The position numbers were made by a program, and so were the translations under genes. The notes beneath the pieces were generated by a model. It was not told the DNA's origin, did not search any database, and worked only from the letters and a program-made list of their open reading frames with translations. From Paracoccaceae bacterium (GTDB lineage: Bacteria > Pseudomonadota > Alphaproteobacteria > Rhodobacterales > Rhodobacteraceae), in NCBI GenBank assembly GCA_007134865.1, contig SLJW01000089.1, positions 1 to 47,752 on the forward strand: DNA of 47,752 nucleotides, in the 5' to 3' direction. Shown here piece after piece: positions 1 to 47,752 of the stretch. Every line of letters starts with the position of its first letter. Position 1 is the stretch's first letter.

Positions 1-304
1 CAAGGGCCGAGACATCGGCGCGGTCGTGATGCGTGACCTGCGGGATAAGCGCATTGGCCGCGCCCAGATTGCCCGCCGCCACCTGCGCGAAACGGCTCAT
101 CGGCTCTTCGTGCACTGGCCCGTAAGCGCTGTGATCCACATCCCAGTAGCGCGTATCGCCCGCGCCGGCCACCGGCGCGGTGGTTGCGCTCAGGTCTTCC
201 GGCCCCAGCGTCGTGCGGCCCAACTCACGCGCGCGCGTGCTCAGATCGACCCCCTTTTCCAGCGCCTTGCGCCGGGTGCTCGGGCTTGCGATGACGTCTG
301 ACAT
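1..304 (-). CDS. Partial hypothetical protein of an integrated element
   Basis: The minus strand is open from an ATG at 304 to the window edge, so the C-terminus is missing. The 101 visible residues start MSDVIASPSTRRKALEKG and contain a segment GAGDTRYWDVDHSAYGPVHEEP. I do not recognise a family and see no membrane segment or signal peptide. A purine-rich stretch (GGGGGCAG on the coding strand) lies just before the ATG and supports this start. The same frame stays open upstream to an ATG at 481, so a longer N-terminus is possible, but residues encoded at 305-350 look like out-of-frame translation (see the 315-481 entry). Gene order and strand place it in the same element as the integrase, probably as cargo or a phage-like gene. 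Confidence 0.45.
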   Translation of the reverse strand, partial: MSDVIASPSTRRKALEKGVDLSTRARELGRTTLGPEDLSATTAPVAGAGDTRYWDVDHSAYGPVHEEPMSRFAQVAAGNLGAANALIPQVTHHDRADVSAL

Positions 305-314
305 GTCTGCCCCC

Positions 315-481
315 TTACCAGCTGGCCGAAATATATTGCGTTTCCATGAACTCAAACATGCCTTCATGCCCGCCTTCGCGCCCGAGCCCTGATAGCCTTT
401 TGCGGCCAGCTTCGCGCGCCGTATCTGCACTAGGTCGAGCGCCTTTGTCACAAGCGGGGCGGGGTTGAATGCGTCAGCCAT
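315..481 (-). pseudogene. Small element gene, probably with a frameshift
   Basis: An ATG at 481 overlaps the TGA of the upstream AlpA-like gene (TGATG), which suggests translational coupling. The N-terminal part MADAFNPAPLVTKALDLVQI looks like real protein. Around 355-375 the frame that looks natural changes: the neighbouring frame encodes MFEFMETQYISASW followed by TAA at 315-317, a plausible C-terminus, while the original frame runs on into the next gene. The start-to-stop length (167 nt) is not a multiple of three. The simplest reading is a small gene of about 55 residues carrying one frameshift (mutation, sequencing error, or programmed). The alternative is one fused protein with the gene at 1-304. 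The function is unknown. Confidence 0.35.
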
Positions 482-669
482 CACGCCGCCCCCTTCATTT
501 CGCGAGCAGCCATCCAGGCTTCAATGTCGCTTTCGCGCCAGCCCACCAGTCGCGCGCCAAGCGCAACGGGTTGCGGGAATTCGCCCCGCTTCATCCAGTC
601 GTAAATCGTTGAGCGGGAGAGCCCTGTGCGCGCCTCCACGTCCGGGCGTCGCAGGATACGTTCAGCCAT
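481..669 (-). CDS. AlpA-like excisionase / DNA-binding regulator
   Basis: This 62-residue protein is an AlpA/MerR-type winged-helix DNA-binding protein of the kind found next to P4-type integrases, where it regulates excision or integrase expression. The motif RRPDVEARTGLSRSTIYDWM (about residues 6-25) is the classic AlpA helix-turn-helix, followed by a wing (ARLVGWRESDIEAWM). I chose the ATG at 669 because AAAGGA lies about 8 bases upstream; the frame is open further upstream to 795, but that extension lacks conserved character. Its stop overlaps the next gene start. It follows the 301-aa gene after a gap of about 130 bp. The known family role is a directionality factor; the role in this element is inferred. 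Confidence 0.75.
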   Translation of the reverse strand: MAERILRRPDVEARTGLSRSTIYDWMKRGEFPQPVALGARLVGWRESDIEAWMAAREMKGAA

Positions 670-800
670 TGTCGGTTCCTTTCCGGTCCAAGTCGCCGCA
701 ACGGGATTCGCGCGGCACTGGTCGGAATATCGGGGGGCCGGTGGCAAAAATCGTCCGACATAATTCAGAGAGGACAATTTGTAGATGCACGCCACTGGGC

Positions 801-1706
801 TCAGGCCCAGTATGCCACTCTGTGCTTGCCGTCTTCATATTCGCGGATCAGCAGCGGATCGCCGTCCGGCCCTTCCTTGCATGCAGGAATAAGCCGCTTC
901 TCAACCGCCAAATATTCCTTTGGGCATTCTTGAAGGATCTCCTTCGCCACCGGGTCTTCCGTATCCGCACATCGCAGAAGGGCGGCGAGTATCGCGTCCG
1001 CTGCGCTGCGCCCGGTCTTGCGCTTCGTTGGCATGCGGTTCCGCGACGGTCGAAGCCCTAGCCCCTCAGCAGCGCCGAGCAGACGCGCCGCCAGACGGCG
1101 CCCCCGGATCAGCTCTGGCCTACCCCGCCCACCCAGCCGATGAAAGCGGCCTGAGAGAAGCTCCCTTGCCTCGGAAGCCGCGCGCGCAACGTCATCGTGC
1201 AGTTCAACGATGCTTGCGAGGCGGCGCAGTGGGGCGGAGTCGCGGCCTTCCTCGGCCTCGGATTCGGACAATGCAACGAGTTCCTCGGGTGTAAGCTGCT
1301 GCAGGAAATCGCCCAGCGGCTCCGCTTCGTTCGTCAGGATCACTTCGATGTTCGCGGCGGCCTCCAGCAACGCCGTCCAGGCACTTTCAAGCTGCGCCTC
1401 GACTACGGGTTCGGGCAGTTTCCAGAACGCCTTGAACGTTAGCGCGGCGCCTGCCTCGTTTATGGGGCCTCTCACAGAGGGAGCGTCCCCAAGCACGTCG
1501 GCGATCCGACTGGCCAGCCCTTCGGCCGCTTCGCGCAAGCGGGTGAAACGCTCGCGCAATTCATCGTCCTTAATCCGCCCTCCTCCTGTGATGCGGATTT
1601 GATTGTTTCCTATTGCGGCCCAGCGTGACAGCAAGAGCCGCGCCTGCCGTTCAAGGGTCGACACTACCTCATCGAAGTCAGCAGTTGCGCCGTCCCTTTT
1701 CGTCAT
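801..1706 (-). CDS. Hypothetical protein coupled to the integrase
   Basis: This unrecognised 301-residue protein starts at an ATG that overlaps the integrase stop codon (ATGA at 1703-1706), so the two are probably cotranslated. The first two-thirds are rich in charged, alanine- and leucine-heavy helices (for example FTRLREAAEGLASRIADV). A basic patch follows (LGGRGRPELIRGRRLAARLL, then MPTKRKTGRSAADAI), and the C-terminus is more compact. No catalytic motif, membrane segment or signal peptide is seen. The position between integrase and AlpA-like gene suggests an accessory protein of the mobile element, possibly DNA-binding through the basic patch. That is inference from context only. Confidence 0.6.
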   Translation of the reverse strand: MTKRDGATADFDEVVSTLERQARLLLSRWAAIGNNQIRITGGGRIKDDELRERFTRLREAAEGLASRIADVLGDAPSVRGPINEAGAALTFKAFWKLPEPVVEAQLESAWTALLEAAANIEVILTNEAEPLGDFLQQLTPEELVALSESEAEEGRDSAPLRRLASIVELHDDVARAASEARELLSGRFHRLGGRGRPELIRGRRLAARLLGAAEGLGLRPSRNRMPTKRKTGRSAADAILAALLRCADTEDPVAKEILQECPKEYLAVEKRLIPACKEGPDGDPLLIREYEDGKHRVAYWA

Positions 1707-3004
1707 CCCGCTGCCCCCAGCTTCACCACCTTAGCTCCGGTTCCGGCTTCACCGCGAAGGAAAGCGGCCCATGCGGCCATCATGTCGCGCCGCCGTTCCA
1801 GCATGTCGCTTCTCTGATAAGCCCTTTCGGTTTCATCCCCCACGCGATGCGCCAGCGCCAGTTCGGCAATGTCGCGCGGGAAGCCCTGTTCTGCCGCCCA
1901 TTGCCGGAAGGTCGAGCGCAGCCCGTGCGGCACGGCTGGGCGTTTATTCACTTGGTCGAGAAAACCCGCGCGGCCGGCCTTCACTTCGGCTTCCTGCATT
2001 CGCCGCATTACAGCGGAAACGGTCATGTCGGAAAGCTGCCCGCCTAGCGGGGCGTTGAACACATAGGGACTATTCGTGCGGGGCAGGCTTTGCAGGATTG
2101 CCACCGCTTCCTCGGTCAGTGGCACACGATGCGCCCGCTCCGCCTTCATCCGTGAAGCGGGGATGGTCCATGTCGCAGTTGTCGCAAGTGTCGCAGCGGA
2201 AGTTTCGTCCCACCTCCCAAAGTCGATTTCTTCCCAGGTCATGCCGCGCACTTCGCCCGACCGCGCAGCGGTCAGCGTCAGGAACTCCAACGCCCGTGCG
2301 CCCATACCTTCGCGTTGGGCCAGTTCTGCCCACCATCGCGGCGCGTCCGGAAGCGCAACCGCTGGATAGTTTTTTTTCTTCGCCACCTTAGAGGGCTTGG
2401 GCAGCACTTCGGAAAGATTGCCCTTCCACCGGGCGGGATTGTCGCCCGCGCGATGCCCCGCCACGGTTGCCCATGACAGCACGGCTTCGATGCGCCCGCG
2501 AAGGCGGGAAGCGGTTTCGGTTTTGCTTTGCCAGATGGGTTCCAGCACGCGCAGCACATCTTGAAGGGTGATTTCCGCCACCAGCTTCGGCCCCAGCGCC
2601 GGGCGAGCGTATGTGTCGAGTGTCGAGCGCCATTGCGCCTTGTGCTTTTCGTTCCTGAATTCATCCAGCTTCGCGGCCAGATAGCGTTCAACCGCTGCTT
2701 CAAAGGTCAGCCCCGCGCGGGCGTCGTGCCGTTCCTGTATCGGGTCGCCGCCCATCATCGCCTTGCCCCGGTTTTCCAGAGCCAGCTTGCGGGCGGTTGC
2801 CAGCGGGATTGCAGGCGGGCTTCCCAGCCCGAGTTCACAGCGCTTGCCGCGAATGGTGATGCGCTGCACCCATTGCCTCGCCCCGTTCGGTTGCACGCGC
2901 AGGAACAAGCCTTGCCCGTCAAAATACTTGCCCGGTTCGGTTACAGTGTCCACAAAGCGGGCGGTTAGCGCCTTTTGTGGTTTCCGAATGCCCCGTGTCG
3001 CCAT
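1703..3004 (-). CDS. P4-type tyrosine recombinase / integrase
   Basis: This site-specific integrase of 433 residues is the usual length for the P4/DUF4102 class. The N-terminal arm-binding domain shows KYFDGQGLFLRVQPNGARQW and a KLALENRGKAMMGGDP segment (about residues 25-90). A core-binding SAM-like domain follows (about 95-200), then the catalytic domain: first Arg in TAARSGEVRGM, the HGLRSTFRQW box (His-x-x-Arg), His in ALAHRVG and the Tyr nucleophile in ERAYQRSD near the C-terminus. The catalytic set appears complete, so the enzyme is probably active. It is the outermost gene of the element: the sequence beyond 3004 turns into AT-richer spacer and then an unrelated LacI module, so an attachment site should lie between 3005 and 3351. 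Confidence 0.93.
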   Translation of the reverse strand: MATRGIRKPQKALTARFVDTVTEPGKYFDGQGLFLRVQPNGARQWVQRITIRGKRCELGLGSPPAIPLATARKLALENRGKAMMGGDPIQERHDARAGLTFEAAVERYLAAKLDEFRNEKHKAQWRSTLDTYARPALGPKLVAEITLQDVLRVLEPIWQSKTETASRLRGRIEAVLSWATVAGHRAGDNPARWKGNLSEVLPKPSKVAKKKNYPAVALPDAPRWWAELAQREGMGARALEFLTLTAARSGEVRGMTWEEIDFGRWDETSAATLATTATWTIPASRMKAERAHRVPLTEEAVAILQSLPRTNSPYVFNAPLGGQLSDMTVSAVMRRMQEAEVKAGRAGFLDQVNKRPAVPHGLRSTFRQWAAEQGFPRDIAELALAHRVGDETERAYQRSDMLERRRDMMAAWAAFLRGEAGTGAKVVKLGAAG

Positions 3005-3351
3005 TGCTTTCCCTCCAGCCTATCCCCCGGCAAAGCTTCCCCCGCCATATCCCCCACATTAACGTGAATTAAGCCGGAATATGCCGGAAAGCGCAGGAAA
3101 AGGGAAGGGAAAATAATATCATAAAAACAATGTCTTGCGGCTCTTTACGGAAGCCGCCGGAAGCCAGTTATACGGACATCGTCTCCGCCATTACCCATTA
3201 GAAAAATTAAACATATTCGGAGAATCCGTTGCAGTTTACCTGACAAGGCGCTCACTGGCCTGGCGCTTTATGAGTATGTCTGCAAATTCTGGACTTCCGG
3301 GCCAGACAGGTTCACCGTCAATATGATCCACCAGATGCCGGGTCCGAGCAT
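3005..3351. other. Element border / integrase upstream region
   Basis: This is a 347-bp non-coding stretch, more AT-rich than either side. It should hold the integrase promoter and the attachment site. The 7-mer GCCGGAA occurs three times (3073-3079, 3083-3089, 3156-3162), the first two 10 bp apart; these could be arm-type recombinase sites. A hairpin GCGGCT-N9-AGCCGC lies at 3137-3157. No tRNA gene or tRNA 3' end, the usual target of this integrase class, is recognisable. I see no convincing coding sequence. Confidence 0.4.
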
Positions 3352-4371
3352 TTAGTCCGGTGGGCGCGCGGTCGAGTGTCGGACAACCAGTGTCACCGGA
3401 AGCGAAATGCTGGTGCCGGGTTTCGTATCGCCCTGCCGAACGCGGCGCAGCATCAGGGCGGCAGCTTCGGCTCCGATATTGGCCGCCGGAATATCAACCG
3501 TGGTCAGCGAGGGCGACAGGTGTGCCGCGACATCGACATTGTCGATACCGGCTATCGACAGCGCATCCGGTACGACGATCCCGCGCCCCTGCGCCTCGAA
3601 CATCGCGCCGATGGCCAGAAGATCGGCCGTACCGATGATCGCTGTCGGGCGCGGCAGCATTTCGAGAAGGGTCATGCATCCGGCCCGGCCTGCGCTGATC
3701 GTCAGCGGCTGTTCGCTGATCTGAGTGCGCGCAAGTCTCAGATCCTCTTTCGCAAGGGCCGCGCGGATACCCTCGACGCGCGCGGACTGGCGGTCATTGT
3801 TCAGCAGATGGCCGCAGATGACACCGAATTTGCGATGCCCGATATCAATCAGATAGCGCGCGACCAGATATCCTGCCTGATAATTGTCAACGGTGATCCG
3901 ATCATGCTCCGGGCGCCCCTCCCAGATCTGGATGAGCGGCACCTGCGCGGCCTCCAGCAGCGCCCAGGAAGATTGCGGCCTTTGCGCGCCGACGACGACA
4001 AGCCCGTCCACGCCATGCGAAATGAGCTGTGCAATTGCGGCGGTTTCGCTGGCCGGATCATACTCATGCGAGGCGATCAGAAGCTGAAATCCGTTCGCGG
4101 CAAAGCTTCGCTGCATCTCCTGCAAGGTCGACGAAAAGATCGGTGAATTGAGCGTCGGGACAACGACGCCGATTGTCTCCGAGTTCCCCGAAGCCAGCGC
4201 CCGCGCGCGCCGATTCGGGACGTAGCCAAGCCGCGCTGCAACCTCGCGGATGCGTTCCAGCGTCTGCGGTTGCAGCAATTCGGGCTGCGACATGGCGCGC
4301 GAAACCGTCGCAATCGAACTGCCGGATTCGCGGGCAATGTCATTCAGGGTGGGCTTGCGATGGCGCGGCAC
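3352..4371 (-). CDS. LacI-family transcriptional regulator
   Basis: This ligand-responsive repressor of 339 residues is typical for LacI/GntR-like regulators. The N-terminal helix-turn-helix and hinge (about residues 7-60) read TLNDIARESGSSIATVSRAM and NRRARALASG. The rest is a periplasmic-binding-protein-like sensor (SETIGVVVPTLNSPIF, then VPDALSIAGIDNVDVAAHLS). The start is GTG at 4371, preceded by AAAGGA at a good distance. It is divergent from the sulfonate-type ABC transporter. A perfect palindrome just upstream of its ribosome site (4384-4397) suggests autoregulation, and another operator-like site lies in front of the transporter. The likely inducer is the transported sulfonate or a metabolite of it; LacI control of such a pathway is unusual, so this is inference. 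Confidence 0.9.
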   Translation of the reverse strand: MPRHRKPTLNDIARESGSSIATVSRAMSQPELLQPQTLERIREVAARLGYVPNRRARALASGNSETIGVVVPTLNSPIFSSTLQEMQRSFAANGFQLLIASHEYDPASETAAIAQLISHGVDGLVVVGAQRPQSSWALLEAAQVPLIQIWEGRPEHDRITVDNYQAGYLVARYLIDIGHRKFGVICGHLLNNDRQSARVEGIRAALAKEDLRLARTQISEQPLTISAGRAGCMTLLEMLPRPTAIIGTADLLAIGAMFEAQGRGIVVPDALSIAGIDNVDVAAHLSPSLTTVDIPAANIGAEAAALMLRRVRQGDTKPGTSISLPVTLVVRHSTARPPD

Positions 4372-4383
4372 TCGAATCCTTTC

Positions 4384-4397
4384 ATGAAAATTTTCAT
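4384..4397. promoter_or_regulatory. Palindromic operator upstream of the LacI gene
   Basis: ATGAAAATTTTCAT is a perfect 14-bp palindrome. It lies 13 bp upstream of the GTG start of the LacI-family gene, directly next to its ribosome-binding site. Its half-site TGAAA is shared with the site at 4479-4492. An autoregulatory operator is the simplest reading. Confidence 0.5.
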
Positions 4398-4478
4398 TTC
4401 AATTCTGACGATTAATTACACAAATATTGGAAAATTTCAACGGACATAAATCTTTTCTTGACAGACGATGCGAGAATA

Positions 4479-4492
4479 TGAAAGCGTTTACA
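4479..4492. promoter_or_regulatory. LacI-type operator before the sulfonate transporter operon
   Basis: TGAAAGCGTTTACA has the central CG and near-palindromic arms typical of LacI/PurR-family operators. It sits 31 bp upstream of the chosen GTG start (4523) of the first permease gene, downstream of a TTGACA hexamer (4458-4463). Repressor bound here would block transcription of the transporter and catabolic genes. A weaker related palindrome (TTGGAAAATTTCAA) lies at 4427-4440. No good -10 element could be assigned. Confidence 0.55.
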
Positions 4493-4522
4493 TTTGACGG
4501 TCTCACTGGGAGGAGAGGGCGC

Positions 4523-5305
4523 GTGCAACGCAGAGTCTCGATAGGGTTGGCTACGATTCTGATCGTCTGTGCGCTCTGGTATGCCGCAACGGCGATGTTC
4601 GGCATCATCCCCCCGGGTCGGTTCCCCTCACCGGCAGAAACTTGGTCCGCGCTGGTTCACGTCTCCGGGCGCGGCTATGGCGGCGGCGACCTCACGATGC
4701 ACGTCTATAATTCGCTGCGTCTCGTGGTCATGGGCTTTCTGTTTGCCATCGCGACCGGCGTGCCACTGGGCCTGTTGATGGGCTGGAGCCGCAAGGCCGA
4801 AGCCTTCATCAACCCGATCTTCCTGATCATCCGCCCGATTCCACCGCTGGCCTGGATCCCCCTGGCCATCCTCTGGCTCGGCCTGGGCGATGCCGCGAAG
4901 ATCATGGTGATCTGGTTTTCGGCCTTCGTGCCCTCGGTCATCAACACATTTGCGGGCGTCCGCAATATCGACCGCCCGGTGCTGGAGGCCGCCTACATGC
5001 TCGGCATGCCGAAAATCCGCTTCGTGAGCGAAGTGCTCATTCCCGGCGCCAGCCCGATGATCTTCACGGGGCTGCGGCTGTCGCTGCAGGCCTCCTGGAC
5101 AACGCTGGTCGCGGCTGAACTGGTGGGGGCGTTCTATGGCATTGGTCGGGTGCTGAACGTCGCGCAACAGGACCTTTATCCCGGCATGATCCTCGTCGGC
5201 ATGATCGCAGTAGCGATCCTTGGTTGGGGCACGACGCGCGTGCTCGGCATGGCCGAGGCGCGCGCGCTGCGCTGGAATACCGCCGCACTGGCTGCGAAAG
5301 GGTGA
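4523..5305 (+). CDS. ABC transporter permease, NitT/TauT/Ssu type
   Basis: This is the inner-membrane permease of an importer of the nitrate/sulfonate/taurine class. It has about six membrane helices and the cytoplasmic-loop motif EAAYMLGMPKIRFVSEVLIPGASP that contacts the ATPase. I placed the start at GTG 4523 because AGGAGAGG lies 5-8 bases upstream and the resulting 260-residue length is normal. An ATG at 4478 and a TTG at 4427 are in frame, but they have poor ribosome sites and lie in operator sequence. It is the first gene of the operon 4523-12360, followed after 4 bp by a second, related permease. Two different permeases in one NitT/TauT-type system imply a heterodimeric channel. Confidence 0.9.
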   Translation: MQRRVSIGLATILIVCALWYAATAMFGIIPPGRFPSPAETWSALVHVSGRGYGGGDLTMHVYNSLRLVVMGFLFAIATGVPLGLLMGWSRKAEAFINPIFLIIRPIPPLAWIPLAILWLGLGDAAKIMVIWFSAFVPSVINTFAGVRNIDRPVLEAAYMLGMPKIRFVSEVLIPGASPMIFTGLRLSLQASWTTLVAAELVGAFYGIGRVLNVAQQDLYPGMILVGMIAVAILGWGTTRVLGMAEARALRWNTAALAAKG

Positions 5306-5309
5306 TACG

Positions 5310-6095
5310 ATGAACCGTCAGATCAGCTTCACCCAATCCATCCTGCTCGGCTTCCTCGGCCTCGCCTGCTTCCTGGGCTTCTGGCAAGGCATGTCGATGA
5401 GCGGGCTAGTCTCGGAGATCTTCCTGCCCTCGCCAGTTGAGGTTTATGAGCGTTTCATGACGCTGCTCGATCGCCGTTTTGCTGGCGCCACCTTGCCGGG
5501 CCATCTTGCAGCAAGTTTCCAGCGTTTTGCCTATGGGTTCCTGCTTGCTGCCGCTATCGGCATTCCGCTTGGGTTGCTGATGGGCTGGTATCAGCTTCTG
5601 GACGAGATCGTCTCGCCGCTCTTTGACGCGCTACGCTTTGTTGCGCCGATCGCATGGGTGCCCTTCGCCGCGCTGTGGTTCGGCACCGGCATCGGCGGGC
5701 CGATCATGATCATCTTCGCGGGTGCCTTTCCGCCCTGCGTGATCAACGCCTATCGCGGCGCCAAATTCGTCGATCCGCGCCTGATCGAGGCGGCGAACAT
5801 GCTCGGCACGCCCTCGCGGCGGGTCATCATGGAAGTGTTGCTGCCCTCCTCGGTGCCCTCGATCATCTCGGGCCTACGGGTTTCGGCGGGCCTTGGTTGG
5901 CAGTCATTGGTAGGGGCCGAGCTGATCGTGGCCTCGGCGGGCGTGGGCTACATGATGGTGCAGGGGCAGGCGAATATTCAGACGCATACGGTCATGGCCG
6001 GCATGGTCGCCATCGGGCTGGTCGGGCTCGCACTCGACAGCGCGCTGCGCGGGCTCGAGCGCTACATCCAAAAGCGCCGCGGGCTGGACCACTGA
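5310..6095 (+). CDS. ABC transporter permease, NitT/TauT/Ssu type (second subunit)
   Basis: This 261-residue membrane protein is homologous to the preceding permease. It shares the GIPLGLLMGW segment and the EAANMLGTPSRRVIMEVLLPSS coupling-loop motif. The ATG at 5310 follows GAAAGGGTGA and sits 4 bp after the upstream stop, so it is translated from the same transcript. It probably forms a heterodimer with the first permease, powered by the ATPase at 6117. Family membership (BPD_transp_1) is clear. The sulfonate specificity is inferred from the downstream dehydrogenase genes, because this transporter class also carries nitrate, taurine, aromatic sulfonates and thiamine precursors. Confidence 0.9.
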   Translation: MNRQISFTQSILLGFLGLACFLGFWQGMSMSGLVSEIFLPSPVEVYERFMTLLDRRFAGATLPGHLAASFQRFAYGFLLAAAIGIPLGLLMGWYQLLDEIVSPLFDALRFVAPIAWVPFAALWFGTGIGGPIMIIFAGAFPPCVINAYRGAKFVDPRLIEAANMLGTPSRRVIMEVLLPSSVPSIISGLRVSAGLGWQSLVGAELIVASAGVGYMMVQGQANIQTHTVMAGMVAIGLVGLALDSALRGLERYIQKRRGLDH

Positions 6096-6116
6096 GGCAG
6101 AGGGGGAGGAACAAAC

Positions 6117-6914
6117 ATGGGTGTGATCCAGTTTAAGAATGTCGGCAAGACCTTTGGGCCACGCGACTCGGGCTTCGTCGCGCTGAAGGACATCGATTTG
6201 GAGATCCGCGACAAGGAGTTCGTCGCCATCGTCGGCCCCTCGGGCTGCGGCAAGACCACCTGCCTGCGCATGGTCGCGGGCTTCGAAAATGCGACTGATG
6301 GAGTGGTCTCGGTCGATGGCACGCCGATCAAACGCCCCGGCCCGGACCGCGCCGTGGTGTTCCAGCAATTCGCGCTGTTCCCGTGGAAAACCGTCTACGA
6401 CAATATCGACCTGGGATTGCGCAACCTCAATGTCAGCGGGTCCGAACGTTCCAGTCGCATCGAGGCAATCCTGAACCTGATGAACCTGACGCAATACGCC
6501 AAGCACTTCCCGCACCAGCTTTCGGGCGGGATGCAGCAACGCGTCGCGATTGCGCGGGCCTATGTGCTCGATCCCGATGTGCTCTTGATGGACGAGCCCT
6601 TCGGCGCGCTCGACGCGCAGACCCGCGTCGTGATGCAGGAAGAACTCGTGCGGCTGGCGCGCAAGAACCCGCGCACCGTGCTCTTCATTACCCATGCGGT
6701 GGAGGAAGCCGTCTATCTGGCCGACCGTGTCGCGATCATGACCCGCGCGCCCGGACGCATCAAGGAAGTGCTGGATGTCGCCTCGATCCGCAATGCCGAG
6801 GACTGGGACAGCCATGAGAAGATCGAGGATGTGATGGATCTCGAGAGCTTCGTCCATCTTCGCACCCATATCTGGCGCAGCCTGCGCGAGGAAAAGGCGG
6901 CGCAGCACGCCTGA
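6117..6914 (+). CDS. ABC transporter ATP-binding protein, NitT/TauT/Ssu type
   Basis: This 265-residue ATPase energises the importer. It has Walker A GPSGCGKTT, the Q-loop (VVFQQFALFPWKT), the signature LSGGMQQR, Walker B DVLLMDEP, the D-loop ALDAQT and the switch His in FITHAVEEAV. The length and the VVFQQFALFPWKTV segment are typical of the SsuB/TauB/NrtD branch. GGGGGAGGAAC precedes the ATG. It sits between the two permeases and the binding protein in a compact operon, so the ABC system is complete. Confidence 0.92.
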   Translation: MGVIQFKNVGKTFGPRDSGFVALKDIDLEIRDKEFVAIVGPSGCGKTTCLRMVAGFENATDGVVSVDGTPIKRPGPDRAVVFQQFALFPWKTVYDNIDLGLRNLNVSGSERSSRIEAILNLMNLTQYAKHFPHQLSGGMQQRVAIARAYVLDPDVLLMDEPFGALDAQTRVVMQEELVRLARKNPRTVLFITHAVEEAVYLADRVAIMTRAPGRIKEVLDVASIRNAEDWDSHEKIEDVMDLESFVHLRTHIWRSLREEKAAQHA

Positions 6915-6946
6915 GAGACGACCAATCACAACAAGGAGGACCCCAC

Positions 6947-9372
<2,426 letters not shown>

Positions 9373-9375
9373 GCC

Positions 9376-10587
9376 ATGCGCGCCCCGCCCGATCTGGGCC
9401 GCCCGCCCGATATTCCTCCCAAGGCCCTTGCCATGGCCATGGCGCTGATGGAGACCGGCCGTCTGCATCGCTACTCGGAAGCAGGGGGGGATGGTGGGCT
9501 TGTCGCCGCACTGGAACGCGACTTTGCGCGGATGATGGGCCGGCGCTACGCCGTCGCGCTCAACTCCTGCGGATCGGCGCTGTTTCTGGCGCTCAAGACC
9601 GCGGGTGTGGTGCCGGGCGACAAGGTGCTGTTCAACGCTTTCACGCTTGGTCCCGTTCCCGGTGCGTTACAGCATGTGGGCGCGCGCCCGGTGCTGGTCG
9701 AGATCACCGAGGATCTGGTCATCGATTTCGATGACCTGCGCGCCAAGGCCCGCGCCTCGGGCGCGCGGGTGCTGCTTTTGTCGCATATGCGCGGGCATCT
9801 TTGCGACCTCGATGCACTGGCGGCGCTGTGCCAAGACGAAGGGATCACCCTGATAGAGGATTGCGCCCATACGCTGGGCGCCGCCTGGGCGGGACGGCAG
9901 GCGGGGAATTTCGGCCTTGCCGGGTGCTTCAGTTTTCAGTCGGGCAAGCATGTGAATACCGGCGAAGGCGGCATACTGATCACCGATGATGATGATGTCG
10001 CTGCACAGGCGATCCTGCATGCGGGCAGCTATCGGCTCTACCGGCAGAATGGCACCTGCCCGCCCGAGCAGGTCATGGCCGACTGGTTTGACCGCTGCGG
10101 CAATTTTTCGCTGCGCATGTCGGCGCTTGTGGCCGCGCTGGCACTGCCGCAACTCCCGCTTCTGCCCAAGCGCGTTGCCGATTGGAACACTAGCCATGAC
10201 CGGATCGCGCGACGCTTGCAGGCTGCCCCCGGTTTCGTGCTGCCACACAGGCCACAGGCCGAAGCCTATGCGCAGTCTTCGCTGCAATTTCGTCTGCCCG
10301 CGCGAGACAAAACTGCAATGGCTTCATTCATTGCTGAGGCCCGCGCGCGCGGCGTCTGGGTCAAATGGTTCGGCAGCACCTCGCCGGAGGGCTATAGTTC
10401 GAACCCCGGTCAATGGCCCGGCGCCCAGGCTACCGAGGTGCCCCGCGCCTGCGCGATTCAGTCGACCCTTTGCGACATCCGCCTGCCGCTGGAGCTGAGC
10501 GCGCAGGACTGCGAGCTTATCGTCGATGCGCTGATTGAGGCTGCCGAGGCGACAGATGACGAAGAGGTGCGGCGTGCCAAGGCTTGA
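9376..10587 (+). CDS. DegT/DnrJ/EryC1-family PLP aminotransferase
   Basis: This 403-residue enzyme has the fold-type-I signature of DegT/DnrJ/EryC1 aminotransferases. It shows [15 protein letters not shown] (cofactor phosphate region), [13 protein letters not shown] (the Asp that contacts the PLP ring) and [15 protein letters not shown] with the PLP lysine at residue 191. These enzymes normally aminate keto-sugars. Here it begins 3 bp after the hpsN-like gene and is followed by two alcohol dehydrogenases. A sulfonate-pathway role would be transamination between an amino-sulfonate (for example cysteinolate, 2-amino-3-hydroxypropanesulfonate) and its keto form, which the reductase could convert to DHPS. 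That role is inference; the family assignment is clear. Confidence 0.85.
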
Positions 10588-11332
10588 TGCTCTCTTCGAT
10601 CTGACCGGTCGCCGCGCGCTTGTGACGGGCGGCAATTCGGGCATCGGGCTGGCCATGGCGCGTGCCTTGGGGCTGCAGGGTGCGCGCCTGCATCTGGCCG
10701 CGCGCGACATGGCGCGCCTGCAAGAGGCGCGCACCGCGTTGGCCAGTGAGGGGCTCGACGCCAGATTGCACGCGACCGATCTGACCGACCCGGAGGCCTT
10801 GCGGACCTTGGCCAACGCGGCTGGAGAGGTGGATATCCTCGTCAATGCCGCAGGCGTGAACCTGCGCCAGCCCTATCTGGACGTGACGCCCGAGGCCTTT
10901 GATCTGCATATGGCGCTGCATCTGCGCGCGCCATTCCTTCTGCTGCAGCATCTGGCACCCGGCATGGCGGCACGCGGCTGGGGGCGGGTTTTGAACCTTG
11001 CCTCACTGCAATCGAGCCGCGCCTTCCCCAATTCCGCGCCCTATGGTGCGGCCAAGGGCGGCATCGTACAACTGACCCGCGCGATGGCGCAGGAATTCTC
11101 GGGGCAAGGCATCACCTGCAACGCCATCGCGCCGGGTTTCTTCCCGACACCGCTGACCGCGCCCGTTTTCGCCGATGCCGAACTGGCCGCCGCCAACGCC
11201 GCGCGCACGGCCATCGGGCGCAACGGGGAGTTGGAGGATCTCCATGGGGCGACGATCTTCCTGTGTTCGGATGCCTCTGCATATGTCACTGGCCAGACAT
11301 TGCATGTCGATGGCGGCTTCACGGCGAAATAG
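10574..11332 (+). CDS. Short-chain dehydrogenase/reductase (possible DHPS 2-dehydrogenase)
   Basis: This classical SDR has 252 residues: nucleotide motif TGGNSGIG near residues 16-23, NAAG (VNAAGV), catalytic Ser in NLASLQSS, and Tyr157-x-x-x-Lys161 (YGAAK). I start it at GTG 10574, with AAGAGG six bases upstream; it overlaps the aminotransferase by 14 bp. In hps loci, SDR and ADH genes act as DHPS 2-dehydrogenases that interconvert the DHPS enantiomers through the 2-keto compound. That fits this position, though which hps gene it would correspond to cannot be told from sequence. It could also reduce the keto product of the neighbouring aminotransferase. Confidence 0.85.
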
Positions 11333-11340
11333 GGGGGATG

Positions 11341-12360
11341 ATGCGCGCGCTTGTCTATACCGGTCCGAATCAGATGGTGCTGCGCGAGCAGCCCGTGCCA
11401 GTGCCCGTAGAGGGCGAGGTTCTGGTGCGCGTCTCGGATGTCGGCATTTGCGGGTCCGACATGCACGCCTATCATGGCCATGACGACCGCCGCCCCGCAC
11501 CCCTTGTGCTGGGTCATGAGGCAGCCGGTTTCATTGCCTCCGGCCCGCGCGAGGGCGAGCGCGTGGCGATCAACCCGCTGGTGGTGGACCCGGACTGCCC
11601 GGTAGCGCGCGCAGGGCGACCGCATCTTTCACCTACGCGCGCGATCATCTCGATGCCCCCGCGCCCCGGGGCTTTCGCCGAATATGTCACCATCCCCGAG
11701 CGCAACCTGCTACCCGTGCCCGATGGCATGCGGCTGCGCGATGCCGCGCTGAGCGAACCAGTGGCGGTGTCATGGCATGCCATGCGCATCGGGCTGGAGC
11801 GGCTGGGCGCGCCGCGCCCGCGGGTGCTGGTGCAGGGCGGCGGGGCTATCGGGCTGGGCGCGGCGCTGGTCGCGCGGCATATGGGGGCAGAGATCATCGA
11901 CGTCGCCGAGCCTCACCCCGGACGCCGCGCGCTGCTGGAGACTGAACCGGGGATCACGGGGTTTGACCCGCTCAGTCACGATCCGGGTGAGAGCGCCTAT
12001 GATCTGATCATCGACGCTGTCGGTGCCGTGGCGACGCGGCAGGCCGCCTCGCGGCTGGTCCGGCCCGGCGGAGTGATCGTGCATGTCGGGCTTCTGCCCG
12101 GGCATGAGGGCTATGATATCCGCCGCATCACGCTGCAGGAAATCACCATCACTGGCAGCTACTGCTATACGCCTGCGGATTTTGCCGCCGCACTCGACGC
12201 ACTCGACAAAGGGCATCTGGGCAAACTTGGCTGGGTCAGCACGCGCCCGCTGGATGACGGCCCGAAGGCCTTCTCCGATCTGGATGCAGGCGTTGTCTCT
12301 GCAGCCAAGATCATCCTGTCGCTCGCACCGGCACCAGATCGTTTTGCAACTGAAAACTGA
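11341..12360 (+). CDS. Zinc-type medium-chain alcohol dehydrogenase lacking the structural zinc site
   Basis: This 339-residue MDR enzyme has the catalytic zinc ligands: Cys37 in GICGSD, His59-Glu60 in GHEAAG, plus SEPVAVSWHA. Its Rossmann motif is VQGGGAIGLGAAL. The structural-zinc lobe, usually with four cysteines, reads NPLVVDPDCPVARAGRPHLS (78-97) and keeps only Cys86, so that site is absent. An ATG at 11338 is an equally possible start. It is the last gene of the sulfonate operon, 8 bp after the SDR. In this context it would be the second 2-dehydrogenase acting on DHPS or a related polyol sulfonate; substrate and stereochemistry are inferred. Its nearest non-sulfonate relatives are sorbitol/idonate/threonine dehydrogenase-like. 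Confidence 0.85.
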   Translation: MRALVYTGPNQMVLREQPVPVPVEGEVLVRVSDVGICGSDMHAYHGHDDRRPAPLVLGHEAAGFIASGPREGERVAINPLVVDPDCPVARAGRPHLSPTRAIISMPPRPGAFAEYVTIPERNLLPVPDGMRLRDAALSEPVAVSWHAMRIGLERLGAPRPRVLVQGGGAIGLGAALVARHMGAEIIDVAEPHPGRRALLETEPGITGFDPLSHDPGESAYDLIIDAVGAVATRQAASRLVRPGGVIVHVGLLPGHEGYDIRRITLQEITITGSYCYTPADFAAALDALDKGHLGKLGWVSTRPLDDGPKAFSDLDAGVVSAAKIILSLAPAPDRFATEN

Positions 12361-12529
12361 GGGGTATCCACACGCGCGCTGGTTTGGCCGGAGGCTCCAA
12401 CACTTGGGTAGGGTGGATGGACATCAGCGAGACCGCGAACTCGCACATTGCGATCGCGCCGATGACCGGCTGCATGCCGCAGACCCTGAACGACCGGGAG
12501 ATAAGGGCGAGCTCGACAGCGGCCAAGGG
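12361..12529. other. Spacer between convergent operons
   Basis: This 169-bp spacer lies where the plus-strand sulfonate operon and the minus-strand DUF4387 operon meet. It is open in several frames. The plus-strand reading WVGWMDISETANSHIAIAP has protein-like composition but no recognised family, start site or ribosome site. It could be the remnant of a former gene or insertion. No terminator hairpin with a U-run is evident. Confidence 0.25.
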
Positions 12530-12862
12530 TCAGGCCGCTGAGAGATCGACCTCGAGATCGAGGAAAGGCGCATATTGCTGGGCGCCGAAGATATCTCCAT
12601 CGCCGGCACTGCCCGAGGGACGCGGCCGCAGAATGGTGAACTTGATCGCGAGACCGGGATCATATTCGACGAAATCGGTCAGGCGCGCAGCATCGATATT
12701 GAGCACCTTGCACACGGTTTCACGCGTCAGCGCGCCCGAACGCCGCACCAGATCATAGGTTTCGCGTTCGCGGAAGATGATGTCGAAGGTGATCTTGTCG
12801 GTCCCGGCATTCTTGCTGCGGATGGTCTTGGCAAGGCTCGCAAGTGTTGTGGGCGTGTTCAT
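12530..12862 (-). CDS. DUF4387 family protein
   Basis: This 110-residue protein matches the DUF4387 pattern: LASLAKTIRSKNAGTDKITF at the N-terminus, then FRERETYDLVRRSGALT and FVEYDPGLAIKFTILRPRPSGS. Such proteins are encoded next to, or fused behind, DUF1446 (AtuA-like) proteins and probably form a two-subunit enzyme with them. The exact reaction is not established to my knowledge. The ATG overlaps the stop of the DUF1446 gene (ATGA at 12859-12862), so the pair is translationally coupled. It is the last gene of the short sigma-54 transcription unit that starts near 14266. Confidence 0.8.
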   Translation of the reverse strand: MNTPTTLASLAKTIRSKNAGTDKITFDIIFRERETYDLVRRSGALTRETVCKVLNIDAARLTDFVEYDPGLAIKFTILRPRPSGSAGDGDIFGAQQYAPFLDLEVDLSAA

Positions 12863-14232
12863 GCCGCAGCTCCTGTGGTGACGATTTCGCTATGGGTCGG
12901 GAACAGCTCGAGCGGGTCACGCACAGCCATGGTGTGATTCAGCGTCCAGCGATAGGCGGGGCTCGCCTGCATCACTTCGTCAAGGATGAAGGACACGCCA
13001 CCGGCAGTTCCTTTCACATCAGGTAGGCGCGCATAAAAGAGCTGCCGCGTTCCGGTCATCGCGACCTCTTCGGCCATCTCGACAGTGGGGGCCACGCCCT
13101 GCACCACAACACACAACTCATGGCCGGGCTTGTCCTTGAGCGGCTCCATATCTCCCATGACACCATTGCGGCCAAAGACATTGTAATGCAGTTCCCAGCC
13201 GTGCTCGCCAAAGCGTTCGCGGGTTTGCTGGCGCGCCCATTCGATGACCGCATCGACATTTGCGATGGTATAGGGATCACGAATCCCGGCCATGCCCACG
13301 AACCGCTCGCCGATCTTGCCCGAGCCCTCGAGCTTGACCCGGATCTCCTGCGCAGGGACGAATTTCATGCCCGTTACGCGCGTGGTCTTTTCGGCGATCT
13401 GGTCGTAATGACAATCGGTCATGTCGAGCATGCCACCCGCAACGAATTCGTGGAACGGGTTGGAACGTTCATACATCGCATGCCCTGCGACCGAGGCAAT
13501 GGTGCAGCGTTGTTCGGGCGCCATGGCGGTCACATCAACCCAGTCGGGGGTGACTTCACCCAAGACGGTTTCCTTCGCGCCATAAGGTTCGGCGCAGAAG
13601 CTCGCGCATTCCAGCACCTTGCCCAGATAATAGGCCTGCGCTTCGGGGTAACCGCGATGCAGGGCAGGGGCTGCGAAAACGGCACTGTCGGAAGAGCGTC
13701 CGCCGATGATCACATCGCAGCCCTCTTCCAGCAGCTTGAGGTAAGGATGCACGCCCGCCATCGCGACGATGCGGTCGGTTGCGTCAAGTTCTTCCTCGGT
13801 CAGCTCGGCACGGGCATCCAGCCCGGTGACGGGTGCGCCGTTGCGGATGCTCGCGCGCACGCGCTCGGGGTCCACCTCGGAATAGAACCAGCCCAGGCGG
13901 AAGGGCGCGAGCTTGTGCTTGCTCGCCAGATCACGAATGATCTGCACATACATGTCCACGCGGCTGTTGCTGCCGGTATCGCCGGCGGAGCCGATGATCA
14001 TCGGTACATTGTTCTCGCGCGCAGCGAGCAGCATCAATTCCAGATCGTGCTCCTGCCAGGCGCGGGGACTGGCGCAGGTATCCGCGCCCAGAGGGCCGGG
14101 GCCAATGTCATCGCTGCCCGAATCTGCGGCAATGATATCCGGCCCGGCAGCAACACCGATCTGGAAACTGCCGTTCTTGAGGGGCGCGAAGCCCAGATGC
14201 CCGTTCGGGCTGATGACCTTCATGGATGACAT
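12859..14232 (-). CDS. DUF1446 (AtuA-like) family protein
   Basis: This 457-residue protein of the DUF1446/AtuA family is named after acyclic terpene utilisation protein A. Recognisable segments are DIIAADSGSDDIGPGPLGAD near the N-terminus, ENNVPMIIGSAGDTGSN, GCDVIIGGRSSDSAVFAAPA and YNVFGRNGVMGDMEP. GAGGCAG precedes the ATG at 14232. A -24/-12 promoter lies 34 bp upstream. With the coupled DUF4387 protein it probably forms a cytoplasmic enzyme acting on the product released by the C45 enzyme and importer of the neighbouring unit. That link rests on shared promoter type and position only. Confidence 0.85.
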   Translation of the reverse strand: MSSMKVISPNGHLGFAPLKNGSFQIGVAAGPDIIAADSGSDDIGPGPLGADTCASPRAWQEHDLELMLLAARENNVPMIIGSAGDTGSNSRVDMYVQIIRDLASKHKLAPFRLGWFYSEVDPERVRASIRNGAPVTGLDARAELTEEELDATDRIVAMAGVHPYLKLLEEGCDVIIGGRSSDSAVFAAPALHRGYPEAQAYYLGKVLECASFCAEPYGAKETVLGEVTPDWVDVTAMAPEQRCTIASVAGHAMYERSNPFHEFVAGGMLDMTDCHYDQIAEKTTRVTGMKFVPAQEIRVKLEGSGKIGERFVGMAGIRDPYTIANVDAVIEWARQQTRERFGEHGWELHYNVFGRNGVMGDMEPLKDKPGHELCVVVQGVAPTVEMAEEVAMTGTRQLFYARLPDVKGTAGGVSFILDEVMQASPAYRWTLNHTMAVRDPLELFPTHSEIVTTGAAA

Positions 14233-14265
14233 GTCTGCCTCGTTGCTAATTCCTGCCTAAACACA

Positions 14266-14281
14266 TGCAGCTTTTGTGCCA
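14266..14281 (-). promoter_or_regulatory. Sigma-54 (-24/-12) promoter of the DUF1446-DUF4387 unit
   Basis: On the minus strand the sequence is TGGCACAAAAGCTGCA. It has the invariant GG and GC of a sigma-54 promoter at exactly ten-base spacing and matches TGGCAC at the -24 element. It lies 34 bp before the DUF1446 start. A short inverted repeat GAGAG-TGTT-CTCTC (14282-14295) adjoins it upstream. It is nearly identical to the promoter at 22202-22218. Confidence 0.8.
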
Positions 14282-14412
14282 GAGAGTGTTCTCTCATATG
14301 CTACTGTAATTGCTGAAAATACTGGAATCGTATTCACTATTTCCCAATGCGTTACGCGCAAAAATCCCGCATTCGCGGGTGTTGCACGCAAGGCCTTGAA
14401 GCACAAGGTGGT

Positions 14413-15417
14413 TCAGAGCCCGAGTTTTTGCATCTGGTGGCGCAGAGCGTGGCGTGTCAGCTTCAACAGGCCTGCTGCCTCCTGCTGGTTGCCGCCGCTC
14501 TGCGAGAGCGCGCGCTGCACCAATTCGCGCTGGAAATCGGCCGTCGCGGCGTGAAACCCCTGATCCGCGACAGGGGTCTCGCCTGCCGGCGGGATCACTT
14601 TTGCACCCGAGCGCACAGTGCGCAGAATCCGGTCGGGCAGATGGCGCGGCAGCACCATGTCGTCATCCTCGAGGATGAAGATCCGCTCAAGCAGGTTCTC
14701 CAGCTCGCGCACATTGCCCGGCCAGGGATATTTACGCATGATCTCGGCGGTTTCCGGCGCAAGCCCACGAATTTCCCGGCCGAAAGCCATGTTGAAACGC
14801 TGTATGAAGTGTTCGGCAAGCACCAGGACGTCATCGCCGCGCTCGCGCAGGGCCGGGATGTTGAGGGCGACCACCTGAAGCCTGTAATAGAGGTCTTCGC
14901 GGAAATTCCCGCTCATGACCTCGGAGAGCAGAACCTTGTTGGTCGCGGCGATGAAGCGCAGATCGACATGCGTTGCCTTGACGGCCCCCACGCGCCGGAA
15001 CTGATGCGTGTCGAGCAAGCTCAGAAGCTTGGCCTGCAGATGCGGATCCATCTCGCGGATCTCGTCAAGAAAGACGCTGCCATGATTGGCGGCCTCCACC
15101 AGCCCGATCTTGCGTTCGCTCGCGCCGGTGAAGGCGCCTTTCTCATGGCCGAAGAATTCGGATTCCATCAACCCGGCAGGTATAGCCGCGCAGTTGATAT
15201 CCAGAAACGGCTTGTCGGCACGGCGCGAATTCTGGTGGATCATGCGCGCGAGCAGCCCCTTGCCGGTGCCGGTCTCGCCGTAGATCAGGACCGTGCGCGC
15301 AGCAGAGCGGGCGACACGGCGGGCAAGCTGGCGCAGGGTCTCAATCTTGGGGTCTTTGCCAACAAGCTCGCCGCCATAATCGGCCATCTGCGCTCCGCCA
15401 TCCTGCCGCCCGGTCAT
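14413..15417 (-). CDS. Sigma-54 activator (AAA+ enhancer-binding protein) without sensor domain
   Basis: This 334-residue bacterial enhancer-binding protein remodels RNA polymerase-sigma-54 at -24/-12 promoters. Its AAA+ domain has Walker A GETGTGKG (47-54), the sigma-54 contact loop GAFTGA (94-99), Walker B GSVFLDEI (113-120) and arginine-finger-like FREDLYYRL. The C-terminal Fis-type helix-turn-helix is GGNQQEAAGLLKLTRHALRH. Only about 18 residues precede the AAA+ core, so there is no receiver, GAF or PAS domain. Control must come through expression level or a partner protein. The ATG overlaps the stop of the C45 gene (ATGA). It lies between the two sigma-54 units and is their natural activator. 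Confidence 0.92.
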   Translation of the reverse strand: MTGRQDGGAQMADYGGELVGKDPKIETLRQLARRVARSAARTVLIYGETGTGKGLLARMIHQNSRRADKPFLDINCAAIPAGLMESEFFGHEKGAFTGASERKIGLVEAANHGSVFLDEIREMDPHLQAKLLSLLDTHQFRRVGAVKATHVDLRFIAATNKVLLSEVMSGNFREDLYYRLQVVALNIPALRERGDDVLVLAEHFIQRFNMAFGREIRGLAPETAEIMRKYPWPGNVRELENLLERIFILEDDDMVLPRHLPDRILRTVRSGAKVIPPAGETPVADQGFHAATADFQRELVQRALSQSGGNQQEAAGLLKLTRHALRHQMQKLGL

Positions 15418-16510
15418 TGCGACAAGTCAAACCGATGCCAGTTGCCCGTGCAAGGGTTTGAATCATGGAAATACACGCGCATTTGCGCAATCGCGTAGAT
15501 GACCGAGGACAGGGTGCTGGTGTCATCTGCCGTGCTCGGGTGCTGGCAGATCGGCGCGGAGCCGGGGTCATCGGGGTGTAGCGAGAGAATTGCGGCAGCT
15601 TCTGCAAGATCAGGCGGCGGACCAGAGAGGCGCGTCGTCAGGGCATCAAGGCGCAGGGCGGAATTGCTGTCGATGACAGTGCTGCCCTGCAGAAGTGTCT
15701 CTTGCGCAAGTTCGGGTGCGCGGAAATGGTTGGTGTTCCAGCTTCGCGCGCCCGTTCGGATCACAGGCCCCTGCGCGCCCAGCTCAACAGCAGCTGTGGC
15801 ACCCGTGGCATCCGCGAGGATGAGCGCACCACCCCCTGCATGCGGACGCACGCGCAGCCAGTCGAGCGCTTCGGCCACTGTCTTGCAGCTTGCGATGATC
15901 CGCGTCATGGCCAGATAGCGCAGCCAGCCAACTGCATGGTGGCGCGCGCCGATCTGGGTATCGACCAGTGCAAGGCCAGCGGCATTCATGCCGCTCGAAT
16001 AGGCGCCAGGGCTGCCAAGGCTGCCCAGGCAGAGCATCCCGCCTGTGTGGATATCCGGGCCCTGATGCCAGAAGAGCCGCTGAACGCCCAGATGCGTGCC
16101 GCTGAAGTCGCGGTTCTTGGCGACAAAGGGGCCATCGGGACTGTCGCCAACCGCAAAAGCGCTGCACCCATCACCGGTCAGCATCGCCCCGCTGGCAAGG
16201 TCGCGCAAGGTGCCAAGATGCAGATGCTCGAAAAGCGCGTCCTCCGGCAGCCCGAACCCTCCGGCAATCCCTTTCAACTCGGCCATCCCGTCGGGATCAT
16301 GCGCGCGGTGGAAGTGATATTGCGCGGCGAGATAGGCGCGCCGATCCGGGGTGAGCTTGCCCTCGCTGCGCAGTGCCTCGACCCGCGCAATCGTCGCGTT
16401 CCGGACCTTTGCGAGCAGCGCCTCATCGGCGCCCTCGGCTTGCAGCCGCCCGCGCGTATGGGCGTCGCCGGACAGGACTGGCACATGCAGGAGGGATGCC
16501 CGCGCCAACC

Positions 16511-16514
<4 letters not shown>
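15414..16514 (-). CDS. C45-family (acyl-CoA:6-APA acyltransferase-like) amidohydrolase/peptidase
   Basis: This 366-residue protein resembles the peptidase C45 / AAT family of N-terminal nucleophile enzymes, which cleave or form amide bonds after autoproteolysis. The segment GDGCSAFAVGDSPDGP places the candidate nucleophile at Cys117, followed by FVAKNRDFSGTHLG. Later come GSLGSPGAYSSGMNAAGLAL and a conserved SWNTNHF. I start at ATG 16514, whose ATGA overlaps the ATPase stop. No signal peptide is seen, so it acts in the cytoplasm on the imported compound, probably an N-acyl amino acid, small peptide or other amide. The substrate is unknown. Confidence 0.8.
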
Positions 16515-17530
<1,016 letters not shown>

Positions 17531-17533
17531 GGC

Positions 17534-18541
17534 TCAGGCCTTTTCTGTCTCTGGAACGGCGATGCGGATGCAGCGCGCGCGGCGCGCAGGGCCTGCCGGG
17601 TGCATGTCGATCAGATGGCGGCACGCCTCGCCGGCCTCCGGGCAGCGATCAAGGAAGCGGCATTGCGGTGGCAGATCGACAAGATCGGGCACCTGCCCAT
17701 CGATAGGGCGGATCGGCTGGCCGCGCAAAGCCGGGCGGGGGATCGAGGCCAGAAGCCCGCGCGTGTAGGGATGGCGCGGGTCGCGGATGACCTGTGCTGT
17801 CGGGCCTTCCTCGACCACCTGACCGGCATACATGACCATCACGCGGTCGCAATGCTCGGCCACGACGCCCAGATCATGGGTGATCAGCACCACGCTCATG
17901 CCAAGCTCGGCGCGCAGCTTCGAGATGAGTTCCAGAACCTGCGCCTGAATCGTGACATCCAGCGCCGTGGTGGGTTCATCCGCGATCAGCAGGCGCGGCT
18001 TGGATGCGAGCGCGATGGCGATCATGATCCGCTGTCGCATTCCGCCCGAGAATTCATGCGGATACTGGCGCAGCCGATCCCCAGCCGAGGGGATGCCGAC
18101 CAGTGTCAACATCTCGACCGAGCGGGCCTGAATGGCCGCGCGCCGCGCACCGCGGCGGCGCGGCAGATCATCATCATGGGCCTCGAGCATCTCGGCAAGC
18201 TGTTCGCCTACAGTGAGCGCCGGGTTGAGCGCTGTCAGCGCGTCCTGCATCGTCATCGCGATGTCGCGCCCGCGCAACGCCTGCATCTTCCGGGGAGAAA
18301 GCTTGCGCAGATCGGTTCCGTCAAAGACGATCTCGCCCGCCTCGATCCGGCCCGGCGACCGCACCAGCCCCATGACCGAGGCAAATGTGACCGATTTGCC
18401 CGAGCCGGATTCGCCCACGATACCAAGGCATTCACCGCGATTGACGGTCACATCCACCCCATCGACAGCGCAGACCTGCCCTGCGCGGGTGTCGAAGACC
18501 GTGCGCAGCCCGCGCACTTCGAGAAGAATATCGTCGCTCAT
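17534..18541 (-). CDS. Dipeptide/oligopeptide ABC transporter ATP-binding protein (DppD/OppD type)
   Basis: This 335-residue ATPase has Walker [25 protein letters not shown] signature, Walker [16 protein letters not shown] and LITHDLGVV. The C-terminal Cys cluster ([18 protein letters not shown]) is typical of DppD/OppD. Its ATG overlaps the stop of the permease gene (ATGA at 18538-18541). With the second ATPase it forms the heterodimeric motor of the importer. [20 protein letters not shown] is the Q-loop region. Confidence 0.92.
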
Positions 18542-19431
18542 TCGGTGAACCTCGGGTCAAAGGCGTCGCGCAAGCCTTGGCTGGCCACATTGATCGCCAG
18601 CACCAGCAGCAGGATCGCGAGGCCGGGGAAGGTCGAGACCCACCAGCTTTCGAGAATGAAGGCGCGGCCATCCGCCACCATCGCCCCCCATGAGGCCGTG
18701 GGCGGTTGCACGCCGAGGCCCAGGAAGGAGAGCGAGGCTTCGAGGATGATGACATGCGCCATGCGGATCGTGGCAACCACGATCACCGGCGAGAGGATAT
18801 TGGGCAGGATCTCGCGCAGCATGATATGCTTGCCCGAGGCACCGAGCGCGCGCGCGGCCTCGACATATTCGAGTTCGCGCGTGACCAGCGTTTCTCCACG
18901 CACAACGCGGCAGGGGATGACCCATTCCTTGTAAGCCAGCGCAAGGATGATATTGCCCAGTCCCGGCCCCATCATCGCCATCAGGCCGATGGCGAAGATA
19001 AGATAGGGAAAGCCCAGCAGGATATCGACCAGCCGCGAGATCACCACATCAACCCAGCCGCGCAGATAGCCCGCAGCGAGCCCGGCAAGGATGCCGATGG
19101 TGGTGGCAACAAGGATTACCGCCGCGCCGATGAAGATCGAGATCCGCGCGCCATAGATGATCCGAGACAGGATACAGCGACCCAGCGCATCGGCGCCAAG
19201 CGGATAAGCCCGGTCGCCGCCCTCCATCCATACCGGGGGTTGCAGCCGGAAGAAGAGGTTGGTCGCATAGGGGTCATTCGGCGCGATCCAGGGCGCGAAG
19301 ATTGCCATGAGCACGAAGAGCACCACCACGATCGCCGACCCGAAAGCGAGGCGGTTCTCGACAAAGGCCGCCATGTTGCGCCGGAAGAGGGACTCTGCAG
19401 CGACTGGTGCGGATTGTTCGATGACGCTCAC
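18538..19431 (-). CDS. Dipeptide/oligopeptide ABC transporter permease (DppC type)
   Basis: This 297-residue permease has a DppC-like N-terminus: a cytoplasmic stretch, a first helix (SAIVVVLFVLMAIFAPWIAP), and the periplasmic PLGADALGRCILSRIIYGAR motif (PxGTDxxGRDxxSRxxxGAR in the family). EAARALGASGKHIMLREILP is the ATPase-coupling motif. I start at GTG 19431, whose GTGA overlaps the DppB stop, the same coupling used through the operon; the frame is open upstream, but that part overlaps DppB. Family is certain and substrate unknown. Confidence 0.9.
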   Translation of the reverse strand: MSVIEQSAPVAAESLFRRNMAAFVENRLAFGSAIVVVLFVLMAIFAPWIAPNDPYATNLFFRLQPPVWMEGGDRAYPLGADALGRCILSRIIYGARISIFIGAAVILVATTIGILAGLAAGYLRGWVDVVISRLVDILLGFPYLIFAIGLMAMMGPGLGNIILALAYKEWVIPCRVVRGETLVTRELEYVEAARALGASGKHIMLREILPNILSPVIVVATIRMAHVIILEASLSFLGLGVQPPTASWGAMVADGRAFILESWWVSTFPGLAILLLVLAINVASQGLRDAFDPRFTE

Positions 19432-20441
19432 AGCTTCACCCGTGGGTTGAGGATTGTGTAGAGAATATCGGCGAAGAAATTCAGCATCACATAGATGACC
19501 GCGTAGAGCAGCACGGCGGCCTGCACGAGCGGGTAGTTGCGCACGAAGATGCTCTCGACCACGAGCCGCCCCAGACCGGGCCAGCCGAAGACCGTCTCGA
19601 TGATCATGTTCCCGCCCAGCAGGCTGCCAGTCTCGATGGCGGCAACCGATACGGTCGGGATCAGCGCATTCTTGAGCGCATGGCGCCACAGGATGCGCTG
19701 CCGGCTCAGCCCCTTGGCCTGTGCGAAGGTCACATAATCGGCACGCAGCACTTCGAGCATGGCCGTGCGCGTCACCCGCATCAGGATTGCCGTCATCGGC
19801 AGGCCAAGGGTGATGGCGGGCAGGATGATATGGGCCAAGGCGTTGCGGAAGGCGTCAAACCGGCCATTGAGGAGCGTGTCGATCAGCAGGAAATGCGTAT
19901 AGGGGGTGATGCCCTGGCTGATGCCGTAATTGATCCGGCCGGCCACCGGCAGGAGGTTGAGATGCACTGCAAAGAGCATCAACAGCAGGATGCCGAACCA
20001 GAAACCCGGCAGCGAAACGCCCAGAAGCCCGCCGACTGTCGCGATCCGGTCGAAGATCGAGTTCTTGCGCACGGCTGCCAAAACGCCCAGCGGGATCGCC
20101 GTGAACAGCGCGATCAGCATGGCGACGACAGTGAGTTCAATCGTTGCAGGCAGGCGTTCGAGGATCACCTCGGAAACCGGGCGGCGATGGTAGAAGCTCT
20201 GACCGAAATCGAATTGCAAGGCATTGCCGAGAAAGACAAAGAAACGCTCAACCACTGGCCTGTCGAGGCCGAGATCGCGACGCATCTGGGCTTCCTGCTC
20301 GGGTGTCACGATCTGGTCGCCAATCATGATCTGGACGGGGTCGCCCGGGGTAAGAGCCATCATCACGAAGACGATCACGCTCACCCCCAGCAGCACTGGG
20401 ATCAATTGCAGGAGGCGTTCGAGAAATCTGGTAAAGGTCAT
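19428..20441 (-). CDS. Dipeptide/oligopeptide ABC transporter permease (DppB type)
   Basis: This 337-residue permease shows the DppB hallmarks: first helix LLQLIPVLLGVSVIVFVMM, then LTPGDPVQIMIGDQ, MRRDLGLDRPVVERFFVFL, FDFGQSFYHRRPVSEVI, and the EVLRADYVTFAQAKGLSRQRI coupling region. CCCGGAGACC precedes the ATG at 20441. It follows the binding-protein gene after a 138-bp gap holding a strong hairpin, and its stop overlaps the DppC start. Six membrane segments are apparent. Confidence 0.92.
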   Translation of the reverse strand: MTFTRFLERLLQLIPVLLGVSVIVFVMMALTPGDPVQIMIGDQIVTPEQEAQMRRDLGLDRPVVERFFVFLGNALQFDFGQSFYHRRPVSEVILERLPATIELTVVAMLIALFTAIPLGVLAAVRKNSIFDRIATVGGLLGVSLPGFWFGILLLMLFAVHLNLLPVAGRINYGISQGITPYTHFLLIDTLLNGRFDAFRNALAHIILPAITLGLPMTAILMRVTRTAMLEVLRADYVTFAQAKGLSRQRILWRHALKNALIPTVSVAAIETGSLLGGNMIIETVFGWPGLGRLVVESIFVRNYPLVQAAVLLYAVIYVMLNFFADILYTILNPRVKL

Positions 20442-20538
20442 GCCGGTCTCCGGGGGGCAAGAGCAAGCGGCTACGCGCGACCGCGTCTGTCTTTGACAGA
20501 ATCCGGTCTACAGCGAGGGTGCACAGTGCGGCAATGCG

Positions 20539-20568
20539 CGCCGCAGGGCAATCTCTTGCCCCGCGGCG
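20539..20568 (-). terminator. Intercistronic stem-loop between binding-protein and permease genes
   Basis: CGCCGC-A-GGGCAA pairs with TTGCCC-C-GCGGCG around a TCTC loop: 12 base pairs with one mismatch, no U-run. It lies just after the binding-protein stop. The likely role is partial termination or protection of the upstream mRNA so that binding protein exceeds transporter subunits. The same arrangement occurs at 8003-8029. Confidence 0.6.
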
Positions 20569-20579
20569 ATGATATCGGG

Positions 20580-22115
20580 TCAGTCGAGGCAGGCCCGATG
20601 CAGGTTGATGCGGCTGTCCGGGCTGGGCGACCAGTTGCTCAGCCGGGTCGAGACGCCGTAGATATCCTGTGGAACCCAGAGATAGACATAGGGCACTTCG
20701 GCATTCACGAGGGCTTCCGCCTGCTGGTAGAGTTCCCCACGGCGCTCGCGGTCCAGCTCGGCCCCGGCCTCGTCGAGAAGCGCATCGAGTTCGGGGTTGG
20801 AATAGCCCGCCGAATTGCCGCGATCATTGGTCCTGTGCGTCGGCACGAAGATGTCGAACGGATCCAGCGTCGAGTTGCCCCAGGAGGTCAGATACATGTC
20901 GCCCTCCTTCTCGCCGCCCTGCGTGCGCCATTTCTGGGTCAGAAGCGTGCCTTCGCCCACTTGCACCTGTGTCGTGATCCCGGCGTTGGTCAGGAGCGAG
21001 GCAATCGCCTCGGCCGTGTCGCGCAGCGCACCCTCGGTGTCGAGCGTGACCGAGATTCCGTCAGGATAACCCGCCTCGGCCAGAAGCTCGCGCGACCGCT
21101 CCGGGTTGAATTCATACTCGGGCAGATCAGGATTCTTGCCAAAGGCATCGGGGCTCATGATGCCGTCGATCTTGGTCGCCGTGCCGCCGAGGATGCGGTC
21201 GATGATCAGATCGCGGTCAATCGCATGGGCCACGGCTTGACGCACGCGGACATCATCGAAGATATCGCCTTCGTTGTTCATCGCAAGGAAGAAGCTGCGC
21301 GTGCCATTGACGGTCATGACCTGCGCATTGGGGCTGTTCTCGACCTGATTCATCGAATGCGGCGGCAACTCGTTGATGATATGAACATCGCCCGACAGAA
21401 GTGCCGCCACGCGTGAGGCCGATTCCGGGATGACCTGGAAGATCACGCGCTCGACACAGGCCGGTCCTGCTTCCGGAATGCCGGTGGCGCCACCGTAATA
21501 GTCGTCAAACCTCTCGAGAATGACCGAGTCGCCACGCCGCCAATCCGCCAGGCGGAAGGGGCCTGCGCCCATCGCCTGCGTGGCCATCCCGGCCGAGCCA
21601 ACTTCCTCGACATGGGCTTGCGAGACGATCTGCTGATGCGGCAGCATCGCGGGCAGCAGAGGCCACGGCTCGCTCAGCGTAATGCGAATGGTGCTGTCAT
21701 CGACAATCTCGACCGACTCGACCGGCCCCAGCAGACTGCCGCGCGGGCTGGTCTGACCATCGCCCATCCCGCCTTCGAGGATCACGCGGTCGAGCGTGAA
21801 TTTCACATCTTCCACGGTCAGGCTGGAGCCGTCATGGAAGGTGATGCCCGAGCGGATGGTGAAATCATAGACGGTCGGCGAGACTTGCGTGTAGCTCTCC
21901 GCGATTTCAGGGTGGATCTGCATATCCGAAGAGCGCGTGAGGATGCCGTCATAGATGTTGCGGATGATGGTTTCGGTTTCGCGGTTGCGGTGATTGGCCG
22001 GGTCCAGCGTGTCTGCATCGCGGGTAAAGCCGACAACCAGCTCCTGTGCCTGGACGGCCGGGGCCATACAGAGCGCGATGGCTGAAGCGACAATAGTTCG
22101 GTGTATGACTTTCAT
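20580..22115 (-). CDS. Peptide-type ABC transporter substrate-binding protein (SBP_bac_5)
   Basis: This 511-residue periplasmic binding protein of the DppA/OppA family has a signal peptide MKVIHRTIVASAIALCMAPA ending at VQA-QE. It contains VGFTRDADTLDPANHR, the YDGILTRSSDMQIHPEIAES region and VYDFTIRSGITFHDGSSLT, the family signature. GGGAGACC precedes the ATG. It is the first gene of the sigma-54 unit running to the activator at 14413. It lacks the N-terminal lipid-attachment Cys, so the protein is soluble. Its ligand is unknown; the co-transcribed C45 enzyme points to a peptide-like or N-acylated compound. Confidence 0.92.
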   Translation of the reverse strand: MKVIHRTIVASAIALCMAPAVQAQELVVGFTRDADTLDPANHRNRETETIIRNIYDGILTRSSDMQIHPEIAESYTQVSPTVYDFTIRSGITFHDGSSLTVEDVKFTLDRVILEGGMGDGQTSPRGSLLGPVESVEIVDDSTIRITLSEPWPLLPAMLPHQQIVSQAHVEEVGSAGMATQAMGAGPFRLADWRRGDSVILERFDDYYGGATGIPEAGPACVERVIFQVIPESASRVAALLSGDVHIINELPPHSMNQVENSPNAQVMTVNGTRSFFLAMNNEGDIFDDVRVRQAVAHAIDRDLIIDRILGGTATKIDGIMSPDAFGKNPDLPEYEFNPERSRELLAEAGYPDGISVTLDTEGALRDTAEAIASLLTNAGITTQVQVGEGTLLTQKWRTQGGEKEGDMYLTSWGNSTLDPFDIFVPTHRTNDRGNSAGYSNPELDALLDEAGAELDRERRGELYQQAEALVNAEVPYVYLWVPQDIYGVSTRLSNWSPSPDSRINLHRACLD

Positions 22116-22201
22116 ATTTCCGAGGTCTCCCTGTTGCTCCTGCCGACCATATTGGCCGACCGGGTTGAACGGCAGGTGCGTGTAACACCTGCACCAATCT
22201 C

Positions 22202-22218
22202 ATGCAGCATTCATGCCA
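22202..22218 (-). promoter_or_regulatory. Sigma-54 (-24/-12) promoter of the peptide importer operon
   Basis: On the minus strand the sequence is TTGGCATGAATGCTGCAT minus its first base: GG and GC are ten bases apart as required. It aligns with the promoter at 14266-14281 at TGGCA, AA, GCTGCATG. It lies about 87 bp before the binding-protein start. A short inverted repeat AACAA-TACT-TTGTT (22259-22272) upstream could be part of an activator site, but this is weak. Confidence 0.75.
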
Positions 22219-22345
22219 AAAATTCAGCACGCGTGTCTAAGAGAAATTAACACACAAAAACAATACTTTGTTGATAGGGTGCCGGTAATTTGAAACCATC
22301 GAGATATTCCCGCATTGCGCGCGCTACACGCGGCAGCGTGGATTT

Positions 22346-23692
22346 TCACTCATTGTCTGCGCGCTGCATCTGTCGGGTTGTCCGGTATCTGGCGCGGCGG
22401 GCGCGCGACGATGCAAGTCCCATGGCGTCGCGATATTTGGCGATTGTGCGTCTGGCAACCTGGATGCCCTCGGTGCCGAGGTTTCCTGCCAGCGCCGCGT
22501 CGTTGAGAGGCGCCTCAGGATTTTCGGCTTCGATCAGTTCACGCAGGCGCAGGCGGACACGTTCTGCAGACACCTCCTCGGCATCTCCAGCGCCTTTCAG
22601 AGCAGCGCTGAAGAACCGCGCGAGCGGCACAGTACCCTTGGGCGTCTGCACCAGGATCGCATTGGCCACTCGGCCGACAGTGGTTTCATGCAAGCCCGCC
22701 TTGTCCGCGGCCTGTGCGCGGGTCAATGGTCGCAGCCCCGCGACACCCTTCTCCAGATACTCCGATTGCAGCGCGATTACTGCGCCGACCACTTTCAGCA
22801 CAGTGGCATTGCGCCGTGATACCGCGCGCATAATCCAGCGCGCCTCATCGCGCGCGACCTCGAAGGCGGCATCGCTGCCAATGCCTTCAGCACCCGTGCG
22901 CAGGGTGATCTCCGGGGCGGTAGACTTGTTCAGTTCGATCCGCCAGCCATCCTCTCCGGAGCGTTCGATGATCACGTCTGGCGGGCGGATCGGCGCGTCG
23001 TCGGGGGCAAAGACAAGCCCGGGCTTCGGATCGAGGCTGCGGATCTTGTTGATCAACGCAAGGATCTCGGTTGTGCTTGTGGCGCAAAGCTCTGCCAGAG
23101 TGTCGATCTTGCCACGTGCGATCAGGTCGAGATGGGCCAGCAGCATATCCATGGCCGGGCTGAGTATCCCGCGCTCGTGCGCCTGAAGCCGGAGGCATTC
23201 GGACAGATCGCGCGCGAAAATCCCGGCGGGTTCGATCTGTTGCAGCCGCGACAGAATGCGCTCGGCTTCGGTAAGGGAGCATTCTGCACGCGCGGCCAAG
23301 ACACCAAGTGGCTCGCCCAACCAGCCCGTTGGCTCCAGCGCTTCCGCAATGATGCTGGCGATACGGGTTTCCTCGGTGCTGCGAAAGGCAAGGCCGATCT
23401 CGGTCGCCACATGCGCACGCAGGCTCGCATCAGGGGCCGCAAGACGCGTCTGCGTCAGGTCGGTTCCAGCAGGTGACGCCGTTGCAGGCTGGGCAGGCAC
23501 GGGATCATTGAGGGATGGTGGCGGTAACGTGTTCAGGACAAGCGCGGGGTTCGTCTGCGCCATGGTCCTGAGTCGACGGCTGAGAGCGAGATTGTCGATC
23601 TTGAGAAAATCGATGGCCTGACGTAACGTCCCGGTCATGGCAAGGCGTCGTGCCGGGCGCATTTCCAGATGCTGTCGCGTGGTTGTTTGCAT
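22346..23692 (-). CDS. rpoN: RNA polymerase sigma-54 factor (RpoN paralogue)
   Basis: This 448-residue protein has the sigma-54 layout. A short glutamine-poor region I (RRLAMTGTLRQAIDFLKIDN) is followed by a variable acidic linker, the core-binding domain (LEPTGWLGEPLGVLA, IEPAGIFARDLSECL) and the DNA-binding domain with the RpoN box ARRTIAKYRDAMGL near residues 413-426, ahead of a basic tail. The usual box is ARRTVAKYRE, so it is slightly divergent. The start is ATG 23692; a TTG six bases upstream is less likely. The usual rpoN neighbours (lptB, hpf, ptsN) are absent, which marks it as an extra copy. Directly downstream lies a sigma-54 promoter driving the importer, so it is likely dedicated to this locus. 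Confidence 0.92.
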   Translation of the reverse strand: MQTTTRQHLEMRPARRLAMTGTLRQAIDFLKIDNLALSRRLRTMAQTNPALVLNTLPPPSLNDPVPAQPATASPAGTDLTQTRLAAPDASLRAHVATEIGLAFRSTEETRIASIIAEALEPTGWLGEPLGVLAARAECSLTEAERILSRLQQIEPAGIFARDLSECLRLQAHERGILSPAMDMLLAHLDLIARGKIDTLAELCATSTTEILALINKIRSLDPKPGLVFAPDDAPIRPPDVIIERSGEDGWRIELNKSTAPEITLRTGAEGIGSDAAFEVARDEARWIMRAVSRRNATVLKVVGAVIALQSEYLEKGVAGLRPLTRAQAADKAGLHETTVGRVANAILVQTPKGTVPLARFFSAALKGAGDAEEVSAERVRLRLRELIEAENPEAPLNDAALAGNLGTEGIQVARRTIAKYRDAMGLASSRARRARYRTTRQMQRADNE

Positions 23693-24074
23693 TTGCAAAG
23701 CTTGAGACGACCGTCAGAGCCGAGTCAAGGTGATGTAGCGCGTCAGTCCAGATCGACGCGCGCCAAGGCGACCCTGGAGTTGCGGCGGGCCTGACTCTCG
23801 AATGCAGTCGCTGCGATGTCAGGCTGGGCATAGCCCGCGAAATGTCCGGAGCTTCTCGGTGCTCGTGCAGATATCTTTTGTCTGGCAGCCCAGTCACGAT
23901 AGGATTGGCAGGGTAGGGAAAGCCGCCCTTACATGACGGATTTCAGCAGTTTCATGATGCGAAATAGCTCGAAATGGGATGACGGGCCGCCATGGGTTTG
24001 GCTCCCGAGCCGCGTCGTGGTAATGTAATCCCTGCAGATCAGATCTTACGCTACGGTGGCGGTCAATGCTTCGC
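23693..24074. other. Spacer upstream of rpoN paralogue
   Basis: This 382-bp stretch should hold the rpoN promoter (minus strand) near 23693-23800 and the 3' end of the sugar operon. I see no convincing promoter, no sigma-54 site, no hairpin with U-run and no supported gene. A minus-strand open frame across 23505-23897 is mostly the shadow of rpoN and lacks coding character. Confidence 0.3.
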
Positions 24075-25337
24075 CTATCCTCCCACTACCTCCAAGGTCA
24101 GGAATTCCAGCACCATCGCGGCGGTCCAGGTGAATTGCGTCCCTCCCAGGCCTTCGCCAGTCATTGGGTCATAATATTCGGCAAATCCATTCTTGTGGAT
24201 CAGGTCGAGGCTGGATCGGGTGATCGCGCTGGACGCGCCGGTTTCGCCCGCGCGCGCCAGACCATCCGCGATCATGTAATTCACCACCAGCCAGACAGGA
24301 CCGCGCCAATAGCGTTTGGCGTCAAAACCTCGGGTATTCGGCGCATGGCTGGCCACGCGGAACTTTGTGCCATGCGCCTCGATCGTGGCGGCGATGCGCG
24401 CGGCATGCACTGCGGGGATTGGCGCGAAAGCGGCCAGAAGCCCACCCGAGGACGGGCTGTCGATCAGCGCCCCCGTGACACGGTCAAGGCAGAGATACTG
24501 GCCATGGCCCTCCGACCACAGGCTGGAAAGCGCCGCCAGCCCCGTTTCGGCCATGTTGCGGTTTTCCCGCGCCAGGTCTGGCGCGCCAAGCGCATCCGCC
24601 AGATCGGCCAAGTCCAGACAAGAGCGGATCAGGATCGCATTGAAACCGGGGTCAACCACCTGAAAGGGTGAGGCGTCGTGCAGCTTCTCGGTCTGCCAGC
24701 CAAGGTCCCGAAAACGCTCCACAAGCCAGATATACCGGTCATATTGCTCTTTGGTCGGGCGGTGCGCCGGATCGGCATGTTGGGTGTCGCGCCGCGTATA
24801 GGGGGTGATGCCCTCGGTCGGCACGCGCTCGAAGGGCACATCCCAATCCACCGAATTGTCGCGGCCCGATTCCCACGGATGGATGATCGCCACGAGCCCT
24901 GTGCCTTGCGGATCGCGGGTCGCGTGAAACCAGCGATGCCAGGCGGTGATCTGCGCCAGCAACGGCCGCGCCTTGGCGCGCAGGTCCGGCGCGCTGTCCA
25001 GCAGACGTTTCAGTGCAAATCCGGCCACAGGCGGTTGCGTGATTCCGCTGGTGGGCACGGGGCGGCGACAATCCCAGATATCGGGACCGGGGAAATAGCC
25101 CTCATCAAGCGCGTGGAAGATGATATGCGGGACCATGCCGCAGGGCCATTGATGCGCGAACAGTGTCTCGATTTCGGTCAGCGCGCGGCCCGGGTCGAAA
25201 TGGCGCTGGCCGAGCGCGGTCAGGCAGGAATCCCAGTTCCACTGGAACGGATAGAGCCCCTTGGTGGGCACAGTATAACTGCCCCGGTCGTTGATCTTCA
25301 GAATCTCGATGGCAGCGGAATGCAGCGCGTCACTCAT
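24075..25337 (-). CDS. GH63 / MGH1-like glycoside hydrolase (glucosylglycerate/mannosylglycerate hydrolase-like)
   Basis: This 420-residue (alpha/alpha)6-barrel glycosidase has signature YPFQWNWDSC (29-38), then GMVPHIIFHA, IHPWESGRDNSVDW, AKRYWRGPVWLVVNYM and GGTQFTWTAAMVLEF. Length and motifs fit the mannosylglycerate/glucosylglycerate hydrolase branch of GH63, which releases sugar and glycerate from a compatible solute; other alpha-glucosidase activities are possible. There is no signal peptide, so it works in the cytoplasm on an imported compound. Its ATG overlaps the ATPase stop (ATGA at 25334-25337), making it the last gene of the importer operon. The inferred role is breakdown of an imported glycosyl osmolyte. 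Confidence 0.8.
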   Translation of the reverse strand: MSDALHSAAIEILKINDRGSYTVPTKGLYPFQWNWDSCLTALGQRHFDPGRALTEIETLFAHQWPCGMVPHIIFHALDEGYFPGPDIWDCRRPVPTSGITQPPVAGFALKRLLDSAPDLRAKARPLLAQITAWHRWFHATRDPQGTGLVAIIHPWESGRDNSVDWDVPFERVPTEGITPYTRRDTQHADPAHRPTKEQYDRYIWLVERFRDLGWQTEKLHDASPFQVVDPGFNAILIRSCLDLADLADALGAPDLARENRNMAETGLAALSSLWSEGHGQYLCLDRVTGALIDSPSSGGLLAAFAPIPAVHAARIAATIEAHGTKFRVASHAPNTRGFDAKRYWRGPVWLVVNYMIADGLARAGETGASSAITRSSLDLIHKNGFAEYYDPMTGEGLGGTQFTWTAAMVLEFLTLEVVGG

Positions 25338-26371
25338 GCGATGGCCTTTTGCGTTTCAGGATCGAACCAGCGGATGCGGTCCGGGATCGGGGCTAGGGTG
25401 ATGACCTCACCCGGCGTGATGGCACGATCGCTTTCCAGCACAGCGCGGAAGGGCTGGCCCGCGACCTGCGCAGTGATCAGCGTATGGGGCCCCAGCGGTT
25501 CGACCACGCGCACCTCGGCCTCCAGCCCGGCCTCGGCCGGGTGCATGTCCTCGGGGCGGATGGCGAATTCGGCGGCGGCGGTCTCCGGGCCCTCGAAATC
25601 CTGCCCGGCGACCTGCCAGCGCCCGTTCTCGCTGCGCTTGGCGGGCAGGAAGTTCATCGGCGGGTTGCCGATGAAACTGCCCACAAACCGCGCGGCGGGG
25701 TTGCGATAGACCTGCGTGGGCCGGTCGGCCTGCACGATATACCCGCCGTTCATCACGCTGATACGGTCGGCGAGCGACATCGCCTCGACCTGATCATGGG
25801 TGACATAGATCGTGGTGGTCTTGCTCTCGGCCAGCACGCCCTTCAACTCGGCCCGCATCTCCAGCCGCAAGAGCGCGTCGAGGTTCGAGAGCGGCTCGTC
25901 CATCAGGATAACGTCCGGCTCCATCGCCAGCGCGCGGGCCACGGCAACCCGCTGGCGCTGCCCGCCTGAAAGCTCGCCCGAGTAGCGCTTGAGCAACTGT
26001 TCGATATGCATCAATTCGGCAGTGCGCGTGACCCGCCGCGTGACCTCGGCCTGCGGCAGCTTCGCCATGCGCAGGCCAAAGGCGATATTCTCGAAGACCG
26101 TCAGATGCGGGAACACAGCGTAATTCTGGAACACCATGGCAATCCCGCGCTCGCGCGGAGGCAGGTGATCCACACGCCGGTCGCCGATCCAGACCTCGCC
26201 ATGCGTCGGCGTCTCCAGCCCGGCGATGATGCGCAGAAGTGTGGTCTTGCCGCAGCCCGAGGCCCCCAGAAGAACCATGAATTCCTGATCTGCAATTGTC
26301 AGATCGACCGAATGCAGTGCTGTGAAGGCCCCGAAGCTCTTGGCCACACCCTTGATGACAATCTCGGCCAT
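25334..26371 (-). CDS. Sugar ABC transporter ATP-binding protein (MalK/UgpC type)
   Basis: This 345-residue ATPase has Walker A GASGCGKTT, AMVFQNYAVFPHLTV Q-loop, LSGGQRQRVAVARAL, Walker B DVILMDEPLSNLDA, IYVTHDQVEAMSLADRI and a C-terminal OB/TOBE regulatory domain (FAIRPEDMHP). This is the standard layout of CUT1 sugar importers. I start at ATG 26371 because GGGAGGGGCC precedes it; the upstream in-frame part overlaps the permease stop. It sits 13 bp after the second permease gene and overlaps the hydrolase gene. Confidence 0.92.
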   Translation of the reverse strand: MAEIVIKGVAKSFGAFTALHSVDLTIADQEFMVLLGASGCGKTTLLRIIAGLETPTHGEVWIGDRRVDHLPPRERGIAMVFQNYAVFPHLTVFENIAFGLRMAKLPQAEVTRRVTRTAELMHIEQLLKRYSGELSGGQRQRVAVARALAMEPDVILMDEPLSNLDALLRLEMRAELKGVLAESKTTTIYVTHDQVEAMSLADRISVMNGGYIVQADRPTQVYRNPAARFVGSFIGNPPMNFLPAKRSENGRWQVAGQDFEGPETAAAEFAIRPEDMHPAEAGLEAEVRVVEPLGPHTLITAQVAGQPFRAVLESDRAITPGEVITLAPIPDRIRWFDPETQKAIA

Positions 26372-26384
26372 TGGCCCCTCCCTT

Positions 26385-27227
26385 CTAACGGTTTGCGATG
26401 CCCCACATCGCGAACAGATATTTTCGCACGGCAAAGATGAAGATCAGCGCCGGCATGACCAGCGCCACCCCGCCCGCGAATTTCAGCGGCAGCGGCGAGA
26501 CATTGAGCGATTGCAGCAGAAACGCCGTCAGCGTGCGGTTCTCGATGGTCAGGACAGCCGCCGCAAACACCTCGTTCCACGAGATGACAAAGGCGAAGAC
26601 TGCGCTTGCCATGATACCTGGCAAGGCCAGTGGCAACACCACCTTGATCACTGCCTGCAGCCGGTTGCACCCCAAGGTCCAGGCCGCCTCCTCGAGCTCG
26701 ACCGGGATGCCCGAGAAGAGCGAGAAGGTGATCAGCACCGCGAAGGGCAGCGCCAGCATCGTATGCACCAGTGCGAGGCCGAGAACGGTGTCATCCAGCC
26801 CCGTGCGGATGAACATGACCGCCAATGGCAGCGCCAACAGCGGTAACGGGAAGGCGCGGGTCATGATGACCAGAATGCGGAAGAACTCCTTGCCCGGAAA
26901 ATCGAACCGCGTCAGCGCGTAGCCAGCCGGTGCTCCCATCCCGATGGAGAGCACCATGGTCAAGACCGCCACCTTGACCGAATTCCAGAGCGCCGCGGTG
27001 ACACCCTGAAAATTCCAAAAGAACTGCAGAGAGGCCAGATCGAAGCTTGGCCAGAAACGCTTGGGGAAACTGGTCACTTCGGATGGCGCAGAGAGCGCGT
27101 TGACGAACAGAAACCAGATAGGCACCAGCACCCACAGCACCAATAGCGCGATGCCGGCCCAGAACACGAACCGGCCTGCGCGATGCACATCCTCCTCACG
27201 CGGTGCGGCAATGGTCACGTCACTCAT
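26385..27227 (-). CDS. Sugar ABC transporter permease (CUT1, MalG type)
   Basis: This 280-residue permease has about six membrane segments. LVLWVLVPIWFLFVNALSAP is the first helix, with a short periplasmic region before PAGYALTRFDFPGKEFFRIL, and EEAAWTLGCNRLQAVIKVVLP is the EAA coupling motif. The ATG at 27227 overlaps the stop of the upstream permease (ATGA). A longer open frame upstream is only overlap with the neighbouring gene. With the 280-residue MalF-type partner it forms the sugar channel. Confidence 0.9.
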   Translation of the reverse strand: MSDVTIAAPREEDVHRAGRFVFWAGIALLVLWVLVPIWFLFVNALSAPSEVTSFPKRFWPSFDLASLQFFWNFQGVTAALWNSVKVAVLTMVLSIGMGAPAGYALTRFDFPGKEFFRILVIMTRAFPLPLLALPLAVMFIRTGLDDTVLGLALVHTMLALPFAVLITFSLFSGIPVELEEAAWTLGCNRLQAVIKVVLPLALPGIMASAVFAFVISWNEVFAAAVLTIENRTLTAFLLQSLNVSPLPLKFAGGVALVMPALIFIFAVRKYLFAMWGIANR

Positions 27228-28066
27228 ATCCGGGCTCCTTTCGGCACATGCAATAGCCGCAGCACCACCAGCGAAAACGCCACTGACAGCCCGAGGATCA
27301 CCATCGCATAGGCTGCCGCGACGCCCCGGTCCTGCAACTGGAACTGCCACTGGAAGGTCTCGCCCATCAGCACCGGCAGTGTGGTGCCGCCCAGCGCCAC
27401 CACCACGGCGAAGACCTCGAAGGCCATTAGGATGCGCAGGATCAGCGCTGTCTGCAGGCTGGGTCGCAGCAGGGGTAGCGTAACCTTGGTGAAGCGCTGC
27501 CAGCGCGAGGCGCCAAACACCTCCGCCGCCTCGTTGTATTCTTTCGGGATCAACCCCATTCCGGCGACAATGATCACCATCATGATCGCCGTCGCGCGCC
27601 AGATCTCGGCCAGACAGACCGCCAGGAAGATCACCCACAGGCTCTGATAGCCCAGGAAAAGCTGTGGTCGGTCGATCACGCCCATCGCGTGCAGAATGGA
27701 ATTGAGAAAGCCCGATTGTTCAAAGATCGCGAGCCAGATCAGCCCGGCAGCCAGATCGGAAATCCCCAGCGGGATGGCGAAGATATACAAGAGCCCCGAG
27801 CGCCCGGTCTTCAGCTTCTGCACCACCGAGGCCATGGTCAGCGCCATGATCAACTGCACCGGCACCACGATCGCCGCCAGCCAGACCGTGTTCCAGAAGG
27901 CCTGAGAGAATTTCCAATGCCCGGTCATGCGGCTGAAATTCTCGGTGGTCCACTCCCCGCCACGGGTCAGGCTCTCCACCACGACCAGTCCGAAGGGATA
28001 GAAGAAGAAGGCCAGCAGAAACAGCGACGCCGGCAGCAGCAGCAAATAGGGCAGTGCGCGTGCCAT
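27224..28066 (-). CDS. Sugar ABC transporter permease (CUT1, MalF type)
   Basis: This 280-residue permease opens with MARALPYLLLLPASLFLLAF, the usual first helix of MalF/UgpA-like subunits. It includes TVWLAAIVVPVQLIMALTMA and the coupling motif EAAEVFGASRWQRFTKVTLP. GGAGAGGAG precedes the ATG at 28066. It follows the binding-protein gene after 108 bp that hold a repeat element and a strong hairpin, and overlaps the next permease. Confidence 0.9.
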   Translation of the reverse strand: MARALPYLLLLPASLFLLAFFFYPFGLVVVESLTRGGEWTTENFSRMTGHWKFSQAFWNTVWLAAIVVPVQLIMALTMASVVQKLKTGRSGLLYIFAIPLGISDLAAGLIWLAIFEQSGFLNSILHAMGVIDRPQLFLGYQSLWVIFLAVCLAEIWRATAIMMVIIVAGMGLIPKEYNEAAEVFGASRWQRFTKVTLPLLRPSLQTALILRILMAFEVFAVVVALGGTTLPVLMGETFQWQFQLQDRGVAAAYAMVILGLSVAFSLVVLRLLHVPKGARI

Positions 28067-28100
28067 CGCGACTCCTCTCCGGGGCAGAGCAGGTCATGCC

Positions 28101-28155
28101 CTCATTTTCTTGCCGAAAATACTCGCGGGGGGTCAGGGGGGCGGCAGCCCCCCTG
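28101..28155 (+). repeat. Dispersed repeat (copy A) with GC-rich stem-loop
   Basis: The core CATTTTCTTGC-N-GAAAATACTC-N2-GGGGGG (28103-28132) matches, in inverted orientation, the core at 30722-30758 with small changes. Next to it CAGGGGGG-CGGCAG-CCCCCCTG (28134-28155) forms an 8-bp stem. It lies between a binding-protein and a permease gene, where it may act as an intercistronic mRNA structure. It resembles short palindromic repeats that litter Rhodobacterales intergenic DNA. Confidence 0.55.
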
Positions 28156-28174
28156 CCTTGCCTTGAAGAAGCCG

Positions 28175-29434
28175 TCAGTTCACCGGGCAGGCACCGTCGG
28201 ACATCGCATCCGGCGCCCAGCAAGGCGCCTCCGCCTCTTCGATCAGACGGCGCAGGGCCTCTGCCTGATCATCCAGAACCGCGCGGATGGGCTGACGCGC
28301 CAGAACGATCCGCTCGAACGTATCGGCATAGATCTGGTTGAATTGGCCACCCAGCGCCCCCAGCCCGACCGGCAACAGCGCGGGCAGGGCATCATCGGCA
28401 CCGGACATGGCCGCAATCGCAGCCCCTGCGGCCTGCACCGACGGCGGCATGTCATCGGGCAGTTCCACATCGATCACCGGGAAGAAATTGGTCGCACGCA
28501 GCGTGGCGATCTGGGTCTCCGGCTCCAGCAGGTAGTTTATCAACGCCATGGAGGCATCCATGTCCGGTGCCGTTGTCGGCACAGCAACCCCTGCCAGCAC
28601 CGGCATGAATCCGCGGCCAGCCGGGCCCGAAGGGGCCGGGAAGGCCACGAAATCATCGGGGCGTTCATTGAAGGCATCGGCCAGACGCGCCGTATGGTCG
28701 AACACCACCCAAGCATCGCCCGAGATCAACTGCTCCTGCATGAAGCTGAAATTGGTCGATGCCGGGTTGGTATGTGTCCAAAGCTCCAGAAACGCCTCCC
28801 AGGCCTGCTCTGCGGCCTCGGACCGGAACTCGGTCACCATCGAGCCCGTGAAGGAGGGCAGCATGTAACCCTGGAAGAAGCGATGCTTCAGGCCCTGCGG
28901 CCCGGCAGGAAAGCCGAAACGTGGCTCGCCGCTTTCGCGGTGCATGTTGCCCGCCCATTCGATCAGCTCGTCATAGCTCAGCGCCATCAGATCCGCGCCC
29001 TCGGGCAGATATTCCAGCGCGTCGCGATGCGCGGCCATCACGAAACTCGCCTGCATCCAGGGGATGTATTTCTGCTCATCAGTCTCGAGCCGCCCCAGTT
29101 CCACGAAACCGGGCGCCACGGCGCTCACATCCACTGCCGAGAGGTCCGCCAGCCCTTCAACCAAGGGTGTGAAATTGCCATGCAGCGCCCCCAGCACGCC
29201 GATGCGCCCCGAACCGGCCTGCAATTCGGCCTCAAGCCGCGTCTGCCACGGGCCTTCATCCGATGGCTCGAATGTCACGGCGCCGTCAAAGCCCGCGAGC
29301 ACCTGTTCGCGCATCGCCTGAGTTTCCTCGATGGGGCGCGCCTGGGTGGACCAGAACAGGGTTTCTGCCGCTAGAGATGTCGATATTAAAGCGCTTGCAG
29401 TCGCAAGAAAGGCAAGTTTCAGTCCGGATTTCAT
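28175..29434 (-). CDS. Sugar ABC transporter substrate-binding protein (SBP_bac_1)
   Basis: This 419-residue periplasmic binding protein has a signal peptide MKSGLKLAFLATASALISTS ending near LAA-ET. Then follow TLFWSTQARPIEETQAMREQ and the family elements YIPWMQASFVMAAHRDALEY and FVAFPAPSGPAGRGFMPVLAG. GGGAGGAAG precedes the ATG. It is the first structural gene of the importer, 32 bp behind the LacI gene. An operator-like palindrome for the neighbouring LacI protein lies inside its signal-peptide codons (29386-29399). The ligand is inferred from the linked GH63 enzyme to be a glycosyl-glycerate, glycosyl-glycerol or related alpha-glycoside. Confidence 0.88.
   Translation of the reverse strand: MKSGLKLAFLATASALISTSLAAETLFWSTQARPIEETQAMREQVLAGFDGAVTFEPSDEGPWQTRLEAELQAGSGRIGVLGALHGNFTPLVEGLADLSAVDVSAVAPGFVELGRLETDEQKYIPWMQASFVMAAHRDALEYLPEGADLMALSYDELIEWAGNMHRESGEPRFGFPAGPQGLKHRFFQGYMLPSFTGSMVTEFRSEAAEQAWEAFLELWTHTNPASTNFSFMQEQLISGDAWVVFDHTARLADAFNERPDDFVAFPAPSGPAGRGFMPVLAGVAVPTTAPDMDASMALINYLLEPETQIATLRATNFFPVIDVELPDDMPPSVQAAGAAIAAMSGADDALPALLPVGLGALGGQFNQIYADTFERIVLARQPIRAVLDDQAEALRRLIEEAEAPCWAPDAMSDGACPVN
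29386..29399. promoter_or_regulatory. Intragenic LacI-type operator in the binding-protein gene
   Basis: TTAAAGCGCTTGCA contains the palindromic core AAGCGCTT. It is the near mirror copy of the site TGCAAGCGCTTTAA at 30551-30564. It falls 35-48 bp inside the binding-protein coding sequence, about 1.15 kb from the upstream pair, a spacing that would allow DNA looping or a transcriptional roadblock. Confidence 0.6.
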
Positions 29435-29466
29435 ATGGTCTTCCTCCCGTTATATAGTCTTGAAGG

Positions 29467-30501
29467 CTACGCCTGCGGCGCGGGCCCGTGCGAGTGCCGC
29501 AAGACCAGTTGCGGCGTAAGAAGCCGCGAAGCATGCGGCTGGTCGGGCGCGGCAATCCGCGCCAGCAGCATTGCAGCCAGTTCAGAAGCACAATCTGCAA
29601 TGCGGGCATCAAATGTGGTCAGGCCGGGTGTGACATGCGCGGCTGCAGGGATATTGTCGAAGCCGATGACCGACAGATCTTCAGGTATTGACAGACCGCG
29701 CGCATGGGCCGCGGCCATGAGTTCGATCGCGAGACCGTCAGCAACGGCCAGCACGGCGGTGGGTCGGTCCGGACCGTCCAGCAGTGTCGAGATTGCGCGC
29801 GCGCGTCCTTCAGGATCGTAACGTGCGCAAGATACATGGCACAGCGACAAGCCGGGGTCGCCCTTGGCATCAAACGCATTGCGCAACCCGTCCTCGCGCA
29901 GAATCCGGAATGTCAGTGGATCGTCGATGCTCAGCAGGCCGAAACGACGATGGCCGAGGTCGTAGAGCAGCTCAAACGCCTCGGCAAAGGCCGCGCGCCC
30001 GTCCGTATCCAGCCAGCTATAGCTGGTGTCATCCGCACCGTTTCTGCCATGCGCGACGAAGGGGAATCCGCGCGCTTGCAGTCGGGCCACGCGGGGATCA
30101 TCCTGTTCGATCCGGCTGAGCACGATGCCATCCACGCGCCCCGATGTTACAAGGCTCTCCAATTGGTGCAGTTCGGAGCCCTCACGGGGCACTGCGGAGA
30201 GCAACAGTTCGACACCTTTTGCAGCGAAGCCTTCGGTCAGACCGCTGACGAATTCGCCGAGAAAAGGATCCGCCAGCCCGCGACCCCGCAGCGGCAGCAG
30301 AAAGCCTGCATAACCAGATCGCCCCGAGGCAAGCGCCTGCGCGGCGCGGTTGGGAACATAGCCGAGGTCCTGCGCCGCCTTGGCGACACGTTTGCGAGTC
30401 TTCAGGGCGATGGCCTCATGCTGCGCCAAGGCCCGCGAAACGGTTGCCGGGGACAGGCCCAGATGTCGCGCCAGATCGGAAAGCGAGTGCGCCTTGCTCA
30501 T
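29467..30501 (-). CDS. LacI-family transcriptional regulator of the sugar importer
   Basis: This 344-residue LacI/GalR repressor has helix-turn-helix SLSDLARHLGLSPATVSRAL at the N-terminus, hinge NRAAQALASGRS, then a sugar-binding-protein-like effector domain (YAGFLLPLRGRGLADPFLGE, PEDLSVIGFDNIPAAAHVTP). GGGAGGAAA precedes the ATG at 30501. Two operator-like palindromes lie 30-63 bp upstream, so it probably represses its own operon, which continues into the importer and hydrolase genes. The inducer is likely the imported sugar derivative. Confidence 0.92.
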   Translation of the reverse strand: MSKAHSLSDLARHLGLSPATVSRALAQHEAIALKTRKRVAKAAQDLGYVPNRAAQALASGRSGYAGFLLPLRGRGLADPFLGEFVSGLTEGFAAKGVELLLSAVPREGSELHQLESLVTSGRVDGIVLSRIEQDDPRVARLQARGFPFVAHGRNGADDTSYSWLDTDGRAAFAEAFELLYDLGHRRFGLLSIDDPLTFRILREDGLRNAFDAKGDPGLSLCHVSCARYDPEGRARAISTLLDGPDRPTAVLAVADGLAIELMAAAHARGLSIPEDLSVIGFDNIPAAAHVTPGLTTFDARIADCASELAAMLLARIAAPDQPHASRLLTPQLVLRHSHGPAPQA

Positions 30502-30530
30502 GACGTCGGTTTTCCTCCCAATACAGGGTT

Positions 30531-30546
30531 ATAAAGCGCTTTAAAT
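30531..30546. promoter_or_regulatory. LacI-type operator 1 (sugar module)
   Basis: ATAAAGCGCTTTAAAT contains the perfect 12-bp palindrome TAAAGCGCTTTA (30532-30543). It lies 30 bp upstream of the LacI start. Its centre is 20 bp, two helical turns, from the centre of the second site, so both can be bound on the same DNA face. Confidence 0.75.
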
Positions 30547-30550
30547 ATTT

Positions 30551-30564
30551 TGCAAGCGCTTTAA
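30551..30564. promoter_or_regulatory. LacI-type operator 2 (sugar module)
   Basis: TGCAAGCGCTTTAA carries the same AAGCGCTT core as operator 1 and matches the intragenic site at 29386-29399 in inverted orientation (13 of 14 or better). It may control the leftward LacI-importer operon. Confidence 0.7.
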
Positions 30565-30721
30565 CTCAAGGTCTCCTGACCGTTTGCGACACGACACGCT
30601 TCCTTCCGCTCAACCTCTCGTGATTGGGAAAGACAGGACTCTTCGCATGCGAAGATATCGGCGGCATCAGCGCCCTTACGAGCGGGGTTGCGGGCATTCC
30701 CCCCTTGTCCTGCGGCCAATT

Positions 30722-30758
30722 CCCCCGAGAGTATTTCAAGCAAGAAAATATGAGGGGG
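30722..30758 (-). repeat. Dispersed repeat (copy B)
   Basis: On the minus strand this reads CCCCCTCATATTTTCTTGC followed by TTGAAATACTCTCGGGGG. It aligns with copy A at 28101-28132 across TTTTCTTGC, GAAATACTC/GAAAATACTC and the G-run. The ends CCCCC and GGGGG are complementary, so the unit itself can fold. The two copies are inverted relative to each other and flank the binding-protein and LacI genes. Confidence 0.55.
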
Positions 30759-30905
30759 TGGAGGCGCGATAGCGTGGCATCGGGCTGTTCTCCGGGGCTG
30801 ATGTGGTTCGATCAACAGTGACAGAGGGGCTCGCAGCGTTTCATGTGCTCGGTTAACACTAAGACATAGCGCGTCACATCCTCACACGTGAAAAAGGCAT
30901 GACCC

Positions 30906-32051
30906 ATGGAACTGAGTGCAGACTGGAGCTATCCGACCACGATCAAATTCGGTGCGGGGCGGATTTCGGAACTGGCCAGACATTGCAGGTCCGTGGGCAT
31001 GGCGCGGCCGTTGCTGGTGACAGATCGGGGCTTGGCGTCGCTTCCGATCACGGCGCATGCTCTCGGCATTCTCGACGCGGCCGGTCTCGGTCGCGCCATA
31101 TTCAGCGAGGTTGACCCAAACCCCACCGAGACCAACATGCAAACGGGCCTGCAAGCCTATCGCGCGGGCGGGCATGACGGGGTGGTGGCCTTTGGGGGCG
31201 GTTCGGCGCTGGATCTGGGCAAGATGATCGCGCTGATGGTCGATCAGCCGGTGAGCGTCTGGGACCTTGAGGATATCGGCGATTGGTGGACACGCGCCAA
31301 TCCAGACACGATTGCCCCGATCATCGCCGTGCCGACCACGGCGGGCACCGGCTCCGAGGTCGGGCGTGCGGGCGTGCTGACGGATCGTGCCACGAATCGC
31401 AAGAAGATCATCTTCCACCCCAGGCTGATGCCCGCTGTTACTCTCTGCGATCCGGAACTGACAACGGGCATGCCCGCCATCATCACGGCTGGCACCGGGA
31501 TGGATGCCCTTGCCCATTGTATGGAAGCCTATTGCAGCCCGCATTATCACCCCATGTCGCAGGGGATTGCGCTGGAGGGAATGCGGCTGGTGCTCGAGAA
31601 CCTGCCGCGCGCCTATGCCGCCCCTGACGATCTGGAGGCGCGCGCGCAGATGATGTCAGCCGCCGCGATGGGCGCCGTGGCGTTCCAGAAAGGTCTGGGC
31701 GCAATCCATGCCCTGAGCCATCCAGTGGGGGCGGTCTACAACACCCATCACGGCACCACCAACGCGGTTGTCATGCCCATGGTGCTGGCGTTCAATCGGC
31801 CCGCAATCGAGGATCGGATCGCGCGTGCGGCGGCCTATCTTGGCATCGCGGGCGGGTTTGACGGGTTTCTCGCGCATATCATGGACCTGCGCGCCGCGCT
31901 CTCGATCCCGCCCGGCCTAGGCGCGATGGGGGTCGAGGCTGAACGGCTTGACGCGCTGACCGAGATGGCGCTGCAGGACCCATCCTGCGGCGGCAATCCG
32001 ATCAGGATGACCCGCGCGAACACGCGCGCCCTGTTCGAGGCCTGTATGTGA
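30906..32051 (+). CDS. Iron-containing alcohol dehydrogenase (group III type)
   Basis: This 381-residue Fe-ADH-family NAD(P)-dependent dehydrogenase has N-terminal nucleotide motif VVAFGGGSALDLGKMIAL, and PIIAVPTTAGTGSEVGRAGV. Metal ligands sit in GTGMDALAHCMEAYCS (Asp and His) and AIHALSHPVGAVYNTHHGTT (two His). AAAAAGGC precedes the ATG. It is divergent from the LacI-sugar operon and could process an alcohol or aldehyde released from the imported compound. The substrate is not deducible; the family includes butanol, lactaldehyde, glycerol-type and maleylacetate reductases. Confidence 0.9.
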   Translation: MELSADWSYPTTIKFGAGRISELARHCRSVGMARPLLVTDRGLASLPITAHALGILDAAGLGRAIFSEVDPNPTETNMQTGLQAYRAGGHDGVVAFGGGSALDLGKMIALMVDQPVSVWDLEDIGDWWTRANPDTIAPIIAVPTTAGTGSEVGRAGVLTDRATNRKKIIFHPRLMPAVTLCDPELTTGMPAIITAGTGMDALAHCMEAYCSPHYHPMSQGIALEGMRLVLENLPRAYAAPDDLEARAQMMSAAAMGAVAFQKGLGAIHALSHPVGAVYNTHHGTTNAVVMPMVLAFNRPAIEDRIARAAAYLGIAGGFDGFLAHIMDLRAALSIPPGLGAMGVEAERLDALTEMALQDPSCGGNPIRMTRANTRALFEACM

Positions 32052-32136
32052 GGCTGCGGGGAGATGGCTGACCAGATATGGCGCAGACGCTTCGCCGCCT
32101 TGTGGTTCGCTCGGCTTCCGGGCTTGTTCGGCATTG

Positions 32137-32301
32137 TCACTTCGTCAGGATCAGTTTGCCTGCCCGCGTGATCCGCAGCGTGTAGATCTGACCGTCAAGT
32201 TCGATCTGCGCGACATTGCCCTGAGCCGTCAGGCGCCGTGCATGATGCAGCGGGACAGGCGGCGGGCTCGAGAATTCCGTATAGTGTTTTCGCTCTGCCA
32301 T
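32137..32301 (-). CDS. hemP: Hemin uptake protein HemP
   Basis: This 54-residue protein ends in the diagnostic HemP motif YTLRITRAGKLILTK. It is preceded by HHARRLTAQGN and IELDGQI. I choose the ATG at 32301 because the upstream in-frame extension (to 32445) has no family resemblance; the ribosome site is weak. HemP proteins are small factors for expression or function of haem uptake and are normally iron-regulated next to a haem receptor or hmu operon. No haem uptake genes are visible here, so the gene stands alone beside zinc-related genes. Confidence 0.85.
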   Translation of the reverse strand: MAERKHYTEFSSPPPVPLHHARRLTAQGNVAQIELDGQIYTLRITRAGKLILTK

Positions 32302-32441
32302 CAGCGTAGAACCGGATCTTGTTGGCGTGAGGAAAGAATTACTTGCATCACGGACAGCCCCGAAGATGAGACGTGGATGCCGGGCTGCGACAGGGTCATG
32401 GCTAGGCGTTGACGAAATGTTGACAAAAACAATCGGGATAG

Positions 32442-32711
32442 TCAAGACCTGACTTGCGCGGCATAAGCAATGTCGGCCGCACTCACTTCCGCCAGAGGCC
32501 GATGAACAACAATCATCTGGCGTGTCAGGTCCAGCCCCAGGAGTGAAATCTGGGTCACTGGCTCGGGGCAGTTTTCGTCGCTACAGGGCAGTTCGGCGAC
32601 GCGGATCAAGACATGCGGGCCAAGCATAAGATACTGGCGCGCCAACCGCTTGACCCGTTGCATATGCCACAGATCAGCGCTTTTCTGGCGGATATCCAGA
32701 GCAAGACTCAT
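32442..32711 (-). CDS. Small CxxxxCP protein coupled to the hisI paralogue
   Basis: This 89-residue protein has the motif ELPCSDENCPEPVTQISLLG and a C-terminal HRPLAEVSAADIAYA. Its ATG overlaps the hisI stop (ATGA at 32708-32711). Small proteins with a Cys-x4-Cys-Pro motif occur next to COG0523 GTPases and metal-response genes, which fits the neighbour at 33257. That memory is not backed by a search. It may bind metal through the two cysteines. It was not assigned to a named family. Confidence 0.65.
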   Translation of the reverse strand: MSLALDIRQKSADLWHMQRVKRLARQYLMLGPHVLIRVAELPCSDENCPEPVTQISLLGLDLTRQMIVVHRPLAEVSAADIAYAAQVRS

Positions 32712-33175
32712 AGCTGGGTCGGGTTCTCTGCATCGCCATATACCGCGACCGGGTCAAAGACGCGTGTCGTCTCGGTAAAGACCAGCGCGCCGCCTGCCTC
32801 TGCCCCCGTTGGCACAGCACGATAGAAGCAGGAGCGGTAGCCGACATGGCAGCAGGCGCCATTTCCGGCCACCTCGACGCGCAGCCAGATTGCGTCCTGA
32901 TCATCGTCGATGCGCGCCTCGATCACGCGCTGCACAAGGCCCGATGTCGCGCCCTTGCGCCACAGTGTCCGTCGCGCGCGGCTGAAATAATGCGCCTCGC
33001 CGGTCGTGAGCGTCAGGCGCAGAGCTTCTGCACTCATCCAGCCCAGCATCAGGACTTCACCGCTGGCGGCATCATTCGTGATGCAGGGGATCAGGCCGTC
33101 CACGTCGAATTTCGGTGCAAGCTCGGTGCTTTCTTCGACCTGTTCGACTGTGCGGCGAGGGTGAAACTCGATCAT
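32708..33175 (-). CDS. hisI: Phosphoribosyl-AMP cyclohydrolase paralogue lacking one zinc ligand
   Basis: HisI opens the adenine ring of phosphoribosyl-AMP in histidine synthesis. This 155-residue copy has FDVDGLIPCITND, VLMLGWMSAEALRLTLTTGE, YFSRARRTLWRKGATSG and the C-terminal metal region. The canonical motif is DCDxD, where Cys binds zinc and the Asp residues bind magnesium. Here it is Asp90-Asp91-Asp92-Gln93-Asp94, so the cysteine is replaced by Asp. The other two ligands remain (Cys109 in CCHVG, with an extra Cys108, and Cys116 in RSCFYR). A GTG at 33187 is an alternative start. The gene is away from his genes and diverges from a COG0523 gene with a Zur-like box between. It is probably a low-zinc backup enzyme. 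Confidence 0.9.
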   Translation of the reverse strand: MIEFHPRRTVEQVEESTELAPKFDVDGLIPCITNDAASGEVLMLGWMSAEALRLTLTTGEAHYFSRARRTLWRKGATSGLVQRVIEARIDDDQDAIWLRVEVAGNGACCHVGYRSCFYRAVPTGAEAGGALVFTETTRVFDPVAVYGDAENPTQL

Positions 33176-33202
33176 CTGCCTTGGCACCCTTGTCTAGAAA
33201 AG

Positions 33203-33217
33203 TGTTATACTATAACA
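33203..33217. promoter_or_regulatory. Zur-box-like palindrome between hisI and COG0523 genes
   Basis: TGTTATA-C-TATAACA is a perfect 7+1+7 palindrome, close to the alphaproteobacterial Zur consensus (GTTATA..ATAAC). It lies 27 bp from the hisI ATG and 39 bp from the GTPase ATG, so one site can repress both divergent units when zinc is plentiful. Zur itself is not in the window. Confidence 0.75.
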
Positions 33218-33256
33218 AACATATTCACCGAGCCCCTGCAACCCGGAACGCTGATC

Positions 33257-34357
33257 ATGTCCGATCCCATCCCCGTCACCTTGCTCACTGGTTTTCTCGG
33301 TGCAGGCAAGACCACGCTTCTGAACAAACTCTTGCATGACCCGGGTGCTGGGCGCGTCGCAGTGGTGGTGAATGAATTCGGCGAGGCGGGGCTGGACCAC
33401 GACCTGATCGAAAAGGCCGCCGAAGATGTCGTGCTCATGCCCGCAGGCTGTCTGTGTTGCACGATAAGGGGGGATCTGTCGAAGACGCTCATCTCCCTGC
33501 TGGCGCGCCGCGCGCGTGCTGAACTGCCTTTCGACCGTGTCGTGATCGAGACGACCGGGCTGGCCGATCCCGGCCCCATCCACCATACGCTTCTGGTCGA
33601 TCCGGTGCTGGCGCCGAATTATGCCCTCGACGGGATCGTGACTGTTGTGGACAGCGTTCTGGGGGCCGCCACGTTGGACCAGCATGGCGAGGCGCAGGCG
33701 CAGGTCGCCATGGCCGACCGCCTGGTGGTGAGCAAGACCGACATCGCCGATGCGGCGGCTAAAGGGGCACTCGGGGCGCGCCTGGACCGGTTGAACCCCG
33801 GCGCGCGTCGGATCATCGCAGAGAAGGGGGCAGTGCCATCGGGCGCGCTGTTCGGGATCGGGGCCTTGCGCCGCGCCATGACGCAGGACCATGCGCTGGA
33901 CTGGCTGGCCGCGCCTGCCAACGACCCATTGGAGGGGGTGTCTGGCCTGACCCTCCCCAAGGCGCGCAAGCCCGTGGAGCCCGGGCCGTCGCACCACGCC
34001 TCGGATGACCGCATCGCCACGGCCTCGATCTCGCTGACCGACCCGATCCAACCCGAGACCTTCGATTTCTGGCTCGACACGCTGGTCGCCCTGCGCGGCG
34101 CGCATATCCTGCGACTGAAAGGCATTGCCCATATCAAGGGCGCGGACAATCCTTTCGTCTTTCACGGGGTGCAGCATATCTTCGAGCCGCCAGTGCCGCT
34201 TGCCGACTGGGACGGCACCGATACGACCAGCCGTGTGGTGATCATCGCGCGTGACATGCCGCAGAGTGAGCTTGAGGAAAGCCTATCGCTGCTGCGCCGA
34301 ACGCCAGACGCGCAAGCGCGGGGGATGATTGTCCATACGCTTGAGCAACCTTTCTGA
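33257..34357 (+). CDS. COG0523 / CobW-family GTPase, zinc metallochaperone type
   Basis: This 366-residue G3E GTPase has P-loop GFLGAGKT (12-19), the family metal-binding motif CLCC (65-68 in PAGCLCCTIRGDLS), the switch region VIETTGLADP and the SKTD base-recognition motif. The C-terminal CobW_C domain includes LRLKGIAHIKGADNPFVFHG. I start at ATG 33257, since upstream sequence is the Zur-like operator region. Members under Zur control deliver zinc to client enzymes during zinc starvation. The linked hisI paralogue, DUF1826 gene and operator support zinc rather than cobalamin function. Confidence 0.9.
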   Translation: MSDPIPVTLLTGFLGAGKTTLLNKLLHDPGAGRVAVVVNEFGEAGLDHDLIEKAAEDVVLMPAGCLCCTIRGDLSKTLISLLARRARAELPFDRVVIETTGLADPGPIHHTLLVDPVLAPNYALDGIVTVVDSVLGAATLDQHGEAQAQVAMADRLVVSKTDIADAAAKGALGARLDRLNPGARRIIAEKGAVPSGALFGIGALRRAMTQDHALDWLAAPANDPLEGVSGLTLPKARKPVEPGPSHHASDDRIATASISLTDPIQPETFDFWLDTLVALRGAHILRLKGIAHIKGADNPFVFHGVQHIFEPPVPLADWDGTDTTSRVVIIARDMPQSELEESLSLLRRTPDAQARGMIVHTLEQPF

Positions 34358-34436
34358 TGACCCCGCGCGCGCATGTAATGCCCACTGCTTCGTGCGACCC
34401 TGCCACGCATCACGGAGCCTCAAAAAGAGTGACAAG

Positions 34437-35057
34437 ATGAAGGATTATCCGACTGCGCCCCTCACTGGCGTGTGCATCACCGAGAGTGTTGACGGGTTGG
34501 ATTCCATTCACGCGCCTGATTGCGCCGCCGTGATCTTGGCGCGATCCGATTGCGCCACCCTGACCGAATGGCTCACAGCGCTGCCATCGGATCGCCTGCC
34601 ACAGACCCGCCAGATCCTGCGACCCGACGCGCTCCCGGACGTGTTGCACGACATCTGCGCGGGGCTACCCGATGCGCCGGAGCGGTTTCTCCTGGTCGAG
34701 AGTATCGCGACCCTGGCCGAAAGCTTCGCGCATGTCATACGCGCGCCATGGCTGCGCCTGCGGCTGGAGGTCGTGACCGGCAATGCCTGCCGCAAGTTTC
34801 ATGTCGACAATGTCACGGCCCGGCTCGTTTGCACCTATCGCGGCACTGGGACGCAATACGGGCTCGCCGAGCGCGGTGCGGAGCCAGAGGTGATCCACAC
34901 GGTGCCCACTGGCCAGCCCATCCTGCTGCGCGGAATGCGCTGGCCGACGACACCGCCTTCTCTGCTCAAGCACCGCTCGCCCCCTGTCGAGGGCACCGGC
35001 GAGACGCGGTTGTTGCTAGTGCTCGACCCGATCCTCGATCCGGAAGATGAGGTTTAG
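34437..35057 (+). CDS. DUF1826 family protein
   Basis: This 206-residue cytoplasmic protein resembles DUF1826: LRLRLEVVTGNACRKFHVDN, then VTARLVCTYRGTGTQY and a C-terminal VHTVPTGQP-like segment (IHTVPTGQPILLRGMRWP). DUF1826 genes are recurrent neighbours of COG0523 GTPases, as here, 79 bp downstream of one. The conserved His-x-Asp (FHVDN) resembles metal-binding residues of oxygenase-like cupin enzymes, but function is unknown. I start at ATG 34437; AAAGAGTGACAAG supplies the ribosome site. Confidence 0.75.
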   Translation: MKDYPTAPLTGVCITESVDGLDSIHAPDCAAVILARSDCATLTEWLTALPSDRLPQTRQILRPDALPDVLHDICAGLPDAPERFLLVESIATLAESFAHVIRAPWLRLRLEVVTGNACRKFHVDNVTARLVCTYRGTGTQYGLAERGAEPEVIHTVPTGQPILLRGMRWPTTPPSLLKHRSPPVEGTGETRLLLVLDPILDPEDEV

Positions 35058-35085
35058 GGCGCTCACTGGCGCTTGATCCGAATTC

Positions 35086-35098
35086 GTTACAAGATTAC
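35086..35098. promoter_or_regulatory. Zur-like operator before the small Cys/His protein
   Basis: GTTACAAGATTAC matches 11 of 13 positions of GTTATAHHATAAC. It is followed by GC and six more bases, then ATG at 35108. The same block with the same nine-base gap to the ATG recurs at 37792-37804. That close match argues for a real shared operator. Confidence 0.55.
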
Positions 35099-35107
35099 GC
35101 AATAGAC

Positions 35108-35479
35108 ATGATCTCGCTCAAAACCCTATCGATCCGTCTGACCGCCGCGCTGCTTGCGCTTGCGCTGACGGGTCTGGGGTTTGGTCATCAACACGCGCCC
35201 GGCGCGCCTGCCGACCCGTTGTTGACCGCCTATCTTGAACAGGGCGGATCGCTGCATGATCTCTGCCTTTACGAGCACAATGCCCCCGATGGTGAGGAGC
35301 CGCCAGATTGTCCAGTCTGCACGCTGGCAAATGGCATGGCATTGGCGACGGTTGGGTCACAGGCAGGAATTGGCTTTCGCATCGTCATGCGCGACCTGCC
35401 AGAGGCAGGTCATTTGCTGGCCGAACGTCATACCAAGCGCGCACCCCCGGCCCGTGGCCCGCCCTTTGCTCTTGTCTGA
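35108..35479 (+). CDS. Small exported Cys/His protein (DUF2946-like)
   Basis: This 123-residue protein starts with a hydrophobic signal or anchor (LTAALLALALTGLGFGHQHA). It then has LHDLCLYEHNAPDG and PPDCPVCTLANGMALAT, with cysteines arranged Cys...Cys-x-x-Cys, and several His. The layout resembles DUF2946 proteins that occur beside copper genes. Transition-metal binding in the periplasm or membrane is likely but inferred. It starts the unit that runs into the YcnI-like and CopCD genes, with an operator-like box 9 bp upstream of its ATG. Confidence 0.65.
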   Translation: MISLKTLSIRLTAALLALALTGLGFGHQHAPGAPADPLLTAYLEQGGSLHDLCLYEHNAPDGEEPPDCPVCTLANGMALATVGSQAGIGFRIVMRDLPEAGHLLAERHTKRAPPARGPPFALV

Positions 35480-35540
35480 CACCTGAAACCCGGTCGCGCC
35501 TGCGGTCGGTCCTTACAGCTTCATACAAGAGAGAATCCTC

Positions 35541-36122
35541 ATGCGATCCACGATACTTGCGGCTTTCGCCGCAACTCTGGCTGCGCCTGCAGCCTTTGCT
35601 CATGCCACATTCGAGCAACGCGAAGTCACCCAGAACGCGCGCGAGCGCATGGTTGTCCGAATCCCGCATGGCTGCGCGGGCGGGAAGGACACGTTGCGGG
35701 TGCGGGTGGCCATTCCTGATGGCATCAACGCCGTGCAGCCCATGGTCAAGGCGGGCTGGGATCTGAGCGTGATCACCGGCCCGCTGGCCGAGCCCTATCA
35801 CAGCCATGGCGCCGAGATCACCGAAGGCGTGCGCGAGATCATCTGGGAGGGCAATCTGCCCGACGCCTTCTATGATGAATTCGCTTTCCGCGCCCGCTTC
35901 ACCGAAGCCCTGCCTGCGGGCGAGTTGGTCCATATTCCGGTAGTGCAGGAATGCGCCGATGGTGCCGCGCGCTGGATTGAGATCCCGGCCGAGGGGCAGT
36001 CCTCGCATGATCTCGCCTATCCGGCTCCGGCTGTGATGGTGCTGCCTGCTGCCGATCACGGGCACTCGCACAGCCATTCGCATGATCATTCACATGACCA
36101 TGGGCACAGCCACGGCGATTGA
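35541..36122 (+). CDS. YcnI-like (DUF1775) copper-binding protein with His-rich tail
   Basis: This 193-residue exported protein has signal peptide MRSTILAAFAATLAAPAAFA, leaving His at the mature N-terminus (HATFEQREV). That is the monohistidine copper site of YcnI proteins. The DUF1775 domain follows, with VRIPHGCAGGKDTLRVRVAI, VREIIWEGNLPDAFYDEFAF and FARFTEALPAGELVHIPVVQ-like elements. The last 22 residues are almost only His, Asp and Ser (HGHSHSHSHDHSHDHGHSHG), a metal sponge not usual in the family. AAGAGAGAATCC precedes the ATG. It is followed by the CopC-CopD fusion, as in ycnI-ycnJ loci. Confidence 0.88.
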   Translation: MRSTILAAFAATLAAPAAFAHATFEQREVTQNARERMVVRIPHGCAGGKDTLRVRVAIPDGINAVQPMVKAGWDLSVITGPLAEPYHSHGAEITEGVREIIWEGNLPDAFYDEFAFRARFTEALPAGELVHIPVVQECADGAARWIEIPAEGQSSHDLAYPAPAVMVLPAADHGHSHSHSHDHSHDHGHSHGD

Positions 36123-36265
36123 GAGATAGCGGCAGGCCAGGGTTTGCGGAGGCGTCCCTTCCCTTGGCCTGCCGTTTGTCGCGCAGTGGTCAGTTCCCGT
36201 TCATTGCGTATCACTTCCCGCCGGGTACGGTTTCTCGACCCGGGGGGCTTGTTCGAGTTTACCCG

Positions 36266-37789
36266 ATGCGACGCGCGCTTGTCATCTTTCTTGCAGTCTT
36301 GATCTTGCCGATACAGGCGCTGGCCCATGCGCAGTTGCGCGAGGCAGACCCTGCTGCGGGCGCGATCCTGCATGCTGCCCCCGCCGAGGTCGTGCTGACC
36401 TTCAACGAGCCCATCGGCGCACTGCAAACGCGGCTTTTCCGCCCCGATGGCAGCGTCAGAGAGCTGGAGGGCCGCGCCGAAGGCGCTCGCCTGATCGTGC
36501 CTCTGCCCGATGGGCTGGCAGAGGGGACGCACGCACTGTCCTGGCGGGTGATGTCGGATGACGGCCATCCTGTCGGCAGCACGCATGTCTTTTCCATCGG
36601 CTTCGAGACCGGCGCGCCCGAGGCCGCGCCCGAGCCTGTGCCGTGGTCCGCTGCGGTAGCGCGCGGGCTCGTGACCGTGACGTTGGTGATGGGCGTGGGG
36701 GGCATGGTCTGGGCCGTGCTCTCGCAAACGGCCGCACCGCGCGTCACGGCTGCTGCGCTTTGGGCAATCGTCCCTGCGACAATCGCCCTGATCGCGACCC
36801 AGGCCATGGATATGACCGGTGCTGGTCCTGCGGCGCTTCTCTCTGGCGCGGCCTGGGCCATGGCGCTGGGCAGCCCGGTCGGGCTTGCTGCCGCCTTTGC
36901 CGTCGGCGCGAACCTGCTTGCGCTCAACAAGCGCAAATGGCCCGTGCTTCTGGCATGGGGACTTGCCGCGCTCTCCTTCGCGTCAGCCGGACATGCGGCG
37001 CGGGTTGAACCGGTGGCGCTGATGGCGCTGCTGGTTTTTATCCATGCCATGGCCCTCATCTTCTGGGCGGGGGCATTGCCGGGGCTGCTATTAGCGCTGC
37101 GCCGCCCGGATGCCGAGGCGCTGATGCTGCGTTTCTCGCGGGTCGCTCTGCCGATGGTTGCGGCGCTTGTCGTCTCGGGCGGAGCCTTGGCATGGCGGCA
37201 GATCGAGTCTGTCAGCGCGCTGACCAGCACCGCCTATGGCTGGATCTATCTTGCCAAGATGGGGCTGGTTCTCTGCGTCCTGGCACTCGCCGGATATCAC
37301 AGGCTGCGCCTGACGCCCATGCTGACTACCGATGGCGCGCTGGCGCGAATGCGGTTCAACCGCTCGCTGCGGCTGGAATTGGGGCTGATGCTGCTGATCC
37401 TGGCGCTGACCGCAGGGTTCCGCCTGACCCCGCCCCCGCGTGCCATGGCCGAGATCGCCGAGACGCGCGTCGAGGTCCATCTGCACGGGCGCGAAACCAT
37501 GGCCGATATCGCGCTGATCCCCGGCAGGTCCGGGCAGAATAGGGTCGAGATCGTGCCGCTGGACGGGGATTTCCAGCCCTTCACGCCGCTTGAGGTCACG
37601 CTGTTTTTCTCGATGCCCGAGGTCGGGCTGGAGCGCCTCGAAGCCCGTGCCGAGATGCCCGAGGACGGGATATGGATTGCCGGCCCAATTCATCTGCCGC
37701 AGGCGGGGAGCTGGGACATCGTCGCTGATATTCTGATCACCGATTTCCGCAAGGAGTTGATCGGTGGCGAGATCAGCTTGCTGCCATAA
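36266..37789 (+). CDS. CopC-CopD fusion (YcnJ-like copper uptake protein)
   Basis: This 507-residue protein has a signal peptide (VIFLAVLILPIQALA) followed by a mature CopC domain beginning HAQLREADPAAGAIL. Its copper ligands would be the N-terminal His and the Asp/His of MSDDGHPVGSTHVFSIG. A CopD membrane domain with about eight helices follows (for example LVFIHAMALIFWAGALPGLL and VSGGALAWRQIESVSALTST), then a C-terminal YtkA-like beta domain (ETRVEVHLHGRETMADIALI). I start at ATG 36266; an in-frame frame from 36119 has no conserved content. The expected role is copper import or periplasmic copper handling with YcnI. Confidence 0.88.
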   Translation: MRRALVIFLAVLILPIQALAHAQLREADPAAGAILHAAPAEVVLTFNEPIGALQTRLFRPDGSVRELEGRAEGARLIVPLPDGLAEGTHALSWRVMSDDGHPVGSTHVFSIGFETGAPEAAPEPVPWSAAVARGLVTVTLVMGVGGMVWAVLSQTAAPRVTAAALWAIVPATIALIATQAMDMTGAGPAALLSGAAWAMALGSPVGLAAAFAVGANLLALNKRKWPVLLAWGLAALSFASAGHAARVEPVALMALLVFIHAMALIFWAGALPGLLLALRRPDAEALMLRFSRVALPMVAALVVSGGALAWRQIESVSALTSTAYGWIYLAKMGLVLCVLALAGYHRLRLTPMLTTDGALARMRFNRSLRLELGLMLLILALTAGFRLTPPPRAMAEIAETRVEVHLHGRETMADIALIPGRSGQNRVEIVPLDGDFQPFTPLEVTLFFSMPEVGLERLEARAEMPEDGIWIAGPIHLPQAGSWDIVADILITDFRKELIGGEISLLP

Positions 37790-37791
37790 GT

Positions 37792-37804
37792 GTTACAAGA
37801 TAAC
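37792..37804. promoter_or_regulatory. Zur-like operator before the membrane/spermidine-synthase fusion
   Basis: GTTACAAGATAAC matches 12 of 13 positions of GTTATAHHATAAC. It starts 3 bp after the CopCD stop codon, and ATG (37814) follows 9 bases after the box, exactly as at 35086-35098. An initiation site so close to the start codon implies a very short or absent leader. Confidence 0.6.
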
Positions 37805-37813
37805 GCTGAGCCC

Positions 37814-40345
37814 ATGACAGTCACCATCGATCAGACCACTGAGCCCCAGCGCTATGAACTCCCCGCTCTGGGCGCGCTCTTCACCCTCTCGGGGGCGGCG
37901 GCGCTGATCTATCAGGTGCTCTGGGTGCGCGAGTTGGGGCTGTTGTTCGGCTCCACCGCGCAGGCCGCTGCCTTGACCATCGCCATCTTCTTTACCGGCA
38001 TCGCACTGGGAGGCTGGCTCTTTGGTCGCATCGCCGCGCGGCTTGCCCGACCCCTGCGCGCCTTCGGTCTGGTCGAGATCGGGGTCGCGGCAACCGCACT
38101 GGGGCATTTTCTGGTGGCGGATGCCTATTTCACGCTCTACCCGGCGCTCTTTGCGCTGGTGGGTGGCACCCCGGTGCTGGAAACCGCGCTCAAGGCGGGC
38201 GTCGCGGCGACGATCCTCTTGCCCTCGGCCATCCTGATGGGCGGCACGCTGCCCCTGATGGGGCAGCATGTGATCCGCGCGCGCGACAGTCTCGGCCGGA
38301 TGGGCTCGGCGCTTTACGCGCTGAACACGGCAGGCGGGGCGATGGGCGCGCTGGCCGCAGGGTTCTTTCTGCCCATGTGGCTGGGCTTTTCGGGGGCCTA
38401 TCTGCTGGCGGTCGGGTTCGATCTGTTTGTGGGGCTGTCGGCCATCCTTATCGCGCGCCGTGCGCTGCCATTGGCCACCGAAGCGCGGCCTGTCCGCGCG
38501 CCAATCCCCGCGCGGCTCTGGGTCATCGCCTTCGCCTCGGGCTTTGCCACCCTCGCGGTCGAGGTGATCTGGACCCGCGCTTTCGCCCAGGTCTTGCAGA
38601 ACTCGGTCTATACCTACGCGCTGGTGCTGACCGTGTTTCTGGCCGCGCTGTCGCTGGGGGCGGCGCTGGCCAATGCGCTCAACCGGCTGAGCCTGCGCCC
38701 CGAGATGGTGCTGACCGGCCTGCTGCTGGCCAGCGCCGCCGTTATCGCCGCCACGCCGCATCTGTTCCACCATCTGACCGGGAGGCTGGGATATCTCGGC
38801 GGACGGGCCGATTTCGCAGGCTACGTGCTCGAAGTCGGGCGGGTCGCCGCGCTGACCATGTTGATCCCAGGCACGATCCTCGGCGCGGTGCTGCCTTATC
38901 TGCTGCGGCTGATGGAGGGCGGGGGCGCGGCAGGTAGCGTGCTGGGCCGTCTCATCGCGGTCAACACCACAGGCGCGATCCTTGGCGCGCTGGCGGGGGG
39001 CTTTGTGCTGCTTCCATGGGTCGGTATGTGGAAGGGGCTGTGGCTGATGGGCGCCATCTATGGCCTGCTTGTGCTGGCGCTGTGGCAGCCCTCGGATGGC
39101 TGGGCGGCGCGGATCACGCGCTTCGCCGCGCTGGCGGGCGCGGTGGTGCTGCTGGCAGGCCAGCCGGGGCTCGACTCGACGCGACTGAACCGGGGCGAGA
39201 CGCTGCTTGCCTTCCGCGAAGGCCCCTCGGCCCATGTCGCCACCATCGCGCGCGGCGAGGCGAAATTCATCCGCGTGAACAATTTCTACACCTTGGGCGG
39301 CTCGGGCGCGCTGGTGCCCGAGCGCAACCAGACCATGATCCCGCTTCTGACCCACCCCGACCCGCGCGAGATCTTCTTTCTGGGTCTCGGCACCGGGATT
39401 TCCGCGGGCGCAGGACTGTTTGCCGACCCCGAGCGGATGACGGTTTGCGAACTCCTCCCTGATGTCGTGGATTTCGCCGAAACCTGGTTTCAGCCTTATG
39501 TGAACGGCCTCTTTGATGATCCGCGCGTGACCATCCACCGAGAGGACGGGCGGCAATGCCTCGCCCGGTCGCCTGCAACATATGACATGATCATCGCCGA
39601 TCTGTTCACACCTTGGCGCGCGGGCGTGGGCAATGTCTACACGGTCGAGCATTACCGACTGGCTGCTTCGCGCCTGAACGAGGGCGGGGCCTATGTGCAA
39701 TGGATGCCGCTCTATCAGGTCTCACGCCGCGAATTCGAGATCATCGCCAACACCATGGCGCAGGTTTTCCCCGAGGTGACATTCTGGCGCGGTGATCTGT
39801 ATTCGGAACGCTCGATCTTGGCGATTGTCGGGCGCAACGACCCCGCACCGCTCGACCCTGCGACATTGGCCGCACAGTGGCGCGCGATGACAGGCGAGGA
39901 TACAGCCGATGCGGTGCTGGCGGACCGGGCGCTGAAATTCTACGCGGGCAATGCGGCGTCGGGCATCTTTGCGCATGCCTCTGTCAACACCGATGATCAC
40001 CCGCTGATCGAATACCTCGCCCCGCGCACCCATCGCGCTGTGATTGCAGGCGCAGCGCAATGGTTGACAGGGCGCGCACGCGACCAACTCTATGCCGAAT
40101 TGCTGGACCGGCTGCCGCCCGAGGAGGATCCGCATCTGGCGCGGTTGTCTGATACGCAACGCACCATGCCAAGGGCAGGCGCGCTCTATGCCGAGTGGCA
40201 GGGGATGCGCGCGCGCAATGATTTGGGGGCGGGCCGGCTATGGCCGGATTTCGTGGCGCTGACTCCGCCCCATGCCCGCAACCCTGACAGCCCTGCCGGG
40301 CAGGTTGCCCGTGGTGGGATGGTCTTCGGGGACACGACCGAGTGA
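37814..40345 (+). CDS. Fused MFS-like membrane protein / spermidine-synthase-like domain
   Basis: This 843-residue protein has an N-terminal membrane domain of roughly 12 helices (from LGALFTLSGAAALIYQVLWV to about residue 450). The C-terminal part is a spermidine synthase-like SAM-binding domain. The SAM motif is FFLGLGTGISAGAG (about 522-535), with acidic residue in CELLPDVV and DGRQC. The catalytic region reads IIADLFTPW near residue 596: the first Asp is kept, but the second Asp of the usual D-x-x-D-P is Thr. True aminopropyl transfer is therefore doubtful. Enzymes of this fused type are widely annotated without function. The Zur-like box and copper genes upstream hint at a metal-linked role. 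The start is ATG 37814; a GTG at 37790 overlaps the operator. Confidence 0.82.
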   Translation: MTVTIDQTTEPQRYELPALGALFTLSGAAALIYQVLWVRELGLLFGSTAQAAALTIAIFFTGIALGGWLFGRIAARLARPLRAFGLVEIGVAATALGHFLVADAYFTLYPALFALVGGTPVLETALKAGVAATILLPSAILMGGTLPLMGQHVIRARDSLGRMGSALYALNTAGGAMGALAAGFFLPMWLGFSGAYLLAVGFDLFVGLSAILIARRALPLATEARPVRAPIPARLWVIAFASGFATLAVEVIWTRAFAQVLQNSVYTYALVLTVFLAALSLGAALANALNRLSLRPEMVLTGLLLASAAVIAATPHLFHHLTGRLGYLGGRADFAGYVLEVGRVAALTMLIPGTILGAVLPYLLRLMEGGGAAGSVLGRLIAVNTTGAILGALAGGFVLLPWVGMWKGLWLMGAIYGLLVLALWQPSDGWAARITRFAALAGAVVLLAGQPGLDSTRLNRGETLLAFREGPSAHVATIARGEAKFIRVNNFYTLGGSGALVPERNQTMIPLLTHPDPREIFFLGLGTGISAGAGLFADPERMTVCELLPDVVDFAETWFQPYVNGLFDDPRVTIHREDGRQCLARSPATYDMIIADLFTPWRAGVGNVYTVEHYRLAASRLNEGGAYVQWMPLYQVSRREFEIIANTMAQVFPEVTFWRGDLYSERSILAIVGRNDPAPLDPATLAAQWRAMTGEDTADAVLADRALKFYAGNAASGIFAHASVNTDDHPLIEYLAPRTHRAVIAGAAQWLTGRARDQLYAELLDRLPPEEDPHLARLSDTQRTMPRAGALYAEWQGMRARNDLGAGRLWPDFVALTPPHARNPDSPAGQVARGGMVFGDTTE

Positions 40346-40729
40346 TCGCGGAGCAGGTCTTTTCGGGGTCGTGTGGAGGCTTGGCATCGCCCGGATCGAT
40401 TACCTCTCAGTAATGATCCGCAGGCTGAGCCAAAGGGTCGCAGTCGCGGGCGACGAGCCCAAGGCCGTGGAATGGATTTTTCTCTTCCAGGCAAGCGCAT
40501 TCGCTTGCTCAGATACGATGGCGACCCACAACGGCAGCCCGCAAGAGGCCTGCAAACGCGTGGGAGCAAGCTCATGACACTTCGAGTTTACTATACTTTT
40601 CAGACAGAGCACCTACTTCCCAATTCATGAAACTTGATTTGCCAGTTATTTCAGGCCACCTTGGTAACAAGTCCAAGCCCATCGGAAACGCCGGTATTAC
40701 GCCACTGGCGTCTTGCACGGGTAACTGAC
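40346..40729. other. Intergenic region before nfeD
   Basis: This 384-bp region has overlapping short open frames on both strands (for example plus-strand IRRLSQRVAVAGDEPKAVEW) without a recognised family or ribosome site. It is AT-richer after 40570. It may carry a decayed gene as well as the nfeD promoter, but I cannot assign either. No hairpin with U-run was found. Confidence 0.25.
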
Positions 40730-42190
40730 ATGCTGCCTCGACAAAGCTTCCCCCGCGCTCTGCGCTTCATGGCTGCACTCCTGACCTTCTTCGCCGGTAT
40801 GGTCCTGCTCGCTGCCGGGCATTTGGCGCAGGAAGGCCCGGGCGCACGACAGGCCATTGTCCTGACCCTCAAGGATGCGGTCAGCCCCGCCACGGCCGAT
40901 TATCTGATCCGGGGGATCGAGCGCGCGGATGACGAGAACGCGGCGCTGGTGATCATTCGGATGGATACCCCGGGAGGGCTGGTCACCTCCACGCGCGATA
41001 TCGTCAATGCCATTCTTGCCTCGCCCGTCCCGGTGGCGGTGCATGTCGCGCCCTCGGGCGCGCGGGCTGCGAGCGCCGGGACTTTCATAACCTATTCCGC
41101 ACATATCGCGGCCATGGCACCCGCCACCTCGATCGGGGCGGCGACGCCGGTCGCGATGGGCGGCAGCCCGTTTGGCGGCGATGATCAGCCGCGCGAGCGT
41201 GAACCAGCGCGCGAAAACGGTGAGGATGGAGACAACGGTGACAACGGCGAGAGTGAACCCGAGCGCCGCACCATGCCGGCATCGGGAAGCGCGGGCGAAG
41301 CGAAGGCGATCAATGACGCGGTTGCCTGGATCCGCGGCCTTGCAGAGCTGCGTGGGCGCAATGCCGATTGGGCCGAAAGCGCCGTGCGCGATGCGGCCAC
41401 GCTGACCGCCAGTGCTGCCGAAGCCGAAGGTGTCATCGATTTTGTCGCCCGCAGCACCGAGGATGTTCTGAGCCTTGCGCATGGTCTGACCGTCGATGTC
41501 GACGGCACAGACATCACGCTCGAGACCGAAGGGCTGGAACTGGTCGAGGTCGAGCCTGACTGGCGCACGCAATTCCTGTCGGTCATTACCAACCCCAATA
41601 TCGCGCTGTTGCTGATGGTGGTGGGCTTCTACGGGATCGTGTTCGAAATCCTCAACCCCGGCGCGCTGTTTCCCGGCACCATTGGCGGCATCAGCATCCT
41701 CACTGGCATGATGGCGCTATCGATCCTGCCGTTCAACTGGGCGGGGCTAGCGCTGATCGGGCTGGGGCTCGCGCTGGTCGTGGCCGAGGCCTTTTCCCCA
41801 TCTTTCGGCATTCTGGGCATTGGTGGCACTGCGGCCATCGTATTGGGCGGTGTGCTGCTCTTTGATGGCGATGTTCCGGGACTGGAAGTGCACTGGCCCG
41901 CCCTCGCCGCTGTCGCCGTGGGCAGCCTGGCTTTTTCGCTTCTGGTCGCGCGACTGGCCGCCGTTGTACATCGGCGCAGGGTCGCGACGGGGGCCGAAGA
42001 AATGGTGGGCCTCAAGGCACAGGTGCAGGATTGGAGCGATGGGCGCGGCCATGTTTTCGTGCATGGCGAGCGTTGGCAGGCCCGCGCTGAACCGGGTGCC
42101 GACATTGCTCCCGGACAGTCGGTGACCGTGCGCGCGATGGATGGTCTGACACTGGTGGTCGCGCAGCCCGAGGGCGAACAGCCCGGCTGA
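40730..42190 (+). CDS. NfeD-type membrane serine protease (long form, ClpP-like domain)
   Basis: This 486-residue NfeD/1510-N-like protein has an N-terminal membrane anchor (FMAALLTFFAGMVLLAAG). A ClpP-like Ser-Lys protease domain carries the substrate-groove MDTPGGLVTSTRDIVNAIL, candidate nucleophile Ser in ARAASAGTFITYSAH, and candidate Lys in GEAKAINDAVAWIRGLAELR. An acidic insert (41190-41280) follows the first. Four membrane helices come next, then a C-terminal OB fold (GLKAQVQDWSDGRGHVFVHG). I start at ATG 40730; the site at 40769 is an alternative. It is paired with the SPFH protein 70 bp downstream, the standard NfeD-stomatin partnership for membrane quality control. Confidence 0.9.
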   Translation: MLPRQSFPRALRFMAALLTFFAGMVLLAAGHLAQEGPGARQAIVLTLKDAVSPATADYLIRGIERADDENAALVIIRMDTPGGLVTSTRDIVNAILASPVPVAVHVAPSGARAASAGTFITYSAHIAAMAPATSIGAATPVAMGGSPFGGDDQPREREPARENGEDGDNGDNGESEPERRTMPASGSAGEAKAINDAVAWIRGLAELRGRNADWAESAVRDAATLTASAAEAEGVIDFVARSTEDVLSLAHGLTVDVDGTDITLETEGLELVEVEPDWRTQFLSVITNPNIALLLMVVGFYGIVFEILNPGALFPGTIGGISILTGMMALSILPFNWAGLALIGLGLALVVAEAFSPSFGILGIGGTAAIVLGGVLLFDGDVPGLEVHWPALAAVAVGSLAFSLLVARLAAVVHRRRVATGAEEMVGLKAQVQDWSDGRGHVFVHGERWQARAEPGADIAPGQSVTVRAMDGLTLVVAQPEGEQPG

Positions 42191-42260
42191 CGCGCGCCAC
42201 AGCCAAACGCCCAGCGCTCGCCTGCGCGCGCTGACAATGCTCTGAAAGGAGAAGGAAGAC

Positions 42261-43052
42261 ATGGATATCTTCAGCATCTTTGCAGACGCCGCGTTTTACG
42301 TGGTGTTGCTTGCCCTGCTATTGGCCTTCCTCAGTTCGGCCATCAGGATCCTGCGCGAATACGAGCGCGGCGTGGTGTTCACGCTGGGCCGGTTCAGTTC
42401 GGTCAAGGGGCCGGGTCTGATCATCATCATCCCCTTCATCCAGCAGATGGTTCGCGTGGATCTGCGCGTGCGCGTGCTGGATGTGCCCAGTCAGGACGTG
42501 ATCAGCCAGGACAATGTCTCGGTGCGGGTCAACGCGGTGATCTATTTTCGCGTGGTCGACCCGGAAAAGGCCACCATCCAGGTTGAAAACTTCATGCAGG
42601 CCACAAGCGAGCTGGCACAAACCACGCTGCGCTCGGTGCTGGGCAAGCATGAACTGGACGAGATGCTCTCGGAGCGTGACAAGCTTAACAACGACATTCA
42701 GGAAATCATCGACGCGCAGACCGATGCTTGGGGGATCAAGGTGGCCAATGTCGAGATCAAGCATGTCGATATCAATGAATCGATGATCCGCGCCATTGCC
42801 CGACAGGCCGAGGCCGAGCGCGAGCGCCGCGCCAAGGTCATCAATGCCGAGGGCGAGCAGCAGGCTGCGGCCAAGCTGCTCGAGGCTGCCGAGATCCTCG
42901 GCAAGCGTTCGGAGGCGATGCAATTGCGCTATCTCTCGACGCTGACCACCATCGGCGCCGAAAAGAACTCAACCATCGTGTTCCCCTTCCCGATGGAGTT
43001 GCAGCAGATCATGGGCAGCCTCACCAGCGGGAAAGAGTCCAAGCCTTCCTGA
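42261..43052 (+). CDS. SPFH/stomatin-like (slipin) membrane protein
   Basis: This 263-residue slipin has a short membrane hairpin at the N-terminus ([20 protein letters not shown]), then the SPFH domain ([60 protein letters not shown]). A helical coiled-coil tail follows ([20 protein letters not shown]). AAAGGAGAAGG precedes the ATG. It forms oligomeric membrane microdomains and is the natural partner and substrate of the NfeD protease upstream. It is followed by a good intrinsic terminator. Confidence 0.95.
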
Positions 43053-43093
43053 CGCGCGGTGCTGCGGGATTGGTCTGACGACACAAGGATAAG

Positions 43094-43115
43094 CGCGGCC
43101 CTGCGGGCCGCGTTT
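43094..43115 (+). terminator. Intrinsic terminator after the NfeD-SPFH operon
   Basis: CGCGGCCC and GGGCCGCG form an 8-bp GC stem with a TGC loop, followed by TTTGTC. It lies 42 bp after the SPFH stop codon. The T-run is short, but stem and position are typical. Confidence 0.8.
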
Positions 43116-43277
43116 GTCATTTCGGAAAGGTTGAGGCATTTTTTTCAGGGGTTGGCGGCAGCGATCCTGGCGTTTGGGAAAGGGGTGACGCGTGGACAAC
43201 CCGCCAAATCAATTGGTAGGCGCCATAACGGGTTTGCCTGCATCCACATTCCGCGCACCACGCGGCAAGCTGCGGCC

Positions 43278-44546
43278 CTATGCTGTACTCGCCACTTGCG
43301 CAGGCACAGCGCCATCGCCATCGGTATCAAGCCACTGCGGCACACGGATCCCGAGACCGTCGGTCATCTCAAGCAAGGCCGCGTGGTCGTCATGGAAAAA
43401 CGCGATCATGCCAAAGCATTGCTCGCCGCACCGATCGTGCGGCGTCATATTCGCATCGAAAATCCGCTGGGGATTGGCGTCCCGGATCGCACAGGCGCGG
43501 TCAAACTCTTCCTGCGTCCAGCAATAATACTGCAACAGCGCGCGCGGTGTGCCGGCCGCCAGCGTGTGTTTGCGCGGAAGAAAGCGATTGGCATGCTCCT
43601 GGGCGAAATCGACACCAGAGGCGAAGCTCACGAAACGCTCGTATATACCCATCCGGTTGGCGAAGTCGATCGGCTCGGCCCGGTCGCCATTCATGAACAT
43701 CTCGATGTGAAACGCGCCGTTCTCGACCTTGCACGCATCAAGGGTTGCAGTCGCGCAGGCGTCCAGCGCTGCCTGAAGCGCAGGATCGAGCGGCGGATTG
43801 AACAGATAGTAATGCGGAACGAACGTGCCGTTGCGCTCGATAAACCGCTCATAAACCCGTGCGAGGATACGCGGGACACCGTCTTCCACCACGCCTTCGA
43901 GGTCGTATTCATCACCGTCGATAATCGACTCGAAAAAGTACCCCGGACCAGCATAGGCGGTCGTGTCATCACCGGGGCCCAGCGGCACGATCCCCTCGCT
44001 CCCGCTGCCCTTGCGCGCCTTGCGGATACAGGCTTTTCCGTCAAACACGGCCGGGTCCTGCGAATAGAGTGGTTGGGGGACACCCGCTTCGGCGAGCGCA
44101 TCGCGCCAGGCCAGTTTGTCATTGCTGAATTCGGCGCTCTGCGCGCCGCATGCGATCAGGCCGAAACGGGTTGCGATCCGGTCCTGTGCCGGCAGCAGAA
44201 GCTGCGCGACCGAGACCATGACCGCTTCCAGGTCGAAACCCTCCAGTTCATTGAGGATCGTCTCGATCTCGGTGAGGGGATCGCGCAACAGGAGCGCATC
44301 GGCATAGACCATTTCATGCAGTTGCGGGCTGTCCGTGATCAGCAGCACCCTGTGGCCAAGCGCCTTTACAGCGCGCGCAGCGGAATAGGCGTGACCGTGT
44401 TCACCCAAGGAGAGCACTGCCGTGACAGGCCGCCCGCGCCGGATAAGCGGGGTGCGCAGTTGTAGATAGATCTGCGCGAGCCTGCGCAGCGCGGCGCGCT
44501 CCGCCGCCCATCGCCCCATGGCCGCCTTGATCCTGAAACTGTTCAT
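43278..44546 (-). CDS. ATP-grasp superfamily protein of unknown specificity
   Basis: This 422-residue protein has the ATP-grasp layout. An N-terminal Rossmann-like part has RPVTAVLSLGEHGHAYSAAR and VKALGHRVLLITDSPQLHEM; an ATP-binding segment with KACIRKARKGSGSEGIVPLG; and metal/phosphate residues in VENGAFHIEMFMNGDRAEPI (a pair of Glu-x-Asn-like sites with FANRMG). ATP-grasp enzymes ligate a carboxylate to an amine or thiol. No partner biosynthetic genes adjoin it. I start at ATG 44546 because GCGCAGG lies upstream. The reaction is unknown. Confidence 0.7.
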   Translation of the reverse strand: MNSFRIKAAMGRWAAERAALRRLAQIYLQLRTPLIRRGRPVTAVLSLGEHGHAYSAARAVKALGHRVLLITDSPQLHEMVYADALLLRDPLTEIETILNELEGFDLEAVMVSVAQLLLPAQDRIATRFGLIACGAQSAEFSNDKLAWRDALAEAGVPQPLYSQDPAVFDGKACIRKARKGSGSEGIVPLGPGDDTTAYAGPGYFFESIIDGDEYDLEGVVEDGVPRILARVYERFIERNGTFVPHYYLFNPPLDPALQAALDACATATLDACKVENGAFHIEMFMNGDRAEPIDFANRMGIYERFVSFASGVDFAQEHANRFLPRKHTLAAGTPRALLQYYCWTQEEFDRACAIRDANPQRIFDANMTPHDRCGEQCFGMIAFFHDDHAALLEMTDGLGIRVPQWLDTDGDGAVPAQVASTA

Positions 44547-44675
44547 AAACGTAAACCTGCGCTGTTCAGAAACTCGCGCCAGCCCTACTCCTGCAATGAG
44601 GCGAATTTTTGACTGAAACACCCAACGTTGCAATGGGTGGCGTGTAAGGTAATGGCTTAGGGAGGTTGAAGTCCC

Positions 44676-44801
44676 TCAAGGGCGCTGCAGTTTTACCGGC
44701 TCCGTCCGCGCCAGCCGCAGCACATGCGCCATTAAGAGCTTGGCGGCATCCTCCTTGCGCACGGCCGCATAGAGCCTGCAAATATGCGAGATCAAGCTCA
44801 C
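44676..44801 (-). CDS. Possible 41-residue protein after the MBL gene
   Basis: A short frame reads ISHICRLYAAVRKEDAAKLL, then MAHVLRLARTEPVKLQRP and TGA. The GTG at 44801 overlaps the MBL stop (GTGA), and a TTG at 44795 has GGAGG seven bases upstream. Composition looks coding, with an amphipathic helix, but there is no recognised family. Its only support is coupling and a ribosome site. Confidence 0.3.
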   Translation of the reverse strand: MSLISHICRLYAAVRKEDAAKLLMAHVLRLARTEPVKLQRP

Positions 44802-45634
44802 CCCTCCGGCACAAGCCTGTAGCCGCTGCCCGCGCGCTCCAGCCGATTGAAGGCCGGGCGCAGGAAATGCCCGCCGGTGAACGGAGTGCCGTCGCTCGCC
44901 AACTGGTCCATCAGCCGCTTGCGTGCGGCGCGTGCGGTGTCCATGTCGATATCGAAACTGATCCCGATCTCGGGGTCCGCCACCTGCAGCGCGGGCGCGT
45001 GCACAATATCGCCGACATGGATGAGGCTCGCCCCCGCGCTCTCCAACCGCCAGCCCGAATGGCCCGGTGTGTGCCCCGGCAATGCAATCCCGCTCAGCCC
45101 CGGCGCGACCTCTTGCCCATCGTCAAGCGATGCCAGCCGGTCGCCATAGGCGGCCAGCACCGCCTGCGCCAGTGTCGCCCAGTCGCGGATGCCTTCGAGA
45201 TCGCCCTGAAACTGGCTGTCATCCGACCAGAACACCCGGTCGGCCTCGGGCACATGCAGGGTGGCATTGGGAAACACGGCCGCGCCCTCGGGCGTGATCA
45301 TCCCGGCAATATGGTCGGGGTGCAGATGGGTCGTGAGCAGGGTGTCGACCTCGGCGGGCGTCACGCCAAGCTCGGCCAGCCCGTCATGCAGAAACCCGCA
45401 GCTTGGCCCGAACAGGTCGCGCGGCCCGGCATCGGCGAGGATCACCCGCCCGCCATGGCGAATCAGCACCGCGTTGAAATTGGTCGCGATCTCCGAGGCC
45501 CCGGCCTGCGCCAGCAGGTCGTCGATATGGGCGGCCTCGGTCCCCGGAAACAGGTCCGGGGTAAAGGCGAATGTGCCATCTGTGATGATGCTGACCTGCG
45601 CATCGCCGATCTGCTGCGTGACTGTGCGTTGCAT
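44798..45634 (-). CDS. MBL-fold metallo-hydrolase
   Basis: This 278-residue metallo-beta-lactamase-fold hydrolase has zinc motif TTHLHPDHIAGM (His-x-His-x-Asp-His), then ALPGHTPGHSGWRLESAGAS (third His), the Asp of LIHVGDIVHAPAL and a final His in TGGHFLRPA. An early ILADAGPRDLFGPSCGFLHD matches AHL-lactonase/alkylsulfatase-like groups. I start at ATG 45634 because GGGAGGAG precedes it; the frame is open to 45688 but without conservation. There is no signal peptide, so it is cytoplasmic. Quorum-signal lactonase, glyoxalase-like and other hydrolases share this pattern; specificity is unknown. Confidence 0.88.
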   Translation of the reverse strand: MQRTVTQQIGDAQVSIITDGTFAFTPDLFPGTEAAHIDDLLAQAGASEIATNFNAVLIRHGGRVILADAGPRDLFGPSCGFLHDGLAELGVTPAEVDTLLTTHLHPDHIAGMITPEGAAVFPNATLHVPEADRVFWSDDSQFQGDLEGIRDWATLAQAVLAAYGDRLASLDDGQEVAPGLSGIALPGHTPGHSGWRLESAGASLIHVGDIVHAPALQVADPEIGISFDIDMDTARAARKRLMDQLASDGTPFTGGHFLRPAFNRLERAGSGYRLVPEG

Positions 45635-45700
45635 TCTGGCTCCTCCCTGTGTTGCGGGAATGGTAGCCTTGGCGTCGGGGTCTGGCAATTCCCCAGATTG

Positions 45701-46006
45701 CTACTCGGCCGGCAGATCGAGTTGATGCCGCAACGCGCCCGAACTGCGCTCGAAGAACAGAAGCTCGCCATCGCGGCCCAGCACAATCACCCAGCCCTGC
45801 GACAGGGTAACGGCCTCTGGCTGCGTACCTTCGGGCAGGGCGATATGATCGGGCAGGCCAAGCGGGGCCGGGGCAAGGCCAATTCGGATGACAAGCAGCC
45901 CGAGGATGAGTATCAGGCCGACAATCATCACGCTTGTCAGCACCACGACCAGCCGCTTGACAAAGCGCACGTCAGGATGCGGCGGCGGTTCCGGAGGCAT
46001 GGCCAT
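45701..46006 (-). CDS. DUF6476 family membrane protein
   Basis: This 101-residue protein has one membrane helix (VVVLTSVMIVGLILILGLLV) after a short proline-rich cytoplasmic start, and an outside domain with SQGWVIVLGRDGELLFFERS. It resembles DUF6476, a family I associate with Rhodobacterales. The function is unknown. Start codons at 46006 or 46000 fall within the start region of the divergent pseudouridine synthase, so the two genes share the sequence CATGGCCATGG at their 5' ends. Confidence 0.72.
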   Translation of the reverse strand: MAMPPEPPPHPDVRFVKRLVVVLTSVMIVGLILILGLLVIRIGLAPAPLGLPDHIALPEGTQPEAVTLSQGWVIVLGRDGELLFFERSSGALRHQLDLPAE

Positions 46007-47072
46007 GGCAGATCAGGCACCTTTCAGTGAATGGCAGGTCATTATCGGGCCTCAGCCCCCTGACCGGCTTGATAAGGCCTTGGCGCGCGATGTGCCAGAG
46101 GCGGCCGCGCTCTCGCGCTCGCGGCTGGCGCGGTTGATTGTCGAGGGGGCCGTGTCGCGCGGGGCGGAGGTGCTGGACAATCCGCGCGCCCGCGTTGCCG
46201 AGGGTGATGTGCTGGTGATCCGCGTGCAGGCGGCGGCCGAGGTCGAAACCCGCGCCCAGCCCATCGCGCTGGAGGTGGTTTGGGAAGATGACGATCTGAT
46301 CGTGATCAACAAGCCGGCGGGCATGGTGGTGCATCCCGCCCCCGGCTCGCCCGATCAGACGCTGGTGAATGCGCTGCTGCATCATTGCGGCGACAGCCTC
46401 TCGGGCGTGGGGGGTGAGAGGCGCCCCGGCATCGTGCACCGGATCGACAAGGACACATCGGGGCTGTTGGTGGTCGCGAAATCCGACCGCGCGCATCATG
46501 GGCTGGCCGCGCAATTCGAGCGCCATTCGGTGCTGCGGCGCTATCTGGCGGTGGTCCATGGTGTGCCCGATGCCGCTGACCCGCGCCTGCGCGGGGTGCG
46601 GGGGGTGAGTTTCGAGGCGGGCAATATCCTCAAGGTCACGAGCCAGCTTGCCCGCCACCGGACCGATCGGCAGCGGCAGGCGGTGGTCTGGGCGAATGGG
46701 CGTCATGCGGTGACGCGGGCGCGGGTGATCGAGGCTTTCGGGGCGCCACCTGCGGTGGCGCTTCTGGAATGCTGGCTCGAGACCGGGCGCACGCATCAGA
46801 TTCGGGTGCATCTGGCGCATGCCGGGCATGGGCTGGTCGGCGATCCGGTCTATGGCGGGCGGCGCAAGCTCTCGGAGCGCGCGCTGGGGGCTGCGGGGGT
46901 GGCGGCCTGTGCTGCTTTCCCACGGCAGGCGCTCCACGCTGCGACGCTTGGTTTCGAGCATCCGGTGACAGGCGAAAGCCTTGATTTCGCAGCGCCTCTG
47001 CCAGCGGATATGGCAGCACTGTTGGAGGTGTTGCGGGCAGGTGAGGGCTCACAGTGGGACACATCGCGGTGA
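46005..47072 (+). CDS. RluA/RluD-family pseudouridine synthase
   Basis: This 355-residue enzyme isomerises uridine to pseudouridine in 23S rRNA (RluD-like). The N-terminal S4 RNA-binding domain includes RLDKALARDVPEAAALSRSR. The catalytic domain has EDDDLIVINKPAGMVVHPAP, the catalytic Asp in IVHRIDKDTSGLLVVAKSD, and ETGRTHQIRVHLAHAGHGLV with GDPVYGG near the C-terminus. GGAGG lies seven bases before ATG 46005 (the ATG at 45999 is too close). The rluD-like gene followed by rpoH is a conserved alphaproteobacterial pair. Confidence 0.92.
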   Translation: MADQAPFSEWQVIIGPQPPDRLDKALARDVPEAAALSRSRLARLIVEGAVSRGAEVLDNPRARVAEGDVLVIRVQAAAEVETRAQPIALEVVWEDDDLIVINKPAGMVVHPAPGSPDQTLVNALLHHCGDSLSGVGGERRPGIVHRIDKDTSGLLVVAKSDRAHHGLAAQFERHSVLRRYLAVVHGVPDAADPRLRGVRGVSFEAGNILKVTSQLARHRTDRQRQAVVWANGRHAVTRARVIEAFGAPPAVALLECWLETGRTHQIRVHLAHAGHGLVGDPVYGGRRKLSERALGAAGVAACAAFPRQALHAATLGFEHPVTGESLDFAAPLPADMAALLEVLRAGEGSQWDTSR

Positions 47073-47137
47073 GGTGTTCGACACAGTCTTCGGTGCCCGT
47101 TATTTACCTGCTAGCAAGAAAATCGTGATACGCCGGT

Positions 47138-47166
47138 CTTGAACGCAGTGGGCGGATTGCCCATGT
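47138..47166 (+). promoter_or_regulatory. Sigma-32 (heat-shock) promoter of rpoH
   Basis: CTTGAAC (47138-47144), a 14-bp spacer and GCCCATGT (47159-47166) fit the sigma-32 consensus CTTGAAA-N14-CCCCATNT in 14 of 15 -35/-10 letters counted loosely. The start would be near 47173, 26 bases ahead of the rpoH ATG. This suggests RpoH-dependent autoactivation of rpoH, or transcription by a second RpoH. Confidence 0.7.
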
Positions 47167-47198
47167 CTCGGGACCGGTTGCAGAAAAGAGGGGTCTTG

Positions 47199-47752
47199 AT
47201 GAGCAGTTACGCAAACCTTCCGGCACCCAGTCCCGAACAGGGGCTGAACCGCTACATGCAGGAAATCCGCCGTTTCCCGATGCTGGAGCCGGAAGAGGAA
47301 TTCATGCTGGCCAAGCGCTGGGTTGATCATCAGGATACCGAGGCCGCGCATAAGCTCGTCACCTCGCATCTTCGCCTCGCCGCCAAGATCGCGATGGGTT
47401 ATCGCGGCTACGGTCTGCCCCAGGCCGAAGTGATTTCCGAGGCCAATGTCGGGCTGATGCAGGCGGTCAAGCGTTTTGACCCCGACAAGGGGTTCCGGTT
47501 GGCGACCTATGCCATGTGGTGGATCCGCGCCTCGATCCAGGAATATATCCTGCGGTCCTGGTCACTGGTGAAGCTCGGCACCACCAGCGCGCAAAAGAAG
47601 CTGTTCTTCAATCTGCGCAAGGCGAAATCCAAGATCGGCGCGCTGGAAGATGGCGATTTGCGCCCCGAGAATGTGGCCCGCATCGCGCGCGACCTGAATG
47701 TGAGTGAGGATGAGGTCATCGACATGAACCGCCGCATGTCGGGCAGCGATTC
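47199..47752 (+). CDS. rpoH: RNA polymerase sigma-32 factor RpoH (partial)
   Basis: The first 184 residues of the heat-shock sigma factor are present; the gene runs off the window. Region 1.2/2 reads NRYMQEIRRFPMLEPEEEFM and HLRLAAKIAMGYRGYGLPQA. The diagnostic RpoH box is present as VKLGTTSAQKKLFFNLRKAK, along with TYAMWWIRASIQEYIL (region 2.4). AGAGGGG precedes the ATG at 47199. It follows the pseudouridine synthase after a 126-bp gap that holds a sigma-32-like promoter. The initiation region looks intact. Confidence 0.95.
   Translation, partial: MSSYANLPAPSPEQGLNRYMQEIRRFPMLEPEEEFMLAKRWVDHQDTEAAHKLVTSHLRLAAKIAMGYRGYGLPQAEVISEANVGLMQAVKRFDPDKGFRLATYAMWWIRASIQEYILRSWSLVKLGTTSAQKKLFFNLRKAKSKIGALEDGDLRPENVARIARDLNVSEDEVIDMNRRMSGSD

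What the first reader, a model, noticed from the sequence alone, without database searches (positions are those of the whole stretch)
14266..23692. A self-contained sigma-54 module: private rpoN, sensor-less activator and two matching -24/-12 promoters
In 9.4 kb one finds an extra rpoN outside its usual context, a sigma-54 activator, and two transcription units each with a -24/-12 element. The two promoters share TGGCA-N2-AA-N-GCTGCATG, which is more alike than chance. The genes driven are a peptide importer with a C45 enzyme and a DUF1446/DUF4387 pair. A dedicated sigma factor and activator for one catabolic or import module is an unusual, complete regulatory package that I do not know described for this gene set.
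Basis: partly seen in the sequence, partly recalled or inferred. Interest (0 to 1): 0.75.

Follow-up and report, generated by a model that had tools for sequence, protein, structure and literature searches.

The report
Sole sigma-54 tied to one cassette
This bacterium's only detected copy of an alternative RNA-polymerase specificity factor (sigma-54) sits in a conserved gene cassette with its own activator, two matching promoters and the import and breakdown genes they appear to drive, and across at least 16 genera the two promoters tend to change together as if tuned to that one factor.

Summary
On the minus strand lie rpoN, a -24/-12 promoter, dppABCDF-C45-EBP, a second -24/-12 promoter, and a DUF1446/DUF4387 pair that matches both subunits of citramalate lyase CmlAB in the PDB. 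One point is wrong: this rpoN is not extra. It is the only one found in a 95.6%-complete genome, and its partner is the only activator found there with a GAFTGA loop.

The cassette with rpoN recurs in 20 genomes, with both promoters in all 20. Within a genome the two promoters tend to share letters at -16 and -15, which differ between genomes: a hint of sigma-promoter coevolution. Four carriers outside the family have a high-scoring rpoN elsewhere. One carrier without rpoN has lost GAFTGA and shows no clear promoter.

Dedicated RpoN/activator pairs (Cereibacter sphaeroides) and one-activator systems (Lactobacillus plantarum) are known: a new variant of a known kind. Against it: RpoN's rate is not special, most other rpoN loci of the family lack a nearby activator, and relatives hold unexamined extra promoter-like sites. 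Nothing was tested at the bench.

The parts
22346..23692 (-). rpoN (sigma-54), 448 aa, only rpoN found in the genome
   Evidence: PF00309/PF04963/PF04552; RpoN box ARRTIAKYR; sole PF04552 match in G000
22316..22332 (-). enhancer-like site (UAS) CGCGTGTAGCGCGCGCA upstream of the dppA promoter
   Evidence: 17-bp palindrome TGCGTGAAnTTCACGCA found in 40 upstream regions; p 0.013 with a matrix fitted without the genus
22203..22218 (-). -24/-12 promoter of dppABCDF-C45-EBP, TGGCATGAATGCTGCA, starting 103 bp before the ATG
20580..22115 (-). dppA-like solute-binding protein, 511 aa
   Evidence: PF00496
19428..20441 (-). dppB-like permease, 337 aa
   Evidence: PF00528/PF19300
18538..19431 (-). dppC-like permease, 297 aa, 4-bp overlaps on both sides
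   Evidence: PF00528/PF12911; gaps
17534..18541 (-). dppD-like ATPase, 335 aa
   Evidence: PF00005/PF08352
16511..17530 (-). dppF-like ATPase, 339 aa
   Evidence: PF00005/PF08352
15414..16514 (-). C45 autoproteolytic acyltransferase/hydrolase, 366 aa
   Evidence: PF03417; NF040521 over cut-off
14413..15417 (-). sensor-less sigma-54 activator (bEBP), 334 aa, GAFTGA, Walker A GETGTGK, Fis-type HTH; last gene of the operon, 4-bp overlap with C45
   Evidence: PF00158/PF02954; motifs; gap
14374..14390 (-). enhancer-like site TGCGTGCAACACCCGCG upstream of the AtuA promoter
14355..14371 (-). second enhancer-like site TGCGGGATTTTTGCGCG, 19 bp from the first
   Evidence: p 0.003 with a matrix fitted without the genus
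14266..14281 (-). -24/-12 promoter of the AtuA/DUF4387 pair, TGGCACAAAAGCTGCA, starting 49 bp before the ATG
12859..14232 (-). AtuA (DUF1446) protein, 457 aa, near full-length match to citramalate lyase subunit CmlA (PDB 9erq_A)
   Evidence: PF07287; phmmer E 2.9e-76 over residues 3-452
12530..12862 (-). DUF4387 protein, 110 aa, match to citramalate lyase subunit CmlB (PDB 9erq_B)
   Evidence: PF14330; phmmer E 3.4e-21 over residues 6-106

Best explanation
The cassette is a self-sufficient sigma-54 circuit with, in this genome, one client. RpoN, made from its own promoter, takes core RNA polymerase to two -24/-12 promoters. The sensor-less activator binds palindromic sites upstream of them (centres about 82-106 bp before the promoters in the window, 57-124 bp across relatives) and uses its GAFTGA loops and ATP hydrolysis to open both. 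This produces the importer, the C45 hydrolase, more activator (a positive feedback loop) and a CmlAB-like lyase. Shown by computation: the parts, their conservation, the sites, and the covariation of the two promoters. Inferred: binding, activation, feedback, and the substrate (an imported amide- or ester-linked compound that the C45 enzyme cuts and whose 2-hydroxy-acid part the CmlAB-like pair splits). How the circuit is switched is open: with no sensor domain, control by activator amount or by an unidentified partner is the likeliest.
For: rpoN-dppABCDF-C45-EBP-AtuA-DUF4387 in 20 genomes, own included (cut by contig ends in G016, G027 and G192, where G192 lacks a seen dppC). Both promoters in 20 of 20, best site 9-11 of 11 consensus letters, GG and GC being required by the scan; second-best sites in the same stretches score 4-9. 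A palindrome in all 40 upstream regions, best-site scores 7.4-16.5, log-likelihood ratio 260 at width 15 against 19-24 in six letter shuffles; p 0.003-0.020 in 8 of 8 genus regions with a matrix fitted without the genus. Within-genome match of the two promoters at -16: 0.90 against 0.29 permuted, p 5e-5, and with 13, 8 or 6 clade representatives p 1.5e-4, 0.0021, 0.0076; at -15 p 1e-4 to 0.016; spacer columns -20 to -17 none below 0.06. One rpoN and one GAFTGA activator in the own genome. G245: no rpoN, GSFAGA in place of GAFTGA, no clear -24/-12 site before dppA or AtuA.
Against: No transcription data. The genome is a draft of 271 contigs, 95.6% complete. The covarying columns were chosen after the promoters had been seen and rest on few independent changes (6-13 clades). 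Unexamined further hits of the promoter pattern in G016, G027 and G030 may mean other clients there. In the whole window the best match to the enhancer matrix lies inside dppF at 17343, above the real sites. Module RpoNs are one clade in a 45-row tree (80/92) but not in a 118-row quick tree, where 13 other RpoNs nest among them. rpoN has the highest dN/dS of the module in 8 of 8 pairs (0.12-0.47), but other RpoN pairs overlap this (0.10-0.26), so rate is no evidence of dedication. G137 has one rpoN but a second GAFTGA activator. No enhancer-like site before rpoN in the window (p 0.33).
Confidence: 0.75

Rival explanations
1. This rpoN is the genome's ordinary general sigma-54, serving further promoters; its place beside the cassette is incidental.
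For: It is the only rpoN in the genome. Sites with other -12 letters were not scanned genome-wide. Three relatives have further hits of the promoter pattern, not examined.
Against: No second GAFTGA activator found. 25 of 37 genus genomes have no rpoN match at all, so a general sigma-54 function is not kept in the genus. The gene stays with the cassette in 20 genomes. Promoter letters covary with the genome.
Confidence: 0.15
2. The cassette is as described but not orthogonal: any sigma-54 could serve its promoters, and the shared -16/-15 letters reflect drift or common descent.
For: Outside the family the cassette occurs beside a high-scoring rpoN elsewhere in the genome. GG and GC are canonical throughout. 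Few independent changes; columns chosen after seeing the data.
Against: Covariation at -16 and -15 holds with six clade representatives (p 0.0076 and 0.016) while spacer columns show p 0.33 to 1.0 there.
Confidence: 0.3
3. The activator works without sigma-54, as reported for HupR of Rhodobacter capsulatus (passage of PMC3162934), and rpoN is a bystander.
For: G245 keeps the genes and an activator with Walker A but without GAFTGA, and has no rpoN.
Against: GAFTGA, or GSFTGA in G231, in all 20 activators of rpoN-bearing cassettes, with -24/-12 sites in 20 of 20.
Confidence: 0.03
4. Linkage of rpoN to its activator and client is a general habit of the family, so nothing is specific here.
For: Four genus genomes carry an rpoN in what looks like a di-iron monooxygenase cluster. 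17 of 80 other family rpoN loci have a GAFTGA activator in the fetched stretch of up to 20 kb.
Against: 63 of those 80 have none, though some stretches are cut by contig ends; 40 more loci were asked for and not obtained.
Confidence: 0.15

Closest known systems
Specialised RpoN/activator pairs of Cereibacter (Rhodobacter) sphaeroides (RpoN1/NifA, RpoN2/FleQ, RpoN3/AprX; PMC11999139, outline, abstract and passages seen)
   Same: A dedicated sigma-54 with a cognate activator and its own promoters in Rhodobacterales; a promoter letter reported to help discriminate; module RpoN is sister to a group with one RpoN of a C. sphaeroides-like genome.
   Different: There four rpoN in one genome, activator AprX with a REC domain, and a discriminating letter at -11. 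Here 13 of 20 carriers have one rpoN, the activator is sensor-less, all parts lie in one cassette, and the covarying letters are at -16/-15.
One-activator sigma-54 systems (Lactobacillus plantarum, Chlamydia trachomatis; passages of PMC3162934)
   Same: A sigma-54 system with a single activator; in L. plantarum controlling sugar uptake.
   Different: Other phyla; here in Alphaproteobacteria, with the sigma gene in the cassette and recurring as a unit across genera.
rpoN beside soluble methane monooxygenase genes with mmoR/mmoG in methanotrophs (recalled; only a search listing seen)
   Same: rpoN and activator linked to the genes they drive.
   Different: Other genes; a monooxygenase-linked rpoN does occur in this genus.
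PspF-type sensor-less activators (biology recalled; NCBIfam PspF models matched below cut-off)
   Same: AAA+ domain plus HTH, no sensor.
   Different: PspF is held by PspA (recalled); no such partner was looked for or seen here, and the equivalog cut-off is not met.
Citramalate lyase CmlAB (PDB 9erq, 9evf; names and sequence match only)
   Same: Both subunits match the AtuA/DUF4387 pair over nearly full length.
   Different: Activity and substrate of this pair untested.

Membership tests
Sigma-54 (RpoN) | AID, core-binding and DNA-binding domains | tested here: met
   PF00309, PF04963, PF04552 over cut-off; TIGR02395 313.4 bits, cut-off 277.35
Sigma-54 (RpoN) | RpoN box | tested here: met
   ARRTIAKYR in the window; same or one to two letters off in the 20 module RpoNs
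Bacterial enhancer-binding protein | AAA+ domain with Walker A/B and GAFTGA | tested here: met
   PF00158 217.2 bits; motifs (relatives)
Bacterial enhancer-binding protein | HTH domain | tested here: met
   PF02954
Bacterial enhancer-binding protein | Binding to upstream sites | tested here: inconclusive
   Conserved palindromes; binding itself not testable here
PspF | Equivalog score of the family model | tested here: not met
   TIGR02974 251.1 bits, cut-off 443.55; NF008622 213.6, cut-off 529
Specialised RpoN paralogue (C. sphaeroides type) | More than one rpoN in the genome | tested here: not met
   One in the own genome; met in 7 of 20 rpoN-bearing carriers
Specialised RpoN paralogue (C. 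sphaeroides type) | Cognate activator and discriminating promoter letters | tested here: inconclusive
   Linkage and covariation only
Citramalate lyase CmlAB | Two subunits, AtuA-like and DUF4387 | tested here: met
Citramalate lyase CmlAB | Lyase activity on citramalate | not testable with these tools

The most novel reading that the evidence does not exclude
A portable, self-sufficient sigma-54 cassette: a lineage that has lost general sigma-54 keeps the sigma factor for one nutrient operon only, and freed from other customers each copy of RpoN has drifted together with its two promoters into a private -16/-15 code, giving a natural set of mutually orthogonal sigma-54/promoter pairs.
Probability: 0.4. 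Interest if true: 0.7.

Novelty: new variant of a known kind. Interest (0 to 1): 0.55.

Why it matters
Sigma-54 usually serves many promoters, so its promoter preference is hard to evolve and hard to study. Here 20 diverged RpoNs each sit with two conserved promoters whose letters tend to change together. If the dedication is real, sigma-54 promoter specificity, and how orthogonal sigma factors arise, become directly testable by swapping natural pairs. The 17-bp enhancer-like motif, the compact activator and the short units would also make a small transferable transcription system. The CmlAB match gives a lead on the function of a DUF4387 pair, a term that no paper in the library search held.

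Tried and rejected
Idea that RpoN evolves unusually fast because it is dedicated: rpoN has the highest dN/dS of the module in 8 of 8 pairs, but seven pairs of other RpoNs in the genus and one Neoroseomonas pair give 0.10-0.26, overlapping the module's same-genus values of 0.12-0.25. Module pairs across genera reach 0.47, but their neighbours rise too and dS is often near or above 1. Dropped.

Idea that every divergent rpoN of the family is packed with its activator: 17 of 80 fetched non-module loci show one. A first script with too strict a pattern gave 3 of 80 and is superseded.

The five non-module, non-monooxygenase RpoNs of the genus, first taken as nitrogen-fixation type: four group near a second RpoN of the C. 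sphaeroides-like genome and one elsewhere. Their role was not settled.

G245: the enhancer-like site before AtuA (p 0.02) lies within 140 bp of the AtuA start, in the end of the activator gene, and is inconclusive. A score-9 site overlaps the start of its C45 frame, and a score-8 site lies 257 bp before AtuA; neither was taken as a promoter. The stretch before its first gene is short.

G618 and G660: one score-9 site each (in G618 inside the activator gene) and no enhancer match above 9 in the 4 kb held.

A GAFTGA DNA pattern misses GSFTGA/GAYTGA variants (it misses G231's own module activator), so activator counts outside the own genome are lower bounds. All 23 hits outside the cassettes were translated. 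Five are judged activators: G361, G448, G316, G261 (each with more than one rpoN) and G137 (one rpoN). One more with a Walker A-like string (G215) is judged not an activator from its surroundings.

Paper searches turned up no description of this cassette in their listings: rpoN with R. sphaeroides terms, DUF1446/DUF4387, RpoN1-3, Rhodobacterales/EBP terms, rpoN with 6-aminopenicillanic acid (0 papers), paralogue/coevolution terms, citramalate lyase with AtuA (swamped by unrelated words) and alone. Also run: sMMO/mmoR and L. plantarum. Papers seen: PMC11999139 (outline, abstract, passages), PMC12316311 and PMC3162934 (passages); others only as search listings with abstract starts.

Full report
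Anatomy. All ten genes lie on the minus strand: rpoN 22346-23692, dppA 20580-22115, dppB 19428-20441, dppC 18538-19431, dppD 17534-18541, dppF 16511-17530, C45 15414-16514, activator 14413-15417, AtuA 12859-14232, DUF4387 12530-12862. From dppB to the activator the genes overlap by 4 bp or lie 3 bp apart; rpoN and dppA are 230 bp apart, dppA and dppB 138 bp, activator and AtuA 180 bp. The two -24/-12 sites lie in the 230-bp and 180-bp gaps. The activator is therefore expected to be made from a promoter that it activates itself, and rpoN lies outside that unit.

Is it extra? No. PF04552 finds one rpoN in this genome of 95.6% completeness. PF00158 gives ten matches. Among the proteins translated only the module's has GAFTGA; one weak match (C176) was not translated. 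The GAFTGA DNA pattern occurs once in the genome, in this activator, as does its reversed control by chance. In the genus, 25 of 37 genomes have no rpoN match at all and 11 of 37 have one over the cut-off. In the sampled family 130 of 394 genomes have one over the cut-off.

Recurrence. The activator has close orthologues (86-99% identity) in 3 of 35 same-genus genomes and a match at E 1e-90 or better in 18 of 394 family genomes, own included. Sixteen of those 18 carry rpoN next to dppA (in G192 on a separate short contig with dppA). With three further genus genomes and Maritimibacter sp. HL-12 that makes 20 rpoN-bearing cassettes, from at least 16 genera. Some frames missing from the quick gene picks were found by tblastn. 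The outer open frames differ from genome to genome but were not compared systematically. In 13 of the 20 the cassette's rpoN is the only one over the cut-off. G245 and G103 have rearranged cassettes without rpoN in them. Outside the family, Neoroseomonas lacus and N. eburnea and two of the 385 class genomes carry the activator with cassette neighbours. Each of these four has one high-scoring rpoN (221-230 bits), not in the fetched cassette stretch.

Promoters. In all 20 rpoN-bearing cassettes the best site before dppA and before AtuA scores 9-11 of 11 consensus letters, GG and GC being required; second-best sites in the same stretches score 4-9. The site starts 79-104 bp before dppA and 47-57 bp before AtuA. 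Both Neoroseomonas have two sites scoring 9-10, G103 one (AtuA), G245 none above 8. G245 has no rpoN and its activator reads GSFAGA in place of GAFTGA, with Walker A intact: a natural case in which the sigma factor, the activator loop and clear promoters are all missing together.

Genome-wide. TGGCAYNNNNGCTGCA has 3 hits in the own genome, 2 of them the cassette promoters; the third is inside a coding frame. G016, G027 and G030 have 4, 7 and 5 hits, two each being the cassette promoters; the others were not examined. The reversed pattern has none in the four genomes.

Covariation. The agreement was noticed first and tested afterwards. Within a genome the two promoters agree at -16 in 18 of 20 cases (0.90, permuted 0.29, p 5e-5) and at -15 in 12 of 20 (p 1e-4), while single columns from -20 to -17 give p 0.19-0.51. 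With one row per tight clade (13, 8, 6 rows) -16 stays at p 1.5e-4, 0.0021, 0.0076. The four spacer columns together give p 0.098 in all 20, 0.063 in 13, 0.15 in 8 and 0.39 in 6 rows. The own genus reads GCT in both promoters, G448 and G075 TGT, G177 and G316 CCT, G261 CTT.

Enhancers. A palindromic motif search in up to 168 bases before each of the 40 promoters converged on TGCGTGAAnTTCACGCA at width 17 (log-likelihood ratio 303); at width 15 it gave 260, against 19-24 in six letter shuffles run with fewer starts. The best site per region scores 7.4-16.5 and is centred 57-124 bp upstream of the promoter; a second, weaker site about 20 bp away is often seen (not counted). A matrix fitted without the genus, though started from the consensus of all, found the sites in 8 of 8 genus regions, p 0.003-0.020 against dinucleotide shuffles. 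The window has one clear site before dppA and two before AtuA. In the whole window the matrix has four matches above 8.5; the best is inside dppF at 17343. Of other carriers, G103 has a perfect site before AtuA (p 0.005) and both Neoroseomonas have one before dppA (p 0.015) but not before AtuA (p 0.10, 0.65). Upstream of rpoN, 3 of 19 scored regions have p below 0.05, the window's not (p 0.33), so rpoN is probably outside the activator's control.

RpoN history. In a 45-row tree the 19 full-length module RpoNs form one clade, support 80/92 (not starred), sister to 13 others that include one RpoN of G114. In a 118-row quick tree the same 32 rows group together but the 13 nest among the module RpoNs. 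G114's two large contigs have the sizes that I recall for the C. sphaeroides 2.4.1 chromosomes, and it has four rpoN, so it is probably that species. Within the cassette rpoN has the highest dN/dS in 8 of 8 pairs, but other RpoN pairs overlap its range.

Function. The AtuA and DUF4387 proteins match both chains of PDB 9erq, named citramalate lyase subunits CmlA and CmlB. The C45 enzyme matches the autoproteolytic acyltransferase/hydrolase family and no solved structure at E 0.01. The binding protein's solved relatives include AgaA, YliB, oligopeptide, haem, agrocinopine and dipeptide binders, so the imported compound is not settled.

Verdict. The dedication claim is strengthened by conservation, enhancer-like sites and covariation, and by the absence of any other detected sigma-54 or GAFTGA activator in this genome. 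It remains a computational inference. Dedicated RpoN/activator pairs are known in C. sphaeroides (PMC11999139), and single-activator systems in L. plantarum and Chlamydia (PMC3162934).

Noticed in passing
L143-L146 (G022, G025, G031, G003): Four genomes of the genus carry another rpoN in what looks like a soluble di-iron monooxygenase cluster (Pfam run on proteins of G022 and G031 only; the other two have frames of the same or nearly the same sizes). In G031 a GAF-domain sigma-54 activator and a chaperonin gene lie nearby.
   Followed up: partly
L226 (G245), 7720-8688: An orthologous activator with GSFAGA in place of GAFTGA in a genome without any rpoN match; it may have switched to another sigma factor.
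   Followed up: partly
window 12530-14232: The DUF1446/DUF4387 pair matches citramalate lyase CmlAB (PDB 9erq), a lead on the role of this pair.
   Followed up: partly
L340 (G114:C5): An rpoN of a C. sphaeroides-like genome, in the sister group of the module RpoNs, lies between frames that look to me like a selenouridine synthase and a hydantoinase (recalled, not searched), with no activator hit in the 20 kb fetched.
   Followed up: no
L229 (G316:C1), L230 (G361:C5): Second, very divergent rpoN genes in two cassette carriers, each with its own GAFTGA activator about 6-7 kb away.
   Followed up: no
window 24075-28066: Frames that look like a sugar-type ABC transporter and a glucosidase-like protein (read from the translations, not searched) lie directly upstream of rpoN; pieces of them are also there in G030 but were not seen in the other cassette loci, G027 being cut by the contig end.
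   Followed up: no
G016, G027, G030: 2, 5 and 3 further hits of the cassette-type promoter pattern outside the cassette, possible extra clients of the sigma factor.
   Followed up: no
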